This document shows positions 1 through 64,000 of a stretch of DNA of 64,000 nt, one piece after another. How positions within the stretch are numbered: the first letter of the stretch is position 1; each line of letters opens with the position of its first letter. Both the position numbers and the translations under genes were made by a program. The notes under the pieces are model-generated. The model was given only the letters and a program-made list of their open reading frames with translations. It ran no database searches and had not been told where the DNA came from. This DNA comes from Nitratifractor salsuginis DSM 16511 (GTDB lineage Bacteria; Campylobacterota; Campylobacteria; Campylobacterales; Sulfurovaceae): NCBI RefSeq assembly GCF_000186245.1, contig NC_014935.1:496001-560000 (forward strand). The letters run 5' to 3'.

Positions 1-675
1 CTGAAGCAAAGCTTCTGGCATATAACGGAAACGACAGGGAGTGGTTTTGCCGAGATATGATGCAATACGTTTGAGATCCCTGGAGGCTTGATAGGTAGGT
101 CTGCGTGTCAGATAACGGGTCAATATCGCCTGTTGGTAAAAGTGGCACATTTGAACCGGAAGATCAGCAAAGAGCCCGAATAATCCCCGTCGGCCATCGA
201 CGGTCGCTGCCTGAATTACAAAGCCCTGATCGAGAAGGCTTTGCCGAATCATCGCATATTCATTGAGCGTCTCAGTCTGAATAAAACGATACGCTACAGG
301 TCGGCCACTCAGGACATCCTTGGCCACCAGCACACCAAAGCCCTCTCCCCGTTTTCCGAAGAATGTCGCATCGATGACCAAAGTGACCGGCCTGGGACGA
401 GGTAAAGCCTTCTGCGGTTCATAGCTATGAATCTGACGTTGAATCCACACCCGATCTCTATGATAGGTCCGAGATAAGGCTTTGCGCGTTTGGTGTTCAT
501 AGAAGTAGGCAATAAAAAGTTGTTTCTGTATTCGGGAAGGACGTCTACTTGAAGAAAAGCCATGCCGACAGTTTAGACATAAATAGCGCTGGATCCCAGA
601 TCTTTTCCCATTCTTTTTCGTCTGCCAGGAACCGCATACAGGGCACTTTTTTACAAGCCATCTGTAAAAAAGTCC
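1..675 (-). mobile_element. IS256-like transposase with N-terminal zinc ribbon, truncated by window edge
   Basis: Read on the minus strand, one frame is open from about 675 down to position 1 and runs off the window. It begins with a zinc-ribbon pair, CPVCGS (near 640) and CLNC (near 570), followed by a transposase core containing VTLVIDATFFGKRGEGFGVL, whose Asp looks like the first acidic residue of a DDE catalytic site. This matches what I know as the zinc-binding variant of IS256-family transposases in Campylobacterota. No ATG lies in this frame after the upstream stop; the only nearby ATG (around 662) is in another frame, separated by an A6 run. The gene is therefore either frameshifted or uses frameshifting. 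A degenerate relative of the same end lies at 26285-26561. Confidence 0.75.
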
Positions 676-700
676 TTTTTAGACCCTATATTACCGAAGC
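646..700 (-). repeat. IS end sequence shared with 26507-26561
   Basis: These 55 bases, which hold the predicted transposase leader and IS terminus, recur almost unchanged at 26507-26561. The shared block includes GCTTCGGTAATAT, AAAAAGGACTTTTT and ACAGATGGCTTGTAAAAAA. This marks the element boundary on the right. The other terminus lies outside the window, so inverted repeats and target duplication cannot be judged. Confidence 0.7.
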
Positions 701-737
701 TATAGAGGATTTTTAGCAACCCGAAAAACCGCTTTAG

Positions 738-839
738 CTCGAAATTCCAAATAAAGGGTTTTGCGACAAGATCATTATTGAGATCTTCTCGCTCAAAGAT
801 GGTTTGCCGATTAAAGAGGTTGAGCTGAAGAGTCCCTAA
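738..839 (+). pseudogene. Possible C-terminal gene remnant beside the IS
   Basis: A short open frame on the plus strand encodes LEIPNKGFCDKIIIEIFSLK followed by DGLPIKEVELKSP and a stop at 837-839. It has no start of its own and opens just after the IS end, so it may be the tail of a gene cut by the insertion. Its stop overlaps the end of the convergent phosphoesterase gene. Chance is not excluded in a stretch this short. Confidence 0.25.
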
Positions 840-1723
840 GATTTTCTGAGCTTAAACTCATAAGCCTCTTTATCGAAGTAGCCTTGGTGAACCTTCATCG
901 AATCTTGGTTTACATCAAAGAGCCAGAAACACTCTCTACCTTCCATTGTAACGCTGCCGGCGCAGTACTCATCGATATTCAGCCCTTCATCGGCTAATGA
1001 AGTGCGGTAGCATCGGTGGACGTGGCCGTTGAGGATGGCTCCTTTTTGGATGAGGCGACAGACATTGAGGAATTCGTCTGCATTGCGTAATCCGTGGTTG
1101 GGTTTGTCCGGTCGGCCATTTGCAAGCCTGGCGGCATAGTGGGTCATCACGAAGATCCAGCGGTCTTTGATTCTATGATCCTGTAAGATCTTCTCCAAAG
1201 CTTCGAGTTGTGCAGGGGGGATATAGCCATCCGAGCGCCAGGGAAGGGGATTGGGTTTGGCACTGTTGACGGCGACGACGGCTATATCCTCACTGAAAAG
1301 CCGCACGATGGGCCAGGGGCCGTCTACGGCATATTGGGGCCAATCGGTATGCATATATTGGCCGAAATAGTAGTGGAAATGGTCGCCTCGTATCACGTCG
1401 GCACTGTAGACATCGTGGTTACCGGGAATGATGATGAAATGTTTGGGAGGCTGGGCCAGGGGGGCCAGAAGCTCCGCGGCATTTTCCAGCTCCGCCGTCA
1501 GTCCCAGAGCGGTCACATCGCCGGTGCAGAGGACCAGATCGACACCGTAACGTTCTTTGAAGCGAGCGAGTGCGGCGATTTTCTCTTCGGCTTCGTCAAA
1601 ATAGCGTCCCCTTCCTCCCAAAAGGTTCAGTGCCCCTATGGCACGTTTTCCGAATAGTTTTTTCCAGGGAATGCTCCTGAGTGAGAGATCAAAATGGGGG
1701 TCACTGCAGTGCAGTATTCTCAT
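836..1723 (-). CDS. Calcineurin-like metallophosphoesterase
   Basis: A 295-residue protein of the dinuclear-metal phosphoesterase family. The metal ligands are easy to follow: SDPHFD (7-12), GD (68-69), GNHD (101-104), MTHY (193-196) and GHVH (233-236). No signal peptide or membrane segment is seen, so it should be cytoplasmic. Substrate cannot be told from sequence; relatives act on cyclic nucleotides, UDP-sugars or nucleic acid ends. The start ATG (1723) abuts the stop of the lipid-kinase gene, so the two are translationally coupled, with the kinase first in the operon. Confidence 0.85.
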   Translation of the reverse strand: MRILHCSDPHFDLSLRSIPWKKLFGKRAIGALNLLGGRGRYFDEAEEKIAALARFKERYGVDLVLCTGDVTALGLTAELENAAELLAPLAQPPKHFIIIPGNHDVYSADVIRGDHFHYYFGQYMHTDWPQYAVDGPWPIVRLFSEDIAVVAVNSAKPNPLPWRSDGYIPPAQLEALEKILQDHRIKDRWIFVMTHYAARLANGRPDKPNHGLRNADEFLNVCRLIQKGAILNGHVHRCYRTSLADEGLNIDEYCAGSVTMEGRECFWLFDVNQDSMKVHQGYFDKEAYEFKLRKS

Positions 1724-2628
1724 TATGCTTCCTGGAGCAGAGGGGTATTGGGGGGAAGGACGACGTTGAGTGCCTGCGGGTGGATCCTGAACTCGAAACG
1801 GTCAGCCTCGTAGGGTTCGCCGTCTAGATTGATCTGCCGCACGCCCTCTTCGGGGATGAAGGTGACCTCTTGCACGCGAAAGATCTTTTTGAAAGGAAGG
1901 ATCCAGCCAAGGACTGAGGAGGGCGGTGCGAGATCTTCCGGGATCGGTGGTGAATCGAGGGTATAGAGGACTACATCGAATTGGCCGTCATCGACATAGG
2001 CATTCGGGGCGAGGACCATGCCTCCACCTGCCTGGCGGGCATTGCAGACGGCGATGGCGTAGGCACTCCCTTCGAAACATTGATCGCCCACACACATTTT
2101 CCCCTGTATAGGGGTGAATTCGAAGAGCTTCAAAACTCCGGTAAGCAGATAGGCGGCTCCTCCGAGCATCTGTTTGAGCTCCGGTGGGGTTTCCGCGGTG
2201 ATCACGGCTCCAAAGCCACCGCTGGCCACATTGAGGAAATGGCGTTCGTTGACCTGTCCTATATCAATGGGAACGCTGCAGCAGTCGATGGCTGTTATGA
2301 GCGCCTGCCGGGGATTTTCCGGAATGAAGGCAGCGGTGGCGAAGTCATTGGCTGTTCCGATTGGAAAGATGCCCAGTTCCGGCCGTTTCTCTTTGGGGAT
2401 CGCCATCAGCGCATTGACCGTAAGATTGAGCGTACCGTCCCCTCCGCCGGCGATGAGACGTTCAACTCCATTCTCGACTGCGTCGGTAACCAGTAGAGGA
2501 AAATCTTCGGGGCTCTCACTGTAGCGGACATCAAGGGCGAAAAAGTGATGCTGTCGAATCCAGGTTATCGCTTCCTGGACATCTTGTCGATCACGTTTAC
2601 TGCCGTTGAGGATCAGACGTATCTTCAT
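1723..2628 (-). CDS. Diacylglycerol/lipid kinase family protein (DagK/YegS type)
   Basis: A 301-residue soluble lipid kinase of the DAGK catalytic family. The glycine-rich nucleotide loop GGGDGTLN sits at residues 61-68, and a conserved PIGTANDFA motif follows at about 106-114. Family members phosphorylate diacylglycerol or related lipids to recycle phospholipid headgroups, or act on sphingosine-like lipids; the exact substrate here is unknown. It leads a two-gene operon with the downstream metallophosphoesterase, which hints at a lipid-phosphate kinase and phosphatase pair, though that is inference. Confidence 0.85.
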   Translation of the reverse strand: MKIRLILNGSKRDRQDVQEAITWIRQHHFFALDVRYSESPEDFPLLVTDAVENGVERLIAGGGDGTLNLTVNALMAIPKEKRPELGIFPIGTANDFATAAFIPENPRQALITAIDCCSVPIDIGQVNERHFLNVASGGFGAVITAETPPELKQMLGGAAYLLTGVLKLFEFTPIQGKMCVGDQCFEGSAYAIAVCNARQAGGGMVLAPNAYVDDGQFDVVLYTLDSPPIPEDLAPPSSVLGWILPFKKIFRVQEVTFIPEEGVRQINLDGEPYEADRFEFRIHPQALNVVLPPNTPLLQEA

Positions 2629-2934
2629 AGTCTGCCTTCACTTTTTCCGTCTTCCTGAATGGGAAAGCATTTTGATAGAAAAGGAGTCGCCCTTTTATCA
2701 GAAGAGAAGGAAGAATTTTTTTGAATTTCCTGATATGACTGCATAACGACCCCTTTTCGATTTATAATCAATTATATCGTAACCCTCGATAGTTGCCGAG
2801 GTTGGGGGCGTTTGGAAAATAGACCAGCTTATAAGCGGATGATATTAGAAACAGGTTGGATGAAAGAAAGAATCTCAAATATTGAGTTAATGTTTGAAGA
2901 AGTTTAAAATGATGATTTTATGGAAGTTCCTGAA
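2629..2934. other. Gene-free stretch between lipid kinase and tRNA-Phe
   Basis: About 300 AT-rich bases without a supported gene. This is presumably the promoter region of the lipid kinase and the downstream flank of the tRNA. I see no repeat or clear operator in it. Confidence 0.5.
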
Positions 2935-3010
2935 TGGTGGCGCGGGGCGGAATCGAACCGCCGACACAAGGATTTTCAGTCCTTTGCTCTACCAACTGAG
3001 CTACCGAGCC
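2935..3010 (-). tRNA. tRNA-Phe (anticodon GAA)
   Basis: A complete 76-base cloverleaf with encoded CCA. The D arm is GCTC...GAGC, the anticodon arm is AAGGA-CTGAAAA-TCCTT with anticodon GAA, and the T arm is GGCGG-TTCGATT-CCGCC. The acceptor stem is GGCTCGG against CCGCGCC, which leaves a U4-C69 mismatch where CCGAGCC would pair perfectly. All other tRNA signals are normal. It stands alone between the lipid kinase and murD. Confidence 0.93.
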
Positions 3011-3055
3011 ATTTGAAGTGGACTGAAATTATATCCCATAAAACTTATATGACGC

Positions 3056-4339
3056 TTAATCTATCTCAATTTTCTTGACATAATCGACCAGGGCATCTCC
3101 TCGGTGGGCATAGGAGGGAAACTGGTCCAGGCTGGCGGCGGCGGGGGAAAGCAGGGCGACTTCCGAGGGCTTTAGGGCTCGATCGACAGCTTGGAGCGCT
3201 TCGTCGAGATGGGTGAAGCTCTGTACCGGGACTCCATAGTCTCGGGCCAGTTGGCTAAGGCGGCGGTTGTTGCTGCCGATGGTGTAGAGTTTGGCGTCGA
3301 GCCGGGCGAGGCACCGGATGAGGGGGGTCATATCGACTCCTTTGTCATCGCCGCCGGCAATGAGATGGATAGGACGGTCGGCATAGGCTTCCAACGCCTG
3401 GAGGGCTGCGTCGAGGTTGGTAGCTTTGGAGTCGTTGACCCAGAGGCGGCCCCGGGCATCGAGGATCTCTTCCTGGCGGTGCCGGTCGAGGCGGAAGGCA
3501 TCGAGCTGGTCGTAGTCGGCTTCGTCGAAGAGGGTACGGCTGACGGCCAGGGCCAATAGGGCATCCTGGAGAAAGCCCGCCCGGTAGCGAAGCCGTGAAG
3601 CGTCGAGGTCGAAAAAGGATTCGAGGTAGGCATTGGAGTCGTATTCCACGACCCAGGCGGCACTCGAGGGTCGAGGCAGGCCGGCGGGGATCAGGGCAAG
3701 CTCGCCTTCGCGCATCGTTCTCAGCGGGGCCAATTTGTCGGCGGTATAAGCCTCGGGGCTACCGTGCCAATCGATGTGATCGGGGGTGATGGGCAGAAGC
3801 AGATAGAGATCGGGGGAGGCGTAGCGGGTATGGTGGAGGGTGTAGGAGCTGGTCTCCAGGATCCACAGGGGTGCTTCGGGGTCGAGATCGGCCAGAGGGG
3901 TTCCGATGTTGCCCCCGCTGAGTGCTCCGTGGGGTTCCAGGAGCCAGGTGAGCATCTGGGTGGTGGTGGTTTTGCCGTTGGTGCCGCTGATCCAAACGGT
4001 GCGGGGAGGGGTTTTGGGCAGAAGATTGAAAATGGAAGATGGAAGATGTCGGCGTTGCTCTTCCGAAAGAGTTTCGATCCATTTGCGTGAGAGAAAAAGG
4101 TCGTATTCGCTGATCGGGTTTCGTGCTTTGGCCAGCAGGGGGCTGTCGGGCCGGATGCTGGGGGTGAGGATCTCCAAGGCGCTCTGCTCGGGAGCAAAAT
4201 CTCTAGAGGGATGAATGCGGTTGCCCGCTTCATCTACATAAGGCTTTTCGCAGCGGTCATCGTAAAAATCGAAGCCGCCGCCAAAACGTGCGGCGATGGC
4301 CCGGGTGGTTTTGCCGTAACCGAAAAAGGAAAGATGCAT
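3056..4339 (-). CDS. murD: UDP-N-acetylmuramoylalanine--D-glutamate ligase
   Basis: MurD adds D-glutamate to UDP-MurNAc-L-Ala in the cytoplasmic stage of peptidoglycan synthesis. The 427-residue protein has the Mur ligase ATP loop GTNGKTTTT (119-127), the DHIDWHGS motif and NDSKATN in the C-terminal half. Between SEYDLFLSRKWIE and the ATP loop there is an extra segment (about residues 92-112). Part of it, SSIFNLL, is encoded by the 7-bp tandem repeat at 4025-4052. Relatives normally go almost directly from the SEYDLF-like segment into the ATP-loop strand, so this looks like a repeat-derived insertion that stayed in frame. It lies downstream of mraY on the same strand, separated by a heptamer array. 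Confidence 0.95.
   Translation of the reverse strand: MHLSFFGYGKTTRAIAARFGGGFDFYDDRCEKPYVDEAGNRIHPSRDFAPEQSALEILTPSIRPDSPLLAKARNPISEYDLFLSRKWIETLSEEQRRHLPSSIFNLLPKTPPRTVWISGTNGKTTTTQMLTWLLEPHGALSGGNIGTPLADLDPEAPLWILETSSYTLHHTRYASPDLYLLLPITPDHIDWHGSPEAYTADKLAPLRTMREGELALIPAGLPRPSSAAWVVEYDSNAYLESFFDLDASRLRYRAGFLQDALLALAVSRTLFDEADYDQLDAFRLDRHRQEEILDARGRLWVNDSKATNLDAALQALEAYADRPIHLIAGGDDKGVDMTPLIRCLARLDAKLYTIGSNNRRLSQLARDYGVPVQSFTHLDEALQAVDRALKPSEVALLSPAAASLDQFPSYAHRGDALVDYVKKIEID
4025..4052. repeat. Heptamer repeat inside murD
   Basis: Four 7-bp units in strict phase (gattgaa, aatggaa, gatggaa, gatgtcg) lie within the murD coding region. The same word family (TTCCATC on the other strand) forms an intergenic array at 32175-32205. 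Read on the minus strand it encodes part of the extra segment ahead of the MurD ATP loop. Confidence 0.75.
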
Positions 4340-4361
4340 TATCGAGCTCCGAGATTGTGTG

Positions 4362-4525
4362 AGAAATAAGAAACCAGAAACAAGTAACTAGAGAAAGGGA
4401 GCGTTGAGCGTTGAGTGTTGAGCGTTGAGTGATATGAATTCACAACTATTAATGACTTCCAAAACTTATTGAAGGGATTACTTGGGACTTGAAGGGCGAA
4501 GCCCCGTGCTTGCGACTTGCGACCG
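4362..4525. repeat. Heptamer arrays between murD and mraY
   Basis: Bases 4362-4431 form ten contiguous 7-bp units that drift from agaaata/agaaacc to ttgagcg/ttgagtg without losing phase. Bases 4477-4525 form a second in-phase run (gggactt, gaagggc, gaagccc, cgtgctt, gcgactt). It includes a small hairpin, GGGC-GAA-GCCC, at 4494-4504. No gene is supported between 4340 and 4535. Confidence 0.85.
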
Positions 4526-4535
4526 AATATCAACA

Positions 4536-5597
4536 CTATCTGATCTTTAGGGTGATAAGTGCTAAAAGATTTGCGAGGAAGGCTACCATCCAGAAACGGA
4601 CGATGATCTTGTTCTCCGCCCATTTTTTCATTTCGAAGTGGTGGTGGATGGGTGCCATCAAAAAGACCCGTTTTTGACGGAGTTTCCAACTGCCGACCTG
4701 GAGGATGACCGAGACGGTTTCGATGACGAAGACGATGCCGATGAGGATCAGGAGTACTTCGCTTTTGCCCAGGATCGCCATATAGGCGAGAAAGGCACCG
4801 ATGGAGAGGGAACCGGTATCGCCCATAAAGACTTCGGCGGGATAGCAGTTGTACCAAAGAAAGCCGAGCAGTCCCCCGGCAAGGGCTGCGGCGACGATGG
4901 TGATTTCCCCTACGCCCGGGATGTAGGGAAGCAGCAGATATTTGGAGAAGATGGCGTGGCCGGTGAGATAGACGATGATCCCCAGAGTTCCCAGGGCGAT
5001 GACGGTCGGCACCGTGGCGAGCCCGTCCAGTCCGTCGGTGAGGTTGACGGCATTGGAGGTAGCGATGATGACGAGGGTCCAGAAGAGGATGGCGAAATAA
5101 CCCATATCAAAGAGCGGTGTTTTGATGAAGGGGACGTAGAAGGTGGTCGGAAAGTGGGCGACAAAGACCAGGAGTGAGCTCACAAGCAGGGAGACGAGGA
5201 TCAGCAGCGCCATTTTCCCCCGGGCTGTCAGTCCCTGGAGATTATCGCCGCTGAGGACTTTGCCCAGATCGTCTTTGAACCCCACCGCGGCGAAACCGAC
5301 GAGGGTCAGGAGGCCCCCGATGACGTACCAGTTGTTCAGCTTGGCTGTCAGGAGGGAAGCGATAACGGTGGAAAAGACAAAAATCGCTCCGCCCATCGTG
5401 GGGGTGTGCTGCTTCTCTTCGTGGGCCGGGACATATTTGTTGATGGGTTGGTTGGCTTTGCGGGCCTTGGCCCAGGCGATGTAGCGGGGCATGAGAAAGA
5501 GGGTCAGGCAAAAAGCGATAAAGAAGGCCAATCCGGCCCGAACGGAAATATAGTAAAAGAGGTGGATACCCAGGGCTTCGTGAAGATAATAGAACAT
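4536..5597 (-). CDS. mraY: Phospho-N-acetylmuramoyl-pentapeptide-transferase
   Basis: MraY transfers phospho-MurNAc-pentapeptide to undecaprenyl phosphate, forming lipid I in the inner membrane. I take the ATG at 5597 ([14 protein letters not shown]), giving 353 residues and about ten membrane helices. Family signatures are clear: the TPTMGGAIF region, [10 protein letters not shown] with the catalytic aspartates, FMGDTGSLS, and APIHHHFE near the C-terminus. A longer open frame upstream of this start only shadows gpmI on the opposite strand. It is divergent from gpmI, with 75 bases between them, and transcribed toward murD. Confidence 0.96.
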
Positions 5598-5672
5598 AGC
5601 GCTCTTTCTTGATTTATCGGTTGAGAAGTGATATTTTACTACAATTAAATAATTTTTTCGTGGAGAGGCTGC

Positions 5673-7172
5673 GTGGAACATAAGCAAAAAAAGACAGTTC
5701 TGATTATTACCGACGGAATCGGACACAAACCCGGCAGTGCCGCCAATGCCTTCGAAGCGGCCCAAAAACCTACCTACGAGAAGCTCTTTGCCGAAGTGCC
5801 CCATACCCTCATTTCCACTTACGGTTTGAGCGTAGGATTGCCGGAAGGGCAGATGGGCAATTCGGAAGTGGGGCATATGACTATCGGCAGCGGACGGGTG
5901 CTCTACCAGGACCTGGTGAAGATCTCCCTGGCCCTGGAGGACGGTTCGCTGGCCAGGAACCCGGCGCTGGTGGAGACGGCTGAGAAAAGCAACGATATGC
6001 ACATCATCGGGCTGATGAGCGATGGAGGAGTCCACTCTCATCTGACCCACATTCTGGGTCTGGTGAAGATCCTGAAAGGGATGGGCAAGAAGGTATGGCT
6101 GCATCTGATCACCGACGGCCGGGATGTCTCGCCCACTTCGGCACCGGAGTATCTGAAGCAGGTGGAAGAGATTCTCGACGAAGATATCCGGATCGCCAGC
6201 CTGGGAGGGCGTTTCTACACGATGGACCGGGACAACCGCTGGGAACGGGTGGAGAAAGGATACCGGGCCATCGCCGAGGCAATGCCCAAGACCCATTTTG
6301 GCCCTGTGGAGTATGTGCTCAAAAGTTACGACGAGGGGATCACTGATGAGTTCATCATTCCGACGGCTTTTGAAGGCTATGAAGGGATGCAAAACAATGA
6401 CGGGGTGATCGTGGCCAATTTCCGCTCCGATCGGGTGCGGGAGATCACGACCGCTCTGGGGGATCCCGACTTTGATAAATTTGAGCGTAAACCCCTCAAG
6501 CTCAATATCGCCACGATGACTCAGTATGACGCTTCCTTCCCCTATCCGGTCCTCTTTCCCAAAGAGGCGCCCGAAAATACTCTGGCGGAGGTGATCAGCC
6601 GGGCGGGATTGCGGCAACTCCATACAGCGGAGACGGAGAAGTATGCCCACGTGACCTTCTTTTTTAACGGCGGTGTGGAAGAGCCTGTGGAAGGGGAGAG
6701 CCGGGTATTGATCCCCAGCCCCCAGGTCAAGACCTATGATCTTAAGCCGGAGATGAGTGCTCCCGAAGTGGGAGAGGCGGTCCGCAAGGCGATGGATGAA
6801 GGCTACGATTTCATCGTCGTCAACTTCGCCAACGGCGATATGGTGGGCCATACCGGAAACTTCGATGCCGCGGTCAAAGCGGTGGAAGCGGTAGATCGTG
6901 AGCTGGGGCAGATCGTCGAGAAAGCCGACAAACTAGGCTATAACATCGTTCTGACCTCCGATCACGGCAACTGCGAAGAGATGTGCGACAGCGAAGGGAA
7001 TATGCTCACCAACCACACCGTCGGGGATGTCTGGGCCTTTGTCAAAGCGCCCGGGGTGACAAAACTCAAAGAGCACGGCGGGCTGAACAACATTGCTCCG
7101 ACGGTGCTGGAGCTGATGGGGCTTGAGAAGCCCGAAGAGATGGATGAGTCCCTCATCGCCCACGAGGCGTAA
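5673..7172 (+). CDS. gpmI: 2,3-bisphosphoglycerate-independent phosphoglycerate mutase
   Basis: Interconverts 3- and 2-phosphoglycerate using two Mn ions and a phosphoserine intermediate. The 499-residue length fits the family. [20 protein letters not shown], the signature around the catalytic domain, and the C-terminal metal sites (DHGNCE, NHT, HGG) are all present. The start is a GTG at 5673 preceded by GGAGAGG at 5662-5668. It diverges from mraY and is followed by fabG after 33 bases, probably in one transcript. Confidence 0.96.
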
Positions 7173-7205
7173 ATGCCGATCATATAACTATCAAAGGAGC
7201 AGTCA

Positions 7206-7949
7206 ATGAAATTTAGCGGAAAGAATGTGCTGGTCACGGGTGCCAGCCGGGGAATCGGAGCCCAGATCGCCAAAACTCTGGCGGGATACGGGCTGAAGGT
7301 TTGGATCAACTATCGCAGCGGAGCCGAAGAGGCCGAAGCGGTCAAGAGTGAGATTCTGGCGGCTGGAAGTCAGGCTGAAACGGTGGGCTTTGACGTGACC
7401 GACGAGGAAGCCTTCGTTTCGGCGATCAAGCGGATCGTCGAAGAGGATGGGGAACTCAGCTATCTGGTCAACAATGCCGGCATCACCAAGGACAAACTGG
7501 CGATGCGGATGAAGACCGAAGAGTTTATGGCCGTGATCGAGGCCAACCTCAAGTCAGCCTTCATCGGATGCCGGGAAGCCCTCAAAGTGATGGGCAAGAA
7601 GCGTTTCGGCTCCGTGGTCAATGTAGCCAGTATCGTGGGCGAGACCGGCAATGCGGGTCAGACCAACTACGCCGCCAGCAAGGGGGGGATGATCGCCATG
7701 ACCAAAAGCTTCGCCCAGGAAGCGGCCCCCCGCGGGATCCGCTACAACGTCGTCACCCCCGGTTTTATCGCCACGGAGATGACCGATGTGCTCAAGGAGG
7801 AGATCAAAGAGGCTTTCATTGCCAAGATCCCCTTGGGACGTTTCGGAGAACCGGCTGAGGTGGCAGAGGCGATCGCATTTTTGCTCAGTGACCACGCCTC
7901 CTATGTCACCGGAGAGACCCTAAAAGTCAACGGCGGCATGATGATGTGA
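7206..7949 (+). CDS. fabG: 3-oxoacyl-ACP reductase
   Basis: A 247-residue short-chain dehydrogenase that reduces 3-oxoacyl-ACP with NADPH during fatty acid elongation. Seen in the sequence are the cofactor loop TGASRGIG (10-17), the NNAG motif and the catalytic YAASK. The ATG is preceded by AAAGGAG at 7193-7199. The other fatty acid genes (acpP, fabF, accA) are about 28 kb away. A 106-bp structured repeat begins directly after its stop codon. Confidence 0.93.
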   Translation: MKFSGKNVLVTGASRGIGAQIAKTLAGYGLKVWINYRSGAEEAEAVKSEILAAGSQAETVGFDVTDEEAFVSAIKRIVEEDGELSYLVNNAGITKDKLAMRMKTEEFMAVIEANLKSAFIGCREALKVMGKKRFGSVVNVASIVGETGNAGQTNYAASKGGMIAMTKSFAQEAAPRGIRYNVVTPGFIATEMTDVLKEEIKEAFIAKIPLGRFGEPAEVAEAIAFLLSDHASYVTGETLKVNGGMMM

Positions 7950-8215
7950 GCGCCGTGAAGCCGGTGACACCTGCGTGTCGCCGGTAGGTGCGAAACCGGA
8001 GGCGATGTGCGGGCGAAAGCCTGCACCGCCGAAGGCAGGGAAGCTTGAAAAGCGTGCGCCGTCAAGCCGGTGACACCTGCGTGTCGCCGGTAGGCGCGAA
8101 ACCGGAGGTGATGTGCGGGCGAAAGCCTGCACCGCCGAAGGCAGGGAAGCTTGAAAAGCGTGCGCCGTGAAGCCGGTGACACCTGCGTGTCGCCGGTAGG
8201 CGCGAAACCGGAGGC
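7950..8215 (+). repeat. 106-bp tandem structured repeat, 2.5 copies
   Basis: Copies start at 7950, 8056 and 8162 (period 106); the third stops at 8215. They differ at only a few positions. Each full copy can fold into strong hairpins. The first is CCGGTGACAC-CTGC-GTGTCGCCGG (10 bp with one G-U, 7961-7984 in copy 1). The second is GCGGGC-GAAA-GCCTGC, a GNRA-capped stem at 8009-8024. A smaller GCC-GAA-GGC stem follows. A third pairing, CCGGT with ACCGG, competes with the first stem. No convincing coding frame runs through it. It lies between fabG and a response regulator and may be a structured RNA, a transcript-end element or a REP-like repeat. Confidence 0.85.
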
Positions 8216-8250
8216 CGTTAAACTATAGTCAGCGAGGGTAAAGGAGTGAG

Positions 8251-8940
8251 ATGAACGAGCAGACCGCTGGGAAGATCCTGCTGCTGGAGGATGACCGGCT
8301 CTACAGTGAAACCCTCTGCGACTGGCTGGAGGAAGAGGGGTTTGCGGTTCACCCTTGCTACGATCCTCAAAGTGCTTTCGATGTCTGCTATCAAGAGCCC
8401 TTCGACCTCTATCTTTTTGATATCAATCTGCCGTTTCAAAACGGCTTGGAGACTTTCCGTCAGCTGCGTGAGAGCGGGGACAGGACCCCGGTGATTTTCC
8501 TGACCAGCAGGGAAGACAAGGCCTCCCTGCTGGAGGGCTTCGCGATCGGAGCCGATGACTACCTGCGCAAACCGGTGGATCTGGACGAGCTCAGCGCCAG
8601 GGTCCGAGCAGCGCTCCGCCGGAAAAACCCTCAGAGAAATATCCCTTTGGGTCCTTATCGGATGGATACCCGAAGTCGCGATCTTTTCCTGGATGGGCAG
8701 CCGATGAAGCTGGGGCGAAAACTCTATGATCTGCTGGAGCTTTTCGTCGAGCGTTCCGGTGAAGTGGTCACCCAGGAAGCGATCAAGGAGCGCCTCTGGC
8801 ACTCTGACGAGGAGGCGAGTGAAGGGGCGATCCGGGTCTACATCGCCCGGCTCAAAAAGCTTTTCCCCGATGCCATAGAGAATATCCGGGGAGTGGGTTA
8901 CCGCTTCGATCTTTCCCACGTCAATGAGGAGAGGGTGTGA
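8251..8940 (+). CDS. OmpR-family response regulator
   Basis: A 229-residue receiver plus winged-helix DNA-binding protein. The acidic pocket is LLEDD (11-15), the phosphoacceptor is Asp57 in LFDINLP, and the conserved Lys lies in LRKPVD. The C-terminal half has the winged-helix end GAIRVYIARLKK...IRGVGYRF. It overlaps the downstream kinase by 4 bp, so it is part of a cognate pair. It is a close paralog of the orphan regulator at 23016. Its place upstream of nosZ suggests control of denitrification or metal genes, which is inference. Confidence 0.92.
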   Translation: MNEQTAGKILLLEDDRLYSETLCDWLEEEGFAVHPCYDPQSAFDVCYQEPFDLYLFDINLPFQNGLETFRQLRESGDRTPVIFLTSREDKASLLEGFAIGADDYLRKPVDLDELSARVRAALRRKNPQRNIPLGPYRMDTRSRDLFLDGQPMKLGRKLYDLLELFVERSGEVVTQEAIKERLWHSDEEASEGAIRVYIARLKKLFPDAIENIRGVGYRFDLSHVNEERV

Positions 8941-9797
8941 AGCGGGAGCTGTGGGGGGCGCTGGCGATCTTTGGGATCATCCTGGCAGCCTTTTTCGGGA
9001 TTCATTTTCTCTTTCTCGTCCAGGAGGGCTTCAGTGCCGCCAATTACCTCACGGCGCTGGCGATTCTTCTGCCTGCTGCCCTGATCGTCGGGTACATCTT
9101 CCTCACCCAGCTCCTCGAGCCCAAAAAACGCCAGGAGGCGGAGCTGGAGCATCTGGTCCGTGAAGTGCTCCACGAGATCAATCTGCCCCTTTCGACCATC
9201 GAAGCCAATCTGGCGATGATTCTCCGAAATACCCGGGATGAGCGGACCCTGCGGCGTCTGAGCAGAATCGAGGGGGCTTCGAAGCGCCTGACCCGTCTCT
9301 ACCGCGAACTTTCCTACAACATCAAACGCCAGATCGCTCCAGTGGAGAAAGAGCGCTTCGACCTGGCCGGTCTGGTCGAAGAGCGGGTGGCCCAATTCGG
9401 AGAGATGAAACGCAATCCGATCGTGACCCGTCTCGAACCGCTGATCCTCGAAGCCGACAGGATCGGGATGGAGCAGATATTGGACAACCTCCTGGAAAAT
9501 GCTCTCAAGTATTCTGAGAAAGCCGAGCCGATCGATGTGACGCTCTCGCAGGGGGAATTGACGATCCGGGACCGGGGGATCGGGATGGATGAGAATGAGC
9601 TTTTGCGGATTTTCGAGCGCTACTATCAGAGTGATCGGAATGTCCGGGGCGAGGGGATCGGCCTGGCGCTGGTCAAGCGTTACTGCGATGAGGAGGGGAT
9701 CGGGTTGAAGATCCGATCGAGGCCGGGCGAAGGGACGGATGTGATCCTCGATTTTCGGGGCAAAGGCTCAGGTAATACTCGGCACATACAGAGGTAA
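8937..9797 (+). CDS. Sensor histidine kinase
   Basis: A 286-residue membrane kinase. It has two membrane helices (about 8-28 and 40-58) with a very short periplasmic loop, then a HisKA domain with the phosphorylated His near residue 79 (VLHEINLPLS), an N box (QILDNLLENALKYS) and G boxes (DRGIGM, GEGIGLAL). The tiny periplasmic loop suggests signal sensing in the membrane or through a partner. The start is GTG at 8937, overlapping the regulator stop. A second regulator-kinase pair follows 12 bases later. Confidence 0.9.
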   Translation: MKRELWGALAIFGIILAAFFGIHFLFLVQEGFSAANYLTALAILLPAALIVGYIFLTQLLEPKKRQEAELEHLVREVLHEINLPLSTIEANLAMILRNTRDERTLRRLSRIEGASKRLTRLYRELSYNIKRQIAPVEKERFDLAGLVEERVAQFGEMKRNPIVTRLEPLILEADRIGMEQILDNLLENALKYSEKAEPIDVTLSQGELTIRDRGIGMDENELLRIFERYYQSDRNVRGEGIGLALVKRYCDEEGIGLKIRSRPGEGTDVILDFRGKGSGNTRHIQR

Positions 9798-9809
9798 TAT
9801 AATCGGATT

Positions 9810-10457
9810 ATGAAAATTCTATTGCTTGAAGACGATACATTGTTGGGAGAGAGTCTGGAGGAGTACCTGGAGATCGAGGGGTTCGAGGTAGAGCGGGTGA
9901 CACAGGGTGAAGAGGTTTTCGATCGGACCTTCGACAACCGTTATGACCTCTATATCCTCGATATCAATGTCCCGGATGTCAACGGCCTGGAGGTCCTCAA
10001 GGAGCTCTATGAAGCCGAGGATACGACTCCGGCGATCTATATCTCCGCTTTGACCGATATCAAAACCATCACGCAGGGGTTCGACCTGGGGGCGGTGGAT
10101 TATTTGAAAAAACCGTTTGACCCGGAGGAACTCATCCTGCGCATACGCCATCACTTTCGCACGGAGGCGGATGAACCCGGAAGGATGCTGGAGTATGGGG
10201 AATTACGCTACGAGCCGGAGAGCGGGAAGATCCTGCGCCCCGATGGTGAAGTCCTCTATCTGGGTGAAATCCAGGGGCGGATATTCAGCACCCTGCTGGA
10301 GAGGGAAGGGCAGCTGGTGCCGACCCAGGAGCTGCTGGATCTGCTGGATCGCTCCAACCTCAATGCGTTGCGGGTGACGATCGCCAAACTCAAAAAAAAG
10401 ATCGGCATCGATATCACCAATGTGCGCGGACAGGGGTATCTGCTTGAAAAAGTATGA
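9810..10457 (+). CDS. OmpR-family response regulator
   Basis: A 215-residue regulator with receiver Asp51 (YILDINVPD), acidic residues LLEDD at the N-terminus and a KKPFDP switch lysine. The C-terminal DNA-binding domain is short but keeps the NALRVTIAKLKKKIG and IRGQGYLL-like ending. It is clearly different from the regulator at 8251. Its 3' end overlaps the next kinase, so the pair is co-translated. Confidence 0.9.
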   Translation: MKILLLEDDTLLGESLEEYLEIEGFEVERVTQGEEVFDRTFDNRYDLYILDINVPDVNGLEVLKELYEAEDTTPAIYISALTDIKTITQGFDLGAVDYLKKPFDPEELILRIRHHFRTEADEPGRMLEYGELRYEPESGKILRPDGEVLYLGEIQGRIFSTLLEREGQLVPTQELLDLLDRSNLNALRVTIAKLKKKIGIDITNVRGQGYLLEKV

Positions 10458-11541
10458 GCTCGAATCCCTGATCAAGAGCTTCGTGCTCTTTTTTCTGCTG
10501 ATGTCGGCGCTTTACTTTCTCGTAGCGACACTGAATTACCGGGACCGTCAACGCCACCTGGAAGATCGGATCCTCAATGAGATGCGTCTGTATAGTTTCC
10601 ATCCGGTGGGCGACCGCTTCGATGTGGATTTCGAAACGAAGGAGGAGCACAAGGATCTGATGCACCTTTATAAAGGAGAGAGTGGGGTCTTCGCCTACTT
10701 CGAAATCCCGGGAAGTCAAAAATATCTGCTCAAGCTCTCTTTGCCTCTTTCGAATTATCAGGCGATGCTCGATCAGATCCGCCGGGAGAGTTTCGCGGGA
10801 TGGGAACTCTATCTGCTGGTGATCGCCGCGATCTCTTTTCTGCTGGCACTCTATACGCTCTATCCCCTTAAGCGGGCCCTGGAGCTCAATGAAGAGTTCG
10901 TGCGGGATGTCCTCCATGATCTCAATACCCCGCTGAGTTCTCTTCGGATCAATCTCAATATTCTTCAGAAACGTTATGGCGAAGACCGGACGATGAAGCG
11001 GATGTTCGGCGCTTTGGGGACCATCCACGCCTTTCAGTCGAATCTCCGGGCCTTTTTGAGCCGTCAGGAGGGGCAGATGGAGCGCTGTTCTCTTCGGGAG
11101 CTTCTTCAGGAACGTTTGGAATTTTTTCGAGCCCTCTATCCGGGCCTTAGCTTCGAGCTCAATCTCGCGAAGGACTTGTCGCTTGAGTGTAATCGGGAAG
11201 CCTTTTTGCGGATCATCGAAAACCTCCTGAGCAATGCGGGGAAATACAACCGGCCCAACGGCAAGGTGATTGTCTCGCTGGAAGGGAAGCTTTTGAAAAT
11301 CTCGGATACCGGCAAGGGGATGGCCCATCCGGAACGGGCTTTTCAGCGCTACTATAAAGAGGGAGAACGGGGGCTGGGTCTGGGGTTGCACATCGTCAAA
11401 AAACTGGCGGATGAGATGGGGATCCCCCTTCGCCTCCAGAGCGAAGTGGATCAGGGGACGGAAGTCGTCCTTGATCTTTCGGGCATTGCGCACTCATCCA
11501 AAGGAAATGAAGATTCGGCATCAGAGGAAACGGAGGGATGA
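10444..11541 (+). CDS. Sensor histidine kinase
   Basis: About 365 residues if translation starts at the TTG at 10444 (MKKYELESLIKSF), which has a purine-rich CAGGGG eight bases upstream. An ATG at 10420 would add eight residues but has no ribosome site. It has an N-terminal helix, a roughly 80-residue periplasmic sensor part, and a second helix near 115-135. The HisKA domain has the motif VLHDLNTPLSSLR, and the ATPase domain keeps ENLLSNAGKYN and a shortened ISDTGKGM...GLGLGLHIVKKL. It overlaps the upstream regulator and the downstream exported protein gene. Confidence 0.88.
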   Translation: MKKYELESLIKSFVLFFLLMSALYFLVATLNYRDRQRHLEDRILNEMRLYSFHPVGDRFDVDFETKEEHKDLMHLYKGESGVFAYFEIPGSQKYLLKLSLPLSNYQAMLDQIRRESFAGWELYLLVIAAISFLLALYTLYPLKRALELNEEFVRDVLHDLNTPLSSLRINLNILQKRYGEDRTMKRMFGALGTIHAFQSNLRAFLSRQEGQMERCSLRELLQERLEFFRALYPGLSFELNLAKDLSLECNREAFLRIIENLLSNAGKYNRPNGKVIVSLEGKLLKISDTGKGMAHPERAFQRYYKEGERGLGLGLHIVKKLADEMGIPLRLQSEVDQGTEVVLDLSGIAHSSKGNEDSASEETEG

Positions 11542-12056
11542 AAATCCTGATCAAACTCTTCGGCCCGTTGTTTTTTCTGGCGGCGGCGCTCTATGCCGGT
11601 CCGGCAACAGAGGCTCCTTCCCCCTCTATAGATCAGGGGTCGAAGCCACTTGGATCCGATTCGGCAAAAAACGAGTCGGAACTGGACCGTCTGATCGACC
11701 GTTATCGCTCGGCGCCACCCGGTGAAAAAAAGAGACTCCTGCCGCAAATTCGCACCCGCATCGTGGAGCAGGTGACCGGAGAACAGAAGCTCGCCATCGT
11801 CGAGGCGATCAAACTGAAAAAACTCAAACAAGATAGAACCGGGGGAGAAAAATCGAAGAGTGCCGGGCAGAAGAAGAGTGGTAGCTCAGGAAAGAGGCGG
11901 CATTCCCACGTCCGACGTACCTGCCGGAGTGTCGGGTGTATGATGAACCGGGTCCGCCGTTCGCTCCGAAGATTTTTTCACAAAGCCACGCAAAAACGTC
12001 GCCGTCCGGCCAGGATGCCCTCTCCCGAAGAGATCCTGAAGGAGAAGAGGCGTTAA
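11538..12056 (+). CDS. Small exported basic protein of unknown function
   Basis: A 172-residue protein with a signal peptide (MKILIKLFGPLFFLAAALYA). A charged segment with helical propensity follows (DRLIDRYRSAPPGEKKRLLPQIR...), and the C-terminus is very basic, with many Arg, Lys and Ser and two Cys (CRSVGC). It overlaps the kinase by 4 bp, so it belongs to the two-component operon and might modulate the kinase from the periplasm. I recognise no family. The last 45 codons are Arg-rich, and an alternative frame is also open there, so a frameshift near 11890-11930 cannot be ruled out. Confidence 0.6.
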   Translation: MKILIKLFGPLFFLAAALYAGPATEAPSPSIDQGSKPLGSDSAKNESELDRLIDRYRSAPPGEKKRLLPQIRTRIVEQVTGEQKLAIVEAIKLKKLKQDRTGGEKSKSAGQKKSGSSGKRRHSHVRRTCRSVGCMMNRVRRSLRRFFHKATQKRRRPARMPSPEEILKEKRR

Positions 12057-12114
12057 ACCTCAGACTCCAAAACTTATCAATCCTATTACTTTCCCATCAC
12101 TTTGTTAAAAAAAC

Positions 12115-12128
12115 TTAACATAGATCAA
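12115..12128 (+). promoter_or_regulatory. FNR/CRP-like box upstream of nosZ
   Basis: TTAAC-ATAG-ATCAA matches the 5-4-5 dyad layout of FNR/CRP-family sites, with one good half (ATCAA) and one weak half. A -10 candidate TAGAAT lies at 12151-12156. The box centre is about 41-42 bp upstream of the start this -10 predicts, the class II activator position. A second candidate at the same spacing precedes nosB. Confidence 0.55.
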
Positions 12129-12215
12129 GAGTTCTAAATTTTTTTTGCACTAGAATTGAAGGATGCGGGATGGCATATTATGCTGTGCTGCGTAAGATTC
12201 TCAAAGGAGTGTAGA

Positions 12216-14822
12216 ATGAATTCGATGGTCAAACGCTTGTCGCTGGCGGCCATCGGGGCCCTGGTCGGGGTGTCGATGGTCTCTGCGGATAACAGTGAAC
12301 TTGAAAAGGTAATGAAGGAGCGCGGCTTGACCCAGCAGGATCTGCTGGCAGCCGCCAAGACTTATACCCCCAGCGGCGGGCGGGACAAGTACATTGTCTT
12401 CAGCTCGGGCGGTCAATCGGGGCAGATGTTGGTCTATGGGGTTCCTTCGATGCGGATCCTCAAATACATCGGTGTCTTTACTCCCGAGCCTTGGCAGGGT
12501 TGGGGTTATGACGACGACACCAAAAAGATTCTGGCCGAGGGCAAGATCCGCGGCAAGCAGATCACCTGGGGGGATACCCACCACCCGGCGCTTTCCGAGA
12601 CCAACGGACGTTATGACGGGAAATGGCTCGTCATCAACGACAAAGCCAACCCGCGTATTGCCGTCATCGATCTGAACGACTTCGTTACCAAGCAGATCGT
12701 TGTCAACCCGCTCTTCAAATCGGATCACGGTGGAGCTTTCTTCACTCCGAACAGTGAATATATCCTCGAAGCGTGTCAGTATGCAGCCCCGCTGGATAAC
12801 AATTGGCACCCGATGAGTGAATACAAAGAGACTTATCGGGGCGGGGTAACCGTTTGGAAATTCGATCCCAAGATCGGACGGATTCTGCCGGACAAATCCT
12901 TTACGATCGAATTCCCTCCCTATATGCAGGATTTGAGCGACGCGGGTAAAGAGGCCAGCTACGGCTGGGGCTTTACCAACAGCTTCAACTCCGAAATGTA
13001 CACCGGTGGTATCGAAAAGGGTCTGCCTCCTTTCGAAGCCGGGTGTAGCCGGAACGATACCGACTTCCTCCATGTCTACAATTGGAAGAAACTCGCCGAA
13101 CTGGCCAAAGATCCCAAGAATGTCAAAGTCATCAACGGGATGAGAGTCGTTCCCATCGATGTCGCCGTCAAGAACAACGCTCTGTTCTTGATTCCCGAAC
13201 CCAAATCGCCTCACGGAGTCGATGTCTCTCCCGACGGTAAATACATTGTCGTCTGCGGAAAGCTCGATACCCATGCGACGGTTTACAGCTGGGACAAGAT
13301 TCAAAAGGCGATCAAAAACAAAGATTTTGTAGGAAAAGATCCCTACGGCATTCCCATCATCGATATGAAAAAGGCGATGCACTGCCAGGCTGAGCTGGGC
13401 CTCGGGCCCCTGCACAACCAATTCGGTAAGCATTGGAAAAAGCAAGGCGAGATCTATACATCACTTTACGTCGACAGCCAGGTCGTCAAGTGGAACTACC
13501 TGACCTGTAAAGTGGAAGATCGCCAGAATGTCAACTACAACATCGGCCACCTCTGCGGTATGGAAGGCAAGACCGAGGATCCCCAGGGTGATTACATCAT
13601 CGCGTTGAACAAACTGGCCATCGACCGCTTCAACGAGATCGGGCCTCTGCACCCGCAGAACCACCAGCTCATCGATATCCGCGGCAAGAAAATGCAGCTG
13701 CTCTACGATATGCCGATTCCTCTGGGCGAGCCTCACCAGGCGGTAGCGATCCGTGCCAGCAAGCTCAAGCCTGAGGTTCGCTACAAAATGGGAACCAACC
13801 CCTTCACCGGCAAGCCCCATCGCGGCAAGACCCTGGCAGGTCAGGAACATATCGAGCGCAAAGGCAACCATGTCTATGTCTATGGAACGATGGTCCGTTC
13901 GCACATCAATCCTGAGCACGTGAATGTGAATCTGGGTGATACTGTCACTTTCTATCTGACCAACCTGGAGCGGGCAGAGGACGAGACCCACGGATTCACT
14001 GTGGATCAATACAATGTCCATGCTTCTCTGGAGCCGGGCAAAACAGTCGCTCTGACCTTCAAGGCCGATCGTGAGGGTGTTTTCCCCTACTACTGTACGG
14101 AATTCTGTTCGGCACTGCACCTGGAGATGATGGGTTACCTCTTGGTCAAAGATCCCAACAAACACTATGTCTCCGCCAAGAAGCTCAAAATGGCCAAAAT
14201 GTCCAAAGAGCAGCTTGAGAAAGAGTACGAGAAGATCGTCGCGACCAACAAAGCGACCGACAAGGTCATTCAGAGTGTCGTGAAGTTCCTCAAAGAGAAT
14301 CACTACGAGAAATATCCCGTCGTGAAGCAACTGGTCGAAGATGCTCTGGATCAGTACAGCAAGATCCCCGAGCAGCAGAAGAAGGCTGAAGAAGCTTACA
14401 AGAAGGGTGATCTCGAAAAAGCGATCCTCTTCCAAAACATGGTTTGGCAGTATATGGTCAAAACCGCAGACGTCGGTATCCGTGCGCGTGACCTGTTGGT
14501 CAAGAAACTGGCTACCCCGATGAGTGAAGCGGCACGCCGTGGCCACGAAGCTTATCTCGAAGGCGGATGTAACGGCTGCCACGTCATCGGTAAAGTCTCC
14601 TCAGGTCCCGACCTGGTCGGCGTCCTGCAGAGACACAAGAATGGTGAAAAGTGGGTCAAAGAGTGGATTCTCCATCCCGAGAAGATGTATAACAACCCCT
14701 ACATCAAGTCGATGACCAACTACTTCAACCTCCGTATGCCCAACCAGGGTATGACCGAGAAGCAGGTCGACGATATTATCGAATACCTCAAGTGGATCGA
14801 TAAGAACGCCAACCTCTTCTAA
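12216..14822 (+). CDS. nosZ: Nitrous oxide reductase, clade II, with C-terminal cytochrome c domain
   Basis: The periplasmic enzyme reduces N2O to N2 at its CuZ site, fed by electrons through CuA. From the ATG at 12216 (AAAGGAG at 12203-12209) the protein is 868 residues. It has a Sec-type signal peptide (MNSMVKRLSLAAIGALVGVS) and no twin arginine, as in clade II enzymes. The N-terminal propeller is followed by a cupredoxin domain with CuA ligands C627-x3-C631-x3-H635-x2-M638 (CTEFCSALHLEM). A linker and a monohaem cytochrome c domain with CNGCH (785-789) follow. The fused cytochrome is typical of Campylobacterota. The downstream genes supply maturation and electron transfer. Confidence 0.98.
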   Translation: MNSMVKRLSLAAIGALVGVSMVSADNSELEKVMKERGLTQQDLLAAAKTYTPSGGRDKYIVFSSGGQSGQMLVYGVPSMRILKYIGVFTPEPWQGWGYDDDTKKILAEGKIRGKQITWGDTHHPALSETNGRYDGKWLVINDKANPRIAVIDLNDFVTKQIVVNPLFKSDHGGAFFTPNSEYILEACQYAAPLDNNWHPMSEYKETYRGGVTVWKFDPKIGRILPDKSFTIEFPPYMQDLSDAGKEASYGWGFTNSFNSEMYTGGIEKGLPPFEAGCSRNDTDFLHVYNWKKLAELAKDPKNVKVINGMRVVPIDVAVKNNALFLIPEPKSPHGVDVSPDGKYIVVCGKLDTHATVYSWDKIQKAIKNKDFVGKDPYGIPIIDMKKAMHCQAELGLGPLHNQFGKHWKKQGEIYTSLYVDSQVVKWNYLTCKVEDRQNVNYNIGHLCGMEGKTEDPQGDYIIALNKLAIDRFNEIGPLHPQNHQLIDIRGKKMQLLYDMPIPLGEPHQAVAIRASKLKPEVRYKMGTNPFTGKPHRGKTLAGQEHIERKGNHVYVYGTMVRSHINPEHVNVNLGDTVTFYLTNLERAEDETHGFTVDQYNVHASLEPGKTVALTFKADREGVFPYYCTEFCSALHLEMMGYLLVKDPNKHYVSAKKLKMAKMSKEQLEKEYEKIVATNKATDKVIQSVVKFLKENHYEKYPVVKQLVEDALDQYSKIPEQQKKAEEAYKKGDLEKAILFQNMVWQYMVKTADVGIRARDLLVKKLATPMSEAARRGHEAYLEGGCNGCHVIGKVSSGPDLVGVLQRHKNGEKWVKEWILHPEKMYNNPYIKSMTNYFNLRMPNQGMTEKQVDDIIEYLKWIDKNANLF

Positions 14823-14829
14823 GAAAAGA

Positions 14830-14847
14830 GACCGGAACCCTCCGGTC
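14830..14847 (+). terminator. Hairpin after nosZ
   Basis: GACCGGA-ACCC-TCCGGTC forms a 7-bp perfect stem 7 bases after the nosZ stop. No clear T run follows, so it is more likely an mRNA 3' stabiliser or partial terminator that uncouples nosZ from the downstream genes, which have their own promoter. Confidence 0.55.
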
Positions 14848-14936
14848 ACTATATGAAATTATCTATTGTTTGTTCAGACAGATTTCCCAAGCTTCCCCAA
14901 AAAGATTTGACGAAAAAATAGCCCTAAGTGCTTTTA

Positions 14937-14977
14937 TTGACGTCAGTCAATCTTTTTGGGGGCGATTGGAGTATAAT
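14937..14977 (+). promoter_or_regulatory. Promoter with perfect FNR/CRP-family dyad upstream of nosB
   Basis: TTGAC-GTCA-GTCAA at 14937-14950 is a perfect 14-bp palindrome of the FNR/CRP family type. A strong -10, TATAAT, lies at 14972-14977. The dyad centre falls about 41 bp before the predicted transcription start, the class II activation position. Campylobacterota control denitrification genes with CRP/FNR-type regulators (Nss family), so such a protein is the likely activator. Confidence 0.75.
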
Positions 14978-15006
14978 CGACCAAGATTTTTCAAGAAGGA
15001 GAGGGG

Positions 15007-15795
15007 ATGAAAAGCTCATTGATGAAATCGAGGATTTTCACGTTGATCGCGTTGGGGCTCTTGCTCTACTTTTTCGTGATTCCTGCGGTTTTTACCCATG
15101 ATGTGGTCGAACTGGCCAGGGAAGGCAAAGTGGACAAAATCCCGCCCATTGCCTACAAGGTTTGGAACTATTATGTCAAAGGGCAGTATGTCAGCCCCAA
15201 CACCCCCAAAGACGCTGTGGGGGATTTGAAAAAGATGATCGATGAGGATGCGGAGCTTTCGGCGGTCAGCGCACCGATCTGGTATGTGGCGCTGGAGGCT
15301 CCCAACTATCCCAAAAAGGCCTTTCCCAACGGGATTCCGGTCTATTATCACTTCGACGGCTTCAGCGGCGATGTACATGAAATGAACACCATCAACCACT
15401 TCATCGGGATGGACCCGATGGAGCGTGGTGCTCCCTACCTGCGCGCATTGGCGCCCTATGCTCTGGTGCTGGTGGCGCTGCTGATGGTTTACTATATGCT
15501 CTACAATTGGAAGATTCTTGATTGGCTGATGTGGATCCCGGTGGTGCTGCCGGTAATCTTCCTGGGCTTCTATGCCTACTGGCTCTACTGGTTCGGGCAC
15601 CATATGCACGCCTGGGGGGCCTTCAAGATCAAACCCTTCATGCCGACGGTCTTCGGGGATGGGAAGGTGGCGCAGTTTACCACCCACTCCTATCCCACTA
15701 TAGGATTCTGGATCTTGCTGGCGATCGCCTTCTTCAGCCTTTTGGCGATCGTCTCCAAACGTAAAGCCCGTCGGCTGGCCCAGCAGACGGTCTGA
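15007..15795 (+). CDS. nosB: NosB-like membrane protein of the nos cluster
   Basis: A 262-residue inner-membrane protein with one N-terminal helix (about 10-30), a periplasmic domain of around 110 residues, then three helices (about 145-165, 172-195, 225-247). It is assigned by position and topology to NosB, which follows nosZ in Wolinella-type nos clusters; its biochemical role is not established. His and Met residues between helices (GHHMHAWGAF) could bind metal. It has its own promoter (14937-14977) and an AAGGAGAGG site before ATG 15007. Confidence 0.8.
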   Translation: MKSSLMKSRIFTLIALGLLLYFFVIPAVFTHDVVELAREGKVDKIPPIAYKVWNYYVKGQYVSPNTPKDAVGDLKKMIDEDAELSAVSAPIWYVALEAPNYPKKAFPNGIPVYYHFDGFSGDVHEMNTINHFIGMDPMERGAPYLRALAPYALVLVALLMVYYMLYNWKILDWLMWIPVVLPVIFLGFYAYWLYWFGHHMHAWGAFKIKPFMPTVFGDGKVAQFTTHSYPTIGFWILLAIAFFSLLAIVSKRKARRLAQQTV

Positions 15796-15810
15796 GTCGG
15801 GAATGCATCG

Positions 15811-17052
15811 ATGTGGAAGGTCGCGGTTATGATCTTTACCGTTACGGGTCTGCTCTCGGGCAATGTGCTTCAGGCGGCGATCGACAAAGCGCAGCCCGGT
15901 TCCAAACTGGAACTGCCCGCGGGAGAGTATCACGGCAATCTCCGCATCGATAAACCGTTGATCCTCGTGGGTCCCGAGGATCAGAGCGCTCGGATCATCG
16001 GGGACGGCAACGGCACGGTGATCACCGTTCGCAGTGACTATGTGACCCTGAAGAATCTGACGATCCTCCACAGCGGTCAGGAGCACGAGCGGGTGGATGC
16101 GGCGGTCTCGGCCAAAAAGCTCAAGCATTTGACGGTGGACCACTGTCGGATCGACGATTGCCTTTTCGGAATCGATCTCGAGCAGGTAAATGAGTCACAG
16201 ATCACCCGCAACTGGATCCGCTCCAAACCCTTTAGTCTGGGATTGCGGGGTGATGCGGTGCGGCTCTGGTACAGCAACGACAACAATGTCAGTGCCAACC
16301 ACATTACCCATTCGCGGGATATGGTGGTCTGGTACAGTCACGGCAATACCATCGCCCACAATTTCGGGGAGTACAGCCGATATTCGCTCCATTTCATGTA
16401 TGCGGGGCGTAATGATGTGCGCTTCAATACTTACGAGCACAATTCGGTGGGGATCTTCTTCATGTATTCCCAGGACAGTGTGGCGGTGGGAAATGTGATC
16501 AAAAGCTCCATCGGTACCACGGGGCTGGGGATCGGGCTCAAGGATTGCAGCAATTTCACCCTGAGGGACAATACGATGATCTATTGTGCCCGCGGGCTCT
16601 ATATCGATCGCTCGCCCTTTCAGCCCGATCAGAACAACAGTATCGAATACAATAGGATCGTTTATAACTCAATCGGGATCAATTTTCACTCCCTGAGTAT
16701 CAACAATTACATTCACCACAATATTTTCAAGGGGAACATCGAAAATGTCTACGACGACGATCAGGTGACCCTGCATTCGGTGAAGAACCATTGGGATGAG
16801 AATTACTGGGATGATTACGAAGGATTCGACAAAAACGGTGACGGGATCGGTGATACCCCCTATCGGCTCTATTATTATGCCGATCGGATGTGGATGAGCA
16901 ACCCCAACATCAAATTCTTCTACGCGTCGCCGGTGATTTCCATTCTCAACTTTCTGGCGAAACTGGCCCCGCTATCGGAGCCGGTCATGCTCTTGGAGGA
17001 TCCCCATCCGGTGATGGAGGAACAAACATTGGAAAAGGAAGGAAAACGATGA
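15811..17052 (+). CDS. nosD: Periplasmic copper-assembly protein NosD
   Basis: NosD works with the NosFY ABC transporter to assemble the CuZ centre of NosZ. The 413-residue protein has a signal peptide (about 1-24) and a right-handed beta-helix made of repeated N-x-x-x-x-N turns (DNTMIYC, NNYIHHNIF and others), typical of the CASH domain. The C-terminus ends with a hydrophobic stretch. Its stop overlaps the nosG start (ATGA at 17049-17052), so the two are coupled. Confidence 0.93.
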   Translation: MWKVAVMIFTVTGLLSGNVLQAAIDKAQPGSKLELPAGEYHGNLRIDKPLILVGPEDQSARIIGDGNGTVITVRSDYVTLKNLTILHSGQEHERVDAAVSAKKLKHLTVDHCRIDDCLFGIDLEQVNESQITRNWIRSKPFSLGLRGDAVRLWYSNDNNVSANHITHSRDMVVWYSHGNTIAHNFGEYSRYSLHFMYAGRNDVRFNTYEHNSVGIFFMYSQDSVAVGNVIKSSIGTTGLGIGLKDCSNFTLRDNTMIYCARGLYIDRSPFQPDQNNSIEYNRIVYNSIGINFHSLSINNYIHHNIFKGNIENVYDDDQVTLHSVKNHWDENYWDDYEGFDKNGDGIGDTPYRLYYYADRMWMSNPNIKFFYASPVISILNFLAKLAPLSEPVMLLEDPHPVMEEQTLEKEGKR

Positions 17053-17852
17053 GTGCGGCAGCGAACAAAAAACGGCGTCAATTCATCCAGCAGATGACGG
17101 GTCTGGGCGTTTTGGGCCTGGCGGCGGCAGGAGGGATTTTCGGTGCCTCCTATCTCAAAGCGGAGCCCCTGCGCCTGCGCCCGCCCGGTGCGGTACCCGA
17201 AGAGGAATTTATCGGGCTCTGTATCAAGTGCGGGCAGTGCCTCCAGGTCTGTCCCTACGATGCCATCAGACTCGAAGACATCGACGGAAAAGTCGGGGTG
17301 GGGATGGCCTACATCGAACCGAGGGATCGGGGTTGCTATCTCTGCGATGCTTTTCCCTGCATTCTGGCTTGTCCCAGCGGCGCGCTGGATCACGAGCACG
17401 ACAGTATCGAATTTGTCCATATGGGGATCGCCGTGGTCAAAAATCCCGGTGCCTGTCTGGCCAAGACCGGGACGCCGGTTCCCGATGAGGCCATCGACCG
17501 GATCTATGACCATACGACGGTCTTGAGCGCGGCGGAGCGCAGCAGCCATCATGTCGAGATCAGTGACTCCGATCCCGAAAAGGCTAAGCTGCAAAAGCAA
17601 CTGCTCCTCAAGCTGGAAAAATACCGCAAGGAGAACCCCTGCACCATCTGTGCCGATCTCTGCCCCTATCCGGAGCCGCTCAAGGCGATCGGCATGGTCA
17701 AAGCCAAGGGAGGCGGCCTGCTGCCCGAGATCCGGGAAGCCTGTGTGGGATGCGGTGCCTGTGTGGAGCTTTGTCCCACCGATGTGATCGAGATTATCCC
17801 GAGAAAGACCTACGCCGATATCTACGGTGAAAAAGGGGAGCATCATGCGTAA
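17049..17852 (+). CDS. nosG: NosG, NapG-like periplasmic iron-sulfur protein
   Basis: A 267-residue ferredoxin-type protein that, with NosH, is thought to pass electrons from menaquinol toward NosZ. I start it at ATG 17049, overlapping the nosD stop. The N-terminus has a Tat-like KKRRQFIQ motif before a hydrophobic stretch. Cysteine clusters are CIKCGQCLQVCP, CYLCDAFPCILACP, CTICADLCPYP and CVGCGACVELCP, enough for four [4Fe-4S] centres as in NapG. It overlaps nosC1 by 8 bases. Confidence 0.93.
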   Translation: MSAAANKKRRQFIQQMTGLGVLGLAAAGGIFGASYLKAEPLRLRPPGAVPEEEFIGLCIKCGQCLQVCPYDAIRLEDIDGKVGVGMAYIEPRDRGCYLCDAFPCILACPSGALDHEHDSIEFVHMGIAVVKNPGACLAKTGTPVPDEAIDRIYDHTTVLSAAERSSHHVEISDSDPEKAKLQKQLLLKLEKYRKENPCTICADLCPYPEPLKAIGMVKAKGGGLLPEIREACVGCGACVELCPTDVIEIIPRKTYADIYGEKGEHHA

Positions 17853-18417
17853 AATGAGCTTATGGGCGCTCAGCCTTTTGCTTGCTTTGGGAACGGTCGG
17901 TTGCGGTAAGAAAGAATCCCAAAGCCAGGGGGAAGGGGCCTCAGGCAATGCTGCGCCGCAGATCAAAGTGACGCAGGGGGCTGTGAAGATTCAAAAGGAG
18001 TCCAAAAAGTCCGAAGCCAACAGCGGGCAGTTCTACTACTCCTACAACACCGAGAAGAACAGCAGCGACGAAAATCCGCCCAAGACCCGCACGACGCTCG
18101 ATGCCTATCTGCATATCCATTCGCCCTACGAGCGGATTCAGATCAACCTTATGATCAAAAAGCTGAGCAAGGATTTCATTGTCCGCTGTTCTCCCTGTCA
18201 CGACGACTATGCCAACGGAGTGATCGGACCTTCGCTTCTGGGCAAGAGTGGAGATTATATCTATCAGCATCTGATCGACTTCAAGACGGGTAAAAAGAAA
18301 AACGTTTTGATGAAAGAGCTGGTTTCTCAGATCGACGATGCAAAACTCAAGGCGATCGCCGATGAAATCGCGGCGTTTAACAAACAAATCCAAAAACTTC
18401 GGGAGGGGAGAAAATGA
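17845..18417 (+). CDS. nosC1: NosC1, lipoprotein cytochrome c
   Basis: A 190-residue monohaem cytochrome c. ATG 17845 gives a lipoprotein signal ending LALGTVGC, with the lipidated Cys at residue 20. The haem motif is CSPCH in the C-terminal third, followed by GPSLLGKSG and a distant Met, as in small c-type cytochromes. In Wolinella-type clusters NosC1 and NosC2 relay electrons from NosGH to NosZ. It overlaps nosC2 by 4 bases, and the two C-terminal halves are clearly homologous. Confidence 0.9.
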   Translation: MRKMSLWALSLLLALGTVGCGKKESQSQGEGASGNAAPQIKVTQGAVKIQKESKKSEANSGQFYYSYNTEKNSSDENPPKTRTTLDAYLHIHSPYERIQINLMIKKLSKDFIVRCSPCHDDYANGVIGPSLLGKSGDYIYQHLIDFKTGKKKNVLMKELVSQIDDAKLKAIADEIAAFNKQIQKLREGRK

Positions 18418-18938
18418 TTCGACATATCATCGCGGCTATCGCAACACTGTTGGCTCTGTGGGCTATGTATTACATGTATCAACTGGATGTAGAAGCCAAT
18501 CGCTTCGGGGAGATCCAAAAGCTGCTTGAGCGGACCAAGATGGAAGTCAAGGTTGAGAAAAAAGAGCCGACACAGGTAGTGCAGGCAGCTTCGGCCCCCA
18601 GTGCCGATAAGGAAGCGAAGAAAAAAGAGGATGAGCTTCAGAAGAAACTCAAAGCCCTGCGTGAGCGGGCCGGAAACGCTATGGCATTCAAGGTCAGCCC
18701 TCTGTATAAGCAGAAGTGCTCCTCCTGCCACGGAGTCAACGGCGAAGGGATCATCGGTCCCAGACTCATCGGCAAATCCAGCGACTATGTTCTCAAGGCG
18801 CTTGAGGATTTCAAGAGCGGCAAGCGAAAGAACTACGTGATGTACGGCCTGCTTTCGAAAATGGATGAAAGCCAGCTCAAAGCTTTGGCCGACGAGATCG
18901 GAACCTTTGAAGCGAAGCTCAAAGCCCAGGGCAACTGA
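18414..18938 (+). CDS. nosC2: NosC2, membrane-anchored cytochrome c
   Basis: A 174-residue monohaem cytochrome c with an uncleaved N-terminal helix (about 4-24), a Lys/Glu-rich coiled linker and a haem motif CSSCH followed by GVNGEGIIGPRLIGKS. It is paralogous to NosC1 over the haem domain. It is expected to sit on the periplasmic face of the membrane and take part in electron delivery to NosZ. Confidence 0.9.
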   Translation: MIRHIIAAIATLLALWAMYYMYQLDVEANRFGEIQKLLERTKMEVKVEKKEPTQVVQAASAPSADKEAKKKEDELQKKLKALRERAGNAMAFKVSPLYKQKCSSCHGVNGEGIIGPRLIGKSSDYVLKALEDFKSGKRKNYVMYGLLSKMDESQLKALADEIGTFEAKLKAQGN

Positions 18939-18968
18939 GCCCATCCTCGAGGAGGAGAAGGATAGATT

Positions 18969-19880
18969 ATGGATCGATACAACAGTTCAATTCGCGACAT
19001 CCTCAATGCGTCGTTCTTTTCGACGTTCTACTATCGGACACGGGAAGGAAAAATACGCCCTACGTGGCGTTTCTGGCGCTGGATGAGTGTCATTCTCATC
19101 AACATCGCCTTTTTCCTCTCCTACCATATCGACATTCAGCTGCTCGAAGGTACCATGAGCGGATCGCGTCTGCTGGGCTTTCACCTGATCGATCTCTTTA
19201 CGGCGTTGGAGACCTGGGCGGCTACCCATACGATCCACACCAATATGATCATCGGTTCGGTGACCATTGCGGTCTTTTACCTGCTGGTCGGGGGTAAGAG
19301 CTTCTGTGCCTGGGCCTGCCCCTACGGGATCTTGAGCGAGATCGGAGAGTATTGGCATCAGAAGCTGGTCCGCAAAAAGATCATCAAAGAACGCAGTTGG
19401 GATCCGAGGATCCGTTTCGCTTTCTGGGCGGTTTTTCTTGTCGTCACGTTCATCGACGGCTTCTTGGTTTTCGAAGTGATCAATCCCATCGGAATCCTCA
19501 GCCGTTTCATCGTCTACGGCTGGAGTCTGGCGATCGTCTGGGTTTTGGTTATTTTGCTCTTCGAGATCTTCTACTCCCGGCGGATGTGGTGCAAATATAT
19601 CTGCCCGGTGGGGACCACCTACAATCTGCTGGGCTGGGTGAGCGCCACGAAGGTCCAATGGGATATGGAGAAGTGCGATCACTGCGGCGCCTGTCTGGAC
19701 GCTTGCTTTGAGAACCACGTGTTGGAATTCATCAAGCCCAAACACGACAAAGAGCGCAAAGAGAAGGGCATCACCAAGCAGATCGTCGTCAACGGGGACT
19801 GCACCCTCTGCGCCCGTTGTTTCGATGTCTGCCATACCGATGCCTACAATTACACATTCCGGCTGAAGGATCTGGTGTGA
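18969..19880 (+). CDS. nosH: NosH, NapH-like quinol dehydrogenase
   Basis: A 303-residue membrane iron-sulfur protein of the NapH family that oxidises menaquinol and passes electrons to NosG. It has four or more helices in the first two thirds, two Cys motifs in the membrane part (CAWACPYG and CKYICPVG), and a C-terminal pair of ferredoxin clusters, CDHCGACLDAC and CTLCARCFDVC. The ATG at 18969 is preceded by GAGGAGAAGG. The 3' end overlaps nosF. Confidence 0.94.
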   Translation: MDRYNSSIRDILNASFFSTFYYRTREGKIRPTWRFWRWMSVILINIAFFLSYHIDIQLLEGTMSGSRLLGFHLIDLFTALETWAATHTIHTNMIIGSVTIAVFYLLVGGKSFCAWACPYGILSEIGEYWHQKLVRKKIIKERSWDPRIRFAFWAVFLVVTFIDGFLVFEVINPIGILSRFIVYGWSLAIVWVLVILLFEIFYSRRMWCKYICPVGTTYNLLGWVSATKVQWDMEKCDHCGACLDACFENHVLEFIKPKHDKERKEKGITKQIVVNGDCTLCARCFDVCHTDAYNYTFRLKDLV

Positions 19881-20530
19881 GTCCTCTCATCGAGATCCGC
19901 AACGCCCGCAAAAAGTTTATGGGCACCCCGGTGCTCGACGGCATTACCCTCTCCATCGAGGCGGGAGAACGGATTGCTATGCTCGGACCCAACGGGGCGG
20001 GTAAAACGACCCTGGTGCGTTCGATGTTGGGCTTCTACCATCTCGATGAGGGGGAGATCCGTGTGATGGGCAAAGATCCGATCCGTGATCGGGTAGAGGT
20101 GCTACGGCATATCGGTTTTATCCCCCAGCTCCCTCCGCCGGTGAAGTTGAGTCTGGATGAGCTGTTGATGTATATCGAACGCAGCACCGGCACGCCCAAA
20201 GGTGCGGTGATCGCCCAGGCGGAGCGGATGGCGCTGGATGTGAAGCAGCATGCCTCCAAACCCTTTTTCAAACTCTCCGGAGGGATGAAGCAGAAATTGC
20301 TCATCGCCATCGCCCTGGCCAGACGGAGTCGGCTCTTTGTCTTCGATGAACCGACCGCCAGCCTCGATCCCAAGGCACGGGAACTCTTCTATCGGCTCCT
20401 CTCGGATCTCGATTATGACTATTCGGCGATTTACATCACGCACCGGCTCGAAGAGCTCGAAGGATTGATCAACCGCAAAATCTATATGGAACTGGGAAAG
20501 GTGGTCGAGGATGAACCGATCGCGACGTGA
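19877..20530 (+). CDS. nosF: NosF, ABC transporter ATPase
   Basis: A 217-residue cytoplasmic ATPase that pairs with NosY for CuZ assembly in NosZ. I use the GTG at 19877, overlapping the nosH stop; an upstream in-frame start would run back into nosH. Walker A is GPNGAGKTT, the signature is LSGGMKQK and Walker B is LFVFDEP. The 3' end overlaps the following nosL by 20 bases. Confidence 0.93.
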   Translation: MSPLIEIRNARKKFMGTPVLDGITLSIEAGERIAMLGPNGAGKTTLVRSMLGFYHLDEGEIRVMGKDPIRDRVEVLRHIGFIPQLPPPVKLSLDELLMYIERSTGTPKGAVIAQAERMALDVKQHASKPFFKLSGGMKQKLLIAIALARRSRLFVFDEPTASLDPKARELFYRLLSDLDYDYSAIYITHRLEELEGLINRKIYMELGKVVEDEPIAT

Positions 20531-20993
20531 TTTTCTCTTGGTGACACTGGGAGTGGCCCTTCCTCTGTTTTCCGGATGCAAAGAGCGTCAAAAGGATGGA
20601 GCGGAGCCGGTGCACTGGGACCGGGATATGTGCGAGCGATGCAAAATGGTGCTCAGCGAGCGGAAATATGCCGCGGAAATCACCAATCCCAACACAGGCA
20701 AAACGTATAAATTCGACGATATCGGCTGTGCCGTACTCTGGATGGACGAAGAGCATATCCCCTGGAAGGACCGGGCGAAGATCTGGGTGACCGACGCCAA
20801 AACCGGCCAATGGCTCGATGCGCGAAAAGCGCTCTATACTGACGATTCGATCACACCGATGGCGTATGGGATCGCTGCATTCAGCGAAAAAACCTTTCCC
20901 AAAGGCCACAAAGTTCTCCACTTCAAGGAAGCGGCAGAGGTCATTCGAAAAATCGAAGCGAAAAATAATGAACTGCGGGGGGTAAAACCGTGA
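20511..20993 (+). CDS. nosL: NosL-family copper-binding lipoprotein
   Basis: A 160-residue NosL-type protein believed to deliver Cu(I) to apo-NosZ in the periplasm. It has the copper motif MCERCKM, followed by FDDIGCAVLW and the conserved KDRAKIWVTD segment. The N-terminus (RRDFLLVTLGVALPLFSGC) combines a twin-arginine-like stretch with a lipobox Cys. It sits between nosF and nosY instead of after nosY as in Wolinella-type clusters. A second NosL-like gene follows nosY. Confidence 0.92.
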   Translation: MNRSRRDFLLVTLGVALPLFSGCKERQKDGAEPVHWDRDMCERCKMVLSERKYAAEITNPNTGKTYKFDDIGCAVLWMDEEHIPWKDRAKIWVTDAKTGQWLDARKALYTDDSITPMAYGIAAFSEKTFPKGHKVLHFKEAAEVIRKIEAKNNELRGVKP

Positions 20994-21817
20994 AAAATCT
21001 GCTGCTGGTAGCCTATCTCGACATCCGGGAGTCGCTACGATCGAAATGGTTCTACGTCTACGCCGTAGTCTTCGGCGGGCTGATGGGGCTCTTTTTTATC
21101 AGCGGGATCACCGATTCGGTGGTAATGGGCTTTACAGGCCTGAGCCGCCTTCTGCTGGTCTTTATCCAGGTGACGATTATCATCCTGCCCATTTTTATCC
21201 TGATCACCACCGTCAAATCGATCTCTGCCGACCGGGAGAGCAATATCCTCGAATATATGCTCTCTTTCCCCATTTCCCTGCGCGATTATTACTGGGGTAA
21301 ATTTCTGGGCCGTTTCGTCACCGTTTTTGTGCCGGTGATCTTCGCGTTGATCATCGGTGTGGCCTGGGGGGCGCTCAAAGGAGCGGCCATCCCCTGGGCG
21401 ATGGTGCTGCTCTACTCGGCTTTGATCTTTTCACTCTGTATCGTTTTCCTGGGGATCGCCTTTTTCATCTCGACCACCGTGAAATCCCACGACATGGCTT
21501 TGGGAATCGCCTTTATGACCTGGATTATCCTGCTGGCTTTCATCGATGTCGCCCTGATCGGCCTGATGATGCAAAACCGCATCTCCGACGGGGTGATCAT
21601 CACGATCGCGATGCTCAATCCGATGGAAGCCTTCCGGATCGGGGCGATTGCCCTCTTCGATCCGGAGCTGACGGTGATCGGACCGGTGGCCTATTATCTG
21701 CTCGATTCACTGGGGCATACGCTCCTGATGCTCTATGCGGTTCTCTATCCGATCGTTTTGGGAATGGTGTTTGCACTTTTGGGTTATACTCTATTCCGAC
21801 GCAAAGATCTACTGTAG
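20990..21817 (+). CDS. nosY: NosY, ABC transporter permease
   Basis: A 275-residue membrane subunit with six predicted helices and a conserved ADRESNILEYMLS coupling region. With NosF and NosD it forms the complex needed for CuZ maturation. The start is GTG 20990, overlapping the preceding stop (GTGA). Confidence 0.93.
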   Translation: MKNLLLVAYLDIRESLRSKWFYVYAVVFGGLMGLFFISGITDSVVMGFTGLSRLLLVFIQVTIIILPIFILITTVKSISADRESNILEYMLSFPISLRDYYWGKFLGRFVTVFVPVIFALIIGVAWGALKGAAIPWAMVLLYSALIFSLCIVFLGIAFFISTTVKSHDMALGIAFMTWIILLAFIDVALIGLMMQNRISDGVIITIAMLNPMEAFRIGAIALFDPELTVIGPVAYYLLDSLGHTLLMLYAVLYPIVLGMVFALLGYTLFRRKDLL

Positions 21818-21835
21818 TCTATGGAGGATAAAAGA

Positions 21836-22372
21836 ATGAAAAACGCTCAAAGAATTTCTACCTGTGTATTGACGCTTCTGACCTGCGGGTTTTTGTGGGC
21901 TGGAGAGAGCAATATAACCACTCCCGCCAAGGGGACGGTTCCCGCCGCTTCTGTCAAAGTGTGGGGGAACAGTTTGGATCCGGTCTACAAAATTCCGGTA
22001 AACAAGCTTCCGAAATTTACGACCGAGATGATCCTGAAAAACGGGAAAAAGATCCGTTTTGCCTCGGTAAAGTCGATGCTCAACTTCTATTACCATCCCG
22101 AAAAGTATCCTCTCTACAAAGTCCGCAGCCGCCGTGCGATTCGTCAAATGTTTGTCAAAGACTATCTCAGCGGAGAAAGAATCCCTCTGCAGAACGCCTG
22201 GTTCGTTTTCGGTTCCCGGCTTATGGGGCCGCACGGAGATGACCTCATCCCTCTGAGTAGCCGTACCCGGGCGGAGCTTTTTACCAAGCGCTACGGCGGG
22301 ACGAAGATTATGAGTTTCAAAGAGGTTGGTGACAAGGGTTACGGCCTGATCCACTATCTGGATATGATGTGA
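21836..22372 (+). CDS. Second NosL-like protein without the copper Cys motif
   Basis: A 178-residue exported protein; the ATG at 21836 has GGAGG at 21823-21827. It has a signal peptide ending near LLTCGFLWA and a NosL-like body (FASVKSMLNFYYHPEKY, NAWFVFGSRLMGPHGDDLIP). This resembles the C-terminal part of the NosL-like protein at 29810 (GSKLYGPMGNELIPF). The MCxxCxM motif is absent, and after the signal peptide no cysteines remain. It may therefore be a scaffold, or bind copper through Met and His. It is the last nos gene before the PAS protein. Confidence 0.75.
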   Translation: MKNAQRISTCVLTLLTCGFLWAGESNITTPAKGTVPAASVKVWGNSLDPVYKIPVNKLPKFTTEMILKNGKKIRFASVKSMLNFYYHPEKYPLYKVRSRRAIRQMFVKDYLSGERIPLQNAWFVFGSRLMGPHGDDLIPLSSRTRAELFTKRYGGTKIMSFKEVGDKGYGLIHYLDMM

Positions 22373-22397
22373 TGTCAAAGTGCAAAGGAGAGAAGCG

Positions 22398-22919
22398 ATG
22401 AAACGTCCCGAACCAAAAAACGAAGAGATCGAACTGAAAAACAATGTCTACATCGAGAGTGACACCGATACCAAGGGGATCATCACCTACGCCAACGACT
22501 ATTTCGCTGAAATCTCCGGGTACACCCCCGAAGAGTTGGTGGGCCAGCCCCATAACATCGTGCGCCACCCCGATATGCCCAGGATTCTTTTCAAACTCCT
22601 CTGGGATCGCCTCCAGAAAGACCAAAATTTTATCGCCGCGGTAAAAAACCTGGCCAAGGACGGCCGTTACTACTGGGTCTTTACCGATTTCGAACCGATC
22701 AAAGACTCCGAAGGCAAGACCGTGGGATACAAAGCGGCCCGCAAGAAGATTTCCCACCACGTCACCGATCTGCTCGATCCGCTTTACAAAAAGCTGACCG
22801 AAATCGAAAAAGAGGGCGGCATGGAAGCTTCCGAAAAATATCTCAACGAATTTCTTGCCGAGCATGGGGATGATATTACCGTGGATAATCTCCTGGAGAA
22901 TATTCACCGCCTCTATTGA
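22398..22919 (+). CDS. PAS-domain protein, Aer-like energy sensor
   Basis: A 173-residue cytoplasmic protein starting at ATG 22398 (AAGGAGAG upstream). Residues about 15-125 are a PAS domain of the Aer type (SDTDTKGIITYANDYFAEIS, YTPEELVGQPHNIVRHPDMP, DGRYYWVF). Such domains often bind FAD and sense redox state. A short helical tail follows, with no kinase or chemoreceptor output, so it probably acts through a partner such as a chemotaxis kinase. It follows the nos genes closely, suggesting respiration-linked taxis; that is inference. Confidence 0.85.
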   Translation: MKRPEPKNEEIELKNNVYIESDTDTKGIITYANDYFAEISGYTPEELVGQPHNIVRHPDMPRILFKLLWDRLQKDQNFIAAVKNLAKDGRYYWVFTDFEPIKDSEGKTVGYKAARKKISHHVTDLLDPLYKKLTEIEKEGGMEASEKYLNEFLAEHGDDITVDNLLENIHRLY

Positions 22920-22920
22920 G

Positions 22921-22936
22921 CCATCCTCCCGGATGG
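22921..22936 (+). terminator. Hairpin ending the nos-PAS transcript
   Basis: CCATCC-TCCC-GGATGG forms a 6-bp stem immediately after the PAS gene stop, followed by ATGCTTTATTT. It is plausible as a weak factor-independent terminator. Confidence 0.5.
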
Positions 22937-22944
22937 ATGCTTTA

Positions 22945-22980
22945 TTTAACACTTCTGTAACATTTCTTTTTTACAATCTA
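22945..22980 (+). promoter_or_regulatory. Promoter with 11-bp direct repeat upstream of the regulator-exbBD-tonB operon
   Basis: TTAACAC-TTC-TGTAACATT is followed by a TACAATC -10. The same block, TTAACAC-AAA-TGTAACATT-N8-TACAATC, precedes the NosL-like gene at 28875. TAACA recurs 11 bp apart in direct orientation, the arrangement used by OmpR-family regulators. The gene controlled here encodes such a regulator. Confidence 0.6.
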
Positions 22981-23015
22981 TCCAAAGCTGCGAAGATAGA
23001 GGAGAGGGGAGTTCG

Positions 23016-23702
23016 GTGCAGACAAAACGAGGGATGAATTCGGGAGTGATCCTGCTTCTGGAAGATGACAAACTCTACAGTGAGACGATCGCCGATTTTC
23101 TGGAAGAAGAGGGGTATGAGGTTTGCGCCGTTTTGGAGCCTCGGAGTGCAATGGAGCTTTGCTACCGCCGTCACTTCGATCTCTATCTGCTGGACATCAA
23201 CCTTCCCTTCGATACGGGGCTCAATTTTTTACGTTCACTTCGGGAGAGCGGGGATGAAACCCCGGCGATCTTTTTGACTTCCCGGGAGGATCGGGCTTCC
23301 TTGATCGAGGGGTTGCGTATCGGCGCCGACGACTATCTTCGCAAACCGGTGGATCTGGAAGAATTGGCGCTCAGAGTACGCGCTACTCTGCGCCGGACGC
23401 AAGGGCCCGGAAGCTACGAGATCGACGGTTATCTGATCGACCAGGCGAAATACAGGATTTATAAAGCGGGCAGGGAAGTTCCCATCGAGCGTAAACCCTT
23501 CGAACTGCTTCAACTGCTGCTCAAAGCCGAAGGGGATGCTGTGAGTAACGAAGCGATCATTCAGGCTCTCTGGTCCAGTGCCGAAGAGGCAAGTTACGGA
23601 GCCATCCGGGTCTATGTCAGCCGGCTCAAAAAGCATTTCGGCGATCGGATCGAGAATATCCGCGGTGTAGGGTATCGGCTAAGATTGGAGGAGGAAGGAT
23701 GA
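23016..23702 (+). CDS. Orphan OmpR-family response regulator
   Basis: A 228-residue regulator from GTG 23016, which has GGGGAG upstream; an in-frame ATG at 23034 lacks a good site. The receiver has LLEDD, a phosphoacceptor Asp in YLLDINLP and LRKPVD. The DNA-binding domain ends in GAIRVYVSRLKK...IRGVGYRL. It is a close paralog of the regulator at 8251 (DDYLRKPVDL, FLTSREDRASL, IENIRGVGYR shared or nearly so) but has no kinase beside it. It leads an operon with exbB, exbD and tonB, each overlapping the next. It probably controls TonB-dependent metal uptake, perhaps using the kinase at 8937. Confidence 0.9.
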   Translation: MQTKRGMNSGVILLLEDDKLYSETIADFLEEEGYEVCAVLEPRSAMELCYRRHFDLYLLDINLPFDTGLNFLRSLRESGDETPAIFLTSREDRASLIEGLRIGADDYLRKPVDLEELALRVRATLRRTQGPGSYEIDGYLIDQAKYRIYKAGREVPIERKPFELLQLLLKAEGDAVSNEAIIQALWSSAEEASYGAIRVYVSRLKKHFGDRIENIRGVGYRLRLEEEG

Positions 23703-24136
23703 ATATCCATTGGATCAAAGAGATAGTGGATTACGGCATTTTGGGGACACTGGCACTGATGGGTTTCATCGCGCTCTGGGTCTATTTCGAGCGTTTGATT
23801 TTTTTTCGGAAGATCGATCTCGCGAGCTACCGCCACAAAGAGGCGTTGGAGACCGATTTGACCGCCAACACGACGATCCTCTCTTCGATCGGCTCCAGCG
23901 CCCCCTATATCGGGCTTCTGGGGACGGTGCTGGGGATCATCATCACCTTCTATCTGTTGGGACAGACCAAGCAGATGGATGCCGGAAGTATTATGACTTC
24001 CCTCTCCTTGGCGCTCAAGGCGACGGCGATGGGCCTGGTGGTGGCGATCCCTTCGATGCTCTTTTATAACCACGTGGTGCGCAAGATCGAAGTGCTGCAA
24101 AACCGCTGGGAGATCCTGCACGATCATGGCGATTAA
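23699..24136 (+). CDS. exbB: ExbB/TolQ-family proton channel protein
   Basis: A 145-residue inner-membrane protein with an N-terminal helix and two C-terminal helices. It contains the conserved block SSAPYIGLLGTVLGIIITFY and MTSLSLALKATAMGLVVAIPS. With ExbD it uses the proton gradient to energise TonB. It overlaps the regulator by 4 bases and exbD by 11. The short form is usual in Campylobacterota. Confidence 0.93.
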   Translation: MNIHWIKEIVDYGILGTLALMGFIALWVYFERLIFFRKIDLASYRHKEALETDLTANTTILSSIGSSAPYIGLLGTVLGIIITFYLLGQTKQMDAGSIMTSLSLALKATAMGLVVAIPSMLFYNHVVRKIEVLQNRWEILHDHGD

Positions 24137-24503
24137 GAAGTTTGATTCCATCAATGTCGTGCCGATGATCGACATTATGCTGGTACTGCTGGTGATCGTG
24201 TTGACCACGGCGACCTTTATCGCCAAAGGGGTGATCCCTCTCGAACTTCCTCAGGGTAAAAGTGCCGCCGAATATTCCCCCAAAGAGAAGATCCGTATCA
24301 GCGTCTCCAAAAAGGGGGAGATCTATCTGGGCGATCAGGCGGTGGACAAGGAGGCGCTCTCTGAGCGGCTCGCCGGCAAAGACCGCCAGCTCCCTGTCTA
24401 CCTCTCCTGTGACAAAGCGGCCCGCTACGATGCTTTTGTGGAGGTGCTCGACCGTCTCAAAGCCCTGGGATACGGGCATATCAATATCGTCACCACCAAA
24501 TGA
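24126..24503 (+). CDS. exbD: ExbD-family transport protein
   Basis: A 125-residue protein with one N-terminal helix holding the key Asp (NVVPMIDIMLVLLVIVL), followed by a periplasmic domain that begins with the ELPQGKSA-like motif and ends GYGHINIVT. It is a partner of ExbB. The stop overlaps the tonB start as ATGA. Confidence 0.93.
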   Translation: MAIKKFDSINVVPMIDIMLVLLVIVLTTATFIAKGVIPLELPQGKSAAEYSPKEKIRISVSKKGEIYLGDQAVDKEALSERLAGKDRQLPVYLSCDKAARYDAFVEVLDRLKALGYGHINIVTTK

Positions 24504-25396
24504 GACGCCTGCAGGCCTTTGTCTATGCCGCTGCCGTTTATGGGGCGCTGGGAGGTACCGCGGCGCTCCTGATCCATCAGTTCCCCAAATTGGCGATCTC
24601 CGAAGAGGCCCGCAGCACCGCCGTTACCCTCGTCAATCCCGAGCAGAGCACCTCCGCGTCCCAGTCGGTCAATTCCGAAGCTTCACCGGCCCCTGCCAAA
24701 GAGGCTGAGCCCCCAAAGACCCCGCCCAAGCCGGAACCCCCTGAAGTTTCCGAAGAGCCGCCTCCCGCGCCTCCACAGACTTCACCCGAAGAGCCTCCAA
24801 AAACGGAGCCCCCGAAGGAAGAGACTCCCCCTGAGCCGGTCGAGAAAGTGGAGGCGGTAGAGCATCCCGCGAACGATCAGGTGACCCTTCCGCCTCCAAA
24901 GCCGCTCAAAGCCCCCACCCCTTTCGATCCACAAAAACTGCTTGCCCTCAAGGCCCCTCTGCCTGAGCCCGAGGTCAAGAAGCACGTAGAGAAGGTGAAA
25001 CCGCCCCGGCAAAAAAAGCATAGAGTTTCCAAAAGAGCCCATAAAACCGCCCGGAAAATTTCACATCAAAAAAGAGGGAACAACAGTGTGCGCTCCCGGG
25101 CACGCCGCGGCGGAACGGCGCATGTCAACCGCCTGTTGGCCAGGATCAAACGGCGCATCGCCCGGAACAAGAGCTATCCCATTGCCGCGAAACGTCGCCG
25201 TCTACAGGGAACGGTGCGGGTGAGCTTCATCGTCACACGCAGCGGCGGCGTGAGAAATATCCGGGTCAGCGGCCCCAGGGCTTTTGCCGCTTCAGCCCGT
25301 TCGGCGGTGCGCCGGGCTTTCCCGGTGAGCGTGGGGGAGGCGGCGCCGGGGTTGCCCCGGCAGATGAGCGTGACGCTCTCCTATCGACTGCGTTAA
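24500..25396 (+). CDS. tonB: TonB energy-transducing protein
   Basis: A 298-residue protein with an N-terminal anchor helix, a long Pro/Glu/Lys-rich periplasmic spacer (about 50-165), a Lys/Arg/His-rich segment, and a C-terminal TonB domain (LARIKRRIARNKSYPIAAKR..., GTVRVSFIVTRSGG). It links the ExbBD motor to outer-membrane receptors such as the one at 26654. It is last in the regulator-exbB-exbD-tonB operon. Confidence 0.92.
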   Translation: MRRLQAFVYAAAVYGALGGTAALLIHQFPKLAISEEARSTAVTLVNPEQSTSASQSVNSEASPAPAKEAEPPKTPPKPEPPEVSEEPPPAPPQTSPEEPPKTEPPKEETPPEPVEKVEAVEHPANDQVTLPPPKPLKAPTPFDPQKLLALKAPLPEPEVKKHVEKVKPPRQKKHRVSKRAHKTARKISHQKRGNNSVRSRARRGGTAHVNRLLARIKRRIARNKSYPIAAKRRRLQGTVRVSFIVTRSGGVRNIRVSGPRAFAASARSAVRRAFPVSVGEAAPGLPRQMSVTLSYRLR

Positions 25397-25399
25397 AAA

Positions 25400-25497
25400 G
25401 CGGGTAGTGCGTAGTGGGCAGAGGGTAGTTGGAGGATTGAAGATGGATAATGGTGGATTATAGATTTCGGATTATTGGAGCTGAAGTAATGGTCCGT
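25400..25497. repeat. Heptamer array downstream of tonB
   Basis: About fourteen 7-bp units run in unbroken phase and drift in sequence: gcgggta, gtgcgta, gtgggca, gagggta, gttggag, gattgaa, gatggat, aatggtg, gattata, gatttcg, gattatt and on. The array fills most of the gap between tonB and the next gene. Confidence 0.85.
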
Positions 25498-25503
25498 TAA
25501 TAC

Positions 25504-25521
25504 GCTTATCCTAAGCTTATC
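25504..25521 (+). promoter_or_regulatory. Direct repeat GCTTATC, 11-bp period
   Basis: GCTTATC occurs at 25504-25510 and again at 25515-25521, spaced by one helical turn like an OmpR-type site. It lies 26 bases before the start codon at 25547. It may instead be a chance extension of the heptamer array just upstream. Confidence 0.35.
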
Positions 25522-25546
25522 GGTGAAATTCTCTTTAGGAGTCAGC

Positions 25547-26233
25547 ATGAAACATTCGCGATTGATCACGACAATCTTTTTAAGTCTTGGAGTTATGGGG
25601 GGTGTGGCTGCCGCCGCATCCCAAGAGAGCTCAGGGCAGCAGGCGAAGGCCGATACATCGGTATCACAAAAAGCCGCTCAGGTTTCTCAGGAGGCTCAAG
25701 AGGTCCAAGCCGCTCAGCAACAGGTTCAGGCCAAGGCCCTACAGGCACAGCAAAAGGCTCAAGCAACCTATAAAGCCATGCACACCGCCGCCAAAGAGCA
25801 AAAGCAGCAGGCTGTAGCGTCTGCCAAGGAGACGAAGGCCAAAGCGGCTCAGCATACAGCACAGGCACGGGGACGGCATACGGTACATCATGCCCATATG
25901 CAGGCCCATCATACTGCCCGGCATGTCCATGCCCATACCCATTCGGTCGTGCACCAGGCTCACTCCCATGCTCATCAACATGCCTCTAACGTATTAGGGT
26001 TTTTCAGTCATCACGCTTCATCGCATCACATGAACGCCATGGTGGCGCTCAACGGTCATTTTGGAGCGTAGGGCAACCACGGTAGCCACGGGGGCCATGG
26101 CGGTCACGGCGGTTTCGGTGGATTCGGCGGTTTCGGCGGAGGTCAAGGTGGAATGGGTGGTAGTGGTGCCGGGGGTGGCGCCGGTGGTGCCGGAGGCGGA
26201 TGTGGCGCTGGAGCCGGGGCCGGAGGTTTTTAA
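25547..26233 (+). pseudogene. Exported Ala/Gln/His-rich protein with in-frame amber codon and Gly-rich tail
   Basis: From ATG 25547 (TTTAGGAG upstream) 174 codons are open to a TAG at 26069-26071. The protein has a signal peptide ending near GVAAAA, an Ala/Gln/Lys-rich coiled-coil region, and a very His-rich segment (HHAHMQAHHTARHVHAHTHS). The same frame continues after the TAG for 53 codons of Gly-rich sequence (GNHGSHGGHGGFGGFGG... ending CGAGAGAGGF) to a TAA at 26231-26233. The continuation matches the His/Gly composition upstream, so the TAG probably interrupts a once longer protein or is read through. The 174-residue part may still work as a metal-binding periplasmic protein. I recognise no family. 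Confidence 0.7.
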
Positions 26234-26284
26234 AAGCATGCCTCGAACACCAGAGCCGTTTGGCATCCACGTGTAAACATTTCT

Positions 26285-26561
26285 ACTCTACAATTCTCTC
26301 TTGAACCCAGGCACGGGAATGCCCATACTCTTTAGCCAGTTCTTTGAGTGTCTTTCGGTGATAGAAATAGTCTTCAAAAAGACGGCGAGTCAATCGTCTC
26401 TGACGTCTCGAGGAGGAAAAGGTCCGGCGGCATTCAAGGCAATAGTAGCGTTGTATTCCATGGAAGTGGCCATACTTTTTTGTATGTCTCGAATCGCACT
26501 AGGGGCATTTTTTTACAAGCCATCTGTAAAAAGTCCTTTTTAAACCCCATATTACCGAAGC
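26285..26561 (-). mobile_element. Degenerate fragment of the zinc-ribbon IS256-like element
   Basis: On the minus strand this repeats the IS end seen at 646-700 and then the start of a related transposase: KKCP, an in-frame stop, CDSRHTKKYG...QRYYCLECRRTFSSSRR, then a helical segment ending at a stop near 26286. The zinc-ribbon Cys pairs are recognisable. An amber codon falls inside the first pair, and the catalytic core is missing. It is a non-functional remnant between the His/Gly-rich gene and the TonB receptor. Confidence 0.75.
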
Positions 26562-26653
26562 TCAAGCAGGTTTTTAGACACACGTTTCTTTACTTTAGGT
26601 CTAAACTTGCGAATTGGGGGCCGTAGGCCCGTGGCTGCGGCGTGCGATCAGGC

Positions 26654-28657
26654 TTAGAATTTGTAGCGGATGTTGGTATAGATGTATCGTCCGGGTTCGT
26701 TGAGCAGCATCGTGCTGCCGCCGGCGATGAGGGTCAAATCTTTGTAGGTATTGGAGACGGCATAGGTCTTGTCGAAGAGATTGTCAACCCCGACGGTCAA
26801 CTCCAGGTGGTCGCCCCAGCTCTTTTGGGCTTTGAGGTTGACGACGCCCCAGCCGCCCAGGACCTGCTCCCCGTTTTCCGAGTCGATCTTGTCCCAGCGG
26901 CCCGATGCCTGCAGCTCGGCACGCAGGGTCCAGGTATCGGTGGGCATCCAGTTGGCACCCAGGGTGAATTTCAGAGGGGGAATCTCGGGCAGATCGGTAT
27001 CGCTCTGGCCGGTGAGGGGATCTTTTTTCTTCCCTCTCAGCCAGGTGAGGCTGCTGTCGAAGTAGAGGGAGTCGCTGTAGTTGTAGCTGCCGCTGAGTTC
27101 CACGCCATAAATATAGGCGTCGGTATTCTCATAGTGATTGAGTGTGGCATTGTAGAGAATATCGTCGTTGAGGTAATTGTAGAAGCCCTTGACTCTTAGG
27201 TCGAAACGCTCATTGCTCCATTCGGCGCCCGCATCGATCTCGTAGTTGCGCACCGGGTCGAGATTGTCGTTTCCGACATCCTTCCCCTGCTTATTGCGAT
27301 AATAGAGCTCTTTGGGATCGGGGACCCGCAAGGCGCTACCCACCCCGGCAAAGAGGCTCCAGCTCTCGTTGAGGTGATAAGTGGCCAGGATGTTTCCGCC
27401 CAGGCCGTCGAAGCTTCGATCCCGGTCTCCGGGACGGGGAGTGTCCACATCGAAATGGTCGTAACGCAGCCCCAGATCCCAGGTCAGAGCCCCCATAAGG
27501 TAGTGGTCTTTGAGATAGAGGCCGTAGTCTTTGGTGTCCACATCGTAGATACTGTGGCGCTTGGCAGCAGGGAAGAGTTTTCCATTTTTATAATAATTCC
27601 CATCCCAGTTGCGCACGCTGTACTCCAGGCCCCCTTCGAGGGAATGCCCACCCATCGTCCACTCGTCGACGATGGCTCCGCCGTCGACCTTGGATTGGAG
27701 CCAGTGTTTGATGATCCCTTTCTTCTTTACGGATCTCCGGTAGCGGTTGGACATAGGGTGATCGACCTTGGTATGGAAGTAGTGGAAGGTGAGTTTGTCG
27801 GAGTAACTTCCCAGGTTTCGGATGATGTATTTGCTATCAAAGAGGTCGGAGTTGTCGTAGTCGGCATCCATCGGGGTATTGGGGTAGAGTACGTCGTCAC
27901 TGCGGTTGGCGGTATAGCTCAGTTCAAGCGACTGGTTGTCGGTGATGTCCCAGAAGAGTTTGCCCATCAGGGTCGATTTGGTGTAGGCTGCGAGATCCTT
28001 GTATTTGGGCTGATAAGCCATTCCTTTTTTGGCTGTGGGGTGATTGGCGATAAAGCGCATCTGCTGCCCGTAGAAGTCGTCGCCGTTACCGTCCTTGTAT
28101 TGGTCGCTGGTCTCCGTGGAGAGCCCCAGGTAGAAACGCACGGTGTCGGTGCCTCCGCTCAGGGTCGTGGCGAGTTTGCGGTAGTTCCAGCGTCCCAGCC
28201 CGAGATTGAAGTCTCCTTTAAACTCTTTGGCCGGTTTGAGGGTGTGGATCTTGACCGAAGCGCCCAAGGCCCCGGGTTCGGAGACGTCGAAGGGCCCTTC
28301 GGTCACTTCGATGGTGTCGATATTGTTGGCCAGGACGTGGGAGATGGGCGGGTCCATCCGGTTGGGGCAGGCCCCGTAGAGCTGCGCCCCGTCGATGGTG
28401 ACCGAGAGGTTGTCTTTTTTCAATCCCCGGACGACGATATCGTTGGCTACGGCGCTGCGGCGGACCAGGGTAACGCCGGGAACCTGCTTCGCCAATGCGG
28501 CGGCGACGTCGGCGGAGCGGATCTCTTCGCCGGCGACATCCTTGACGACGGTGGTTTCAAAGGTAGCGTTGACATCGATGGTGCCCAGATCCTCTGCCGG
28601 TTGGGCGTAGAGAAAAGCTGCCGTAAGGGCAGAGAGTGTCAGTGTGCGTCGAATCAT
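26654..28657 (-). CDS. TonB-dependent outer-membrane receptor, copper-receptor-like
   Basis: A 667-residue beta-barrel receptor. ATG 28657 has GGAGGG seven bases upstream; an ATG at 28663 is too close to it. After the signal peptide come a TonB box (LGTIDVNA), a plug domain with VVRGLKKDNLSVTIDGAQLY and ACPNRMDPPISHV, and a barrel ending in the aromatic IYTNIRYKF. The CPNRMDPP region is the feature that recalls the OprC/NosA type of copper receptor needed for NosZ. NosL-like genes lie divergently beside it, and exbBD-tonB is nearby. Copper as substrate is inference from that motif and context. Confidence 0.88.
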   Translation of the reverse strand: MIRRTLTLSALTAAFLYAQPAEDLGTIDVNATFETTVVKDVAGEEIRSADVAAALAKQVPGVTLVRRSAVANDIVVRGLKKDNLSVTIDGAQLYGACPNRMDPPISHVLANNIDTIEVTEGPFDVSEPGALGASVKIHTLKPAKEFKGDFNLGLGRWNYRKLATTLSGGTDTVRFYLGLSTETSDQYKDGNGDDFYGQQMRFIANHPTAKKGMAYQPKYKDLAAYTKSTLMGKLFWDITDNQSLELSYTANRSDDVLYPNTPMDADYDNSDLFDSKYIIRNLGSYSDKLTFHYFHTKVDHPMSNRYRRSVKKKGIIKHWLQSKVDGGAIVDEWTMGGHSLEGGLEYSVRNWDGNYYKNGKLFPAAKRHSIYDVDTKDYGLYLKDHYLMGALTWDLGLRYDHFDVDTPRPGDRDRSFDGLGGNILATYHLNESWSLFAGVGSALRVPDPKELYYRNKQGKDVGNDNLDPVRNYEIDAGAEWSNERFDLRVKGFYNYLNDDILYNATLNHYENTDAYIYGVELSGSYNYSDSLYFDSSLTWLRGKKKDPLTGQSDTDLPEIPPLKFTLGANWMPTDTWTLRAELQASGRWDKIDSENGEQVLGGWGVVNLKAQKSWGDHLELTVGVDNLFDKTYAVSNTYKDLTLIAGGSTMLLNEPGRYIYTNIRYKF

Positions 28658-28812
28658 TATCATTCCCTCCTAAAAGAATAGAGACATTATGGGATACGAG
28701 GTGTTTCAAGAGTGTTAAATCGATAAGGAAATCAAATCTTTTCTCAATCGAAAAAGATCATTTGACGGATAAATGAATCATATCTATCAAAAAACCGTCT
28801 CGACAGGCTAAA

Positions 28813-28846
28813 ATTAACACAAATGTAACATTGTTGATCTACAATC
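28813..28846 (+). promoter_or_regulatory. Promoter block shared with the regulator-exbB operon
   Basis: TTAACAC-AAA-TGTAACATT followed by TACAATC matches the block at 22945-22980 in both sequence and spacing. TAACA repeats 11 bp apart. It sits between the divergent copper receptor and NosL-like genes and could serve either. Confidence 0.6.
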
Positions 28847-28874
28847 ATTTTCGATCACTATCAAAGGAGTAAAA

Positions 28875-29606
28875 ATGAAAAAACTGTTGATGATCCTGGG
28901 GCTCGCTCTGGGAATGATGGCTGCCGCACAGGCCGAAGGAATGGGGATGCACCATATGGGAGGGATGCATCACGGCAAGATGATGCCCAAAAATTTCCGG
29001 ATGGTTCCGATGGGCAAGGCACAGATCCTTCAGAAAGGTGAAGCGAAAATGTACTGCCCCAAGTGTGGGATGACCCTGCCGATGTTCTACCGCACCAACC
29101 ACGCCGCCAAGGTCGATGGAAAAATGGAGCAGTTCTGCTCGATGCACTGCCTGGTCGAAGAGATCAAAAGCGGTAAAAAAGTCTCCGACATTCAAGTTGT
29201 CGACAATTCGACGCTGAAATTCATCCCTGCCGAGAAGGCCTGGTATGTGGTCGGCAGCTCCAAGCCTGCGACGATGAGCAAGGTGAGTAAATACGCTTTC
29301 GGTACCAAAGAGGCAGCGGAGAAATTCGCCAAAGAGTTCGGCGGCAAAGTAATGCCTTTTGATGCGGCGCTGAAGATGGCGGAAGCCGCTTATGACAAAG
29401 AGGCGGCGATGATCGCCAAAAAACAGGCGATGATGGCCAAAAAAGGGGAGATGATTTACAAAAAGATGTGTAAACCCGTTGACAAAAAGTTCGCGACGGC
29501 TGCCGAAGCGAAGGCTTATATCCAAGCCAATCATCTCTGTGGGGATCTGCGGGGTAAACCGCTGCAGGCTGTGGGGCTTTATCTCAAATCTCTTGGCTCC
29601 AAATAG
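28875..29606 (+). CDS. NosL-domain protein with C-terminal two-Cys module
   Basis: A 243-residue exported protein (signal peptide to about residue 22, AAAQA). A Met/His-rich stretch (MGMHHMGGMHHGKMMP) is followed by a NosL-like domain with YCPKCGM, EQFCSMHC and KAWYVVGSS. A Met/Lys-rich linker leads to a C-terminal module, GEMIYKKMC...ANHLCGDL...AVGLYLKS, with two Cys about 27 residues apart and no haem motif. A similar module opens the next gene. It is probably a periplasmic copper carrier, with the copper receptor divergent beside it. Confidence 0.8.
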   Translation: MKKLLMILGLALGMMAAAQAEGMGMHHMGGMHHGKMMPKNFRMVPMGKAQILQKGEAKMYCPKCGMTLPMFYRTNHAAKVDGKMEQFCSMHCLVEEIKSGKKVSDIQVVDNSTLKFIPAEKAWYVVGSSKPATMSKVSKYAFGTKEAAEKFAKEFGGKVMPFDAALKMAEAAYDKEAAMIAKKQAMMAKKGEMIYKKMCKPVDKKFATAAEAKAYIQANHLCGDLRGKPLQAVGLYLKSLGSK

Positions 29607-29610
29607 GAGC

Positions 29611-29632
29611 TTCCCCGTTCTTCGGGGCTTCT
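29611..29632 (+). terminator. Factor-independent terminator
   Basis: CCCCG-TTCTT-CGGGG at 29613-29627 is followed by a pyrimidine-rich CTTCTCTTCTTC run. It closes the NosL-domain gene transcript. Confidence 0.65.
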
Positions 29633-29640
29633 CTTCTTCA

Positions 29641-29702
29641 TTTCTTTTTTTCTTTGTTTCGCAACGAAAGAGAAAAAGAAACGAAGCAAAGAAAAAAAGA
29701 AA
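29641..29702. repeat. Long A/T-rich inverted repeat
   Basis: A 21-bp left arm (29641-29661, beginning TTTCTTTTTTTCTTTG) pairs with 29682-29702 with a single mismatch that becomes G-U in RNA. The loop is 20 purine-rich bases. It lies just after a terminator and carries no gene. Confidence 0.7.
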
Positions 29703-29809
29703 GTGCGAAGTACTGACGTCCGGATGAGACTGCCAGGCGATTTGATGTGAGTCATTATCCAATGCGGTATTTCAAGCTAAAATCAATATAGATTTTTTAA
29801 AGAAAGAGG

Positions 29810-30520
29810 ATGGGTCAAATGGCAAAATTTTGGATGATCGCGCTGCTTTTTTGGCAGGTTTCGGCATTTGGTGAGGATCTCTCCGCTGTCAAATATGCCC
29901 GGATGGTGGCCAAGGGGGAGAAGATCGCCCAGAAACTTTGTGATCAAAAGAAGCTTCCAAAGGTTTCGGAAAAAATGTCGCTCAATGAGGTAGCCAGGCT
30001 CATCAAAAGCAGCGGGGCCTGTCCCCCGCTGAGCCGGAGCAAGAGGGAGGCTCTGGCTACTTTTCTCAAGGCGGGTGCTCAGGAGGCTCATACCCCAAGC
30101 GGCAAAGAGATTGTCGTTCCCAAAGGGGCCAAGTGCCCTGTCTGCGGGATGATCGTAAGCAAATATCCCAAATGGGCCGCTGAGATGGTGGTGGATGGAA
30201 AGACTTACTATTTCGACGGGGTCAAGGATATGATGAAATTCTATATCTTCGACGGGGATTTTCCCTACGACCGTAACAAGATCGAGAAGATGCTGGTGAC
30301 CGACTACTATACGCTCGAAGCGATCCCGGCCAAAGAGGCTTACTATGTGATCGGCTCCAAACTCTACGGCCCGATGGGTAACGAGCTGATCCCCTTCAAA
30401 ACCGAGAAAGAGGCCAAAGACTTCATCGCCGACCACGGTGGAGACCGCATCGTCCGATTCAATGAGATCACCGGGAAGATGGTGATGGGCTTGGACGGAA
30501 TCGAATATAATGAGGAATGA
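29810..30520 (+). CDS. NosL-domain protein with N-terminal two-Cys module
   Basis: A 236-residue exported protein. After the signal peptide it has a module, GEKIAQKLC...SSGACPPLSRSKREALATFLKA, that aligns with the C-terminal module of the preceding protein. A NosL domain follows with KCPVCGM, YYFDGVKDMMKFY and YYVIGSKLYGPMGNELIPF. The copper motif is intact. Its last codons (YNEE and stop) already belong to a heptamer array that continues to 30558. It is probably part of the copper delivery set for NosZ or another cuproenzyme. Confidence 0.82.
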   Translation: MGQMAKFWMIALLFWQVSAFGEDLSAVKYARMVAKGEKIAQKLCDQKKLPKVSEKMSLNEVARLIKSSGACPPLSRSKREALATFLKAGAQEAHTPSGKEIVVPKGAKCPVCGMIVSKYPKWAAEMVVDGKTYYFDGVKDMMKFYIFDGDFPYDRNKIEKMLVTDYYTLEAIPAKEAYYVIGSKLYGPMGNELIPFKTEKEAKDFIADHGGDRIVRFNEITGKMVMGLDGIEYNEE

Positions 30521-30558
30521 GGAATGAGGTTAATCATTAACCATTCATTATTAACGCG
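30510..30558. repeat. Heptamer array overlapping a gene end
   Basis: Seven in-phase units (atgagga, atgagga, atgaggt, taatcat, taaccat, tcattat, taacgcg) start inside the last codons of the NosL-domain gene and reach to the next ribosome site. Confidence 0.85.
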
Positions 30559-30576
30559 CTCTAATAAGGAGTGCTT

Positions 30577-30843
30577 ATGATCGGCCGTTTTTACTTTTTG
30601 ACGGCTCTTTTGTCGCTTCTACTGATCGCTGCGCTTGCACATTTTTCGCTGTTCGACCGTGAAAATTTGTTTCAGAAACAGCGGGAGTTGGTGGCGGTGA
30701 CGGACCTCGATTCGCCGGCACTGAGTGTCGAATATTTCGAGCCGAGGCTGCGACGCTTCGAACGCTCCCTCAACCCGGCCTATCCGGAATTGCTTCCGAC
30801 CGACCGGCTCGATTTCGTCTATGGAGATCTCAATGGGAAATAA
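30577..30843 (+). CDS. Small membrane-anchored protein before an ABC permease
   Basis: An 88-residue protein from ATG 30577 (AAGGAG at 30567-30571), with one N-terminal helix (about 5-25) and a periplasmic tail rich in acidic and aromatic residues (VEYFEPRLRRFERSLNPAYP). Its 3' end overlaps the permease start by 11 bases, so it is likely a small subunit or partner of the transporter. I recognise no family. Confidence 0.65.
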   Translation: MIGRFYFLTALLSLLLIAALAHFSLFDRENLFQKQRELVAVTDLDSPALSVEYFEPRLRRFERSLNPAYPELLPTDRLDFVYGDLNGK

Positions 30844-32011
30844 TCCCTTTTTTCACTTCCTGACCCTCAATCTCTTTGCCGAGCGGCGCAAGCACCTGGC
30901 GGTGGTCGGGCTCTCGGTCGTGCTGATCTTTTTGTTCTCGGCGACCCTTTTTATCTCATCGTCTCTGCAAACTTCTCTGCAAAAGGCTCTCGAGAGTGAA
31001 CCCGATTTCGTGGTGCAGCGGGTGCGTGGGGATCATCTGCTGCCGGTGCCCGAGGAGTGGATCGACGAGATCGCCGCGCTGCACGGAGTCAGCGCCGTGG
31101 CTCCCCGGGTCTGGGGGCGTTACTACACCGAGCCCAAAGGCAAGAGTTTTTTGATCGTGGGGATCGATTTTCTGGAGGAGCAGAGCCATCGGGCCCTTTC
31201 AAAGCTGATCGCCCAAACCGACCTGCGTAAATTTTTGAGTGGAAAATATATGATCGCCGGACCGGGAGTGCAGCGCTGGATGCAGCGCCATTTCTATAAG
31301 GAGGGCTACAACTTTCTGGCCCCCGACGGGAAGTTCATCCAGCTCAAACTCTTTGCTACTCTTCCCAAAGAGAGTTCGCTGATGGGCAACGATCTGGTGA
31401 TCGTCCCCATCGAAACGGCGCGAAAGATTCTGGGATTGAAAGAGGAGCAATCCACCGACATCACCTTCAATGTCCCCAATGACAGTGAATGGCCCAATAT
31501 TGAGAGTAAAGTCTCCGCGATGCATTACGATCTGCGCATCATTTCCAAAAAGGAGGTCCGCGGAGCCTACGACCGACTCTTCAATTACAAAGGAGGTTTT
31601 TTCCTGGTGCTCTTCCTCATCGTCCTGCTGGCCTTTGCCCTGATCCTCTATCAGCGCAGCAGCCAAGTCTTTTCCCAGGAGAAACGTTCCATCGGGATCC
31701 TAAGGGCTCTGGGTTGGAGTATCCGGGATGTGCTCCAGCTCAAACTGGCGGAGACGCTGAGCATCGTACTCGCCAGTTTCATTCTAGGTACGGTGGCGGC
31801 CTATTTCTATGTCTTTGTTCTGGGAGCCCCCCTGCTGCGGCAGATCTTCCTCGGGGCGTCGAACCTGCACAACGATCTGACGCTGGTTCCGGTGATCGAC
31901 TTTTCGGTGCTGGCTTCGATTTTTCTGCTCTACGGCGTGAGCTTCATCGCCGCCGTGCTGATCCCCGTCTGGCGGATCGCCGTAACCGACCCCAAGGAGG
32001 CAATGTTATGA
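30833..32011 (+). CDS. ABC transporter permease, MacB/FtsX family
   Basis: A 392-residue permease from ATG 30833. Its FtsX-type layout is one N-terminal helix (about 20-42), a periplasmic domain of about 220 residues (MacB_PCD-like), then three C-terminal helices with a SIGILRALGWS coupling motif. The ATPase at 32226 is its likely partner, giving a Lol/MacB-type complex that moves lipoproteins or periplasmic substrates and not ions. Its place among NosL-like genes suggests a role in cuproprotein or lipoprotein assembly. Confidence 0.88.
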   Translation: MGNNPFFHFLTLNLFAERRKHLAVVGLSVVLIFLFSATLFISSSLQTSLQKALESEPDFVVQRVRGDHLLPVPEEWIDEIAALHGVSAVAPRVWGRYYTEPKGKSFLIVGIDFLEEQSHRALSKLIAQTDLRKFLSGKYMIAGPGVQRWMQRHFYKEGYNFLAPDGKFIQLKLFATLPKESSLMGNDLVIVPIETARKILGLKEEQSTDITFNVPNDSEWPNIESKVSAMHYDLRIISKKEVRGAYDRLFNYKGGFFLVLFLIVLLAFALILYQRSSQVFSQEKRSIGILRALGWSIRDVLQLKLAETLSIVLASFILGTVAAYFYVFVLGAPLLRQIFLGASNLHNDLTLVPVIDFSVLASIFLLYGVSFIAAVLIPVWRIAVTDPKEAML

Positions 32012-32212
32012 TGAGTGAGGAGTTAAGAGTGAGGAATGAGGAGTTTAGGGATGCTTTTAGCACTATAGCGAGAGATCAGGCATTGGGCATTGGGCATTGG
32101 GCATTGGTAATTTTCTTTTATAACCTCTTTTTTCTAGTTACTAGTTACTTGTTACTTGTTACTCAAAATAAAATCTTCCATCTTCCATCTTCCATCCTCA
32201 ATCCCTGCGACG
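32012..32212. repeat. Heptamer arrays between permease and ATPase
   Basis: Several in-phase runs follow one another: gaggaat-type units at the start, ggcattg repeated three or four times near 32080-32105, ctagtta drifting to cttgtta near 32130-32163, and cttccat units near 32175-32205. An open frame of about 70 codons (32008-32229) crosses the whole region but consists of repeat translation (LGIGHWALVI), so I do not call it a gene. Confidence 0.85.
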
Positions 32213-32225
32213 AAGGAGCAGGAGA

Positions 32226-32909
32226 ATGAGTGCCATCATAGAGATCCGCGGGCTCAATCGTCATTTTAAGACGGGAGAAGAGGAGTTCCACGCTCTAAAG
32301 GATATCGATCTGAGTGTAGAGCGGGGAGAGTGTGTGATCCTCCGGGGGATCAGCGGCAGCGGTAAGACCACCCTGCTGAGCATTATCGCGGGGCTTGATC
32401 ATCCCAGCAGCGGGGAGCTGATCGTGGAGGGGGAGCGGATCGCCAAGCTCCCCGACCGGCACCTGAGCCGCTTCCGGGGGCGTCATATCGGAATGATCTT
32501 CCAGCACTACAACCTGATGGAGCACCTGCGGGTCAGCGATAACGTTTCGGTCCCGTTGATCCCGATGGGATTGACGATGGAGGAGGTGGATCGCAGAGTC
32601 ACCGAGGCGATGGAATTGGCCAACATCGCCCACAAAGCCGATCAGAACGCCGGATACCTCTCCGGCGGGGAGAAGCAGCGTGTCGCCATCGCCCGGGCAC
32701 TGGCCGCCGATCCTGAGATCATCCTCTGCGACGAGCCCACTGCCAACCTCGACCGGGCCAACGCCCGCCGTTTCCTGGAGATCCTGGCCAAACTCCACGA
32801 GTTGGGCAAAACCATCCTCATCGCCACCCACGATCCCATCTTCGAAGAGCTTCCTTTCGAGGCGAGGATGGTGGAGATGGAGAACGGAATAATAGTGGGT
32901 AGAAGGTAG
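32226..32909 (+). CDS. ABC transporter ATPase, LolD/MacB type
   Basis: A 227-residue ATPase with Walker A GISGSGKTT, signature YLSGGEKQRVAIARAL, Walker B IILCDEPTANLD and the switch His in IATHD. It follows the permease at 30833 after a repeat-filled gap, and GGAGCAGGAG precedes the ATG. Together they form one MacB/Lol-like transporter. Confidence 0.9.
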   Translation: MSAIIEIRGLNRHFKTGEEEFHALKDIDLSVERGECVILRGISGSGKTTLLSIIAGLDHPSSGELIVEGERIAKLPDRHLSRFRGRHIGMIFQHYNLMEHLRVSDNVSVPLIPMGLTMEEVDRRVTEAMELANIAHKADQNAGYLSGGEKQRVAIARALAADPEIILCDEPTANLDRANARRFLEILAKLHELGKTILIATHDPIFEELPFEARMVEMENGIIVGRR

Positions 32910-33118
32910 TGCGTAGTGTGTAGAAGAGTCGTTGGTCGTTGGTCGTTGGTCGTTGGGAGACGTCAGGCATTAGGCATTGGGCATTGGGCACTGGGGAGCG
33001 ACTTTGCCACTTTATCCGTGTTACGTGTTAGGTGTTATGTGTTAAGAAAAAAGCTTTGCAAAGCAATGCATACCGAAATTCCTCATTCCTCATTCCTCAT
33101 TCCTCATTCAAAAAGAGG
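32895..33118. repeat. Heptamer arrays and palindrome between ATPase and membrane protein
   Basis: Runs in phase include ggtagtg/cgtagtg near 32895-32925, gtcgttg four times near 32927-32956, gcattgg near 32965-32990, cgtgtta drifting to tgtgtta near 33017-33044, and attcctc units near 33078-33110. A perfect 12-bp palindrome, GCTTTGCAAAGC, at 33053-33064 precedes the attcctc run. Confidence 0.88.
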
Positions 33119-33127
33119 AGTTTGCCA

Positions 33128-34096
33128 ATGAGCCCCGTGTTGCTCAATACGAACGTCCTCGTTTATCTTTTGAGCGAAACGGTGCTCTGGGGACTGCTGG
33201 CGATCGCCTTCGGGGTTTCGGTCCATATTTTGCTGCGCTGGGATTTCGGCAGCAGCAGCGAAGAACAGTATGCGCTGGAGCGGCGGGCTTATCTGGTGAT
33301 GACGATCATTCTGGTGGCTTTTATTCTGAAGTTCCTGCTGCTGCCATTTTTTGTCTTTACTATCGACAAGCTCAGCGACCTGGTGCCGGGAGCGATGTGC
33401 GCGGCGGGGGTGATCAGCGCCAACGGCTACGGTTTGCCGCTGCTCTTTTTGAAGCTGCTGATTCTCTTTCTGCTCCTGCTCTGGATGGCGATCAACCACT
33501 ACGATCTGGAGGCGAAGACCTATCCCTGGTTTCGGCTCAAGGGGTGGCTTTTTGTGCTGATCTTTGCCCTGGTGAGCGTGGAGCTTTGGATGGATTGGGC
33601 CTACTTCACCCACATCGATATTCATCTCCCCGTGAGCTGCTGTTCGGCCCTTTTCGGGCAGCTGGAGGGGGCCAATCCGCTCCCCTTCGGGCTCGATATC
33701 CCCAAGCTGCTGCTCCTTTTCTATCTGCTCTATGCCCTGATCCTTTTGACCACCCTCTCTCGGCAGTATTGGCTGGAAATAGCCGCCTATGGGCTCTTTG
33801 TGATCGTCGCCTACTATGCGGTGGTCTATTTCTTCGGCACCTATGTCTACGAGTTGCCCACCCACAAATGTCCTTTCTGTATGATGCAACGTCCCTACCA
33901 CTATGTGGGCTACGCCATCTGGGGAACCCTCTTCGGCGGAGTCTTCCTGGGGCTTATCGCCGCGCTTTTGCACCTGGGGCTCAAGGTGAAGACCCGCCGT
34001 CTGGAGTGGTGGGGGCTGGGGCTTGTCAGTGCCTTTGTGCTACTAAGCACCCTCTATGTAGGGGTCTACTATCTTCGTAACGGAGTCTTGCTGTGA
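33128..34096 (+). CDS. Polytopic membrane protein with paired cysteines
   Basis: A 322-residue protein from ATG 33128 (AGAGGAG upstream) with about eight helices. Between helices it carries MCAAGVISANGYG, VSCCSALFGQ and HKCPFCMMQRPYHYVGY, that is, Cys pairs and Met/His suited to binding copper or a thiol redox pair. I do not recognise the family. It lies between a MacB-like transporter and a NosL-like gene, which it overlaps by 4 bases. A role in copper transfer across the membrane is plausible. Confidence 0.7.
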   Translation: MSPVLLNTNVLVYLLSETVLWGLLAIAFGVSVHILLRWDFGSSSEEQYALERRAYLVMTIILVAFILKFLLLPFFVFTIDKLSDLVPGAMCAAGVISANGYGLPLLFLKLLILFLLLLWMAINHYDLEAKTYPWFRLKGWLFVLIFALVSVELWMDWAYFTHIDIHLPVSCCSALFGQLEGANPLPFGLDIPKLLLLFYLLYALILLTTLSRQYWLEIAAYGLFVIVAYYAVVYFFGTYVYELPTHKCPFCMMQRPYHYVGYAIWGTLFGGVFLGLIAALLHLGLKVKTRRLEWWGLGLVSAFVLLSTLYVGVYYLRNGVLL

Positions 34097-34596
34097 AAAA
34101 GCTCATACCGGTTCTGGGAACGCTGCTCTTTATCGCCATTATCGCCATTATCTTCATCTCTCTGGCCAAAAAAGAGCAGCCGGTGACCATCGTCAAAGGC
34201 AATACCGCCTTCAAACCCCTTCCCATCAAACTCAATGCTACCAACGACACCCAGTGCAAAATGCTCATCAAGAGTGAGCGCAATGCTGTGGAAGTGATCG
34301 CTCCCGACGGGCGGACCTGGTTTTTCGACGATCCGGGGTGTATGACCCTCTGGATCCAGGACAAACCCTGGAAAGACCGGGCGAAAATATGGGTCCATAC
34401 CCTCGATACCAAGCGTTGGATCGATGCCCGCAAAGCCTGGTACGGTGTCAAGGACGCCACGGCGATGCACTACGGCTTTGGGGCGCGGGAGCACAAATGC
34501 CCCGATTGCATCGATTTTCACGAAATGCAGCTGCGGATGCTCCGGGGTGAAAACCTGACCAACCCCAAAATCCGTAAAAAACTTTTGGGAGTCTGA
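34093..34596 (+). CDS. NosL-like protein with extra C-terminal CPDC motif
   Basis: A 167-residue membrane-anchored protein (one N-terminal helix, GTG start). Its body is close to the NosL at 20511: FFDDPGCMTLWIQDKPWKD and RAKIWVHTLDTKRWIDARK. The usual MCxxC is reduced to QCKM, while a new pair, HKCPDCIDFHEMQLRM, appears near the C-terminus and could complete a copper site. It overlaps the upstream membrane protein gene and lies two bases before the TauE/SafE-like gene. Confidence 0.8.
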   Translation: MKKLIPVLGTLLFIAIIAIIFISLAKKEQPVTIVKGNTAFKPLPIKLNATNDTQCKMLIKSERNAVEVIAPDGRTWFFDDPGCMTLWIQDKPWKDRAKIWVHTLDTKRWIDARKAWYGVKDATAMHYGFGAREHKCPDCIDFHEMQLRMLRGENLTNPKIRKKLLGV

Positions 34597-34597
34597 G

Positions 34598-35395
34598 GTG
34601 GGGGGGATCGATATCCTGGCCATCGTCACGGCAGCCTTTCTGGGGAGCTTCGGCCACTGCCTGGGGATGTGCGGCGGTATCGTCATCGCCTACAGCTCCG
34701 CCAAGATCGACAAGAGCTGGGGAAAGACCCACGAGATCATCGCCCATCTGCTCTACTCCTTCGGCCGGATCACCACCTATGTGACCCTGGGAGCGATCTT
34801 CGGAGCCATCGGTGGGGTGGCAAAATTCAACGGCTACGCCAACGGTGTGCTGACCATTGTCGCCGGGGTCTTTATGATCCTGGCGGGGCTCTCCCTTATC
34901 GGCAAGGTGGAGTTCCTGACCCGGATCGAGCATACCTTTTCCCGCAGCGGATGGTATCAGCGGGCCTTTCGCTATATTTTGCGGGATAAATCCCTCTACA
35001 GTTTCTATCTGCTTGGCTTGCTCAATGGCCTGCTGCCTTGCGGGTTGGTCTATTTTTTCGCCGTGGAAGCGGCCAGCACCGGCAGTCCACTCTGGGGGGC
35101 TTTCGTGATGCTGATCTTCGGGCTCTCTACCGTACCGGCACTCCTGGGCCTGGGGCTTTTTACGGGGCTCTTCGCCAAAAGCGATCTGCGCAAAGTGATG
35201 ATCAACCTGGCGGCGCTGGTGGTGGTGCTCTACGGGCTCTATACCGTCTATCGGGGCTATGATTTCATCCGCCATCCCGATAAATCGCTGCTCAACTGCT
35301 GTGAATCGGAAGAGTCGATGCCCAAGGGGAAAACGGAGCTTCCCGACTTTAAGCCAAAACCCTTGGAAACTATTAACGGAGCAATGAGTCATTGA
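34598..35395 (+). CDS. TauE/SafE-family membrane protein (GHCLGMCGG type)
   Basis: A 265-residue protein with about six or seven helices, starting at GTG 34598. The motif GSFGHCLGMCGG in helix 1 and NGLLPCGLVYFF in the middle mark the subgroup often found near cbb3 oxidase and copper maturation genes, unlike classical sulfite exporters. The C-terminus has a CCESEE sequence on the cytoplasmic side. It ends the copper-related run. The last residues (INGAMSH) lie in the start of a heptamer array. Confidence 0.8.
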   Translation: MGGIDILAIVTAAFLGSFGHCLGMCGGIVIAYSSAKIDKSWGKTHEIIAHLLYSFGRITTYVTLGAIFGAIGGVAKFNGYANGVLTIVAGVFMILAGLSLIGKVEFLTRIEHTFSRSGWYQRAFRYILRDKSLYSFYLLGLLNGLLPCGLVYFFAVEAASTGSPLWGAFVMLIFGLSTVPALLGLGLFTGLFAKSDLRKVMINLAALVVVLYGLYTVYRGYDFIRHPDKSLLNCCESEESMPKGKTELPDFKPKPLETINGAMSH

Positions 35396-35506
35396 GAATA
35401 GAAAATGGAGAAATTTTGATCGATTGAAAGAGACTCTCGACTCTTTCCCAATAACCAATACACGAATATACCAATAGAGCAATCCTCCGAAATCTTCAAC
35501 TACTTT
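35375..35506. repeat. Heptamer-phased spacer before acpP
   Basis: Loose 7-bp phase is visible: acggagc, aatgagt, cattgag, aatagaa, aatggag, then actctcg, actcttt, cccaata, accaata, cacgaat, ataccaa. The array starts within the end of the upstream gene and runs to the acpP promoter. Confidence 0.7.
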
Positions 35507-35515
35507 TGCTATACT
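35501..35515 (+). promoter_or_regulatory. acpP promoter
   Basis: The extended -10 TTTTGCTATACT ends at 35515, 33 bases before the acpP start codon. AT-rich bases precede it in place of a strong -35, as is usual for campylobacterial sigma-70 promoters. Confidence 0.55.
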
Positions 35516-35548
35516 TGTGAGCATCATTTAAATTATGAGGAGCAATAA

Positions 35549-35782
35549 ATGGCAATTCTGGATGAAGTAAAAGAGGTCGTCGTCGAGCAGCTCAACGTCA
35601 GCCCTGATGAGGTGAAGGAAGATTCCAAGTTCGTTGAAGATCTGGGAGCGGACAGCCTCGATGTTGTCGAACTGGTTATGGCCCTGGAGGAGAAATTCGA
35701 TATCGAAATCCCCGATGAAGAGGCTGAAAAGATCGCAACCGTCGCCGACGCTATCAAGTTCATCGAAGAGCACAAAGCCTAA
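35549..35782 (+). CDS. acpP: Acyl carrier protein
   Basis: A 77-residue acidic carrier that holds growing acyl chains on phosphopantetheine attached to the Ser of GADSLD (residues 35-40). The helix-2 recognition sequence [20 protein letters not shown] is standard. It stands upstream of fabF and accA, forming a fatty acid synthesis cluster. A GAGGAG site precedes the ATG. Confidence 0.97.
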
Positions 35783-35786
35783 GCGA

Positions 35787-35842
35787 CTGCCCGGCAGGGC
35801 AGACGTGTTAGATACGAAGCATCCGAGGATGTTTCGTATCTA
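35787..35842 (+). promoter_or_regulatory. Two hairpins between acpP and fabF
   Basis: CTGCCC-GGCA-GGGCAG (35787-35802) is followed by a 16-bp stem (35809-35824 with 35827-35842, starting TAGATACGAA, one G-U pair, apical CCGAGG). Neither is followed by a T run. They fill the 82-base gap and end 22 bases before the fabF start, so they may set the high ACP-to-FabF expression ratio by partial termination or mRNA protection. Confidence 0.6.
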
Positions 35843-35864
35843 CTACGTTTATTGAGGAGCCGAT

Positions 35865-37082
35865 GTGAGAAGAGTGGTTGTGACGGGTCTGGGAATGATC
35901 AATAGTGTCGGGCACGATAAAGAGAGTGCCTTTGAAGCGATCGTCCGCGGAGAGTGCGGGGTCGATAGGATCACCCTTTTTGACCCTGAAGCCTTCAGTG
36001 TCAAGATTGCCGCCGAAGTGAAGAATTTCGACCCCAAAACCGTGATGGACCCCAAAGAGGTCAAAAAAGCCGACCGCTTTATCCAGCTCGGCCTCAAGGC
36101 GGCGGCGGAGGCCATCGCCGATGCCGGGATCGACGATTCGGTAGAGCGGGAGCGCTTCGGCGTGAGCTGTGCCTCTGGGATCGGCGGCTTGCCTACGATT
36201 GAAAAGAACTCTGTCATCCTTCACGAGCGCGGTCCCCGTCGGATCTCTCCCTTCTTCATCCCTTCGGCTTTGGCCAATATGCTGGGAGGTTTCGTCTCCA
36301 TTGCCCACACTCTCAAAGGCCCCAACCTCGGTTCCGTTACCGCTTGTGCCGCCGGAACCCATGCCATCGACGAAGCGGCCAAGACCATTATGATCGGCGG
36401 AGCGGACCGGATGCTGGTTGTCGGAGGCGAAGCGGCCATTACCGGGATCGGCGTCGGCGGATTCGCGGCGATGAAAGCCCTCTCGACTCGCAACGATGAT
36501 CCGAAACACGCTTCCCGTCCCTTCGACGCGGAGCGTGACGGCTTTATTATGGGTGAGGGGGCCGGAGCCCTGGTCCTCGAAGAGTATGAGGCGGCCAAGG
36601 CTCGTGGAGCCAAGATTTACGGTGAATTGATCGGCTTCGGCGAGAGCGGCGATGCCAACCACATCACCACGCCCACGATGGACGGGCCGCTGCGGGCGAT
36701 GAAGGCAGCCTATGAGATGGCCGGCCGGCCCAAGGTCGATTACGTCAATGCCCACGGTACTTCCACGCCCATCAACGACAAGAACGAGACCGCTGCGCTC
36801 AAAGAGCTTTTCGGCGGCAAAGAGAATTGCCCGCCGGTCAGCTCCACCAAGGGGCAGATCGGTCACTGTCTGGGAGCGGCTGGCTCGATCGAGGCGGTGA
36901 TCTCCCTGATGGCGATGGATCGGGGCATCATCCCGCCCACCATCAACTACACCACCCCCGACGAGAACTGCGATCTGGATTATGTCCCCAACGAAGCGAG
37001 AGAAGCGCAGCTCGATGTGGTGATGAGCAACTCCTTCGGTTTCGGCGGCACCAACGGTGTCGTCATTTTCAAGCGGGTCTGA
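35865..37082 (+). CDS. fabF: 3-oxoacyl-ACP synthase II
   Basis: A 405-residue condensing enzyme that extends acyl-ACP with malonyl-ACP. The active-site Cys lies in [10 protein letters not shown], and the two catalytic His lie in [11 protein letters not shown] and [13 protein letters not shown]. The C-terminal [10 protein letters not shown] is also present. The start is GTG 35865, with TTGAGGAG upstream. It is transcribed with acpP and accA. Confidence 0.96.
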
Positions 37083-37092
37083 GGCGTCTCCG

Positions 37093-38034
37093 ATGGCCAC
37101 CTATCTCGATTTCGAAAAACCGATCGAAGCGATCCAAAAGGATATCGAGTCGGCCAAGGCCCGCGGGGATCAGGATGCGGTTGAGATCCTCGAAAAAGAG
37201 TTGGGGAAGGAGGTCAAAAAGACCTTCGGCTCTTTGAGTGATTATCAGAAACTCCAATTGGCCCGCCATCCCGACCGTCCCTATGCATTGGACTATGTGC
37301 GCCGGATTATGGAAAATGCCCAGGAGATCCACGGAGACCGGATGTATCGGGACGATCCGGCAATCCTCTGCTATCTGGGCTGGATCGGCGGGCAGAAGAC
37401 CGTTCTCATCGGTGAGCAGAAGGGACGGGGGACCAAGCATAAACTCCGCCGAAACTTCGGAATGCCCCATCCCGAGGGGTATCGCAAAGCCCTTCGGGCC
37501 GTGAAGCTGGCGGAGAAGTTCGACATCCCCGTGCTGATGCTCATCGACACTCCGGGCGCCTATCCGGGGATCGGTGCCGAGGAGCGGGGCCAGAGCGAAG
37601 CGATCGCCAGAAACCTCTTCGAACTCTCCGGCGTCAAGGTTCCCCTCATCTCCGTCGTCATCGGCGAGGGAGGCTCTGGCGGGGCCCTGGCTATCGGCGT
37701 GGCGGACAAGCTGGCGATGATGCGCTATTCGGTCTTCGCCGTTATTTCGCCCGAAGGATGTTCCGCCATTCTCTGGAACGATCCCAGCAAGGTAGAGCAG
37801 GCGACCAAAGCCCTCAAGATCACTCCCGATGCCCTCAAAGAGTACGGTCTCATCGACGACATCATCGACGAACCCCTCATCGGTGCCCATCGGGATATGG
37901 ACAGTGCCGCCGAAAAGGTCAAAGAGTACTATCTCCAGTCCGTCCGAAGCCTGCGGGAGTTGAGCAAAGAGGAGCTCGTGCAGAAGCGCTACGAGAAACT
38001 CACCTCCATCGGGGCCTACAAAGAGAATGAGTAG
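37093..38034 (+). CDS. accA: Acetyl-CoA carboxylase carboxyltransferase subunit alpha
   Basis: A 313-residue subunit that moves the carboxyl group from biotin to acetyl-CoA, giving malonyl-CoA. ATG 37093 gives the usual [18 protein letters not shown] start. Conserved regions include [46 protein letters not shown] and [15 protein letters not shown]. It follows fabF after 10 bases. The terminal NE-stop is the first unit of a heptamer array. Confidence 0.96.
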
Positions 38035-38170
38035 GTGAATGGTTAATGGTGAATGATGAATGATGAATGGTTGCGGTAAGCATCGCTTAGCGATGCTCTT
38101 GATTAAAAGACGGGGCTTTGCAGAGCAAAGCCATCCAAAATTCCTCATTCCTCATTCCTCATTCCTCATT
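38029..38170. repeat. Heptamer arrays with two hairpins before dedA
   Basis: In-phase units gtgaatg, gttaatg, gtgaatg, atgaatg, atgaatg run from the accA stop. Two perfect hairpins follow: AGCATCGCT-T-AGCGATGCT (38079-38097) and GGCTTTGC-AGA-GCAAAGCC (38114-38132). Then come attcctc units at about 38140-38168. The second hairpin plus attcctc run repeats the layout seen at 33053 and 39498. Confidence 0.88.
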
Positions 38171-38211
38171 TCGACGATGGAGTGCAACATTCAGTTGCAC
38201 TCCATCGTCGA
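38171..38211 (+). promoter_or_regulatory. Perfect 18-bp hairpin across the dedA start codon
   Basis: Bases 38171-38188 pair perfectly with 38194-38211 around the loop ATTCA. The arm contains the ATG at 38177. No ribosome binding site is visible upstream of this ATG. In mRNA the stem would bury the start, so it could act as a translational switch; it is also a strong cruciform in DNA. Confidence 0.8.
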
Positions 38212-38797
38212 CTGGATCGTCCAAACCGTCAATGCCTGGGGATATTTCGGTATCTTCGCCGCTATGTTTCTGGAGAGTTCCTTTTTCCCTTTTCCCAGTG
38301 AAGTGATTATGATCCCTGCGGGTTACCTGGCTTTCAAGGGGGAGATGAGTCTTCTTTTGGCCATCGGTGTGGGGATCGCGGGGTCGTTGGCGGGGGCGCT
38401 TTTCAATTATTGGCTGGCGATGCACTTCGGGCGGCCTTTTTTGCTGCGCTACGGTCGCTATCTCTTCCTCAAACCCGAAACTTTGGATCACTTGGAACGC
38501 TTTTTTGCCAGGCACGGAGAGATCTCTACCTTCAACGGGCGGCTGATCCCCGGAATCCGCCAGTACATCTCCCTCCCGGCGGGCTTGGCGCGGATGCCCG
38601 TAGGTCGCTTCGCTCTCTATACGGCTTTGGGGGCCGGGATCTGGGTGACGGTCCTGGGGCTGCTGGGGTATTTCCTGGGGGCTCACGAGGACCGGGTAGC
38701 GCACTACCTCCACAATGCCACGCTGCTGGCATTGGTGGGGGTAGCGGGACTAAGCCTCTTTTACTGGCTGCGGCATCGGGCCAAGGAGGAGCTGTGA
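38177..38797 (+). CDS. DedA-family membrane protein
   Basis: A 206-residue protein with about five helices and the DedA signatures [21 protein letters not shown] and [18 protein letters not shown]. DedA proteins are thought to flip undecaprenyl phosphate or phospholipids and support membrane energetics. The best N-terminus is the ATG at 38177 ([13 protein letters not shown]), although it lies in a perfect hairpin and lacks an obvious ribosome site. Upstream in-frame starts would read through repeat sequence. It overlaps coaX by 4 bases. Confidence 0.9.
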
Positions 38798-39414
38798 TTC
38801 TTGCGGATGTCGGCAATACCCACATACATATCTACGAAGAGGGCCGGGTGCTCCACCTGGAGCCGGAGGATGCGATCGAAGCTTTTGGTGATCGGATACT
38901 GTACTATATCTGTGTCGATCCCGAAGTGCGAAAAAAGATCGTGGCATTGACTTACTGGAAGGATCTGGAATCGAAGATCGATCTGCCCGGTAGCTACGAG
39001 GGGATGGGCGTGGATCGCCGGGCGCTTTGCCTGAGCCGGGACGAGGGGCTTTTTGTGGATGCCGGCAGCGCCTTGACGGTGGACAGAGTGGTCGGGGGGC
39101 GCTACGAAGGGGGAATGATCCTGCCGGGGCTGCACGCTTACCGCCGGGCCCTTGGGGAGATTTCCGAAGTTTTAGATCGGGAGCCTGACTGGAGCATTGA
39201 GTGCTCCTCCCTGCCCAAGGGGACCGCCAGGCAGCTCAGCTATGGTATCATTGCACCGATTTATCACGAGATCCTGAGGCTCAGAGAGGGCTTAACCCTC
39301 TACATCACCGGAGGGGACGGCCGGATCGTCGCTTCCTGGTTCGACGACACTCTTTACGACGAAACTTTGGTCTTTCAGGGAATGATGAAAGCCCTTGTTT
39401 CAGTTAATGGTTAA
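38794..39414 (+). CDS. coaX: Type III pantothenate kinase
   Basis: Phosphorylates pantothenate in the first step of coenzyme A synthesis. The 206-residue protein begins [10 protein letters not shown] (acidic nucleotide site), has the [11 protein letters not shown] motif and the RGGMILPGL-like [10 protein letters not shown], and ends within a heptamer array (SVNG). The start is GTG 38794, overlapping the dedA stop. Confidence 0.92.
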
Positions 39415-39558
39415 AAGTTAACAGTGAATAGTTTTGGATGTGTTGCGATGCAACACTTTCATTGAAATGGAGACAATATATGATTATTGAAAAAAAAGTT
39501 TTGCGAAGCAAAACCAACCACAATTCCTCATTCCTCATTCCTCATTCCTCATTCGCTA
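39403..39558. repeat. Heptamer arrays with two hairpins before hisG
   Basis: In-phase units gttaatg, gttaaaa, gttaaca, gtgaata, gttttgg start in the last codons of coaX. Two hairpins follow: GTGTTGC-GAT-GCAACAC (39440-39456) and GTTTTGC-GAA-GCAAAAC (39498-39514). Then come attcctc units to about 39554, just before the hisG ribosome site. Confidence 0.88.
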
Positions 39559-39574
39559 GAGAAGGGGAGCGGCT

Positions 39575-40198
39575 ATGCTGACCATCGCATTACCCAAGGG
39601 GCGGATCGCCGAGGAGACTCTGGCCATCTTTTCCCAACTTTTCGGAGAGGGATTTGAGTTTGAGAGTCGCAAGCTAATCCTGGAGACGGGCGGGTTCCGT
39701 TTCCTCAATGTCCGAAACCAGGATGTGCCTACTTATGTGGAATACGGCGCGGCGGATCTGGGGGTCGTGGGACTCGATGTGATTACCGAAAAGCAACTCG
39801 ATATCGTGGATCTGCTGGATCTGGGACTGGGGCGCTGCAAAGTCGCCATCGGCATCCCCGATGACCAGGAGCTCGACTGGAGCCGCCCCGATATCCGGGT
39901 GGCGACCAAGATGGTCAACATCGCCAAAAACTATTTCGCCTCCAAAGCCGTCGGCGTGGAAGTGATCAAACTCTACGGCTCCATCGAGCTGGCCCCGCTC
40001 GTTGGATTGGCCGACGCCATCGTCGATATCGTGGAGACCGGGACTACGATGCGGGAAAACGGCCTCAAGGTCGCCGAAGATATTATGGACTCCTCCGCCC
40101 ATCTCATCGCCAACAAAAATAGCTTTTATGCCAAAAAAGAGGAGATTCTCGATCTCTACGGCAAGATCAAGGCGGTGATCGATAGCAAGAGTGCGTAG
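39575..40198 (+). CDS. hisG: ATP phosphoribosyltransferase, short form
   Basis: Catalyses the first step of histidine synthesis, joining ATP and PRPP. At 207 residues it is the short HisG form that lacks the regulatory domain and needs a HisZ partner; no hisZ is visible in the window. Seen are LTIALPKGRI, the PRPP-loop region DAIVDIVETGTTMRENGL and a VPTYVEYGAADLGVVG block. AGAAGGGGAG precedes the ATG. Confidence 0.94.
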   Translation: MLTIALPKGRIAEETLAIFSQLFGEGFEFESRKLILETGGFRFLNVRNQDVPTYVEYGAADLGVVGLDVITEKQLDIVDLLDLGLGRCKVAIGIPDDQELDWSRPDIRVATKMVNIAKNYFASKAVGVEVIKLYGSIELAPLVGLADAIVDIVETGTTMRENGLKVAEDIMDSSAHLIANKNSFYAKKEEILDLYGKIKAVIDSKSA

Positions 40199-40199
40199 A

Positions 40200-40305
40200 T
40201 AAATGAACGAGGAGTGAGGAATGAGGAATGAGGAATGAAGAACCGAAAAACAAAATCTCTCAATACTCAATCTTCAATGTTCCAGTGACTAATCCTATAA
40301 AATTG
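40200..40305. repeat. Heptamer arrays between hisG and a methyltransferase
   Basis: gaggaat units (about 40210-40236) are followed, in phase, by tctcaat, actcaat, cttcaat (about 40255-40275) and less regular sequence to the next start. Confidence 0.82.
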
Positions 40306-40316
40306 AAACATTGAAA

Positions 40317-41027
40317 ATGACAGAACCTAACCCCTCCGAAGCCCTGGACCTCTATGCCAAAGTTGAAGACCTCCTGGGGGTCAAAGAGGCGGCTCCCCGG
40401 CTCTATGCCCATTATCTGCTGGCCCTGCAGTCGCTGGAATTCGGTTCTCTGCTGGATGTGGGGTGCGGGAGCGGGGATTTTCTCAAGGCGATGCAGGGGG
40501 CCTTTCCCGAGGCGGAATTCTCCGGCATCGACCTGAGCCCCGAGATGGTCCGTCGGGCCCGCAAGCAGGGGGTGGAGGCTCACTGCAGTGATCTTTGTGA
40601 GCTGCCGGGGCGTTATGATGTGATTACCTGTGTCTTCGATATGCTCAACTACCTCTCCGATGAGGAGTTGGTCCCTTTCCTCCATTGCCTCAAAGAACGG
40701 CTCAACCCTAACGGGGTCCTTCTATGCGATCTCAATACCTTATACGGTTTTGAAGAGGTGGCGGTAGGGGCTTTCGTCGCGGAGGATGAGGGGCGGTTTG
40801 TTGCCATCGAGAGTGAATTCGAAGCGGGCATTTACCGGGCCGATTTTACCCTGTTTGAAAAAGAGGGGGCTTGCTGGCGCAAATCTGAGGGGACCATCCG
40901 GCAATATTATCGCAGCCCCGAAAAGATCGCCGAAGTGCTGGGAGCGGAGATTCTGCTGCGTGATCCTGTCTCTCTCTACACCGAGACCCCCGACAAACTT
41001 TTCCTGGCGTTCGCTCCCAGGCCCTAA
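40317..41027 (+). CDS. Class I SAM-dependent methyltransferase
   Basis: A 236-residue methyltransferase with the SAM-binding motif LLDVGCGSGDFLKAM, an acidic strand end (FSGIDLS) and a motif IV-like CVFDMLNYL. The substrate is not clear. It begins at ATG 40317 next to a heptamer array. It precedes a 5'-nucleotidase and cmoA, but the genes need not be linked in function. Confidence 0.85.
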   Translation: MTEPNPSEALDLYAKVEDLLGVKEAAPRLYAHYLLALQSLEFGSLLDVGCGSGDFLKAMQGAFPEAEFSGIDLSPEMVRRARKQGVEAHCSDLCELPGRYDVITCVFDMLNYLSDEELVPFLHCLKERLNPNGVLLCDLNTLYGFEEVAVGAFVAEDEGRFVAIESEFEAGIYRADFTLFEKEGACWRKSEGTIRQYYRSPEKIAEVLGAEILLRDPVSLYTETPDKLFLAFAPRP

Positions 41028-41036
41028 CGGCCCCTA

Positions 41037-41045
41037 TGCTACAAT
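41037..41045 (+). promoter_or_regulatory. Extended -10 upstream of the 5'-nucleotidase
   Basis: TGCTACAAT is a good extended -10, ending 12 bases before the GTG at 41058. That implies a very short leader or a slightly later start. Confidence 0.45.
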
Positions 41046-41057
41046 CAAAGAAAAAAA

Positions 41058-41990
41058 GTGTATGCCGTGGCCTATGATTTGACCAAGAAGCTTGTCGTCG
41101 CCATCTCATCCCGCGCCCTTTTCGATCTCGAAGAGGAGAATCGACTCTTTGAAGAGCAGGGGATCGAAGAGTATTATCGATATCAGATCAGCCGTGAAAA
41201 CAGCATCCTCAAACCGGGCACGGCTTTTGGCTTCGTCAAAAACCTTCTGCGCCTCAATACCCATTTCGACGAGCCGATCATCGAAGTGATCGTCCTCTCG
41301 CGTAACAATGCCGCCACGGGACTGCGTATCCGAAAATCGATCGAGCACTACGGATTGGCCATCGAACGGGCAGGGTGGACCGCCGGGGATTCCATCAGCC
41401 GCTATCTGGGGGCCTTGGATGTCAATCTCTTCCTCTCAGCCCACGAAACCGATGTGCAAGAGGCGGTCAATGCCGGGGTAGCCGCGGCGCGCATCCTGCC
41501 CAAAAAATACGAAGCCAAGGAGCGGGAGGATGTGCGTATCGCCTTTGACGGGGATGCGGTGCTCTTCTCCGACGCTTCGGAGCGTATCTACAAGGAGCAG
41601 GGTTTGGAAGCCTTTTTGGAGCACGAGCGTCTCAACGCCCAAAAGCCCCTGCCTGAAGGCCCCTTCGCCAAACTGTTGAAGGTCATTTCCCAGATCCAGG
41701 CGCGCTTCCCCATCGAGCGGGCTCCGATCCGCACGGCGCTGATCACGGCCCGGAACTTCTCCACCTTTGAGCGGGTGATCCGCACCTTCGATGCCTGGGA
41801 TGTCCGGATGGACGAAGCCTTCTTCCTCGGCGGAGTGGAAAAGCGGCGGGTAGTGGAAGCCTTTGATGCGGATATCTTCTTCGACGATCAGGATGTGCAT
41901 CTGGAGGGCACCAGCCTCAAAACCCCCAGCGCCAAGGTCCCCTATATCAAGAGTGATGACCCCGAGACCGAGGAGGCGGCCCGTGGATAA
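41058..41990 (+). CDS. Cytosolic 5'-nucleotidase
   Basis: A 310-residue protein of the bacterial 5'-nucleotidase family related to vertebrate cytosolic NT5C1. It keeps the HAD-like elements [10 protein letters not shown] near the N-terminus, [26 protein letters not shown] and [10 protein letters not shown]. It should release nucleosides from nucleoside monophosphates. The start is GTG 41058 or a nearby GTG at 41067. It overlaps cmoA by 8 bases. Confidence 0.87.
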
Positions 41991-42702
41991 GAAAGACCGG
42001 ATCTTTCAGGCCCCTCCGGCGAAAAAGTTCGAATTCGATGAAACGGTCGCCGCGGTCTTCGACGATATGATCGACCGCTCCGTGCCCTATTACCGTGAAG
42101 TGCTGGAATTGATCGTGGGCCTGATCCTGGCCCGAGGGCAGGAGGAGCTTCGGGTCCTGGACCTGGGGACCTCTACGGCGCGGCTTTTGCTGGAGCTGCG
42201 TAACGCCTCCGAGCTTCCTTTGCGGCTGCGGGGCATCGACAATTCCCCGGCGATGATCGAACGGGCCAGGAAAAAGTGCGCCGCTTTCGGTGCGGAAGAG
42301 ATCGAACTGATCGAGGGGGATCTGCGGGAGTTTCCCATCGAGGGGGAGGATGTGGTGGTGGCCAACTACACACTGCAGTTTATCCGCCCCCTGGAGCGGC
42401 CGGCTCTGGTGCGCCGCATCTACGAGGGGCTCAACGAGGGGGGCGAATTCTATTTCTCCGAAAAGGTGGTCTTCGAAGACCGGCACCTGGACAAGGCGAT
42501 GATCGACATTTACTACGGGTATAAGCGCCGCCAGGGCTACAGCGAATATGAGATCGCCGCCAAGCGGGAAGCCCTGGAGAATGTTCTGATCCCCTTTACG
42601 ATCGAGGAGAATATCCGTCTCTGCAAGGAAGCGGGATTTTCCCGTGTCGATACTATTTTTCAGTGGGCCAATTTCGTCACATTCCGGGCCAAAAAAGTCT
42701 GA
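41983..42702 (+). CDS. cmoA: tRNA (cmo5U34) carboxy-SAM synthase
   Basis: CmoA makes carboxy-S-adenosylmethionine, used by CmoB to modify U34 of tRNAs. The 239-residue protein starts at GTG 41983 ([20 protein letters not shown]) and has [12 protein letters not shown], the NYTLQFI motif, FSEKVVFED and a C-terminal FQWANFVTF. The SAM loop reads GTST where many relatives have GCSxG. It overlaps the 5'-nucleotidase gene. cmoB is not in the window. Confidence 0.9.
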
Positions 42703-43028
42703 TTTTCTCTCAACCCCCATTTGATGGCATATATTTTTTAATAGGAGTTTTTCACCGGTTATTCACATAGTGAATAAATTGCCCTTTTCATCAAAAAGGA
42801 AAGTTTTTCTTTTATACATTGTGTGACAAACTAAGTGAATATCGAGTGAAAAAGCACTTGGAATACCTAAAGAAAAGTGCCGAAAAACGGTCGTTTCAGC
42901 CCTTGCGATCACCCGCAGTCACCTCCCGCTGACCCAAGGCGGGAGTTGTGGGGAAAGATGGGAGAGTTTGGGTATAATCTTTGCCAAAATTCACGAATTG
43001 TTCACACGTGTCACAGGAAGGAATGTCT
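42703..43028. other. Gene-free leader upstream of the DAHP synthase
   Basis: This stretch holds a perfect inverted repeat TTATTCAC-ATA-GTGAATAA (42759-42777), which looks like an operator. It also holds a 7-bp GC hairpin (42923-42929 with 42939-42945, CTCCCGC/GCGGGAG) just upstream of a -10 TATAAT at 42973-42978. No gene is supported. The elements could regulate aromatic amino acid synthesis. Confidence 0.55.
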
Positions 43029-44363
43029 ATGAGTTGGAGTCCAAAGAGTTGGAGAGAATTCCCCATCAAGCAGCAACCCACCTACGAGGATCAGGAGCTT
43101 CTCAAATCGGTCGAAGAGGAGCTCTCCCATTACCCGCCGCTGATCTTTGCGGGGGAGGCGCGCAATCTCAAGTCGGATCTTGCCAGAGTCGGGCGGGGGG
43201 AAGCCTTTATCGTCCAGGGAGGTGACTGTGCCGAGAGTTTTGCCGCCTTCAATGCCGATACCATCAAAAACCTCTTCAAACTGATCCTGCAAATGTCGGT
43301 GGTGATGACCTACTCCAGCGGCAAGCCCGTGGTCAAGATCGGCCGGGTGGCTGGCCAGTTCGCCAAACCCCGGTCCAGTGATTTCGAAGAGAGAGACGGC
43401 GTCAAACTCCCCAGCTACCGCGGAGACATCATCAACGACATCGAGTTCAGCCAAGAGGCGCGCAAGCCCGATCCCCGCCGGATGCTCCGCGCCTACTACC
43501 AGTCGGCGGCCACGATGAACCTGCTGCGGGCCTTCTCCCGCGGCGGTTTGGCGGATCTGAACAAAGTACATCAGTGGAACCTCGACTTTATCAAGGATCA
43601 CCCTCTGGGCAAACGCTATGAAGAGCTGAGCAATCAGATCGACAAGGCGATGAAATTCCTGGCCGCCGCCGGGATCAATTCCCAGACGGCACCTCAACTG
43701 CGCCAAACCCAGGTCTACACTTCCCACGAGGCGCTGCTACTTAATTACGAAGAGGCGCTGACCCGGATCGACAGCCTCACCGACGAGTGGTACAACACTT
43801 CCGCCCATATGCTCTGGATCGGGGACCGTACCCGCAATCTCGACGGGGCCCATATCGAGTATTTCCGGGGGATCAAAAACCCCATCGGCTGCAAAGTCGG
43901 CCCCAGTATGCAGCCCGATGAGCTGATCGAGCTCATCGATGCCCTCAATCCCGAGAATGAAGAGGGGCGGCTCAATCTGATCGTTCGTATGGGAGCCGAC
44001 AAAATCAGCGAACTCTATCCGCCTCTGCTGCAAGCGGTCAAAGAGGCGGGTAAAAATGTCGTCTGGACCATCGATCCGATGCACGGAAACGTCGAGAAGA
44101 CGGGTACCGGATTCAAAACCCGCGATTTCGACAACATCCTCTCCGAAGTGCGCCAATTTTTCGAAATTCATCAGAAAGAGGGGACCGTCGCCGGGGGAAT
44201 CCACCTGGAGATGACCGGAGAAGATGTCACCGAGTGCACCGGAAGTACCTCCTGCCCCATCACCGAAGAGAAGCTAGGTGACCGTTACCATACCCAGTGT
44301 GACCCCCGCCTCAACGCCAACCAGGCTCTGGAACTTGCCTTTATGATCGGGGAAGAGTTTTAA
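43029..44363 (+). CDS. Class II 3-deoxy-7-phosphoheptulonate (DAHP) synthase
   Basis: The first enzyme of the shikimate pathway, condensing PEP and erythrose 4-phosphate. The protein is about 444 residues from ATG 43029, which has AGGAAGGA at good spacing; ATG 43023 is too close. Plant-type (class II) signatures are [36 protein letters not shown] and DPMHGN, with TECTGST near the end. The predicted promoter is TATAAT at 42973. Confidence 0.93.
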
Positions 44364-44364
44364 G

Positions 44365-44552
44365 GGCGTTAAGCGTTGAGTGAAGGAATTAGACGTCTGA
44401 TGTTTGACCTTTTTTTTGTCGTTGGTCGTTAGTCGGTGGTCGTTGGATTTAGGCGCTTTTCCTACTTTGTAATTCATCGCTCTAAACTGAGAGACCTGAC
44501 TTCAGTTGCTCGGTTGTTCGGTTCCTCATTCCTCATTCCTCATTTTTTATAA
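44365..44552. repeat. Heptamer arrays between convergent genes
   Basis: In-phase units gttaagc/gttgagt, gtcgttg/gtcgtta/gtcggtg near 44417-44445, gttgctc/ggttgtt near 44503-44520, and attcctc units near 44521-44545. On the minus strand the last units encode the NEE-stop of the histidine kinase. Confidence 0.85.
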
Positions 44553-45765
44553 CGATCTCAAAATAGTTTTCCCCTTTTTCGTGCCGATAGCGTAGATCCA
44601 TTCCGTGGAGATCGAGAATGCTTTTGATGATGTAGAGCCCCAGGCCCAGTCCTCCTTCGGAGGCGTGGAAGGGGGTGAAATACTCTTCCAAAGGGTGGGG
44701 GAGGGGTTTTCCCCGGTTGGAGACGACGATCGTCGGGGCTTTGATCAGGATATCGGCGTGCCGGTCGGGGGAGTATTTGACGGCGTTGTCGATGAGGTTT
44801 TTGAGCGCCAGGGTCAGCAGCTCGAAATCGGCCTGGAGGGTGAAGTCTTTGGCGATGACGGTATGCAGGTATTTGGCGGGGTCGTCGAGCATCAGCAGGT
44901 CGATGCTCCCTTCGAGGATGTCGCTGGCTTTGTAGCGGTGGAAATCGGGTTGGAAATTGCGTGAAGTGATCTGTTCGACCTTGGCGAACTCGTCGATGAG
45001 GAGGTTGAGCCGTTCGAAGATGGCGTGGAAGCGGGCTTTGCGTTTGGGATCGTCGATCATCTCCGAGAGGAGCCTCCCTTTGGCGATGGGGGTCTTGAGC
45101 TCGTGCATAATGGCCCGAAGCAGAAGCTGGCGGGAGCGCATAAGGTCCCGGATGCGCCCGACCGCCTGGTCGAAGGCATTGGCCACGGCGGCGATCTCGT
45201 CCTCCCGGTCGCTGTGGCAGTGGATGTCGAGGTCCCCTTCGGAGAAGCGGAGGATCTTTTCCCTGAGTTCACTCAGAGGTTGAATCGAACGGATCATCCA
45301 GAAATAGAGAAGAATGAGCAGCGCGAGGGCTCCGGCGAAGGCGAGGGCCAGCTCTACAGGGAAACGGGGTTTGTTGAGGTTTTCCAGGATCAGCTTGAAT
45401 CGGTCGTTGTTGATGAGGATGTAACGGTGGAGCCGGATGTTGGCGACGGCGAAATCTTTCTTTTTTCCTTTTTTGACGATCTCTTTATAGAGTTTGAGGT
45501 TTTTCCCGCCCACATCCACGACCCGGATATTCTGGGAAGCGAGGTAGTCCCGGTCGATGGTCCCGTATTTGAGGTAATAGAGATAGAGGTAGTGGATGTT
45601 GGCCCGCTCCTGCATTTGGATCTCGGCGAAGGAACGGTCGACGGAACGTTTCCACAGCACGGCAAAAAGGAAGATGAGCAGGATCATCGCGATGGAGAAG
45701 ACCAGGTCGATCTTGGCCCGCAGGGAAGTGATGCGAAAGCGTTTAAACAAGCTTGTAGCCCACAC
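44533..45765 (-). CDS. ArsS-like sensor histidine kinase
   Basis: A 410-residue kinase with two helices (about 22-42 and 140-160) around a 95-residue periplasmic sensor, then HAMP, HisKA (IMHELKTPIAKGRLL) and ATPase (LIDNAVKYS, GLGLGLYIIKS) domains. It resembles the campylobacterial acid-responsive ArsS kinases; despite the name these are unrelated to arsenic. It overlaps the regulator at 45743. Its final residues (KNEE) come from a heptamer array. Confidence 0.88.
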   Translation of the reverse strand: MWATSLFKRFRITSLRAKIDLVFSIAMILLIFLFAVLWKRSVDRSFAEIQMQERANIHYLYLYYLKYGTIDRDYLASQNIRVVDVGGKNLKLYKEIVKKGKKKDFAVANIRLHRYILINNDRFKLILENLNKPRFPVELALAFAGALALLILLYFWMIRSIQPLSELREKILRFSEGDLDIHCHSDREDEIAAVANAFDQAVGRIRDLMRSRQLLLRAIMHELKTPIAKGRLLSEMIDDPKRKARFHAIFERLNLLIDEFAKVEQITSRNFQPDFHRYKASDILEGSIDLLMLDDPAKYLHTVIAKDFTLQADFELLTLALKNLIDNAVKYSPDRHADILIKAPTIVVSNRGKPLPHPLEEYFTPFHASEGGLGLGLYIIKSILDLHGMDLRYRHEKGENYFEIVIKNEE

Positions 45766-46411
45766 CCCGGACGGCCTGGATCGCTTTGGGATCTCCCAGC
45801 TTTGCCCGGATTTTGCTGATGATTACGTCGAGGCTCTTTTGGGAACTGTCGCTCATGACCCTGGATTGGTTGATGAGCTGTTCTCTTGAGAGGGCCATAC
45901 CCTGCTTGCGGATGAGCTGGGAGAGAATATCGAACTCCGCCGGAGTGAGCTGGAGCGCTTTGCCCTGATAGTAGATCGTATCGCCGCGGATCTCGTAGGG
46001 GCTTGGGGGAATGTTCTGGGGTTGGGCGCCTTTGTTGTAGCGGCGAAGCAGGGAGAGGATCCGGGCGTGGAGTTCCTTGGGGTCGTAGGGCTTGGGGAGG
46101 TAGTCGTCGGCTCCGATATGGAGGCTCTTGACCTTGTCCTCCACATCGTTTCTCGCCGAGGAGATGATAATGGGAATGCGGTATTTGCGCACCACCTCTT
46201 CACAGACCTCCAGGCCGTCCATACCGGGGAGAGTCAGATCCAGCAGCAGCAGATCGTAGTTTTGTACGCCGGCGCTGACCCCCAAAAAGGGATCTTCGTA
46301 GTTGGTCACCTGCATATTGAACTGTGCCAAATATTCACTGACCAGCTCCGCAAACTCCGGGTCGTCTTCGATCATCAAAATTTTGATAGGTTTCTCTTGA
46401 GCCTGTTCCAT
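45743..46411 (-). CDS. OmpR-family response regulator, partner of ArsS-like kinase
   Basis: A 222-residue regulator with an acidic pocket MIEDD, phosphoacceptor Asp in LLLDLTLPGMDG, switch Lys in LPKPYDP and a winged helix ending SLDVIISKIRAKLG...VRGVGYKL. It resembles the essential ArsR two-component regulator of Helicobacter and relatives (not the arsenic ArsR repressor). A -10 candidate, TAGAAT, lies on the minus strand just upstream. The kinase gene follows with a 23-base overlap. Confidence 0.88.
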   Translation of the reverse strand: MEQAQEKPIKILMIEDDPEFAELVSEYLAQFNMQVTNYEDPFLGVSAGVQNYDLLLLDLTLPGMDGLEVCEEVVRKYRIPIIISSARNDVEDKVKSLHIGADDYLPKPYDPKELHARILSLLRRYNKGAQPQNIPPSPYEIRGDTIYYQGKALQLTPAEFDILSQLIRKQGMALSREQLINQSRVMSDSSQKSLDVIISKIRAKLGDPKAIQAVRGVGYKLV

Positions 46412-46551
46412 AGATTTATTCTATCGGCTACAGTTTAATTCAAAGCAAACAATCGATGTGGAAGAGCCGTTAGTTGATTTATATTGAGCCAATACATCGG
46501 ATATAAGGTCTTATCTCTCGGGAGAGTTGGGCTCAGTTTCTCCCATCGGGT

Positions 46552-46703
46552 TTACAGCATCCCCAAAAGTGCGACGAGGAGTACCAGCGGCGTGACGATG
46601 AGTCCGACCTTCATATACTCTCCCCAGCCGATCTTGAGCCCTTTTTTTGCCAGGACATAGAGCCAGAGCAGGGTGGCGAGGAAGGAGCCGAAATCAATAT
46701 ATC
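46552..46703 (-). pseudogene. C-terminal remnant of an ArsB-type arsenite permease
   Basis: The minus strand encodes [20 protein letters not shown] then [19 protein letters not shown] and VALLGML-stop. This matches the end of ArsB-family arsenite transporters (GSxATLLW, a basic loop, then the last helix). Nothing upstream continues the protein: the frame ends at the arsC operator. It is a deletion remnant next to arsC. Confidence 0.65.
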
Positions 46704-46708
46704 TTGAA
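46693..46708 (+). promoter_or_regulatory. ArsR operator upstream of arsC
   Basis: ATCAA-TATATC-TTGAA, 40 bases before the arsC start. It shares the ATCAA-N6-TTGAT dyad with sites at 48804, 50275 and 58300, all upstream of metalloid-related genes. Confidence 0.7.
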
Positions 46709-46748
46709 ATATATGATAAAATCACTCGATAATTTCCAAGGAGTCCCC

Positions 46749-47177
46749 GTGAGTCAAAAAAAACGCGTTCTCATCCTCTGCACCGGTAACAGTTGCCGCT
46801 CGGTTATGGCAGAAGCCCTGATCAATGCGAAATTGAATGATTGCGTCGAAGCCGAAAGTTCGGGTGTGGCTGCTACCGGACGGGTCAATCCCGTTGCCCA
46901 GGCTCTGCTGGAGCGTGAGGGGATCTGGCGTCCCGAGTATCACTCCAAAACCCTGGATGAAGTGATCGACCGTCCCTTCGATCTGATCGTTACTGTCTGC
47001 GACAATGCCAAAGAGACTTGCCCGATGTTCCCCGGAAAGGTCAAGACGATCCATATAGGTTTCGAAGACCCCAGCGGAAAAGAAGAAGCGGAGTATGAGA
47101 AGACCCTGAGACTTCTCGAAAAAGAGTTGCTCTCGGTAGTGGAACGGGAACTGTGTCAGGGGGAACAGGATAAATAA
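46749..47177 (+). CDS. arsC: Arsenate reductase (thioredoxin-coupled, LMW-phosphatase type)
   Basis: A 142-residue protein reducing arsenate to arsenite. The N-terminal loop CTGNSCRS carries the catalytic Cys and Arg; [16 protein letters not shown] supplies the two later Cys of the redox relay. The start is GTG 46749 (AAGGAG upstream, [10 protein letters not shown]); a longer upstream frame would read through the operator. It stands alone on the plus strand opposite the rest of the ars genes. Confidence 0.92.
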
Positions 47178-47277
47178 TTTTCCTCTTTTTCCCGGATCGA
47201 TTGTCGGGGAAAAGAGAGGGAACCTTCTTCGGAAATGCCTGGTAGAGGCAGAAGATGAATCACTGCCAAGTGCCTTT

Positions 47278-48243
47278 CTACCCCAGTAGGGCGTTGAAAA
47301 TATAACCGATGATCATAATTCCCAGGGCGACGGTGCCGAAGAAGATGGCGATGAGTTTGAGGGAGAGGATCTTTTTGAGGATCATCGCTTCGGGAAGGCT
47401 CAGTGCCGTGATGGCCATCATGAAGCTAAGTGCCGTGCCCATCTGCATTCCTTTCTGGGTCAATACTTCGATCAGGGGCATGACGCCGGCGGCGTTGGAG
47501 TACATAGGGACTCCCAGGATGGTCGCCAGGGGCACGGCATACCAGGCGTCGCCCCCGGCGTATTTGACGATGAGGTCTGCCGGCACATAGCCGTGGATCC
47601 AGGCGCCGACGCCGACGCCGGCTATGACATAGAGGCTGACTTTTCTGAGGATATCGACGGTGTAATCCCAGGCCTCTTTGATCCGTTCCGAAATAGGAAT
47701 TTTCACCTCTTCGATCTCGGGAGGGGTGACGGCGGGGGGCTTAATGAGAATCTCGTCCTCGAGGTCCATTTTGCCGATAATGATCCCGGCGACGATAGCC
47801 ACCAGCAGGCCGAAGCCGATGTAGAAGGCTGTGATCTTCCAGCCGAAGAGGCTGAAGAGCATCGCGATGGCGATCTCGTTGTTCATCGGGGCGCTGATGA
47901 GGTAGCTGAAGGTCACTCCCAGAGGGATCCTCGCCTGGAGGAAGCCCAGGAAGAGAGGGATTGCTGAGCAGCTGCAGAAGGGGGTGATGATTCCAAAAAG
48001 CGCGGCGGCGACATGGCCGACGAGGGGGTGCTTGCCCGCCAGCCAATCTCTTACTTTTTCGGTGGGGAAGTAGCTACGGATGAAGGTGACGAGGAAGATG
48101 ATCACCGTCAGCAAAAAGAGGATCTTGACCGTATCGAAGAGGAAGAAATCCAGGGCGCTTCCGGCGGGAGAGTCGGGACTGAGGCCGAGAGTGCCATAGA
48201 CGAAATGATCGACGATCCGCTGCCACCATTCAAACATATTCAA
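47278..48243 (-). CDS. ArsP/SO_0444-type permease
   Basis: A 321-residue membrane protein of the two-part permease family (Pfam ArsP_1), with about ten helices in two homologous halves. Signatures are ITPFCSCSAIPLFLGF and SAPMNNEIAIAM in the first half and GVPMYSNAAGVMPLIE in the second. Relatives export organoarsenicals or other metalloids. It is last in the operon with the small thioredoxin and BFD-like genes, under the operator at 48804. A loose heptamer run (about 48250-48290) separates it from the BFD-like gene. Confidence 0.88.
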   Translation of the reverse strand: MNMFEWWQRIVDHFVYGTLGLSPDSPAGSALDFFLFDTVKILFLLTVIIFLVTFIRSYFPTEKVRDWLAGKHPLVGHVAAALFGIITPFCSCSAIPLFLGFLQARIPLGVTFSYLISAPMNNEIAIAMLFSLFGWKITAFYIGFGLLVAIVAGIIIGKMDLEDEILIKPPAVTPPEIEEVKIPISERIKEAWDYTVDILRKVSLYVIAGVGVGAWIHGYVPADLIVKYAGGDAWYAVPLATILGVPMYSNAAGVMPLIEVLTQKGMQMGTALSFMMAITALSLPEAMILKKILSLKLIAIFFGTVALGIMIIGYIFNALLG

Positions 48244-48279
48244 TCCTTTTACTTAGAAGCATCTACTTGTGACTTGCGA

Positions 48280-48525
48280 CTAAGCATAGAGTTCGATCAA
48301 CTGCTTGATCTCTTTGGAACAGCAGCGTTTGTTGGGATTTTTCCGCGCACATTCGTTTCCGGTGCAGGCGGCGGTGGCCTCTTTGATCGCTTTGAGGGTG
48401 CTTGCGCCCTTTTTGATCGCTTCGACGATGCTCTTTTTGTCCACTTCGACGCAATAGCAGATGAGATCCTCATTGCTGAGCGTTGTGACATCGTCGTAGC
48501 GCTTGGGTTGAGTGAAAAATTGCAT
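48280..48525 (-). CDS. BFD-like [2Fe-2S]-binding protein
   Basis: An 81-residue protein from ATG 48525 (or three more residues from TTG 48534). It has four Cys in the BFD layout, ICYCVEV and CTGNECARKNPNKRCC, suitable for a [2Fe-2S] cluster. It lies between a small thioredoxin and the ArsP-like permease, so it may provide redox or metal handling for metalloid efflux; that role is inference. Confidence 0.82.
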   Translation of the reverse strand: MQFFTQPKRYDDVTTLSNEDLICYCVEVDKKSIVEAIKKGASTLKAIKEATAACTGNECARKNPNKRCCSKEIKQLIELYA

Positions 48526-48530
48526 TCTTC

Positions 48531-48767
48531 TCAAGCCTTGGAGATCAGGTCCGCGATCTCGTCGGGAGTGAGCAGCTTGCCCACGCTGACGACTTTGCCG
48601 TCGATAACGAGGCCGGGAGTGCTCATGACGCCATACTCCATAATCTTCGTCAAGTCTTCGACCTTCTCCACTTCGGCGAATTTGCCGGTTTTAGCCAGGG
48701 CTTCAAGGACATTTTTCTCCAGCTGCTTACACTTGGCACATCCGGTTCCGAGGATCTCTATTTTCAC
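48531..48767 (-). CDS. Small thioredoxin-fold protein (CAKC type)
   Basis: A 78-residue protein with active site GTGCAKCKQL and the cis-Pro motif STPGLVIDG. It belongs to the group of tiny thioredoxin-like proteins often coded next to ArsP-type permeases. It is first in the operon downstream of the operator at 48804-48819. Confidence 0.9.
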   Translation of the reverse strand: MKIEILGTGCAKCKQLEKNVLEALAKTGKFAEVEKVEDLTKIMEYGVMSTPGLVIDGKVVSVGKLLTPDEIADLISKA

Positions 48768-48803
48768 AATTAACTCCTAGGGAAAATTTATTGTCGACAT
48801 AAT

Positions 48804-48819
48804 ATCACAATTTCTTGAT
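48804..48819 (-). promoter_or_regulatory. ArsR operator upstream of thioredoxin-BFD-permease operon
   Basis: ATCAC-AATTTC-TTGAT, 37 bases upstream of the small thioredoxin start. It matches the common dyad with one change in the left half. Confidence 0.72.
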
Positions 48820-48889
48820 ATATAGATTACGGGGAAGCAATGTATTTTGTCAGTCCGAAGGTCACTTTCTCGAAAAGGAGCATTGGGAG

Positions 48890-48980
48890 AGTTGAGTGTT
48901 GAGTGCTGAGCGTTGAGAAGTTTTATCACTCAGTTATTTAGCTGCGTGGTTGCTCGGTTATTCAGTTACTCATTATTTAT
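48890..48980. repeat. Heptamer arrays at the arsR 3' end
   Basis: From the arsR stop outward on the minus strand the units ataaata, atgagta, actgaat, aaccgag, caaccac, gcagcta, aataact, gagtgat run in phase. They continue into ctcaacg, ctcagca, ctcaaca, ctcaact. Confidence 0.82.
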
Positions 48981-49313
48981 CGGGCAACTTTCGGAGAGCC
49001 GTTTGAGCTTCGGCAGCTCCAGGGGGAGGGTGCGGATCTCTTCGATCGCCGAGAAGCGGAAACGATCCAACGGGGAGCGGATTTCGTAATAGGCCCAGCG
49101 TCCCTGGCGTTTGACCCTCAGAAAGCCTGCCTCTTTGAGGATTTTGAGATGCCTCGAGAGGCGGGATTGGATCATACCAAAGCTCTCCTGCAGGTCGCAG
49201 ACGCAAAGGGGGCCGTGACGATCGAGGAATTTGAGCAACAACACCCTCGTAGCGTCGTAGAGGGCTCCGGTGGTGGCGAGGAAATCCTCGAGGGCTTCTT
49301 CATGGGTATTCAT
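48966..49313 (-). CDS. arsR: ArsR-family metalloid-responsive repressor
   Basis: A 115-residue winged-helix repressor. The helix with LCVCDLQESF carries the Cys pair used for As(III)/Sb(III) sensing, followed by the recognition helix MIQSRLSRHLKILKEAGF. It is expected to bind the ATCAA-N6-TTGAT sites in this window and release them on metalloid binding. It lies three bases after the MBL-fold gene and shares its operator. The last residues (INNE) fall in a heptamer array. Confidence 0.93.
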   Translation of the reverse strand: MNTHEEALEDFLATTGALYDATRVLLLKFLDRHGPLCVCDLQESFGMIQSRLSRHLKILKEAGFLRVKRQGRWAYYEIRSPLDRFRFSAIEEIRTLPLELPKLKRLSESCPINNE

Positions 49314-49316
49314 AGT

Positions 49317-50240
49317 TTACTCCCAATCGAGTTGTTCGTAATAATCCTTGGCATTGTGACGGTTCAGATGCTCGGCATGTTTGAGGTTTTTGAATTTGGA
49401 GAGGTCTACATGCTTCATCAGTTCACTCAGGTCCACATCGTTGGCGTAGGCGGCTTTGACCTGCTTTTGCAGGCTAGTCAGATATTCCAGGGTCGTTTTG
49501 TAGGCATCGGGCTCCATCAGGCTGCCGTGGCCGCCCAGGACGATCTTCGGATGCATCGCTTCGATCTTTTTGAGGGCTTCGATCCATCCTTTCATATTGG
49601 AGTTTTTGGTGTAGTTCAGTACCCGGTTGTTGAAAACGATGTTCCCGGCGAAGAGGAATTTGACATCGGGGACCCAGACGACGATGTCGGAGTGCTCCTC
49701 GCTGACGGGGGTGAGTTTGAGGAGTTCGACCTTGCGTTTGCTTCCCTGGATGACGTAGCGGTCATCGAAGAGGGTATCGGGGGTGACCACTTTGCTCCCT
49801 TTGAACTCTTCGGGGCTGAGGATGTGTTTGAGGCGCTCGTATTTGCCGGGATTCTTTTTGATGTCTTCGACGATGTTTCGATGGGCGATGACGGGGATAT
49901 GGTGCTGGGCATAGTAGCTGGCACCATAGAGGCGGTCGTCGTGGTAGTTGGTGACCACCGCCGCTTTGATCTTTTTGTCGGTGCTCTTTTGGGCCAGTTT
50001 GGCGAACTCCTGGGCGAAGCGATAGCTCGGGCCGGGATCGACGATCACCAGGCCGTCGCCGATGTCGATCCAGCAACTGTTGTTGACGAAGCCTTTGTTT
50101 GCCTTGGTGGGAGGGTTGAAGTCTCCGATGACACATTCGATGCCGTCAGCCACTTTGACCGGTTTGAAGGGGTAGAGGGGCTCGGCATGGAGGGAAAGTG
50201 CCCCCAGGAGAATGCTGCACAGCAGGATCAATTTTTTCAT
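49317..50240 (-). CDS. Exported MBL-fold metallohydrolase
   Basis: A 307-residue periplasmic protein: signal peptide to about residue 19, then a metallo-beta-lactamase fold (SCWIDIGDGLVIVDPG, VTNYHDDRLYGA, PVSEEHSDIVVWV, LGGHG). The metal motif NYHDDR departs from the usual HxHxDH by lacking the first His, so the site may be altered. It resembles SoxH/quinoprotein-linked hydrolases. It heads an operon with arsR under the operator at 50275, so it is probably metalloid-induced. Confidence 0.82.
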   Translation of the reverse strand: MKKLILLCSILLGALSLHAEPLYPFKPVKVADGIECVIGDFNPPTKANKGFVNNSCWIDIGDGLVIVDPGPSYRFAQEFAKLAQKSTDKKIKAAVVTNYHDDRLYGASYYAQHHIPVIAHRNIVEDIKKNPGKYERLKHILSPEEFKGSKVVTPDTLFDDRYVIQGSKRKVELLKLTPVSEEHSDIVVWVPDVKFLFAGNIVFNNRVLNYTKNSNMKGWIEALKKIEAMHPKIVLGGHGSLMEPDAYKTTLEYLTSLQKQVKAAYANDVDLSELMKHVDLSKFKNLKHAEHLNRHNAKDYYEQLDWE

Positions 50241-50274
50241 TGAGATTCCTTGGTATCGTTTTCGAAACAATTAT

Positions 50275-50290
50275 ATCAAAATATCTTGAT
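50275..50290 (-). promoter_or_regulatory. ArsR operator upstream of MBL-arsR operon
   Basis: ATCAA-AATATC-TTGAT is a perfect version of the dyad, 35 bases upstream of the MBL gene start. It lets ArsR control its own operon. Confidence 0.75.
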
Positions 50291-50347
50291 GGTTTATCCC
50301 GCCCAGAATCCAATTCGACTTCCAAACTTTATGAATTAAAATAGTAT

Positions 50348-50353
50348 TATAAT
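50348..50353 (+). promoter_or_regulatory. -10 element for the hybrid kinase
   Basis: TATAAT within an A/T-rich stretch 65 bases before the start codon at 50418. Confidence 0.45.
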
Positions 50354-50417
50354 TCTATATATATGTTTTTTAGAAGCTAAAAAAGGGTGAATACTGCATA
50401 TTCAAAATAAGATAAAA

Positions 50418-53090
50418 ATGGTCGGGCTTTTGCCTCCTTTGGTGCTGATTCTCTTGGCTGCTTATCTCCTCGGTATCTCATATCATCACATTTCCCAAGT
50501 TTCTGACTTGAAGAAGGTTTTGAAGAATGACAGGCTTATAAAAGAGGTGCTGCTTCAGATTGGGAAGGAACGAAGTATAAGTGCTCTCTATCTGGGGAAT
50601 AGACGGGAGGAGTTTCACCGAATGCTCAAGCAGCAGAGGGCAGCGTCGGACCGGGCGCTCACTGCACTTTGGAAAGGGCTCGATCATCAAGTGAAAGATT
50701 TGAAGCTTCGGGAGAGCTATCGGATCCTTTTTAGTAAGCTGAAGCAGCTTCAGGCTCTTCGAAAAAAGGTTGATGAAGGCAAAGTAGATTCTTTCTCTTT
50801 TGAAGATTTCTTCGTCAATGGATATACACAGAGTCTATTGGATCCCCTGGAGAGGAGCTATTCAGCTGTCCAAAATTACAAATTTGATTATGAGCTCGCT
50901 TCAAAAATCGTCTACCTTTTGCTCTACGAACATATAAGAGAGGCGAGCGATCTTGAGTGGGGCTATCTCGCCTATTATCTTGCCGGGGAATACGCGATGA
51001 GCTCCGAGGAGCATAGGAGCTGGCAAAATTACCATAACGAAGCGCATCTTGTCTCTCCGGATGAGGAAGAAGATGCCCTGGCTCGATCGATCAGTGCCCT
51101 GCTCAATCAGCCCAAAGTTCAGGAGCTCCGATCGAAGCTCGATAGATTTTTGGCCCTGATCGACTTTCATGCGGAAAAAGGCGATTATCCGATCGACGTT
51201 ATGGAGTGGTTTGAACTGCAAAATAAAAAAATTGCTCTCCTCGGCGAAATTGAAACACGGATCATCGATTCGAGTTACATCTCGGTTCAAAAATACATCG
51301 ATCAGGAGTTTCTTCATCTGATCGCCGCAGCCGTTGTCTTATTCGTTGGGTTGATGATGCTGTTCTGGGGATACAGGCTTTCCGGAGCGATGCAGGAACA
51401 TATCTCCAGATTGGAGGCGCTGGTCAAAACAATGCCCCATAACGGTGAAGAGGTGGATCTCGCTCAGTTGCGTTTCGACTCCCGTAAAGAGATTCAGAAG
51501 GTCTATCAGCTCCTGGAGTCGTCGTTGGAAAAGGCGGACAAAGAGCGAAGGAGTGCTCTGGATACGGCCAGGGCCAAGGATCTCTTCCTGGCCAATATGT
51601 CCCATGAAATCCGTACGCCGCTCAATGGAATCGTCGGCTTTATCCAGCTCCTGGAGACCACACCGCTCAACGAGGAGCAGCGGGAGTTCATCCGCGTCGT
51701 TCAGGAGAGTTCCCAGAATCTTTTGAATATCGTCAACGACATTCTCGATTTTTCGAAGATCGAAGCTGGGAAGGTGGAGCTCGAAGAGATCCCTTTCGAT
51801 CCCATCGACAAGTGGGAGATGGCTGTCGAGACCTATGCGGCCAAAGCGCTGCACAAAGGAATCGACTTCGCCGTCTATGTCGATCCCGCTCTTCCCGGAA
51901 GGATTTTGGGCGACCCAACCCGAATTTCCCAGGTGTTGGTCAACTTGGTAAACAATGCGATCAAATTCACGGAGCGTGGAGGCGAAGTTAGCGTTTTTTG
52001 CCAAAAAATGGGAGAACTCGAAGGGAATGTCTTTGTCAAGTTTGTCGTTTCCGATACGGGAATCGGTATCGCGCTGGATCAACAGGAAAAAATTTTCGAT
52101 CTCTTTACTCAGGCGGATTCCACGACAAGCCGGAAATTCGGGGGGACCGGTTTGGGGCTTTCCATCTCGAGTAAATTGGTTGCGGCGATGGGAGGCAAGC
52201 TTGCGGTAGAGAGTGAGCCCGGGAAGGGATCGAGCTTCTTCTTTACCCTGCCGCTCAAAAAAGACCCCGAAGCCCCCGAGCGCCGGAGGCCAAGTTTTCA
52301 GGGAACGAAGATCGGCCTGATTCAGGAGGGCTTCACACTCGATCGACAAAGGGATAAAAATCTCAAAACGTATGTGGAATACCTCGGGGCGGATTTCTCC
52401 GTTTATGACAAAAAGAGTCTTTTGAGGGGACGCTCCGGAGAAATGCCCGATCTCTTCTTCCTCGATGAGGATTGCCTGGACGGACAGAAAGAGCTTGTCA
52501 AACTGTTGATCCTCAAGGTTCCCATCAGTCTGATCACTTCCGGGGAAAACAAAAAGATTCTCGATGCGATCAAATCGAAGCTCAATACGCTCATATACAA
52601 ACCGCTGAACTACTCCAAAACGCTTCGTGCTCTAAGTAAATACGCCGGTCTGGAAAGCAGCCATGCGGAGGGATTCAAATCGGAAATGGCGTTCAGAGAC
52701 TTGAAAGTCCTGGTGGCCGAGGACAACCCCATCAACCAAAAACTGATCATTGCGACACTTTCGCGATTCGGGATCGATGTGGCGATCGCCAATAACGGGG
52801 AAGAGGCGTTCGAGAGGCGCAAAGAGGATAATTTTGATCTGATCTTTATGGATATTCAAATGCCGGTAATGGATGGGGTGGAGGCGACACGGGCGATTTT
52901 GGCGTATGAACGCGAAACGGACAGCCCCCATATCCCGATCATCGCGCTGACAGCCAATGCGGTTCAGGGAAACAAGGATCAGTATCTGGCAGCGGGGATG
53001 GACGACTATATCGCCAAACCGATCAATATCGATCGTCTGCGTAATCTGATCGGTTATTATGCGCCCGATAAGGTTGTCAAAAGCTCCTGA
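50418..53090 (+). CDS. Hybrid sensor histidine kinase with NIT domain and receivers
   Basis: An 890-residue protein. Layout: N-terminal helix (5-25); a large periplasmic NIT-type all-helical sensor (about 30-295) with the hallmark LLQIGKERSISALYLGNR; second helix (about 297-318); coiled linker; HisKA with MSHEIRTPLNG; ATPase with LVNLVNNAIKFTE and GGTGLGLSIS; a degenerate receiver (about 630-745) with the Asp region changed to DLFFLDEDC; and a C-terminal receiver with phosphoacceptor in IFMDIQMPVMDG. NIT domains sense nitrate or nitrite. No output regulator is adjacent, so it likely signals through a separate phosphotransfer protein. Confidence 0.9.
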   Translation: MVGLLPPLVLILLAAYLLGISYHHISQVSDLKKVLKNDRLIKEVLLQIGKERSISALYLGNRREEFHRMLKQQRAASDRALTALWKGLDHQVKDLKLRESYRILFSKLKQLQALRKKVDEGKVDSFSFEDFFVNGYTQSLLDPLERSYSAVQNYKFDYELASKIVYLLLYEHIREASDLEWGYLAYYLAGEYAMSSEEHRSWQNYHNEAHLVSPDEEEDALARSISALLNQPKVQELRSKLDRFLALIDFHAEKGDYPIDVMEWFELQNKKIALLGEIETRIIDSSYISVQKYIDQEFLHLIAAAVVLFVGLMMLFWGYRLSGAMQEHISRLEALVKTMPHNGEEVDLAQLRFDSRKEIQKVYQLLESSLEKADKERRSALDTARAKDLFLANMSHEIRTPLNGIVGFIQLLETTPLNEEQREFIRVVQESSQNLLNIVNDILDFSKIEAGKVELEEIPFDPIDKWEMAVETYAAKALHKGIDFAVYVDPALPGRILGDPTRISQVLVNLVNNAIKFTERGGEVSVFCQKMGELEGNVFVKFVVSDTGIGIALDQQEKIFDLFTQADSTTSRKFGGTGLGLSISSKLVAAMGGKLAVESEPGKGSSFFFTLPLKKDPEAPERRRPSFQGTKIGLIQEGFTLDRQRDKNLKTYVEYLGADFSVYDKKSLLRGRSGEMPDLFFLDEDCLDGQKELVKLLILKVPISLITSGENKKILDAIKSKLNTLIYKPLNYSKTLRALSKYAGLESSHAEGFKSEMAFRDLKVLVAEDNPINQKLIIATLSRFGIDVAIANNGEEAFERRKEDNFDLIFMDIQMPVMDGVEATRAILAYERETDSPHIPIIALTANAVQGNKDQYLAAGMDDYIAKPINIDRLRNLIGYYAPDKVVKSS

Positions 53091-53105
53091 TCGTATGGAG
53101 GGCTC

Positions 53106-53819
53106 TTAGATAAACTCCTGGGCCACCTGGGTTTTGGTGACGACTTTGCGATTTTCGATGGAGAGAATCTTGTCGCAGTAGGGCAACAGCCGGGCGTCGT
53201 GGGTGACCATAATGATGGCGACCTGGCGCTCTTTGGCGATCTTTCGCAGCATCTTGACCACGTTGACCGCCCGGCTCATATCCAGCGCGGCGGTGGGTTC
53301 GTCGGCCAGGACGATGTGGGGATCGTTGCTCAGCGCCCTGGCGATGGCCGCGCGTTGGTTTTGCCCGCCGGAGAGTTGGCTGGGCATGGCGTGGGCCTTG
53401 TCACCGATGTCGAAATAGTCCAGCAGCTCCATTGCTTTTTTTTCGGCGGCTTTGCGGGGGATGCCGTTGGTGGTGGGGATGAGGATGACGTTCTCGAGGA
53501 TATTGAGAAAGGGGATCAGATAGTGGGCCTGGAAGATGAAGCCCAGTTTTTCCCGGCGAATCTTGCGGGGATCCCGGATGCTCCAGTGGTCTTCGTCCCA
53601 GACCAGCTCGTCGCCCAGCCAGATCTTGCCGCTCGTGGGCTTCTCCACGCAGCCGATCATCATCAGCAGGGTTGTCTTTCCCGCGCCGCTGGGAGCCACG
53701 AGGGCGGCAAACTCCCCCTTTTTGACCTCGAGGGAAGCGTTTTCGAGGACCCGGACCTGGGCATCGCCCTTGCCGAAAATTTTGGTGAGATTTTCTACCC
53801 TAATACCGGTATCGTTCAT
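53106..53819 (-). CDS. ABC transporter ATPase, MacB type
   Basis: A 237-residue ATPase from ATG 53819 (MNDTGIRVENLTKIFG); an upstream in-frame ATG only adds heptamer-encoded residues. Walker A is APSGAGKTT, the signature is QLSGGQNQRAAIARAL and Walker B is IVLADEPTAALD, with MVTHDARL. It is the last gene of the seven-gene operon that starts at 58261, and the partner of the permease at 53889. Confidence 0.9.
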   Translation of the reverse strand: MNDTGIRVENLTKIFGKGDAQVRVLENASLEVKKGEFAALVAPSGAGKTTLLMMIGCVEKPTSGKIWLGDELVWDEDHWSIRDPRKIRREKLGFIFQAHYLIPFLNILENVILIPTTNGIPRKAAEKKAMELLDYFDIGDKAHAMPSQLSGGQNQRAAIARALSNDPHIVLADEPTAALDMSRAVNVVKMLRKIAKERQVAIIMVTHDARLLPYCDKILSIENRKVVTKTQVAQEFI

Positions 53820-53888
53820 AGTTTCGTCTCTTTCGACAATATGTTTCCGCCCCTCCCAATGACCAGTGACCAATGACTAATGACCATA
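53820..53888. repeat. Heptamer array between permease and ATPase
   Basis: gaccagt, gaccaat, gactaat, gaccata run in phase at about 53859-53886. The array lies between two genes of the same operon. Confidence 0.75.
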
Positions 53889-55040
53889 TTATCCCCCGAT
53901 CGCTTGGCGTTCATCGGCCCGAATCGCCTTGAAGACCCCGAAGAGGCTGGCGGCGATGGAGGCGACGAGTACCACGGCGAAAAGCCCCCAGGCGTCGCTC
54001 CACTCCAGGACCACCCGTTTGGGGAATTTGTCCCAGATGGAGTGGGCGAAGAGATTGGCGAAAAGGAAGGCCAGCACCCCCAGTGCCAGGGTCTCCTTGA
54101 CGATCATCGTCGTGATCATCCGGTTGGGGATGCCCACCAGTTTCATAATGGCGATCTCTTTGATCTTCTCCAGGGTCATGGTGTAAATGATGAGGGCGAT
54201 GATGATGCTGGAGACGACGATGAGGATGGCGGTGAACATCCCGATCTGCTTTCGGGCCATTTCGATGAGGTTGATGGTGAGGATGCGGCGCTCCTGGGCA
54301 TTGGTGAAGACCCCCAGATGTTTCCAGTGCCGAATCTTTTGTGCCACGGCGTCGGGGTCGTAGCCGGGCTTGAGGGTGGCGACGACGGTATTGACCAGGT
54401 GCCGGTCGGCCTGGACGTTCATCCCCCTCGCCCGGTCGTTGTGGATGCGGGCGTTGGAGTAGAGGAATTGGAGCTTCTGGGCATCTTTGAGGCTGAGGTA
54501 GATGAGGGGCTCTCCGCCGGAGGAGACGGCCCTTTTGGTGATCCCGACCACGGTATAGAGGTCACGTCCCATCGGGATCTTGTCTCCAAGCTTGAATCCG
54601 AGCTTTTGGGAGACGACCGTTTCGTAGTGGGCCCTGGCGATGGGGCGTCCCGATACGAGGCGTTTGGGATTGATGGGGCAGAGATCACCGAAAGGGTCGT
54701 AACCCACGCTGTAGATGCGCTTCATCTCCCCGCTGGGTACCCGAACCTGAAATCCCATAAAGGCCAGAGCGGCGGTTTTGTCGATGCCGGGCTGGGCTTT
54801 GAGGGTGTTTTTGAGGTCTTCGTGGATGCGGGAGCTCTGGGCGAAGGGCCCCAGGGTATCCTCCTGGACGATCCAAAGGTCGGCGCCGGTATCGTTCAGC
54901 AGCACCTGAGCGTCGATGATCATCCCCCGATAGACTCCCACCATGATGAGCACGATCCCCAGCAGCATCCCCACCCCCATCGCGGTGACGACGAATTTGA
55001 GTTTGGCGTGGGCGATGTCGCGGCGGGCCAGATCGATCAT
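53889..55040 (-). CDS. ABC transporter permease, MacB/DevC family
   Basis: A 383-residue permease with an N-terminal helix (about 18-38), a periplasmic domain (about 45-255) and three C-terminal helices with the EIAIMKLVGIPNRMI coupling motif. With the HlyD-like protein and ATPase it forms a DevBCA/MacAB-type exporter that would move a periplasmic substrate outward. It overlaps the HlyD-like gene by 4 bases. Confidence 0.9.
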   Translation of the reverse strand: MIDLARRDIAHAKLKFVVTAMGVGMLLGIVLIMVGVYRGMIIDAQVLLNDTGADLWIVQEDTLGPFAQSSRIHEDLKNTLKAQPGIDKTAALAFMGFQVRVPSGEMKRIYSVGYDPFGDLCPINPKRLVSGRPIARAHYETVVSQKLGFKLGDKIPMGRDLYTVVGITKRAVSSGGEPLIYLSLKDAQKLQFLYSNARIHNDRARGMNVQADRHLVNTVVATLKPGYDPDAVAQKIRHWKHLGVFTNAQERRILTINLIEMARKQIGMFTAILIVVSSIIIALIIYTMTLEKIKEIAIMKLVGIPNRMITTMIVKETLALGVLAFLFANLFAHSIWDKFPKRVVLEWSDAWGLFAVVLVASIAASLFGVFKAIRADERQAIGG

Positions 55041-56179
55041 CGGTAGACTCTCGTTCCTTCCGAGAGAGGTTTTTTATGGGGATCGGGCAGGAGGATGGTT
55101 TCATTCCCCTTCAAGCTTTCGACGGCGACTTTGTTCCCTTGTACGGCCAGCGCTTTGACTTTGACGAAGTGGGCTCTGCCGTTTCGGTCGATCCAGACGC
55201 CGCCGTGCTGTAGGGCTTTTTTGGGGAGGATGATGGCGTTTTTGAGCTTTCCGGTTTGGATGGTCACTTCGGCCTGCTCTTTGAGGTAGAAGGGCCGGGG
55301 GAGTTTGTCGAAAGCCACTTCGACAATGCGCTCTTCGGTTACAGGATCACTCTGGGGTTCGATACGCGCCACTTTGCCCGCGAGGGGCGCTCCGGGGCGG
55401 GAGCGCAGCCGGATCGTTGAGGGTTCGCCGGGGCGGAGCTTTTGGCTCAGCGCTTCGTCGATGGTGGCACTCACCCAGACATCCCGGGGGCGGACGATGG
55501 TGAGTATGGGCTGCTGGGGGGCGACGGTCTGGGAGGGCTGGGCGTCGCGGTGGACGACGAGGCCGTTGACCGGCGCGTGGATCTCGAAACGGCTCAGGCG
55601 TTTTTGCAGGGCGTCGATATTGAGGCGGGCTTCGCTCTCCTGGGCTTTGAGAGCTTCGATCTCCGCCTCTTTGGCGGCGATCTGGGCTTGCACGGACCGG
55701 AGATTGGCCTGGGCCTTGTCGTATTCCGATTCGGGGGCGTAGCCTTTGGGAGAGAGCTTTTGGTAGCGGGCGAAGACGATCTGCGCCAGCTTCAACTGTG
55801 CCTTGAGGCTCTCGAGATCCTTCCTGGCCGCCTGGAGGTTGAAGCGCAGGCTCTGCAGGTGGGCCCGGGCCTGGGCGATCTGATCGGGCAGGTCCACCGG
55901 GTCGATACGGGCGATGAGCTCCCCTTGTCGTACAGTTTCTCCCTGATCCTTGAGGACCGCCAGGAGCTTGCCGCCGTAGGTGGAGCCCACGGGATAGAGG
56001 GTCTTCGCCTCCACCGTGGCGATGCCGAAGACACTGAGGTTCATCTCTCCCCTCATGGGATGGATCGTTCGGTAGCTGTGTTTGGGGATGAAGAGCTTGG
56101 TATAGAAAAGCAGGCCCGTTATGGCTAGGAGTAGGAGCCCAACCAGAGTTTTGGCCAGGGAGCGCAAGGAAGGATTCAC
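55037..56179 (-). CDS. HlyD/MacA-family periplasmic adaptor
   Basis: A 380-residue adaptor: N-terminal helix (about 10-27), a biotinyl-lipoyl-like strand region, a long coiled-coil hairpin (about 95-195, rich in Ala, Leu, Gln, Glu, Arg), then the second lipoyl half with HAPVNGLVVHRDAQPSQTV and beta-barrel domains. It bridges the MacB-type permease to an outer-membrane channel; no TolC homolog lies in this window. The start overlaps the channel-like gene by one base. Confidence 0.92.
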   Translation of the reverse strand: MNPSLRSLAKTLVGLLLLAITGLLFYTKLFIPKHSYRTIHPMRGEMNLSVFGIATVEAKTLYPVGSTYGGKLLAVLKDQGETVRQGELIARIDPVDLPDQIAQARAHLQSLRFNLQAARKDLESLKAQLKLAQIVFARYQKLSPKGYAPESEYDKAQANLRSVQAQIAAKEAEIEALKAQESEARLNIDALQKRLSRFEIHAPVNGLVVHRDAQPSQTVAPQQPILTIVRPRDVWVSATIDEALSQKLRPGEPSTIRLRSRPGAPLAGKVARIEPQSDPVTEERIVEVAFDKLPRPFYLKEQAEVTIQTGKLKNAIILPKKALQHGGVWIDRNGRAHFVKVKALAVQGNKVAVESLKGNETILLPDPHKKPLSEGTRVYR

Positions 56180-56760
56180 TATTTGATCTCCTTGTTCTGA
56201 TGGGCGTAGAGCAAAATCGCGACGAAGACACCGCCCTGTACGACGCCCAAGATCACTTCGCTGATGACGGCGACCATCGCCGGAAGGGTCTGGGGGATCC
56301 AGTCGCCCGAACCCAGCGTCGTGAAGGTGACGGCAGAGATATACATGCTCAGGATGAAGTCATGGGACTGGATCTCCGCCAGATTCTCCGTCGAAAGCTG
56401 GGAGTTGAGGTGAAAAAGATGAAAAGGATCGAAAAACCAGTAGATTGTGGCATAAAAGAGGATGGTGATTACCGTTACCTCCAAATAGAGCATCACCACA
56501 TGCAGCAAAGCGATATGAAAATGACGCTTGATATGACTGAAGATGTAGATCGCGACATCGAGCAGTAAAAAGCGCGCCAACACGATGTAAAGAATATCGG
56601 CGAACATGATGGCGTCTCGATGCTCCATAAACCACCCGAAATAGGCATACTGCAAATAGATCTGGGGCAGAAGAGGCAGGAGGACCAAGGGCAGGATGAG
56701 GAAAGCAATGTTGTCACTCTTGATCCAGCGGTTTTTCCGTTCGGCGAGGCGGCTGAGCAT
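56179..56760 (-). CDS. Ion-channel-like membrane protein
   Basis: A 193-residue protein with four helices. Between the last two lies a pore-loop-like sequence, ISAVTFTTLGSGDWIPQT, resembling potassium channel filters (TxxTxGxGD) with one or two changes. There is no cytoplasmic regulatory domain. It belongs to the ArsR-operator operon, which is unusual for a channel of this kind. Ion selectivity cannot be told. Confidence 0.75.
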   Translation of the reverse strand: MLSRLAERKNRWIKSDNIAFLILPLVLLPLLPQIYLQYAYFGWFMEHRDAIMFADILYIVLARFLLLDVAIYIFSHIKRHFHIALLHVVMLYLEVTVITILFYATIYWFFDPFHLFHLNSQLSTENLAEIQSHDFILSMYISAVTFTTLGSGDWIPQTLPAMVAVISEVILGVVQGGVFVAILLYAHQNKEIK

Positions 56761-56763
56761 CGG

Positions 56764-57171
56764 CTATCGCTCCCCGGATTTGGAAGCGTTGTTCTCTGCG
56801 ATCCCGTAGCGTTTGAGTCGCTCGGTAAGCTCTTTGCGGCTAAGCAGCCCGATGTGGCGCTCGACGATCTTGCCTGAGCGGTCGATGAAGATCTGGGTGG
56901 GGATCATCCGGATGCGGAATTTCCCGGCCGCTTCCCGGTCCTGCAGGACATTGACGAAATAGAGGGGGAGTTTGGGGTTTTTTTGTTTGAGCTCATAGAG
57001 GAGATGATCCATCCTTTGGCAGCTTCGGCAGCTGGTCGCGCCGAATTCCAACATTTTGGCCCCCTGTGCGGGGATTTTGGCATAGGGAGTGGCCGGAAGC
57101 ATCCCCTCATCGGCCTGTGCGGTGCCGAAGAGTCCCAAAAAGAGAAGCGTGAGGATCGATCGTAAAAACAT
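56764..57171 (-). CDS. Exported thioredoxin-like protein
   Basis: A 135-residue periplasmic protein from ATG 57171. It has a signal peptide (MFLRSILTLLFLGLFGTAQA), the active site ATSCRSCQRM and the cis-Pro strand RMIPTQIFID. It is probably the reductant partner of the CcdA-like membrane protein coded just upstream, passing electrons to periplasmic disulfides or metalloid-protein adducts. Confidence 0.88.
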   Translation of the reverse strand: MFLRSILTLLFLGLFGTAQADEGMLPATPYAKIPAQGAKMLEFGATSCRSCQRMDHLLYELKQKNPKLPLYFVNVLQDREAAGKFRIRMIPTQIFIDRSGKIVERHIGLLSRKELTERLKRYGIAENNASKSGER

Positions 57172-57190
57172 TCCGTTCCTTTGTCGTGAG

Positions 57191-57898
57191 TTAGAACAAC
57201 TGCCACGCTTTGTAAAGGAAATAGGTGCCAATAAGCACCAGCGTGGCGATAAAAAGGGCATTGATCCCCCGACTGATCTGCCCCAGACGGCGGTTGGAAG
57301 CGATCTTTTGGGCGAAGCCCACCGAGATCCCTGCCGCCAGCAGCAGCGAAGCGTGCCCCAGGGCGAAACTGAGTACCAGGATATAGGCGTGCACCCAGCC
57401 CGCACTTTCGGCTACGGTGATGATGGCCACCAGGGGTGCCGAAGCGCAGGGAGTGCTCACCAGTCCGAAGATCAGGCCGATGACCAGGGCGCCCAACAGC
57501 TTGAATCTTAGCAGTTTTGCGGCGATCTTTTGCTTGTCGATCCCCTGGCCCAGCCACCCCATGGCATAGGCCGCCACGGCGAAGGAGGCCAGGGCCGCCA
57601 GGAGGTCGGCCCAGAGGGGCGCGACGGAGAGCATGATGCCGATCTTGGCCGTAAGCAGCATCAGGATGGAAAAACTGATCACCAGGCCCAGGACGAAAAG
57701 GAGGGAGAAGCGGATAACGAAACGTCGCCGGGCAGCCGGGGTGTCGATGTCTTCACTCAGGGCTACGGCGCTGGCGACCAGCAGCGGCAGGGTGACGATG
57801 GAGCAGGGAGCCATAGCGGTGATCACCCCGATCCCCGGGGCGCCCAGTATGGAGAGGAGGCTATGGGCTCCCAGCCAGGCGGTCAGTGTTTCGAGCAC
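57191..57898 (-). CDS. CcdA/DsbD-type transmembrane thiol electron carrier
   Basis: A 235-residue protein with about six helices and the two membrane Cys of the family in GVITAMAPCSIVTLPLL and GLVSTPCASAPLV. It would carry electrons from cytoplasmic thioredoxin to the periplasmic thioredoxin-like protein next in the operon. It starts 3 bases after the AhpD-like gene. Confidence 0.88.
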   Translation of the reverse strand: MLETLTAWLGAHSLLSILGAPGIGVITAMAPCSIVTLPLLVASAVALSEDIDTPAARRRFVIRFSLLFVLGLVISFSILMLLTAKIGIMLSVAPLWADLLAALASFAVAAYAMGWLGQGIDKQKIAAKLLRFKLLGALVIGLIFGLVSTPCASAPLVAIITVAESAGWVHAYILVLSFALGHASLLLAAGISVGFAQKIASNRRLGQISRGINALFIATLVLIGTYFLYKAWQLF

Positions 57899-57901
57899 GG
57901 A

Positions 57902-58261
57902 TTATTTGAGCAGATCGAAAACGGTTTTGGCGTCGCCGACGACCTTGCTGAAAGCGGCGTGGCGGACAATGCGCACCACAGAAAGGATCTCCTCCTTGCT
58001 GGCACCCATTTTGAGCAGGGCGGAGGTGTTGACCTCGATGCAATCTTCGCTTCCCGTGGCCAGGGCGGCGGCGAGGAAGATCATCGTGGTGGTTTTGGGA
58101 TCGAGGACATTTTTCTCGCTCTTGGTTCCCAGCCTGGCGCTCATCGCCTGTTCGACGAGGAAGGAAGGATCTGCGGCTTTGGCGGCTTCGATGGAAGAGG
58201 GGAGTTCACCGAAAGCATCCATCATCATCTGTTCGACCTGTTCGGGGGTAGGCATTTGCAT
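57902..58261 (-). CDS. Carboxymuconolactone decarboxylase/AhpD-like protein
   Basis: A 119-residue helical protein of the CMD family (FLAAALATGSEDCIEVNTSALLKMGASKEEILSVV). AhpD relatives have a CxxC redox pair; here only one Cys (EDCIEVN) is kept, followed downstream by a His (VRHAAF), so peroxidase-type chemistry is uncertain. It is first in the operon, 39 bases below an ArsR operator; AAGGAG precedes ATG 58261. Confidence 0.85.
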   Translation of the reverse strand: MQMPTPEQVEQMMMDAFGELPSSIEAAKAADPSFLVEQAMSARLGTKSEKNVLDPKTTTMIFLAAALATGSEDCIEVNTSALLKMGASKEEILSVVRIVRHAAFSKVVGDAKTVFDLLK

Positions 58262-58299
58262 TTTTTCTCCTTAGGGTATTGATTGCGAGTTGAAATTAT

Positions 58300-58315
58300 A
58301 TCAAAATATCTCGAT
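58300..58315 (-). promoter_or_regulatory. ArsR operator upstream of the seven-gene exporter operon
   Basis: ATCAA-AATATC-TCGAT, one mismatch from the perfect site at 50275 and with an identical spacer. It is 39 bases upstream of the AhpD-like gene, a distance similar to the other three sites. Confidence 0.72.
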
Positions 58316-58331
58316 ATTTAAAAACAGAGCC

Positions 58332-59471
58332 CTAGCTCTTGAGCTCCTTGCCCGTCAGGAAGAGGGTGAGCTTCATCGCCTCTCCCAGCAGATCCAAACC
58401 TTCGGCGATGTAAATGCGGTTGGAGAGGCTCTTGAGCCGAAGAGCCAGGTAGAGAATGCGCTCTTCGGCGGGGAGGTAGAGATGCTTGACGATATCCCAG
58501 GCCTCCTCTTCGGGCTCCTCGTCCAGGAATTCCAGAGATTCGATGGCCCAGCCGTAAGTGTTTTCGAGGATGCCCCGGATGTTCCGGCGTGCCTCCTCTG
58601 CGGAGATGGCGGCCTCTTTGGCGGTGCTGCGGCGGTAGAGGATGTCGGTCATCGCCCGCAGAGAGGCCAGAGAGCTGCCCAGGGTCATATAGGCACTGAC
58701 GCTCAGGTCGTTGAGGGGATGGAGGATCGATTCGTCGAGGAGCTCGGCGGCCCGGGCGGCCTCTTCGGGGCTCCGGGCCTGCTCCAGTTCGGTGCAGTGG
58801 CGCTTGACGATGGAGAGTTTCAATCCGATCGCTTCGAGGATCTGGCGGTAGGGAGCGAGTTTGTCCAGGGCTTCACGGAAAGCGGCGCTCTGTTTCGGAT
58901 CGATTTTTTGCTCTTCTCCTGAGGCGATTTGGCGCACCCTCTGGCGGCAGAGACTGTAGCGGGCGTAGAGCTCGTTGACGGCGAGGAAGAGGTCGTTGGC
59001 CCGGTAGGGGGTCTTCTCCAGGGTCTTCTGGGCGAAATACTCCTGCCCCATGATCGCCTCGGCCACTTTGAGGTATTTGATCACCAGTTTCAGATAAGGC
59101 AGCAGTCCGGGATCTCTTTGGGATTGGGCGAGGATGAGCTGGGAGAGGAGGTGGAACCCGTAGGACATGGAGATGGGGTCGAGACGGATGTGATAGTGGA
59201 CGATCCCCACACGGGCGATGTGCCGGTAGAGCTTGTCGTCAAAGGGTTTGGAGAGGAGTTCTGCAACGAAAGCGATCTGCTTTTTCTTGAGCTCGGGAAT
59301 CCTTTCTCTTGGAATGAAGGAGGCGAGCTCCTCTTTTTCCAGAAGCTTTTCATAAAAACGGTCCATGATCTCCCCGGCGTAGGGGGCGAGCTTTTCAAGC
59401 GCCTCCTTGCGCATCTTCAGGTCGTTTTCATCCAGGTCGTAGATCTCTTTGATGAGTGTCAGTTTGTCCAT
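58332..59471 (-). CDS. Globin-coupled sensor with unknown helical output
   Basis: A 379-residue protein from ATG 59471. Residues about 1-165 form a sensor globin: RFYEKLLEKEELASFIPRER and ARVGIVHYHIRLDPISMSYGF, with the proximal haem His in the VHYHI segment. The remaining 210 residues are helical and show no GGDEF, kinase or chemoreceptor motif. It should bind O2, NO or CO. Its start overlaps the stop of the cyclic-nucleotide-binding gene (TAATG). Confidence 0.85.
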   Translation of the reverse strand: MDKLTLIKEIYDLDENDLKMRKEALEKLAPYAGEIMDRFYEKLLEKEELASFIPRERIPELKKKQIAFVAELLSKPFDDKLYRHIARVGIVHYHIRLDPISMSYGFHLLSQLILAQSQRDPGLLPYLKLVIKYLKVAEAIMGQEYFAQKTLEKTPYRANDLFLAVNELYARYSLCRQRVRQIASGEEQKIDPKQSAAFREALDKLAPYRQILEAIGLKLSIVKRHCTELEQARSPEEAARAAELLDESILHPLNDLSVSAYMTLGSSLASLRAMTDILYRRSTAKEAAISAEEARRNIRGILENTYGWAIESLEFLDEEPEEEAWDIVKHLYLPAEERILYLALRLKSLSNRIYIAEGLDLLGEAMKLTLFLTGKELKS

Positions 59472-59929
59472 TAGAGCACCTCCTCGAGTGTTTTGTACAT
59501 TTCGGCGATCTTTTCGTCGCTGCGCCGCAGAAAGCGGGCCAGGGCTTGTGTGAGGTTTTTCAGGAGCACCATACCGATTTCGGGATGCTTCCGGCAGAAA
59601 TCGAGAAATTTTTTCCGGTCGATCTCCCGGATCGTACACTCCGAAGCTGTGATCAACTTGGTCAAGCTCGAGCCCCCGTCGACCAGGGAGGTGAGGGAGA
59701 AGAGGACATCCTCTCCCCCTTCGATGACGGCGATTTCCAGTTCTTCTCCCTCGGAGGAGTGTTTGTGCACCCGGATACTCCCTATTTCGAGGAAAAAGGC
59801 TGCCGTAGTCGCTTTGCCCTCTTCCCGCAACACCGTTCCCTTGGGAACCGTGTGGCTTGCAAAAGCGGAGAGTACTTCCTCAATCTGTTTGGAATCTAAT
59901 CCGTCGAAAAGTTGGCTTTTGATCTCCAT
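59471..59929 (-). CDS. Stand-alone cyclic-nucleotide-binding domain protein
   Basis: A 152-residue protein from ATG 59929 that is a single cNMP/CRP-like beta-roll (FASHTVPKGTVLREEGKATT, FFLEIGSIRVHK, GEDVLFSLTSLV) with a helical tail and no DNA-binding domain. It lacks the usual RSA phosphate-binding motif, so it may bind another ligand or act as a protein partner. It lies between a potassium channel gene (1-base gap) and the globin sensor. Confidence 0.85.
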   Translation of the reverse strand: MEIKSQLFDGLDSKQIEEVLSAFASHTVPKGTVLREEGKATTAAFFLEIGSIRVHKHSSEGEELEIAVIEGGEDVLFSLTSLVDGGSSLTKLITASECTIREIDRKKFLDFCRKHPEIGMVLLKNLTQALARFLRRSDEKIAEMYKTLEEVL

Positions 59930-59930
59930 A

Positions 59931-61013
59931 TCAACGCTCCATAATGATGATGGCCGAGAATTCGGGAATGATGAAATCATCTTCGGGATTGATGAGCACC
60001 TCCATCTCGATCTCGTTACGTTTTATTTTTCCGAGCAGCTCTTTGTATTTTTCACTCTCGTTTCCGTATCTTATCTTGTTCAAAACAATATGCTTGAGCT
60101 GCGTACCCGTAATGTAGTTTTTTACGACGCCGAGGAGGATCTGATTCTTTTTGATGCTTTCCTCGAAGGCTTCCGCATACCGTTTCCCTTCGAAGGGGTG
60201 CTTGGTGATGATGTGGAAATTCTGGGTGCGCAGGAGGTTTCGGATCACCTTGGACATCCCCGGTTCGCTGATCGATTTGGAGAGGAGGAAGCGGTTGTAC
60301 TCTTCGCTCATGATGATTTCGTCACATCGACTCTTGATGAGGTAGTTTTCAAATTTGGCATCGTTGATCTCGGCGATGATGTAGACGCCGGAGTTGAGGG
60401 AGCGGATGACGATCACGGTCTCCAGGACCTTGGCGTCGGCGTATTCATCATGCATATTGAGGATCATCACCTTGTCGGCTTTCTCGATCCTCGCCTCTCT
60501 GAGTGCCAGTTCGTCATTGTATTCGCCCTGGACGAATTTGAGGCCGTTCTCTTCGAGCACTTTTTCCAACTCGGGGGAGAGTTCGGGATAGATGATGACG
60601 ATCCGCTCACCGTACTTTTCCTTGAACCCCTCCAAAACCTCTTTTCTCGGGGTTTTGAACCCGCAAATCACCAGATGATGTTCCAAGCCTTCCAAATTCT
60701 CATACCCCTTTTTCGCAAAGATTTTCGTCGTGACCAGTTGGCTGGTCATCAGCGCGGTGAAGGCGGCCACAGCGATCACCCCGCCGACGATGATGACGAT
60801 CGCCACCATTCGCCCCGCCTCCGTGTGAGGGACCATATCTCCATACCCCACCGTGGTCGCCGTGACGACGGACCACCAGAGTCCGTCGAAAAACGTTCGG
60901 TAGTTGTGGGGCTCGATGAGGGTCATGATCTCCGAGGCGACCATCAGGAAGATCGTATAGAAGAAGATATAGACTGCCGCCAGGCTGAATTCAATTTTTT
61001 TCATCTTCTCCAC
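59931..61013 (-). CDS. Potassium channel with RCK/TrkA domains
   Basis: A 360-residue channel. It has two helices around the selectivity filter TATTVGYGDMVP (about 52-63), then a RCK/TrkA-N domain (HHLVICGF...) and a TrkA-C-like end. The start is GTG 61013 with GGAG eight bases upstream; ATG 61004 is the alternative. It leads an operon with a cyclic-nucleotide-binding protein and a globin sensor, suggesting gas- or redox-linked control of potassium flux. Confidence 0.9.
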   Translation of the reverse strand: MEKMKKIEFSLAAVYIFFYTIFLMVASEIMTLIEPHNYRTFFDGLWWSVVTATTVGYGDMVPHTEAGRMVAIVIIVGGVIAVAAFTALMTSQLVTTKIFAKKGYENLEGLEHHLVICGFKTPRKEVLEGFKEKYGERIVIIYPELSPELEKVLEENGLKFVQGEYNDELALREARIEKADKVMILNMHDEYADAKVLETVIVIRSLNSGVYIIAEINDAKFENYLIKSRCDEIIMSEEYNRFLLSKSISEPGMSKVIRNLLRTQNFHIITKHPFEGKRYAEAFEESIKKNQILLGVVKNYITGTQLKHIVLNKIRYGNESEKYKELLGKIKRNEIEMEVLINPEDDFIIPEFSAIIIMER

Positions 61014-61108
61014 TCATTGGGCTCCATCATTTCAATTCACTCATTTTACAGTAAGTCAGAGATCTTTCCGATGTACCCCCTTGATCGTTTCACTTATTCC
61101 GTCGTTCC

Positions 61109-62002
61109 CTAGTCCGAAATCACCAGGCGCTTGTCGTCTCCGCGTCGATATTCGGGCTGGAGGGTGACATGGGCGATGTGGAAACGTTCCTGGAGGAGTG
61201 TTTCGATCTGCTCCAGTTTATGGGTCACTTCCAGGAGATGAAGGTTGCTGGCGAAGTCGATGTGGGCTTCGAGAAAGACGTCGTGGTCGTTGAGGCGCCA
61301 AAGGTGGATATGGTGGATATTCTGAATCCCCGGAAGCGTTTCGACCGCTTCGGCCAGAGCCTTGAGGTCGAGCCCCTCGGGGGCGAACTGCATCAGAATG
61401 GCCACCGACTCCCGGACAATATCGTAGGAGGCGTAGATGAGGTAGAGGGCGATGAGCAGGGAGATCAGGGGATCGACCCAGAACAGGTTCCAATAATACA
61501 TCAGCACCCCGCCGATCACGACGGCCACTGAGGTCATCACATCGGTGAGCAGGTGTAGGTAGGCCGCCTTGACGTTCATGTTTTCGTGGGCATCCTCCTT
61601 GATGAGGAGCACACTGGCGGCATTGAGCACGATGCTGAGCAGGCCGAGCCCGATGACCCAGCCCGAGGCGACAGGCTCCGGATGGAGGAGCTTTCGCACC
61701 GCTTCGACGATGAGGAAGATGGCGATACCCATGAGCACCGAAGCGTTGAAGAGGGCGGCGATGATTTCGGCCCGCTTGAAACCGAAGGTCCGCCCCTCGT
61801 CCCTGGGGCGGGCAGCCAGGCGGTTGGCCCACCAGGCAATCAGCAGGGCCAGGACATCGCTGAAGTTGTGCATGGCGTCACTGAGCAGCGCCAAGGAGCC
61901 CGAGAGGAACCCTCCCACGATCTGGGAGAGGGTGATGATGACATTCAGAAGAACGGTGATGAAGAGGTTTTTACCGCTGACTTCGTGATGATGGTGTCCC
62001 AT
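61109..62002 (-). CDS. Cation diffusion facilitator (Zn/Co/Cd efflux)
   Basis: A 297-residue CDF transporter with six helices, a His-rich N-terminus (MGHHHHEVSG), the metal-site motifs LLSDAMHNFSD and HLLTDVMTS, and a C-terminal cytoplasmic domain (NIHHIHLWRLNDHDVFLEAHI). It exports divalent cations in exchange for protons. The gene is 30 bases downstream of chrA. Confidence 0.92.
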   Translation of the reverse strand: MGHHHHEVSGKNLFITVLLNVIITLSQIVGGFLSGSLALLSDAMHNFSDVLALLIAWWANRLAARPRDEGRTFGFKRAEIIAALFNASVLMGIAIFLIVEAVRKLLHPEPVASGWVIGLGLLSIVLNAASVLLIKEDAHENMNVKAAYLHLLTDVMTSVAVVIGGVLMYYWNLFWVDPLISLLIALYLIYASYDIVRESVAILMQFAPEGLDLKALAEAVETLPGIQNIHHIHLWRLNDHDVFLEAHIDFASNLHLLEVTHKLEQIETLLQERFHIAHVTLQPEYRRGDDKRLVISD

Positions 62003-62032
62003 AATGATCCTTTCGATCTTTTTATTCGATGT

Positions 62033-63283
62033 TTAGTGCAAATTAAAAAGAGGCATACCCGCGAAATAGAGCAAAAGCTCCGCCGCGATGCCCGCCAGGA
62101 AGATCCAGAGGATGTTGATCTTCCAGTAGCGCACGGCGATCAGAGCCCCCGCCGCCCAGATGTAAGTGGCGGGAGCGACGAGGCTGACTTTGCCCAGGCT
62201 GAGCAGGACGAAGACCAGCATTCCCGTAAAGGCGGCGAGAATCCCTTTCAGGGCTTTGCGGATCGGGCCGTAGTCCTTGATCTTCTCATAGAGCTCCGTT
62301 ATGACAAGGGTGTAGAAAAAGGAGGGATAGAACATCCCCACCGTCGCCAGGGCGCTGCCCAGAAGGCTGCTGACCTTGTAGCCGATGAAAGTCGCGGTGA
62401 TGAGAAAGGGTCCGGGAGTGATTTGCCCGAAAGCGATCCCGTCAGCGAACTCTTTCATTGTCAACCAGTGATGGGCGACGACCGCTTCCTGCTGGAGCAG
62501 GGGCATGATGGTCATTCCGTTGCCGAAGGCCACCGCCCCCACTTTGAACATCGAAAAGAGAAGTCGGCCCGATTTGCTGTGCCAGAGCGATCCCACGGCC
62601 AGCAGGAGAACGAAAAGGGCTCCGGCGAGCAAGAGCCCCGCCATACGCCACTGCCAGCGGCCCGGGAGAGGGATGGGTGTGGCCCCTGTTTCCTTGACGG
62701 CGTTTTCCTTTGGCTTGGGCATCTCCAGCAAAAGCAGTCCCAAAAGCATAGCGATCAGGATGATCCAAAAGGCATTGACGCGGTAGAGCATCAAAACAAA
62801 GGCGATCCCCGCGATGAGAGCTGTCTTACCGCCGGAGATGTAGCGGCCAGAGAAATCGATCGTCACGTGCAGGACGATCCCCACGACCATCGCTTCAAGG
62901 ACGATGAAGAGAGGATGGACCCAGCCGATCTGACCGTAGCGGAAATAGAGCCAGGAGAGGAGCAGCATCAAGAGATAGGAGGGAAGCACGAAGAGGAACG
63001 TCGCCAGAAAAGCTCCGACGAATCCCTTGATGCGATAGGCGGAGTAGGCGGCGAGATTGAAGAGGATGGGGCCGGGATAGAGCTGGACCATCGCCAAGCC
63101 TTCATCCAATTCTCTCTGAGTCAGCCATCGCCTTCCGATGAGGAGCGCTTTGAGCTGCTGGAGCATCGCCATACTGTAGGCGGTGAGCCCGATGAGGAAA
63201 AAAGCCCGGCAGAGCTGCCAGAGGGAAGGGACGACTCTGTCCGAGGTCTCCCGGGTCTGTGCAGAGCTTTGCCTGGGGTTCAT
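62033..63283 (-). CDS. chrA: Chromate transporter family protein
   Basis: A 416-residue two-domain ChrA from ATG 63283; an upstream in-frame start would overlap the next gene. Each half carries a family motif: MVQLYPGPILFNLAAYSAYR in the first, AFGQITPGPFLITATFIGY in the second, with KVGAVAFGNGMT preceding it. It may export chromate or another anion. It lies between a CDF gene and a small unknown gene. Confidence 0.9.
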   Translation of the reverse strand: MNPRQSSAQTRETSDRVVPSLWQLCRAFFLIGLTAYSMAMLQQLKALLIGRRWLTQRELDEGLAMVQLYPGPILFNLAAYSAYRIKGFVGAFLATFLFVLPSYLLMLLLSWLYFRYGQIGWVHPLFIVLEAMVVGIVLHVTIDFSGRYISGGKTALIAGIAFVLMLYRVNAFWIILIAMLLGLLLLEMPKPKENAVKETGATPIPLPGRWQWRMAGLLLAGALFVLLLAVGSLWHSKSGRLLFSMFKVGAVAFGNGMTIMPLLQQEAVVAHHWLTMKEFADGIAFGQITPGPFLITATFIGYKVSSLLGSALATVGMFYPSFFYTLVITELYEKIKDYGPIRKALKGILAAFTGMLVFVLLSLGKVSLVAPATYIWAAGALIAVRYWKINILWIFLAGIAAELLLYFAGMPLFNLH

Positions 63284-63293
63284 TATTGCCGTT

Positions 63294-63539
63294 TTATGAA
63301 GGTTTGATGTGGCATTTTTGGGCGCGGATCTCTTTGATATGACGCACCTTTTTTTCGAGATCCAGGAGCATTTCATACTGTTCGGAGTGGGTATGTCCGT
63401 GCTCCTCCATCCGTCTTTTGCGCTCTTCGATCGTTTCGAGCCACTCGTCGATCACTTCGTCGGGGACGGTGCAGTCTTCGGCATCTTTCTCTTCGTGTTC
63501 GACGATCCAGTCGGCGATCTTTTTCAGGATATGGATCAT
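63294..63539 (-). CDS. Small charged protein of unknown function
   Basis: An 81-residue soluble protein, helical and rich in Glu, Lys and His, with two separated Cys (EDCTVPDE and QKCHIKPS). The start ATG 63539 has AGGAGG upstream. It sits between the TauE/SafE permease and chrA with short gaps, so it is probably cotranscribed. No family recognised. Confidence 0.7.
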   Translation of the reverse strand: MIHILKKIADWIVEHEEKDAEDCTVPDEVIDEWLETIEERKRRMEEHGHTHSEQYEMLLDLEKKVRHIKEIRAQKCHIKPS

Positions 63540-63549
63540 AAGTCCTCCT

Positions 63550-64000
63550 TTAGAGATGCAGGTGCAAAAGCCCTGCGATCATTTTGGCTGCCAGGAGCAG
63601 CAAGAGCACGGCGATGAGCTTCTTGACCTGGGAGGGGGTGAGGCGGTAGTGCATAATGCGGTCACCCAGATAGCCTCCCATAATTGCCGCTACGGTCACC
63701 ACCGCCAGAAGGATCCAATCCATCTTCACGAAGCTCAGATAGGTGAAAAAGGCTCCCAAAGAAGAGAAGGGGATGATGAAGCTGACGGCATAGGCGGCCT
63801 TTTTGGCATCGAAGCCCAGCAGAATCAACAGCGGCATAATCAACGCTCCGCCGCCCACGCCGATCATCCCCGAAATGATCCCCACACTGAAACCGATCAA
63901 AAAGAGGATCCACGCCTTGTCATAGACGACCTTGGTCTCCCGCTTGGTATAGAGCAGCAGAAATGCCGCGGTGATGAGGAAGGCGACAAGGATCCACTTG
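63550..64000 (-). CDS. TauE/SafE-family permease, 5' end beyond window
   Basis: The last 149 codons of a membrane permease: FLIGFSVGIISGMIGVGGGA is the second-half signature of the TauE/SafE (DUF81) family, followed by three helices and a basic loop (DRIMHYRLTPSQVKK). The frame stays open to the window edge. Family members export sulfite, sulfoacetate or related anions. Confidence 0.88.
   Translation of the reverse strand, partial: KWILVAFLITAAFLLLYTKRETKVVYDKAWILFLIGFSVGIISGMIGVGGGALIMPLLILLGFDAKKAAYAVSFIIPFSSLGAFFTYLSFVKMDWILLAVVTVAAIMGGYLGDRIMHYRLTPSQVKKLIAVLLLLLAAKMIAGLLHLHL

Follow-up and report, generated by a model that had tools for sequence, protein, structure and literature searches.

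The window analysed here is a stretch of 64,000 nucleotides (positions 496001-560000) of Nitratifractor salsuginis DSM 16511, whose single-contig genome has 2,101,285 bases. Its gene fabG is followed by a tandem array, 7950-8215, to which Tandem Repeats Finder assigns a period of 106, 2.5 copies and 96% matches. The array begins on the base after the fabG stop codon, and a repeat search places the starts of its copies at 7950, 8056 and 8162 (Table 1). An earlier note made from the letters alone had described two and a half near-identical copies of a 106-bp unit from the fabG stop; coordinates, period and copy number are all as it had them, and the G/C and T/C differences between copies that it named are present. 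Three of 106 positions distinguish unit 2 from unit 1 (8 G/C, 40 T/C, 54 C/T), and one of 54 distinguishes unit 3 from unit 1. Two of the three differences between the full units are C/T exchanges within stems that leave G-U or G-C pairs, and the third lies in an internal loop.

Each 106-nt unit has a predicted fold of -55 kcal/mol, with z = -5.1 and -3.7 and 0 of 200 shuffles as stable for either, and the reverse complement of unit 1 has z = -2.5. A covariance model, R1, built from an alignment of 11 hand-chosen units (A1), gives eight matches in the genome, three of them in the fabG array. The match to unit 3 (63 bits, genome 504162-504244) extends beyond the repeat. No second full copy of the array is found by blastn in the same genome.

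Table 1. Features of the fabG locus (window positions)
Feature	Position	Strand	Basis and details
fabG (3-oxoacyl-ACP reductase), host gene, 247 aa	7206..7949	+	ORF; ends ...GGC ATG ATG ATG TGA
fabG TGA stop codon, probably the left end of the element and not the native stop	7947..7949	+	Inferred here from orthologue comparison
Unit 1	7950..8041	+	R1 90.6 bits, E 5.5e-19; fold; covariation
Unit 1, module A	7950-7991	+	P1 7950-7954/7987-7991; P2 7960-7970/7975-7985; loop CTGC 7971-7974
Unit 1, module B	7992-8041	+	Pairs 7996-7997/8034-8035 and 8001-8004/8027-8030; GAAA hairpin 8007-8026
14-nt tail of unit 1, AGCTTGAAAAGCGT	8042..8055	+	Exact 14-nt repeat, recurs at the end of unit 2
Unit 2, architecture as unit 1	8056..8147	+	R1 90.7 bits, E 5.0e-19; 97% identical to unit 1
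14-nt tail of unit 2	8148..8161	+	Sequence; Tandem Repeats Finder
Unit 3, partial: whole module A and first 12 nt of module B	8162..8215	+	Repeat search
Response regulator ORF, next gene, 35 nt behind the array	8251..8940	+	ORF; downstream DNA aligns to the empty site of G001 (L168)

Elsewhere in the window, Tandem Repeats Finder reports several arrays of 7-bp units with 4-5 copies each. The unit ATTCCTC occurs at three places (33078-33109, 38140-38170, 39523-39554), and other 7-bp units form arrays at 4399-4429, 32079-32107, 32928-32956, 38034-38071 and 40205-40242. They recall the TAACTGA heptamer arrays that reportedly occur in Beggiatoaceae.

A two-module RNA element dispersed in Campylobacterales

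The element is about 85-92 nt long and has four helices in two modules. Module A consists of an outer stem P1, a 5x1 internal loop GTNAA/A and an 11-pair stem P2 with a CTGC loop; module B is an extended hairpin with a GA-rich internal loop and ends with GGCWGGGA. The 10-bp stem with a 4-base loop of the earlier note is P2, which has 11 pairs when one G-U is counted and the loop CUGC. The note's GNRA-capped stem is found with its GAAA cap, at 8 bp instead of 6, and its list of structures missed the outer helix of module B together with P1, which covaries strongly in relatives.

In A1, which was not model-fitted, 99.2% of the cells at 22 pairs are paired and 13 of these pairs show changes on both sides. 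Covariation is 0.667 against 0.201 after shuffling (0/500), and slid versions reach at most 0.080. R1 run over 97 loci yields 132 matches; the resulting alignment A2 is model-fitted and so favours the structure, with 96.5% of cells paired among 124 distinct units, double changes in 20/22 pairs, and a covariation of 0.590 against 0.159 shuffled and at most 0.068 slid. Compensatory changes in homologues, on which the proposal of a structured RNA had been staked, are thus strongly evident in both sets. The P2 loop is CTGC in 92 of the 124 units and the internal loop is mostly GTNAA. With the nearly invariant G-U pair at the base of P2 excluded, G-T/T-G cells outnumber A-C/C-A cells by 28 to 6 in the best 60 rows (p 2e-4), by 47 to 13 in 90 rows (p 1e-5) and by 55 to 19 in 105 rows (p 3e-5). 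Since G-U pairs exist only in the strand as written, this excess argues that the sense RNA is kept folded. Base -3 pairs formally with model position 46 (T-A 79, G-C 15 of 124), which is only a lead because it is largely a difference between two subfamilies.

Module B is found alone in tandem in L013 (1527-1713, 50 bp x 3.7) and L024 (1409-1545, 56 bp x 2.4), so that modules A and B can amplify separately. Decayed copies without P2 or other parts are found in L147, L134/L301/L302 and L306 and are useful for tracing loss.

Related stretches are detected by blastn over 60 relatives, some of them again directly after fabG, and the succession of fabG and element recurs in other genera. A covariance-model search across relatives, suggested in the earlier note, gives R1 matches in 146 of 398 genomes of the order and in 46 of 87 genera (E 0.01 or better); 11 candidates were scored per genome, which makes the copy numbers lower bounds. 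A deeper scan of 12 genomes yields 26, 16, 15, 11, 9, 8, 5, 4, 4, 4, 4 and 0 matches. Among 200 genomes drawn from the phylum 31 are positive (E 0.001), all 31 in Campylobacterales. An exact pattern of the element retrieves 51 stretches from a species-level genome collection, every title being Campylobacterota: Sulfurovum, Nitratifractor, Sulfurimonas, Sulfurospirillum, Arcobacter or less closely named members. The element pattern has 0 matches in viral contigs, and blastn of the array against 72,556 plasmid and 50,697 phage records gives no match; carriage by a virus, phage or plasmid is rejected on these negative results.

The tandem arrangement and the strong folding could also be those of a locus-specific duplication of a terminator or of a random GC-rich hairpin, belonging to no family. 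The order-wide family with its covariation refutes this explanation and 7800-8400 has 0 terminator-like sites, so that we find it scarcely credible. The same count dismisses an intrinsic terminator, a GC stem followed by a T run. The fabG array probably arose, in our judgement, by local amplification from a single copy of a Campylobacterales element that is dispersed, non-autonomous and mobile-like.

These small dispersed elements of Campylobacterota form an apparently undescribed family. No earlier description was recognised in open-licence PMC text. Rfam finds a single family at threshold in the whole window, a tRNA elsewhere; in 7850-8300, with E up to 10, the best hit is Clostridiales-2 (17.9 bits against a threshold of 58.6), and at nine further element loci only rRNA and tRNA are found. 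A known Rfam RNA family is discarded, since the element reaches no gathering threshold at the loci examined. Hammerhead, HDV and hatchet ribozymes do not match the layout of the element, judged from their familiar layouts. An integron attC site is rejected as well: the internal loop has a GTTRRRY-like word, but no inverse core is seen opposite to it by eye.

Stop codons, empty sites and other positions

From the 132 R1 matches 112 were kept, the rest being duplicate listings or low-scoring, giving 101 distinct first copies and 92 at 40 bits or more. Forty of these 92 directly follow the stop codon of an ORF with 70 aa or more, starting at the very next base (offset 0). The other 200 offsets hold a mean of 0.185 first copies and at most 6, at offset 10, where the ORF reads into the element and terminates at the element's GTTAA-type stop. 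TruD, NAD kinase and FabI are hosts of such own-stop fusions. The remaining 52 of the 92 first copies, counted as not lying at an ORF end, have no clear target word among them. The four bases preceding first copies are GTGA in 52, ATGA in 19, GGGA in 6 and others in 15 (n=92).

The last sense codon is ATG or TGG in 35 of the 40 offset-0 hosts, as counted from the list, against Met or Trp in 4 of 209 genes that have no element close by; the Fisher test of this excess was run on 34/40. By host family, in our own grouping, 14 of 19 end in Met or Trp (tested as 13/19, p 1e-13). The offset-0 hosts, identified by Pfam or sequence, are mostly housekeeping genes: fabG, groEL, FAD oxidoreductase, NosL, L,D-transpeptidase, RNase J, histidine kinase, LysM protein, RimP, RadA, SerS, type II secretion F, transport permease, RidA, trigger factor, NuoD, ArgJ, a ThiS-like protein and one family-less ORF. 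The array of aptamers considered for this locus finds no support, as the hosts belong to at least 19 unrelated gene families and copies also lie in rRNA operons. An aptamer or riboswitch array is rejected on this mixture of hosts and on the lack of a constant downstream gene.

The 3' flanks of orthologues were read by eye, and the sites being related, the following counts are not independent. Among 30 fabG orthologues 12 are occupied and 18 empty; for the FAD oxidoreductase (n=30) 13 are occupied, 13 empty and 4 unplaced; for RimP (n=30) 7 are occupied and 23 empty; and in the best 15 of 30 NosL loci 8 are occupied, 3 of them by decayed copies, and 7 empty. TGA is the stop codon at 37 of the 40 occupied orthologous sites, compared with 11 of the 61 empty ones (p 3e-14, related sites), and 3 occupied sites have TAA. 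Empty rimP genes mostly end in TGG AAT/AAC and a stop (WN), some in TGG and a stop; the Asn codon is missing from the 7 occupied genes, every one of which has TGG|TGA|G. The rimP of G434 (L277) ends GAC TGG|TGA|G, against DWN with TGG AAT TAG or TAA in its relatives L279 and L278. From these sequences the element apparently brings its own TGA stop codon. At the window's fabG the TGA is probably also the left end of the element and not the native stop; this is only inferred, because the empty fabG site of G001 (L168) ends in TGA too. A bacterial SECIS was considered and set aside, since in the copies examined by eye readthrough of the UGA would end at another stop no more than a few codons later.

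In the occupied fabG site of G457 (L185) about 138 nt separate the TGA from TTTGAC, and in the empty sites of G030 (L193) and G452 (L192) the flanks rejoin 1-2 nt after the stop, without evident target duplication. One and the same site is found occupied and empty with intact flanks, as looked for in a mobile element, at fabG (L185 against L193 and L192) and at rimP (7 against 23). A direct-repeat score of 12 or more is reached by the flanks of 15 of 110 arrays and by 11 of 548 mismatched controls. Strong repeats are those of L083, L130, L095, L129, L264, L093, L075, L084, L133, L131 and L260, where the left copy ends 0-6 nt before P1. In direct-repeat-flanked copies the left repeat stops before (K)GA, which is missing from the right copy (GTGA in L130; GGA in L075, L093 and L260). 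We do not read these repeats as a uniform target duplication, since their lengths vary between 16 and at least 77 nt, L083 and L084 resemble a tandem duplication of flank plus element, and none is found at Sulfurovaceae gene ends.

Elements are also present around stable RNA genes. Three copies lie in the 16S rRNA leader of G039, and G084, G053 and G169 carry the element in the 16S-23S spacer. The element loci of rRNA operons are L131-L133, L254-L259 and L264-L265; in the four checked with Rfam (L132, L254, L257, L264) the element is sense to the rRNA. In L075, L083, L093 and L095 it adjoins tRNA-Asp or tRNA-Thr, lies antisense to the tRNA and is flanked on both sides by a duplicated part of the tRNA 3' end. 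In G169 a 5' half of tRNA-Ala is duplicated ahead of the rRNA-operon element. At L260 (1900-2100 of G053:C1:1114000-1118000) the element appears, by eye, to be embedded in a CRISPR array, the end of a repeat being duplicated on its far side.

One rival explanation has the element belong to the host, as a regulatory cis-acting RNA inherited vertically at the 3' ends of certain housekeeping genes, apparent gains being losses elsewhere. It draws support from the strong covariation, from the recurrence after fabG, groEL, rimP, nosL and the FAD oxidoreductase in many genomes, and from the G034 and G217 orthologues, where in six of ten aligned pairs module A is 97-100% identical and the upstream DNA 84-95%; this conservation is not universal, a seventh pair (L107/L120) having 76% identity in module A. 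Against it, the occurrence is sporadic in every gene family examined, rimP and fabG included (7/30 and 12/30), the hosts are very mixed and the element also sits in rRNA spacers, tRNA flanks and intergenic DNA. The G434 element, behind a rimP whose relatives end one codon later, is a further argument against this explanation, which we hold to be unlikely.

Candidate mobilising enzymes and known repeats

No transposase, recombinase or reverse transcriptase was found travelling with the element, and no autonomous copy was found. The element-bearing genomes G005, G024, G041, G044 and G051 have no Y1 transposase match. A reverse transcriptase gene lies about 2.4 kb from the element in L260, and elements at G050:C1:1675556-1676044 and 1676927-1677272 are within 1-2 kb of another; this vicinity is not general. 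A reverse transcriptase as general mobiliser is rejected, being present in only 19 of 60 genomes and missing from G000 (the window's genome), G025 and G034. The window's genome has seven equal-scoring IS200-type transposase genes (G000:C1 844811, 1109962, 1266380, 1282679, 1401350, 1586903, 1664761). Of five IS200 copies taken from this genome, the four with a long exact overlap have ends unrelated to the element; in L097, a 256-aa Y1 gene lying 2.1 kb away from the element likewise has unrelated ends. A local mobiliser of the RAYT or IS200 kind is rejected on these grounds, Y1 not tracking the element.

PATEs derived from IS200/IS605 have subterminal hairpins and insert without target duplication, which is also the appearance of the clean fabG site. 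The element is unlike them in that Y1 genes do not track it and that the IS200 copies compared from the window's genome have no matching ends. BOX elements of Streptococcus pneumoniae are modular, RNA-folding and intergenic, with one module reiterated, features that the element shares. It differs from BOX by its unrelated sequence and stop-codon placement, and no separate right-end module was found.

A further comparison is with tagged REPs, mobilised by RAYTs. The GTAG and CGTC super-families are both placed in Sulfurovum sp. NBC37-1, and GTAG REPs often give a stop codon to flanking ORFs, according to Di Nocera 2013 (PMC3733652). As described there, a GTAG REP is a 20-40 bp palindrome with a terminal unpaired GTAG in more than 90% of the members of most families, and a CGTC REP has a terminal CGTC tag and an 8-9 bp stem. 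Element and REP, on these descriptions, are alike in being small, dispersed, palindromic, probably transcribed and mostly behind coding regions, some supplying the stop of the upstream ORF. The element stands apart by its outer stem, 5x1 internal loop, module B, conserved size of 85-92 nt in two modules and offset 0 in 40/92, and by having neither a terminal unpaired GTAG tag nor a RAYT link. Columns 70-73, at the foot of P2, read GTAG in 47, TTAG in 40 and ATAG in 19 of 124 units, and their first two bases are paired in P2. Compared by description with CGTC REPs, the element has 11 pairs in P2, and some strands of its P1, a variable stem, contain CGTC. With Y1 not tracking the element, and the L097 Y1 and IS200 ends unrelated to it, a tagged REP family of the kind listed for Sulfurovum is very unlikely. 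The REP-like character suggested in the earlier note stands for behaviour (small, dispersed, palindromic, beside gene ends); the architecture is the element's own.

Preferred reading and possible function

On balance we favour a mobile-like, non-autonomous, RNA-structured dispersed repeat, REP- and BOX-like in behaviour and with its own architecture. In a large share of cases the element would enter in one orientation directly behind the last sense codon, most often ATG or TGG, mobilised in trans by an enzyme encoded elsewhere. The inserted copy would supply the TGA, the host protein staying complete or losing one residue, and would become the start of the host 3' UTR. After entry it could be reiterated head to tail.

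We regard as distinctly unlikely a more particular mechanism, that of a mobile RNA inserting via translation or RNA processing, which would enter at termination points and at processed RNA sites such as tRNA arms and rRNA spacers, with UGA as its first three bases and the RNA folding around it. If true, the element would be a portable stop codon and 3' UTR, selecting the genes that it enters by a Met or Trp codon ahead of their stop.

An RNA-level role at the 3' end is indicated by the structure, by the sense-strand bias and by the start directly behind the stop codon. The nearest precedent is that of REPs within 15 nt of a stop codon, about 11% of those of E. coli, which are said in PMC12306157 to stall ribosomes and lower translation. 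The element resembles these attenuator REPs, as far as that account goes, in placing a hairpin near the stop codon of the upstream gene, and differs by the 40 of 92 first copies at distance zero, against about 11% within 15 nt. By this analogy, the folded RNA cap at the end of the coding region may slow ribosome clearance and block 3' exonucleases, a function that we propose tentatively, with an effect on translation and mRNA decay as its consequence. The stabiliser role that had been suggested for the array is possible.

More than a hundred copies with strong covariation across an order make this element a new RNA-level repeat to study. Because it abuts exactly on the last codon, exchanges native TAA/TAG for TGA and follows a Met/Trp rule, its insertion mechanism is directly testable. 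The placement after fabG, fabI, groEL, rimP and nuoD, and in rRNA operons, suggests that the element reshapes the 3' UTRs of core genes.

Follow-up and report, generated by a model that had tools for sequence, protein, structure and literature searches.

A possible gas-responsive potassium channel encoded by a conserved three-gene locus of Nitratifractor salsuginis

Why should the gene of a globin sensor lie directly behind those of a potassium channel and of a stand-alone CNBD-fold protein, and do the three products act together? This arrangement is found in Nitratifractor salsuginis E9I37-1, a hydrogen-oxidising, nitrate-reducing vent bacterium of anaerobic to microaerobic life (PMC3156401), whose genome is a single contig of 2,101,285 bases. 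The locus lies within a stretch of 64,000 nucleotides of that contig (positions 496,001 to 560,000), hereafter the window, to which coordinates without a locus label refer. Our reading, to which we assign a probability of roughly one half, is that the triad would be one functional unit, a gas-responsive K+ channel with its gating apparatus split over three polypeptides.

The locus, the channel and the CNBD-fold protein

The initial annotation had described a potassium channel, a cNMP-domain protein and a globin sensor in one overlapping operon, and indeed all three open reading frames were present on the minus strand with the matching domains. The first (59931-61013, GTG start) encodes a potassium channel subunit of 360 aa, the second (59471-59929, ATG start) a stand-alone CNBD-fold protein of 152 aa, and the third (58332-59471, ATG start) a protoglobin protein of 379 aa. 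The channel and CNBD genes are separated by a single base (59930), and the CNBD stop and globin start overlap by one base in TAATG. The 95 bases that separate the channel gene from the CDF transporter gene upstream of it (61014-61108, minus strand) may be the site of a promoter of the triad's own; a sigma-70 consensus scan found no match in this stretch. The stretch following the globin stop (58290-58331, minus strand) contains a T-run and a promoter-like element, TTTAAA-16-TATAAT at 58322-58295, which was assigned to the next gene, and a terminator-like match was located around the globin gene end (58347-58326). An RNA hairpin 3′ of the globin gene was no better than shuffles (z 0.17), so that 58290-58331 is a possible, weakly indicated end of the triad transcript.

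The channel matched Ion_trans_2 (E 3.7e-17) and TrkA_N (E 2.7e-12) in Pfam and consists of two transmembrane helices, an RCK (TrkA_N) domain at residues 115-235 and a further conserved cytosolic part at 236-360. The TVGYGD filter was invariant in 13 channel homologues, and the nearest solved relative in the PDB was MthK (E 2.8e-15). The two-transmembrane pore with TVGYGD and the RCK domain place the protein among the RCK-gated potassium channels. The glycine loop of the RCK domain read GFK[TS]PR in all 13 homologues, and the dinucleotide-binding GxGxxG was absent. The AlphaFold2 model of the channel, including the RCK C-lobe/gating ring region, was of low confidence (mean pLDDT 60.5).

A small Ion_trans_2 channel-like protein is also encoded in the window (56179-56760, minus strand) and carries TTLGSGDW instead of TVGYGD. 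Its relatives were located at L026:2254-2832, L050:249-851 and L122:7441-8052; the altered filter was invariant in the four genomes, and in all four the gene lay near a triad-type channel.

The CNBD-fold protein had cNMP_binding as its sole Pfam match (E 1.6e-11) and ended after the CNBD helix. It had been annotated as a lone CRP-like beta-roll, and this description was borne out in part: the fold is that of cNMP_binding and Pfam detected no helix-turn-helix or other DNA-binding domain in the 152 aa, but the residues that bind the cyclic-nucleotide phosphate are missing. When aligned to the CRP-family structure 4ev0, the phosphate-binding cassette read FSL...SLT in place of FGE...RSA, and the cassette Glu and Arg were both gone in 14 of 14 triad-type copies, which makes a direct response of the triad CNBD to cAMP or cGMP unlikely. 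The C-terminal tail MY[KQN]TLEEVL was invariant in the same 14 copies and suggests a docking surface. Two more familiar identities were rejected. A CRP/FNR transcription factor would have a C-terminal helix-turn-helix, which is absent, and a cyclic-nucleotide-gated channel is contradicted by the lost triad cassette and by the placement of CNBD and pore on separate open reading frames in all triad loci and in the globin-free dyad loci described below.

These sequences bear on a reading in which the channel answers a small ligand, such as a non-canonical nucleotide or a metal, at its CNBD or RCK domain while the globin merely tunes the response. RCK domains commonly bind ligands, and the genome contains a weak class III cyclase-like match. 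Since the cassette residues are missing in every triad-type CNBD, the RCK domain is without GxGxxG, and no match to the diadenylate cyclase families was found in the genome, we regard this reading as distinctly unlikely.

Distribution of the triad and its globin-free relatives

Samples of 298 Campylobacterota genomes, 399 genomes of the order and 84,980 species were searched and the loci then read. The complete triad was present in identical order in 13 distinct Campylobacterota genomes (G000, G073, G029, G031, G036, G009, G351, G366, G387, G392 and G397, plus the records L057 and L062; L058-L061 duplicate the DNA of G397, G387, G351 and G366 and were counted once), a recurrence that argues against a chance arrangement. 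The three genes were thus not found apart in most relatives, and the triad can be retained as a conserved unit. In the 399-genome sample a close channel (at least 63% identity) occurred in 14 genomes; the CNBD gene adjoined it in every one, and the globin gene came next in 13 and was intact in 11. The distribution is patchy, with the triad in one of six sampled members of its own genus. The 84,980-species search reached only six loci, all from Campylobacterota, so that the triad may also occur in other phyla.

The exceptions concern the globin gene. Genome G104 has the channel and CNBD genes and no globin, indicating that the channel can persist without it. The globin protein was reduced to a bare globin domain in G218 (L026:1027-1521) and was split into two frames in G406 (L122:5581-6533), and the gene therefore decays in places. 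In G329 a fragment of the globin gene was found at a contig edge. No intact full-length copy of the triad globin protein was found apart from the channel and CNBD genes in the 298 Campylobacterota genomes and the 399 genomes of the order.

The outer neighbours varied from locus to locus. Upstream of the triad lay a CDF gene (window and G029), an FAD oxidoreductase (G009) or an RND-type pump (L058-L060), and downstream, among others, a CMD gene or the gene of a 105-aa protein, neighbours outside the window being named by eye from sequence. That the triad stayed intact throughout argues that it is a unit and not merely part of a fixed island. Two small conserved proteins without a Pfam match, of 81 aa (63294-63539, minus strand) and 105 aa (L022:9060-9377), recurred beside triad and transporter genes. 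Pairwise distances were correlated among the three triad proteins (r 0.83-0.91), as co-inheritance predicts.

Co-inheritance within a stress island is itself a rival explanation, in which channel and CNBD protein cooperate and the globin is merely co-transcribed, acting independently in O2 or NO binding or scavenging, or in other sensing. It would account for the genome that lacks the globin and the two in which the globin is damaged, and it suits the transport and redox surroundings of the triad (CDF, chromate transporter, TauE, DsbD-like, thioredoxin, ArsP permease and HlyD/MacB/ABC). However, the three genes remain joined while their outer neighbours change, the intact full-length globin protein was never seen apart from the other two (the G329 copy lying at a contig edge), and the protein retains signal-transmitting modules for which a scavenger would have no need. 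On balance we consider an independent globin unlikely.

The order-wide search also recovered three distant channels of 32-43% identity (G309, G302 and G340). In each case the gene directly behind the channel encoded a separate CNBD protein of 152-154 aa, and a globin gene was absent from all three loci. These dyads lend weight to the initial annotation's proposal of a split channel regulator. The dyad CNBDs of G302 (FFGEINLIDEGKRTST) and G309 (FFSEINLIDRGKRTST) carry both the Glu and the Arg of the cassette; that of G340 carries the Glu only. Triad-type and dyad-type proteins were split at 100/100 support in both gene trees. A plasmid search with a dyad channel returned generic channels only (best identity 29%). 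Several Campylobacterota (L052-L056) also encode, immediately behind recJ, a stand-alone CNBD protein of about 154 aa from the same family, with the Glu kept and the Arg replaced.

The simplest reading of these data, which is not proven, is that of an old two-gene module, a channel with a detached CNBD, whose nucleotide pocket would have decayed in the lineage that gained the globin subunit. With only three dyads available, one of them lacking the cassette Arg, the polarity of such an exchange of inputs rests on few sequences. We propose only tentatively that the sensory input of a K+ channel was exchanged in evolution, a pocket-less CNBD having become the adaptor for a haem-globin subunit to give a directly gas-gated bacterial channel.

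The globin protein and its kinase relatives

The globin protein matched Protoglobin over residues 3-147 (E 2.9e-16). Its Tyr40 and His92 aligned with Tyr45 and His99 of AfGcHK, an oxygen sensor in which His99 is the haem ligand and Tyr45 the O2-recognition residue (PMC8697598), and both were invariant in 12 of 12 orthologues. The protein thus has the N-terminal sensor globin of globin-coupled sensors, with proximal His and distal Tyr, and is predicted to bind haem; a globin domain without haem, which would speak against a sensor, is not what the sequence suggests. Of the gases named in the initial annotation, O2 is the likeliest ligand given the distal Tyr and the host's microaerobic way of life; for a denitrifier, NO would be a plausible alternative. 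N2O finds no support, and to our knowledge it is not a ligand of such globins.

No Pfam match was found C-terminal of the globin in the 379 aa, and a known attached output (kinase, GGDEF, MCP or STAS) was absent. AlphaFold2 predicted three modules, the globin (1-153), a helical one (158-280) and an alpha-beta-beta-beta-alpha one (291-378), with a mean pLDDT of 81 and a pTM of 0.46, indicating that the domain folds are reliable and their mutual arrangement is not. The significant PDB fold matches to this model were globin sensor domains only, the best being AfGcHK (5ohf/5ohe). Globin-coupled histidine kinases of Campylobacterota (650-780 aa) share these modules and continue with HisKA and HATPase_c. 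The globin protein aligned over its full length with the sensory half of six such kinases, ending near the start of HisKA, and its middle region matched these kinases with an hhalign probability of 90.6 (E 1.3e-6). HisKA and HATPase_c were absent from the 379-aa protein and from the two orthologues scanned. With the modules shared and the kinase absent, the protein looks like the sensory half of a globin-coupled kinase. The "unfamiliar helical output" that had been ascribed to it must be abandoned: by these comparisons the post-globin region (about 150-379) is common to globin-coupled histidine kinases and hence no new output, and its last third is predicted to be alpha/beta rather than all-helical.

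This kinship raises the alternative that the globin protein serves as a receptor without a kinase of its own and acts in trans on a histidine kinase, with channel and CNBD protein downstream or unrelated. The full-length match to the sensory half and its end near HisKA would fit such a role, and a hybrid histidine kinase whose NIT domain senses nitrate/nitrite (NIT, HisKA, HATPase, receiver) is encoded 5 kb away (50418-53090, plus strand). In the loci examined, however, the conserved unit contains no kinase, and action in trans appears highly unlikely.

In some globin-coupled kinases (L010, L011, L013 and L028) the proximal His has been lost from the globin, unlike in the triad globins, and the middle module of most of them shows a conserved H...C...HxxxH, a CZB-like pattern. 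Assignment of the middle module to the zinc-binding CZB family was rejected, since comparison with a profile of 28 Campylobacterota CZB sequences gave an hhalign E of 0.19 for the triad protein and a probability of 6.4% for the kinases; a search of the PDB with the module likewise returned no match. A dithiol switch of Cys175 and Cys226 was also dropped: both residues are present in 11 of 12 orthologues and both are missing in L062, which is too little to claim one. A second protoglobin of the genome (L001:1480-2385, C1:1556068-1556520 region) is an unusual globin-membrane protein, in which the globin is joined to a membrane domain of the PsiE type (Protoglobin and PF06146), and has a relative at L018:955-1866.

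A proposed mechanism and its known relatives

In the proposed mechanism, the ancestral module would have been an RCK channel with a detached CNBD-fold protein. In the N. salsuginis lineage the CNBD would have lost its nucleotide cassette and become an adaptor, and a new input would have been added, a haem-globin sensor that shares ancestry with globin-coupled histidine kinases and lacks the kinase. Binding of O2 to the globin (alternatively of NO or CO, or oxidation of the haem) would alter the protein's two further modules, middle and C-terminal, whose counterparts in the kinases are located between globin and HisKA. Protein contacts, probably those made by the CNBD tail that is invariant among the triads, would relay this change to the RCK ring, whose shift would open or close the pore. 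A vent cell passing from anoxic to micro-oxic fluid or back would thereby alter its K+ efflux and its membrane potential. Complex formation by the three triad proteins, the direction of gating and the identity of the gas are matters that we infer from sequence.

Several lines of evidence favour one functional unit: the 13 complete triads with constant CNBD adjacency, changing outer neighbours and patchy distribution; the invariant His92 and Tyr40 and the kinase-type modules without a kinase; the cassette lost in triads and kept in G302 and G309; and the invariant CNBD tail, the fully supported tree split and the correlated distances. Against this, adjacency and correlated distances also arise from simple co-inheritance. 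If the reading is true, the triad would be a small bacterial system in which to reconstitute the control of a K+ channel by oxygen, a long-standing subject of debate in animals, and would show a channel that changed its sensor by gene exchange and not by fusion. A search of the open-access literature found no published description of a globin and potassium channel arrangement or operon.

The triad nevertheless resembles known systems in its parts. With MthK-type RCK channels it shares the two-transmembrane pore with TVGYGD and the cytosolic RCK domain, MthK being the best PDB match, but its channel is encoded with a separate CNBD and globin and its RCK loop lacks GxGxxG. Prokaryotic CNBD channels of the MloK1/SthK type resemble it in combining a K+ pore with a CNBD-fold regulator; in the triad, the CNBD is a separate gene product that has lost the cAMP cassette, and the channel has an RCK domain. 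With globin-coupled histidine kinases the globin protein shares the AfGcHK-like proximal His and distal Tyr and, with those of Campylobacterota, the middle and pre-kinase modules, but it is without HisKA/HATPase and is co-encoded with an ion channel. A likeness in proposed mode is offered by the Vibrio haem-globin RsbR stressosome, in which a globin sensor works through contact with partner proteins encoded by separate genes (PMC4976288); the output there is a STAS/kinase stressosome, whereas here it would be a channel. Finally, the globin protein has the sensor of the globin-coupled sensors and not the attached output that defines them. Known members of that class feed kinases, cyclases, chemoreceptors or stressosomes, and an ion channel, if the proposed reading is true, would be a new class of output.
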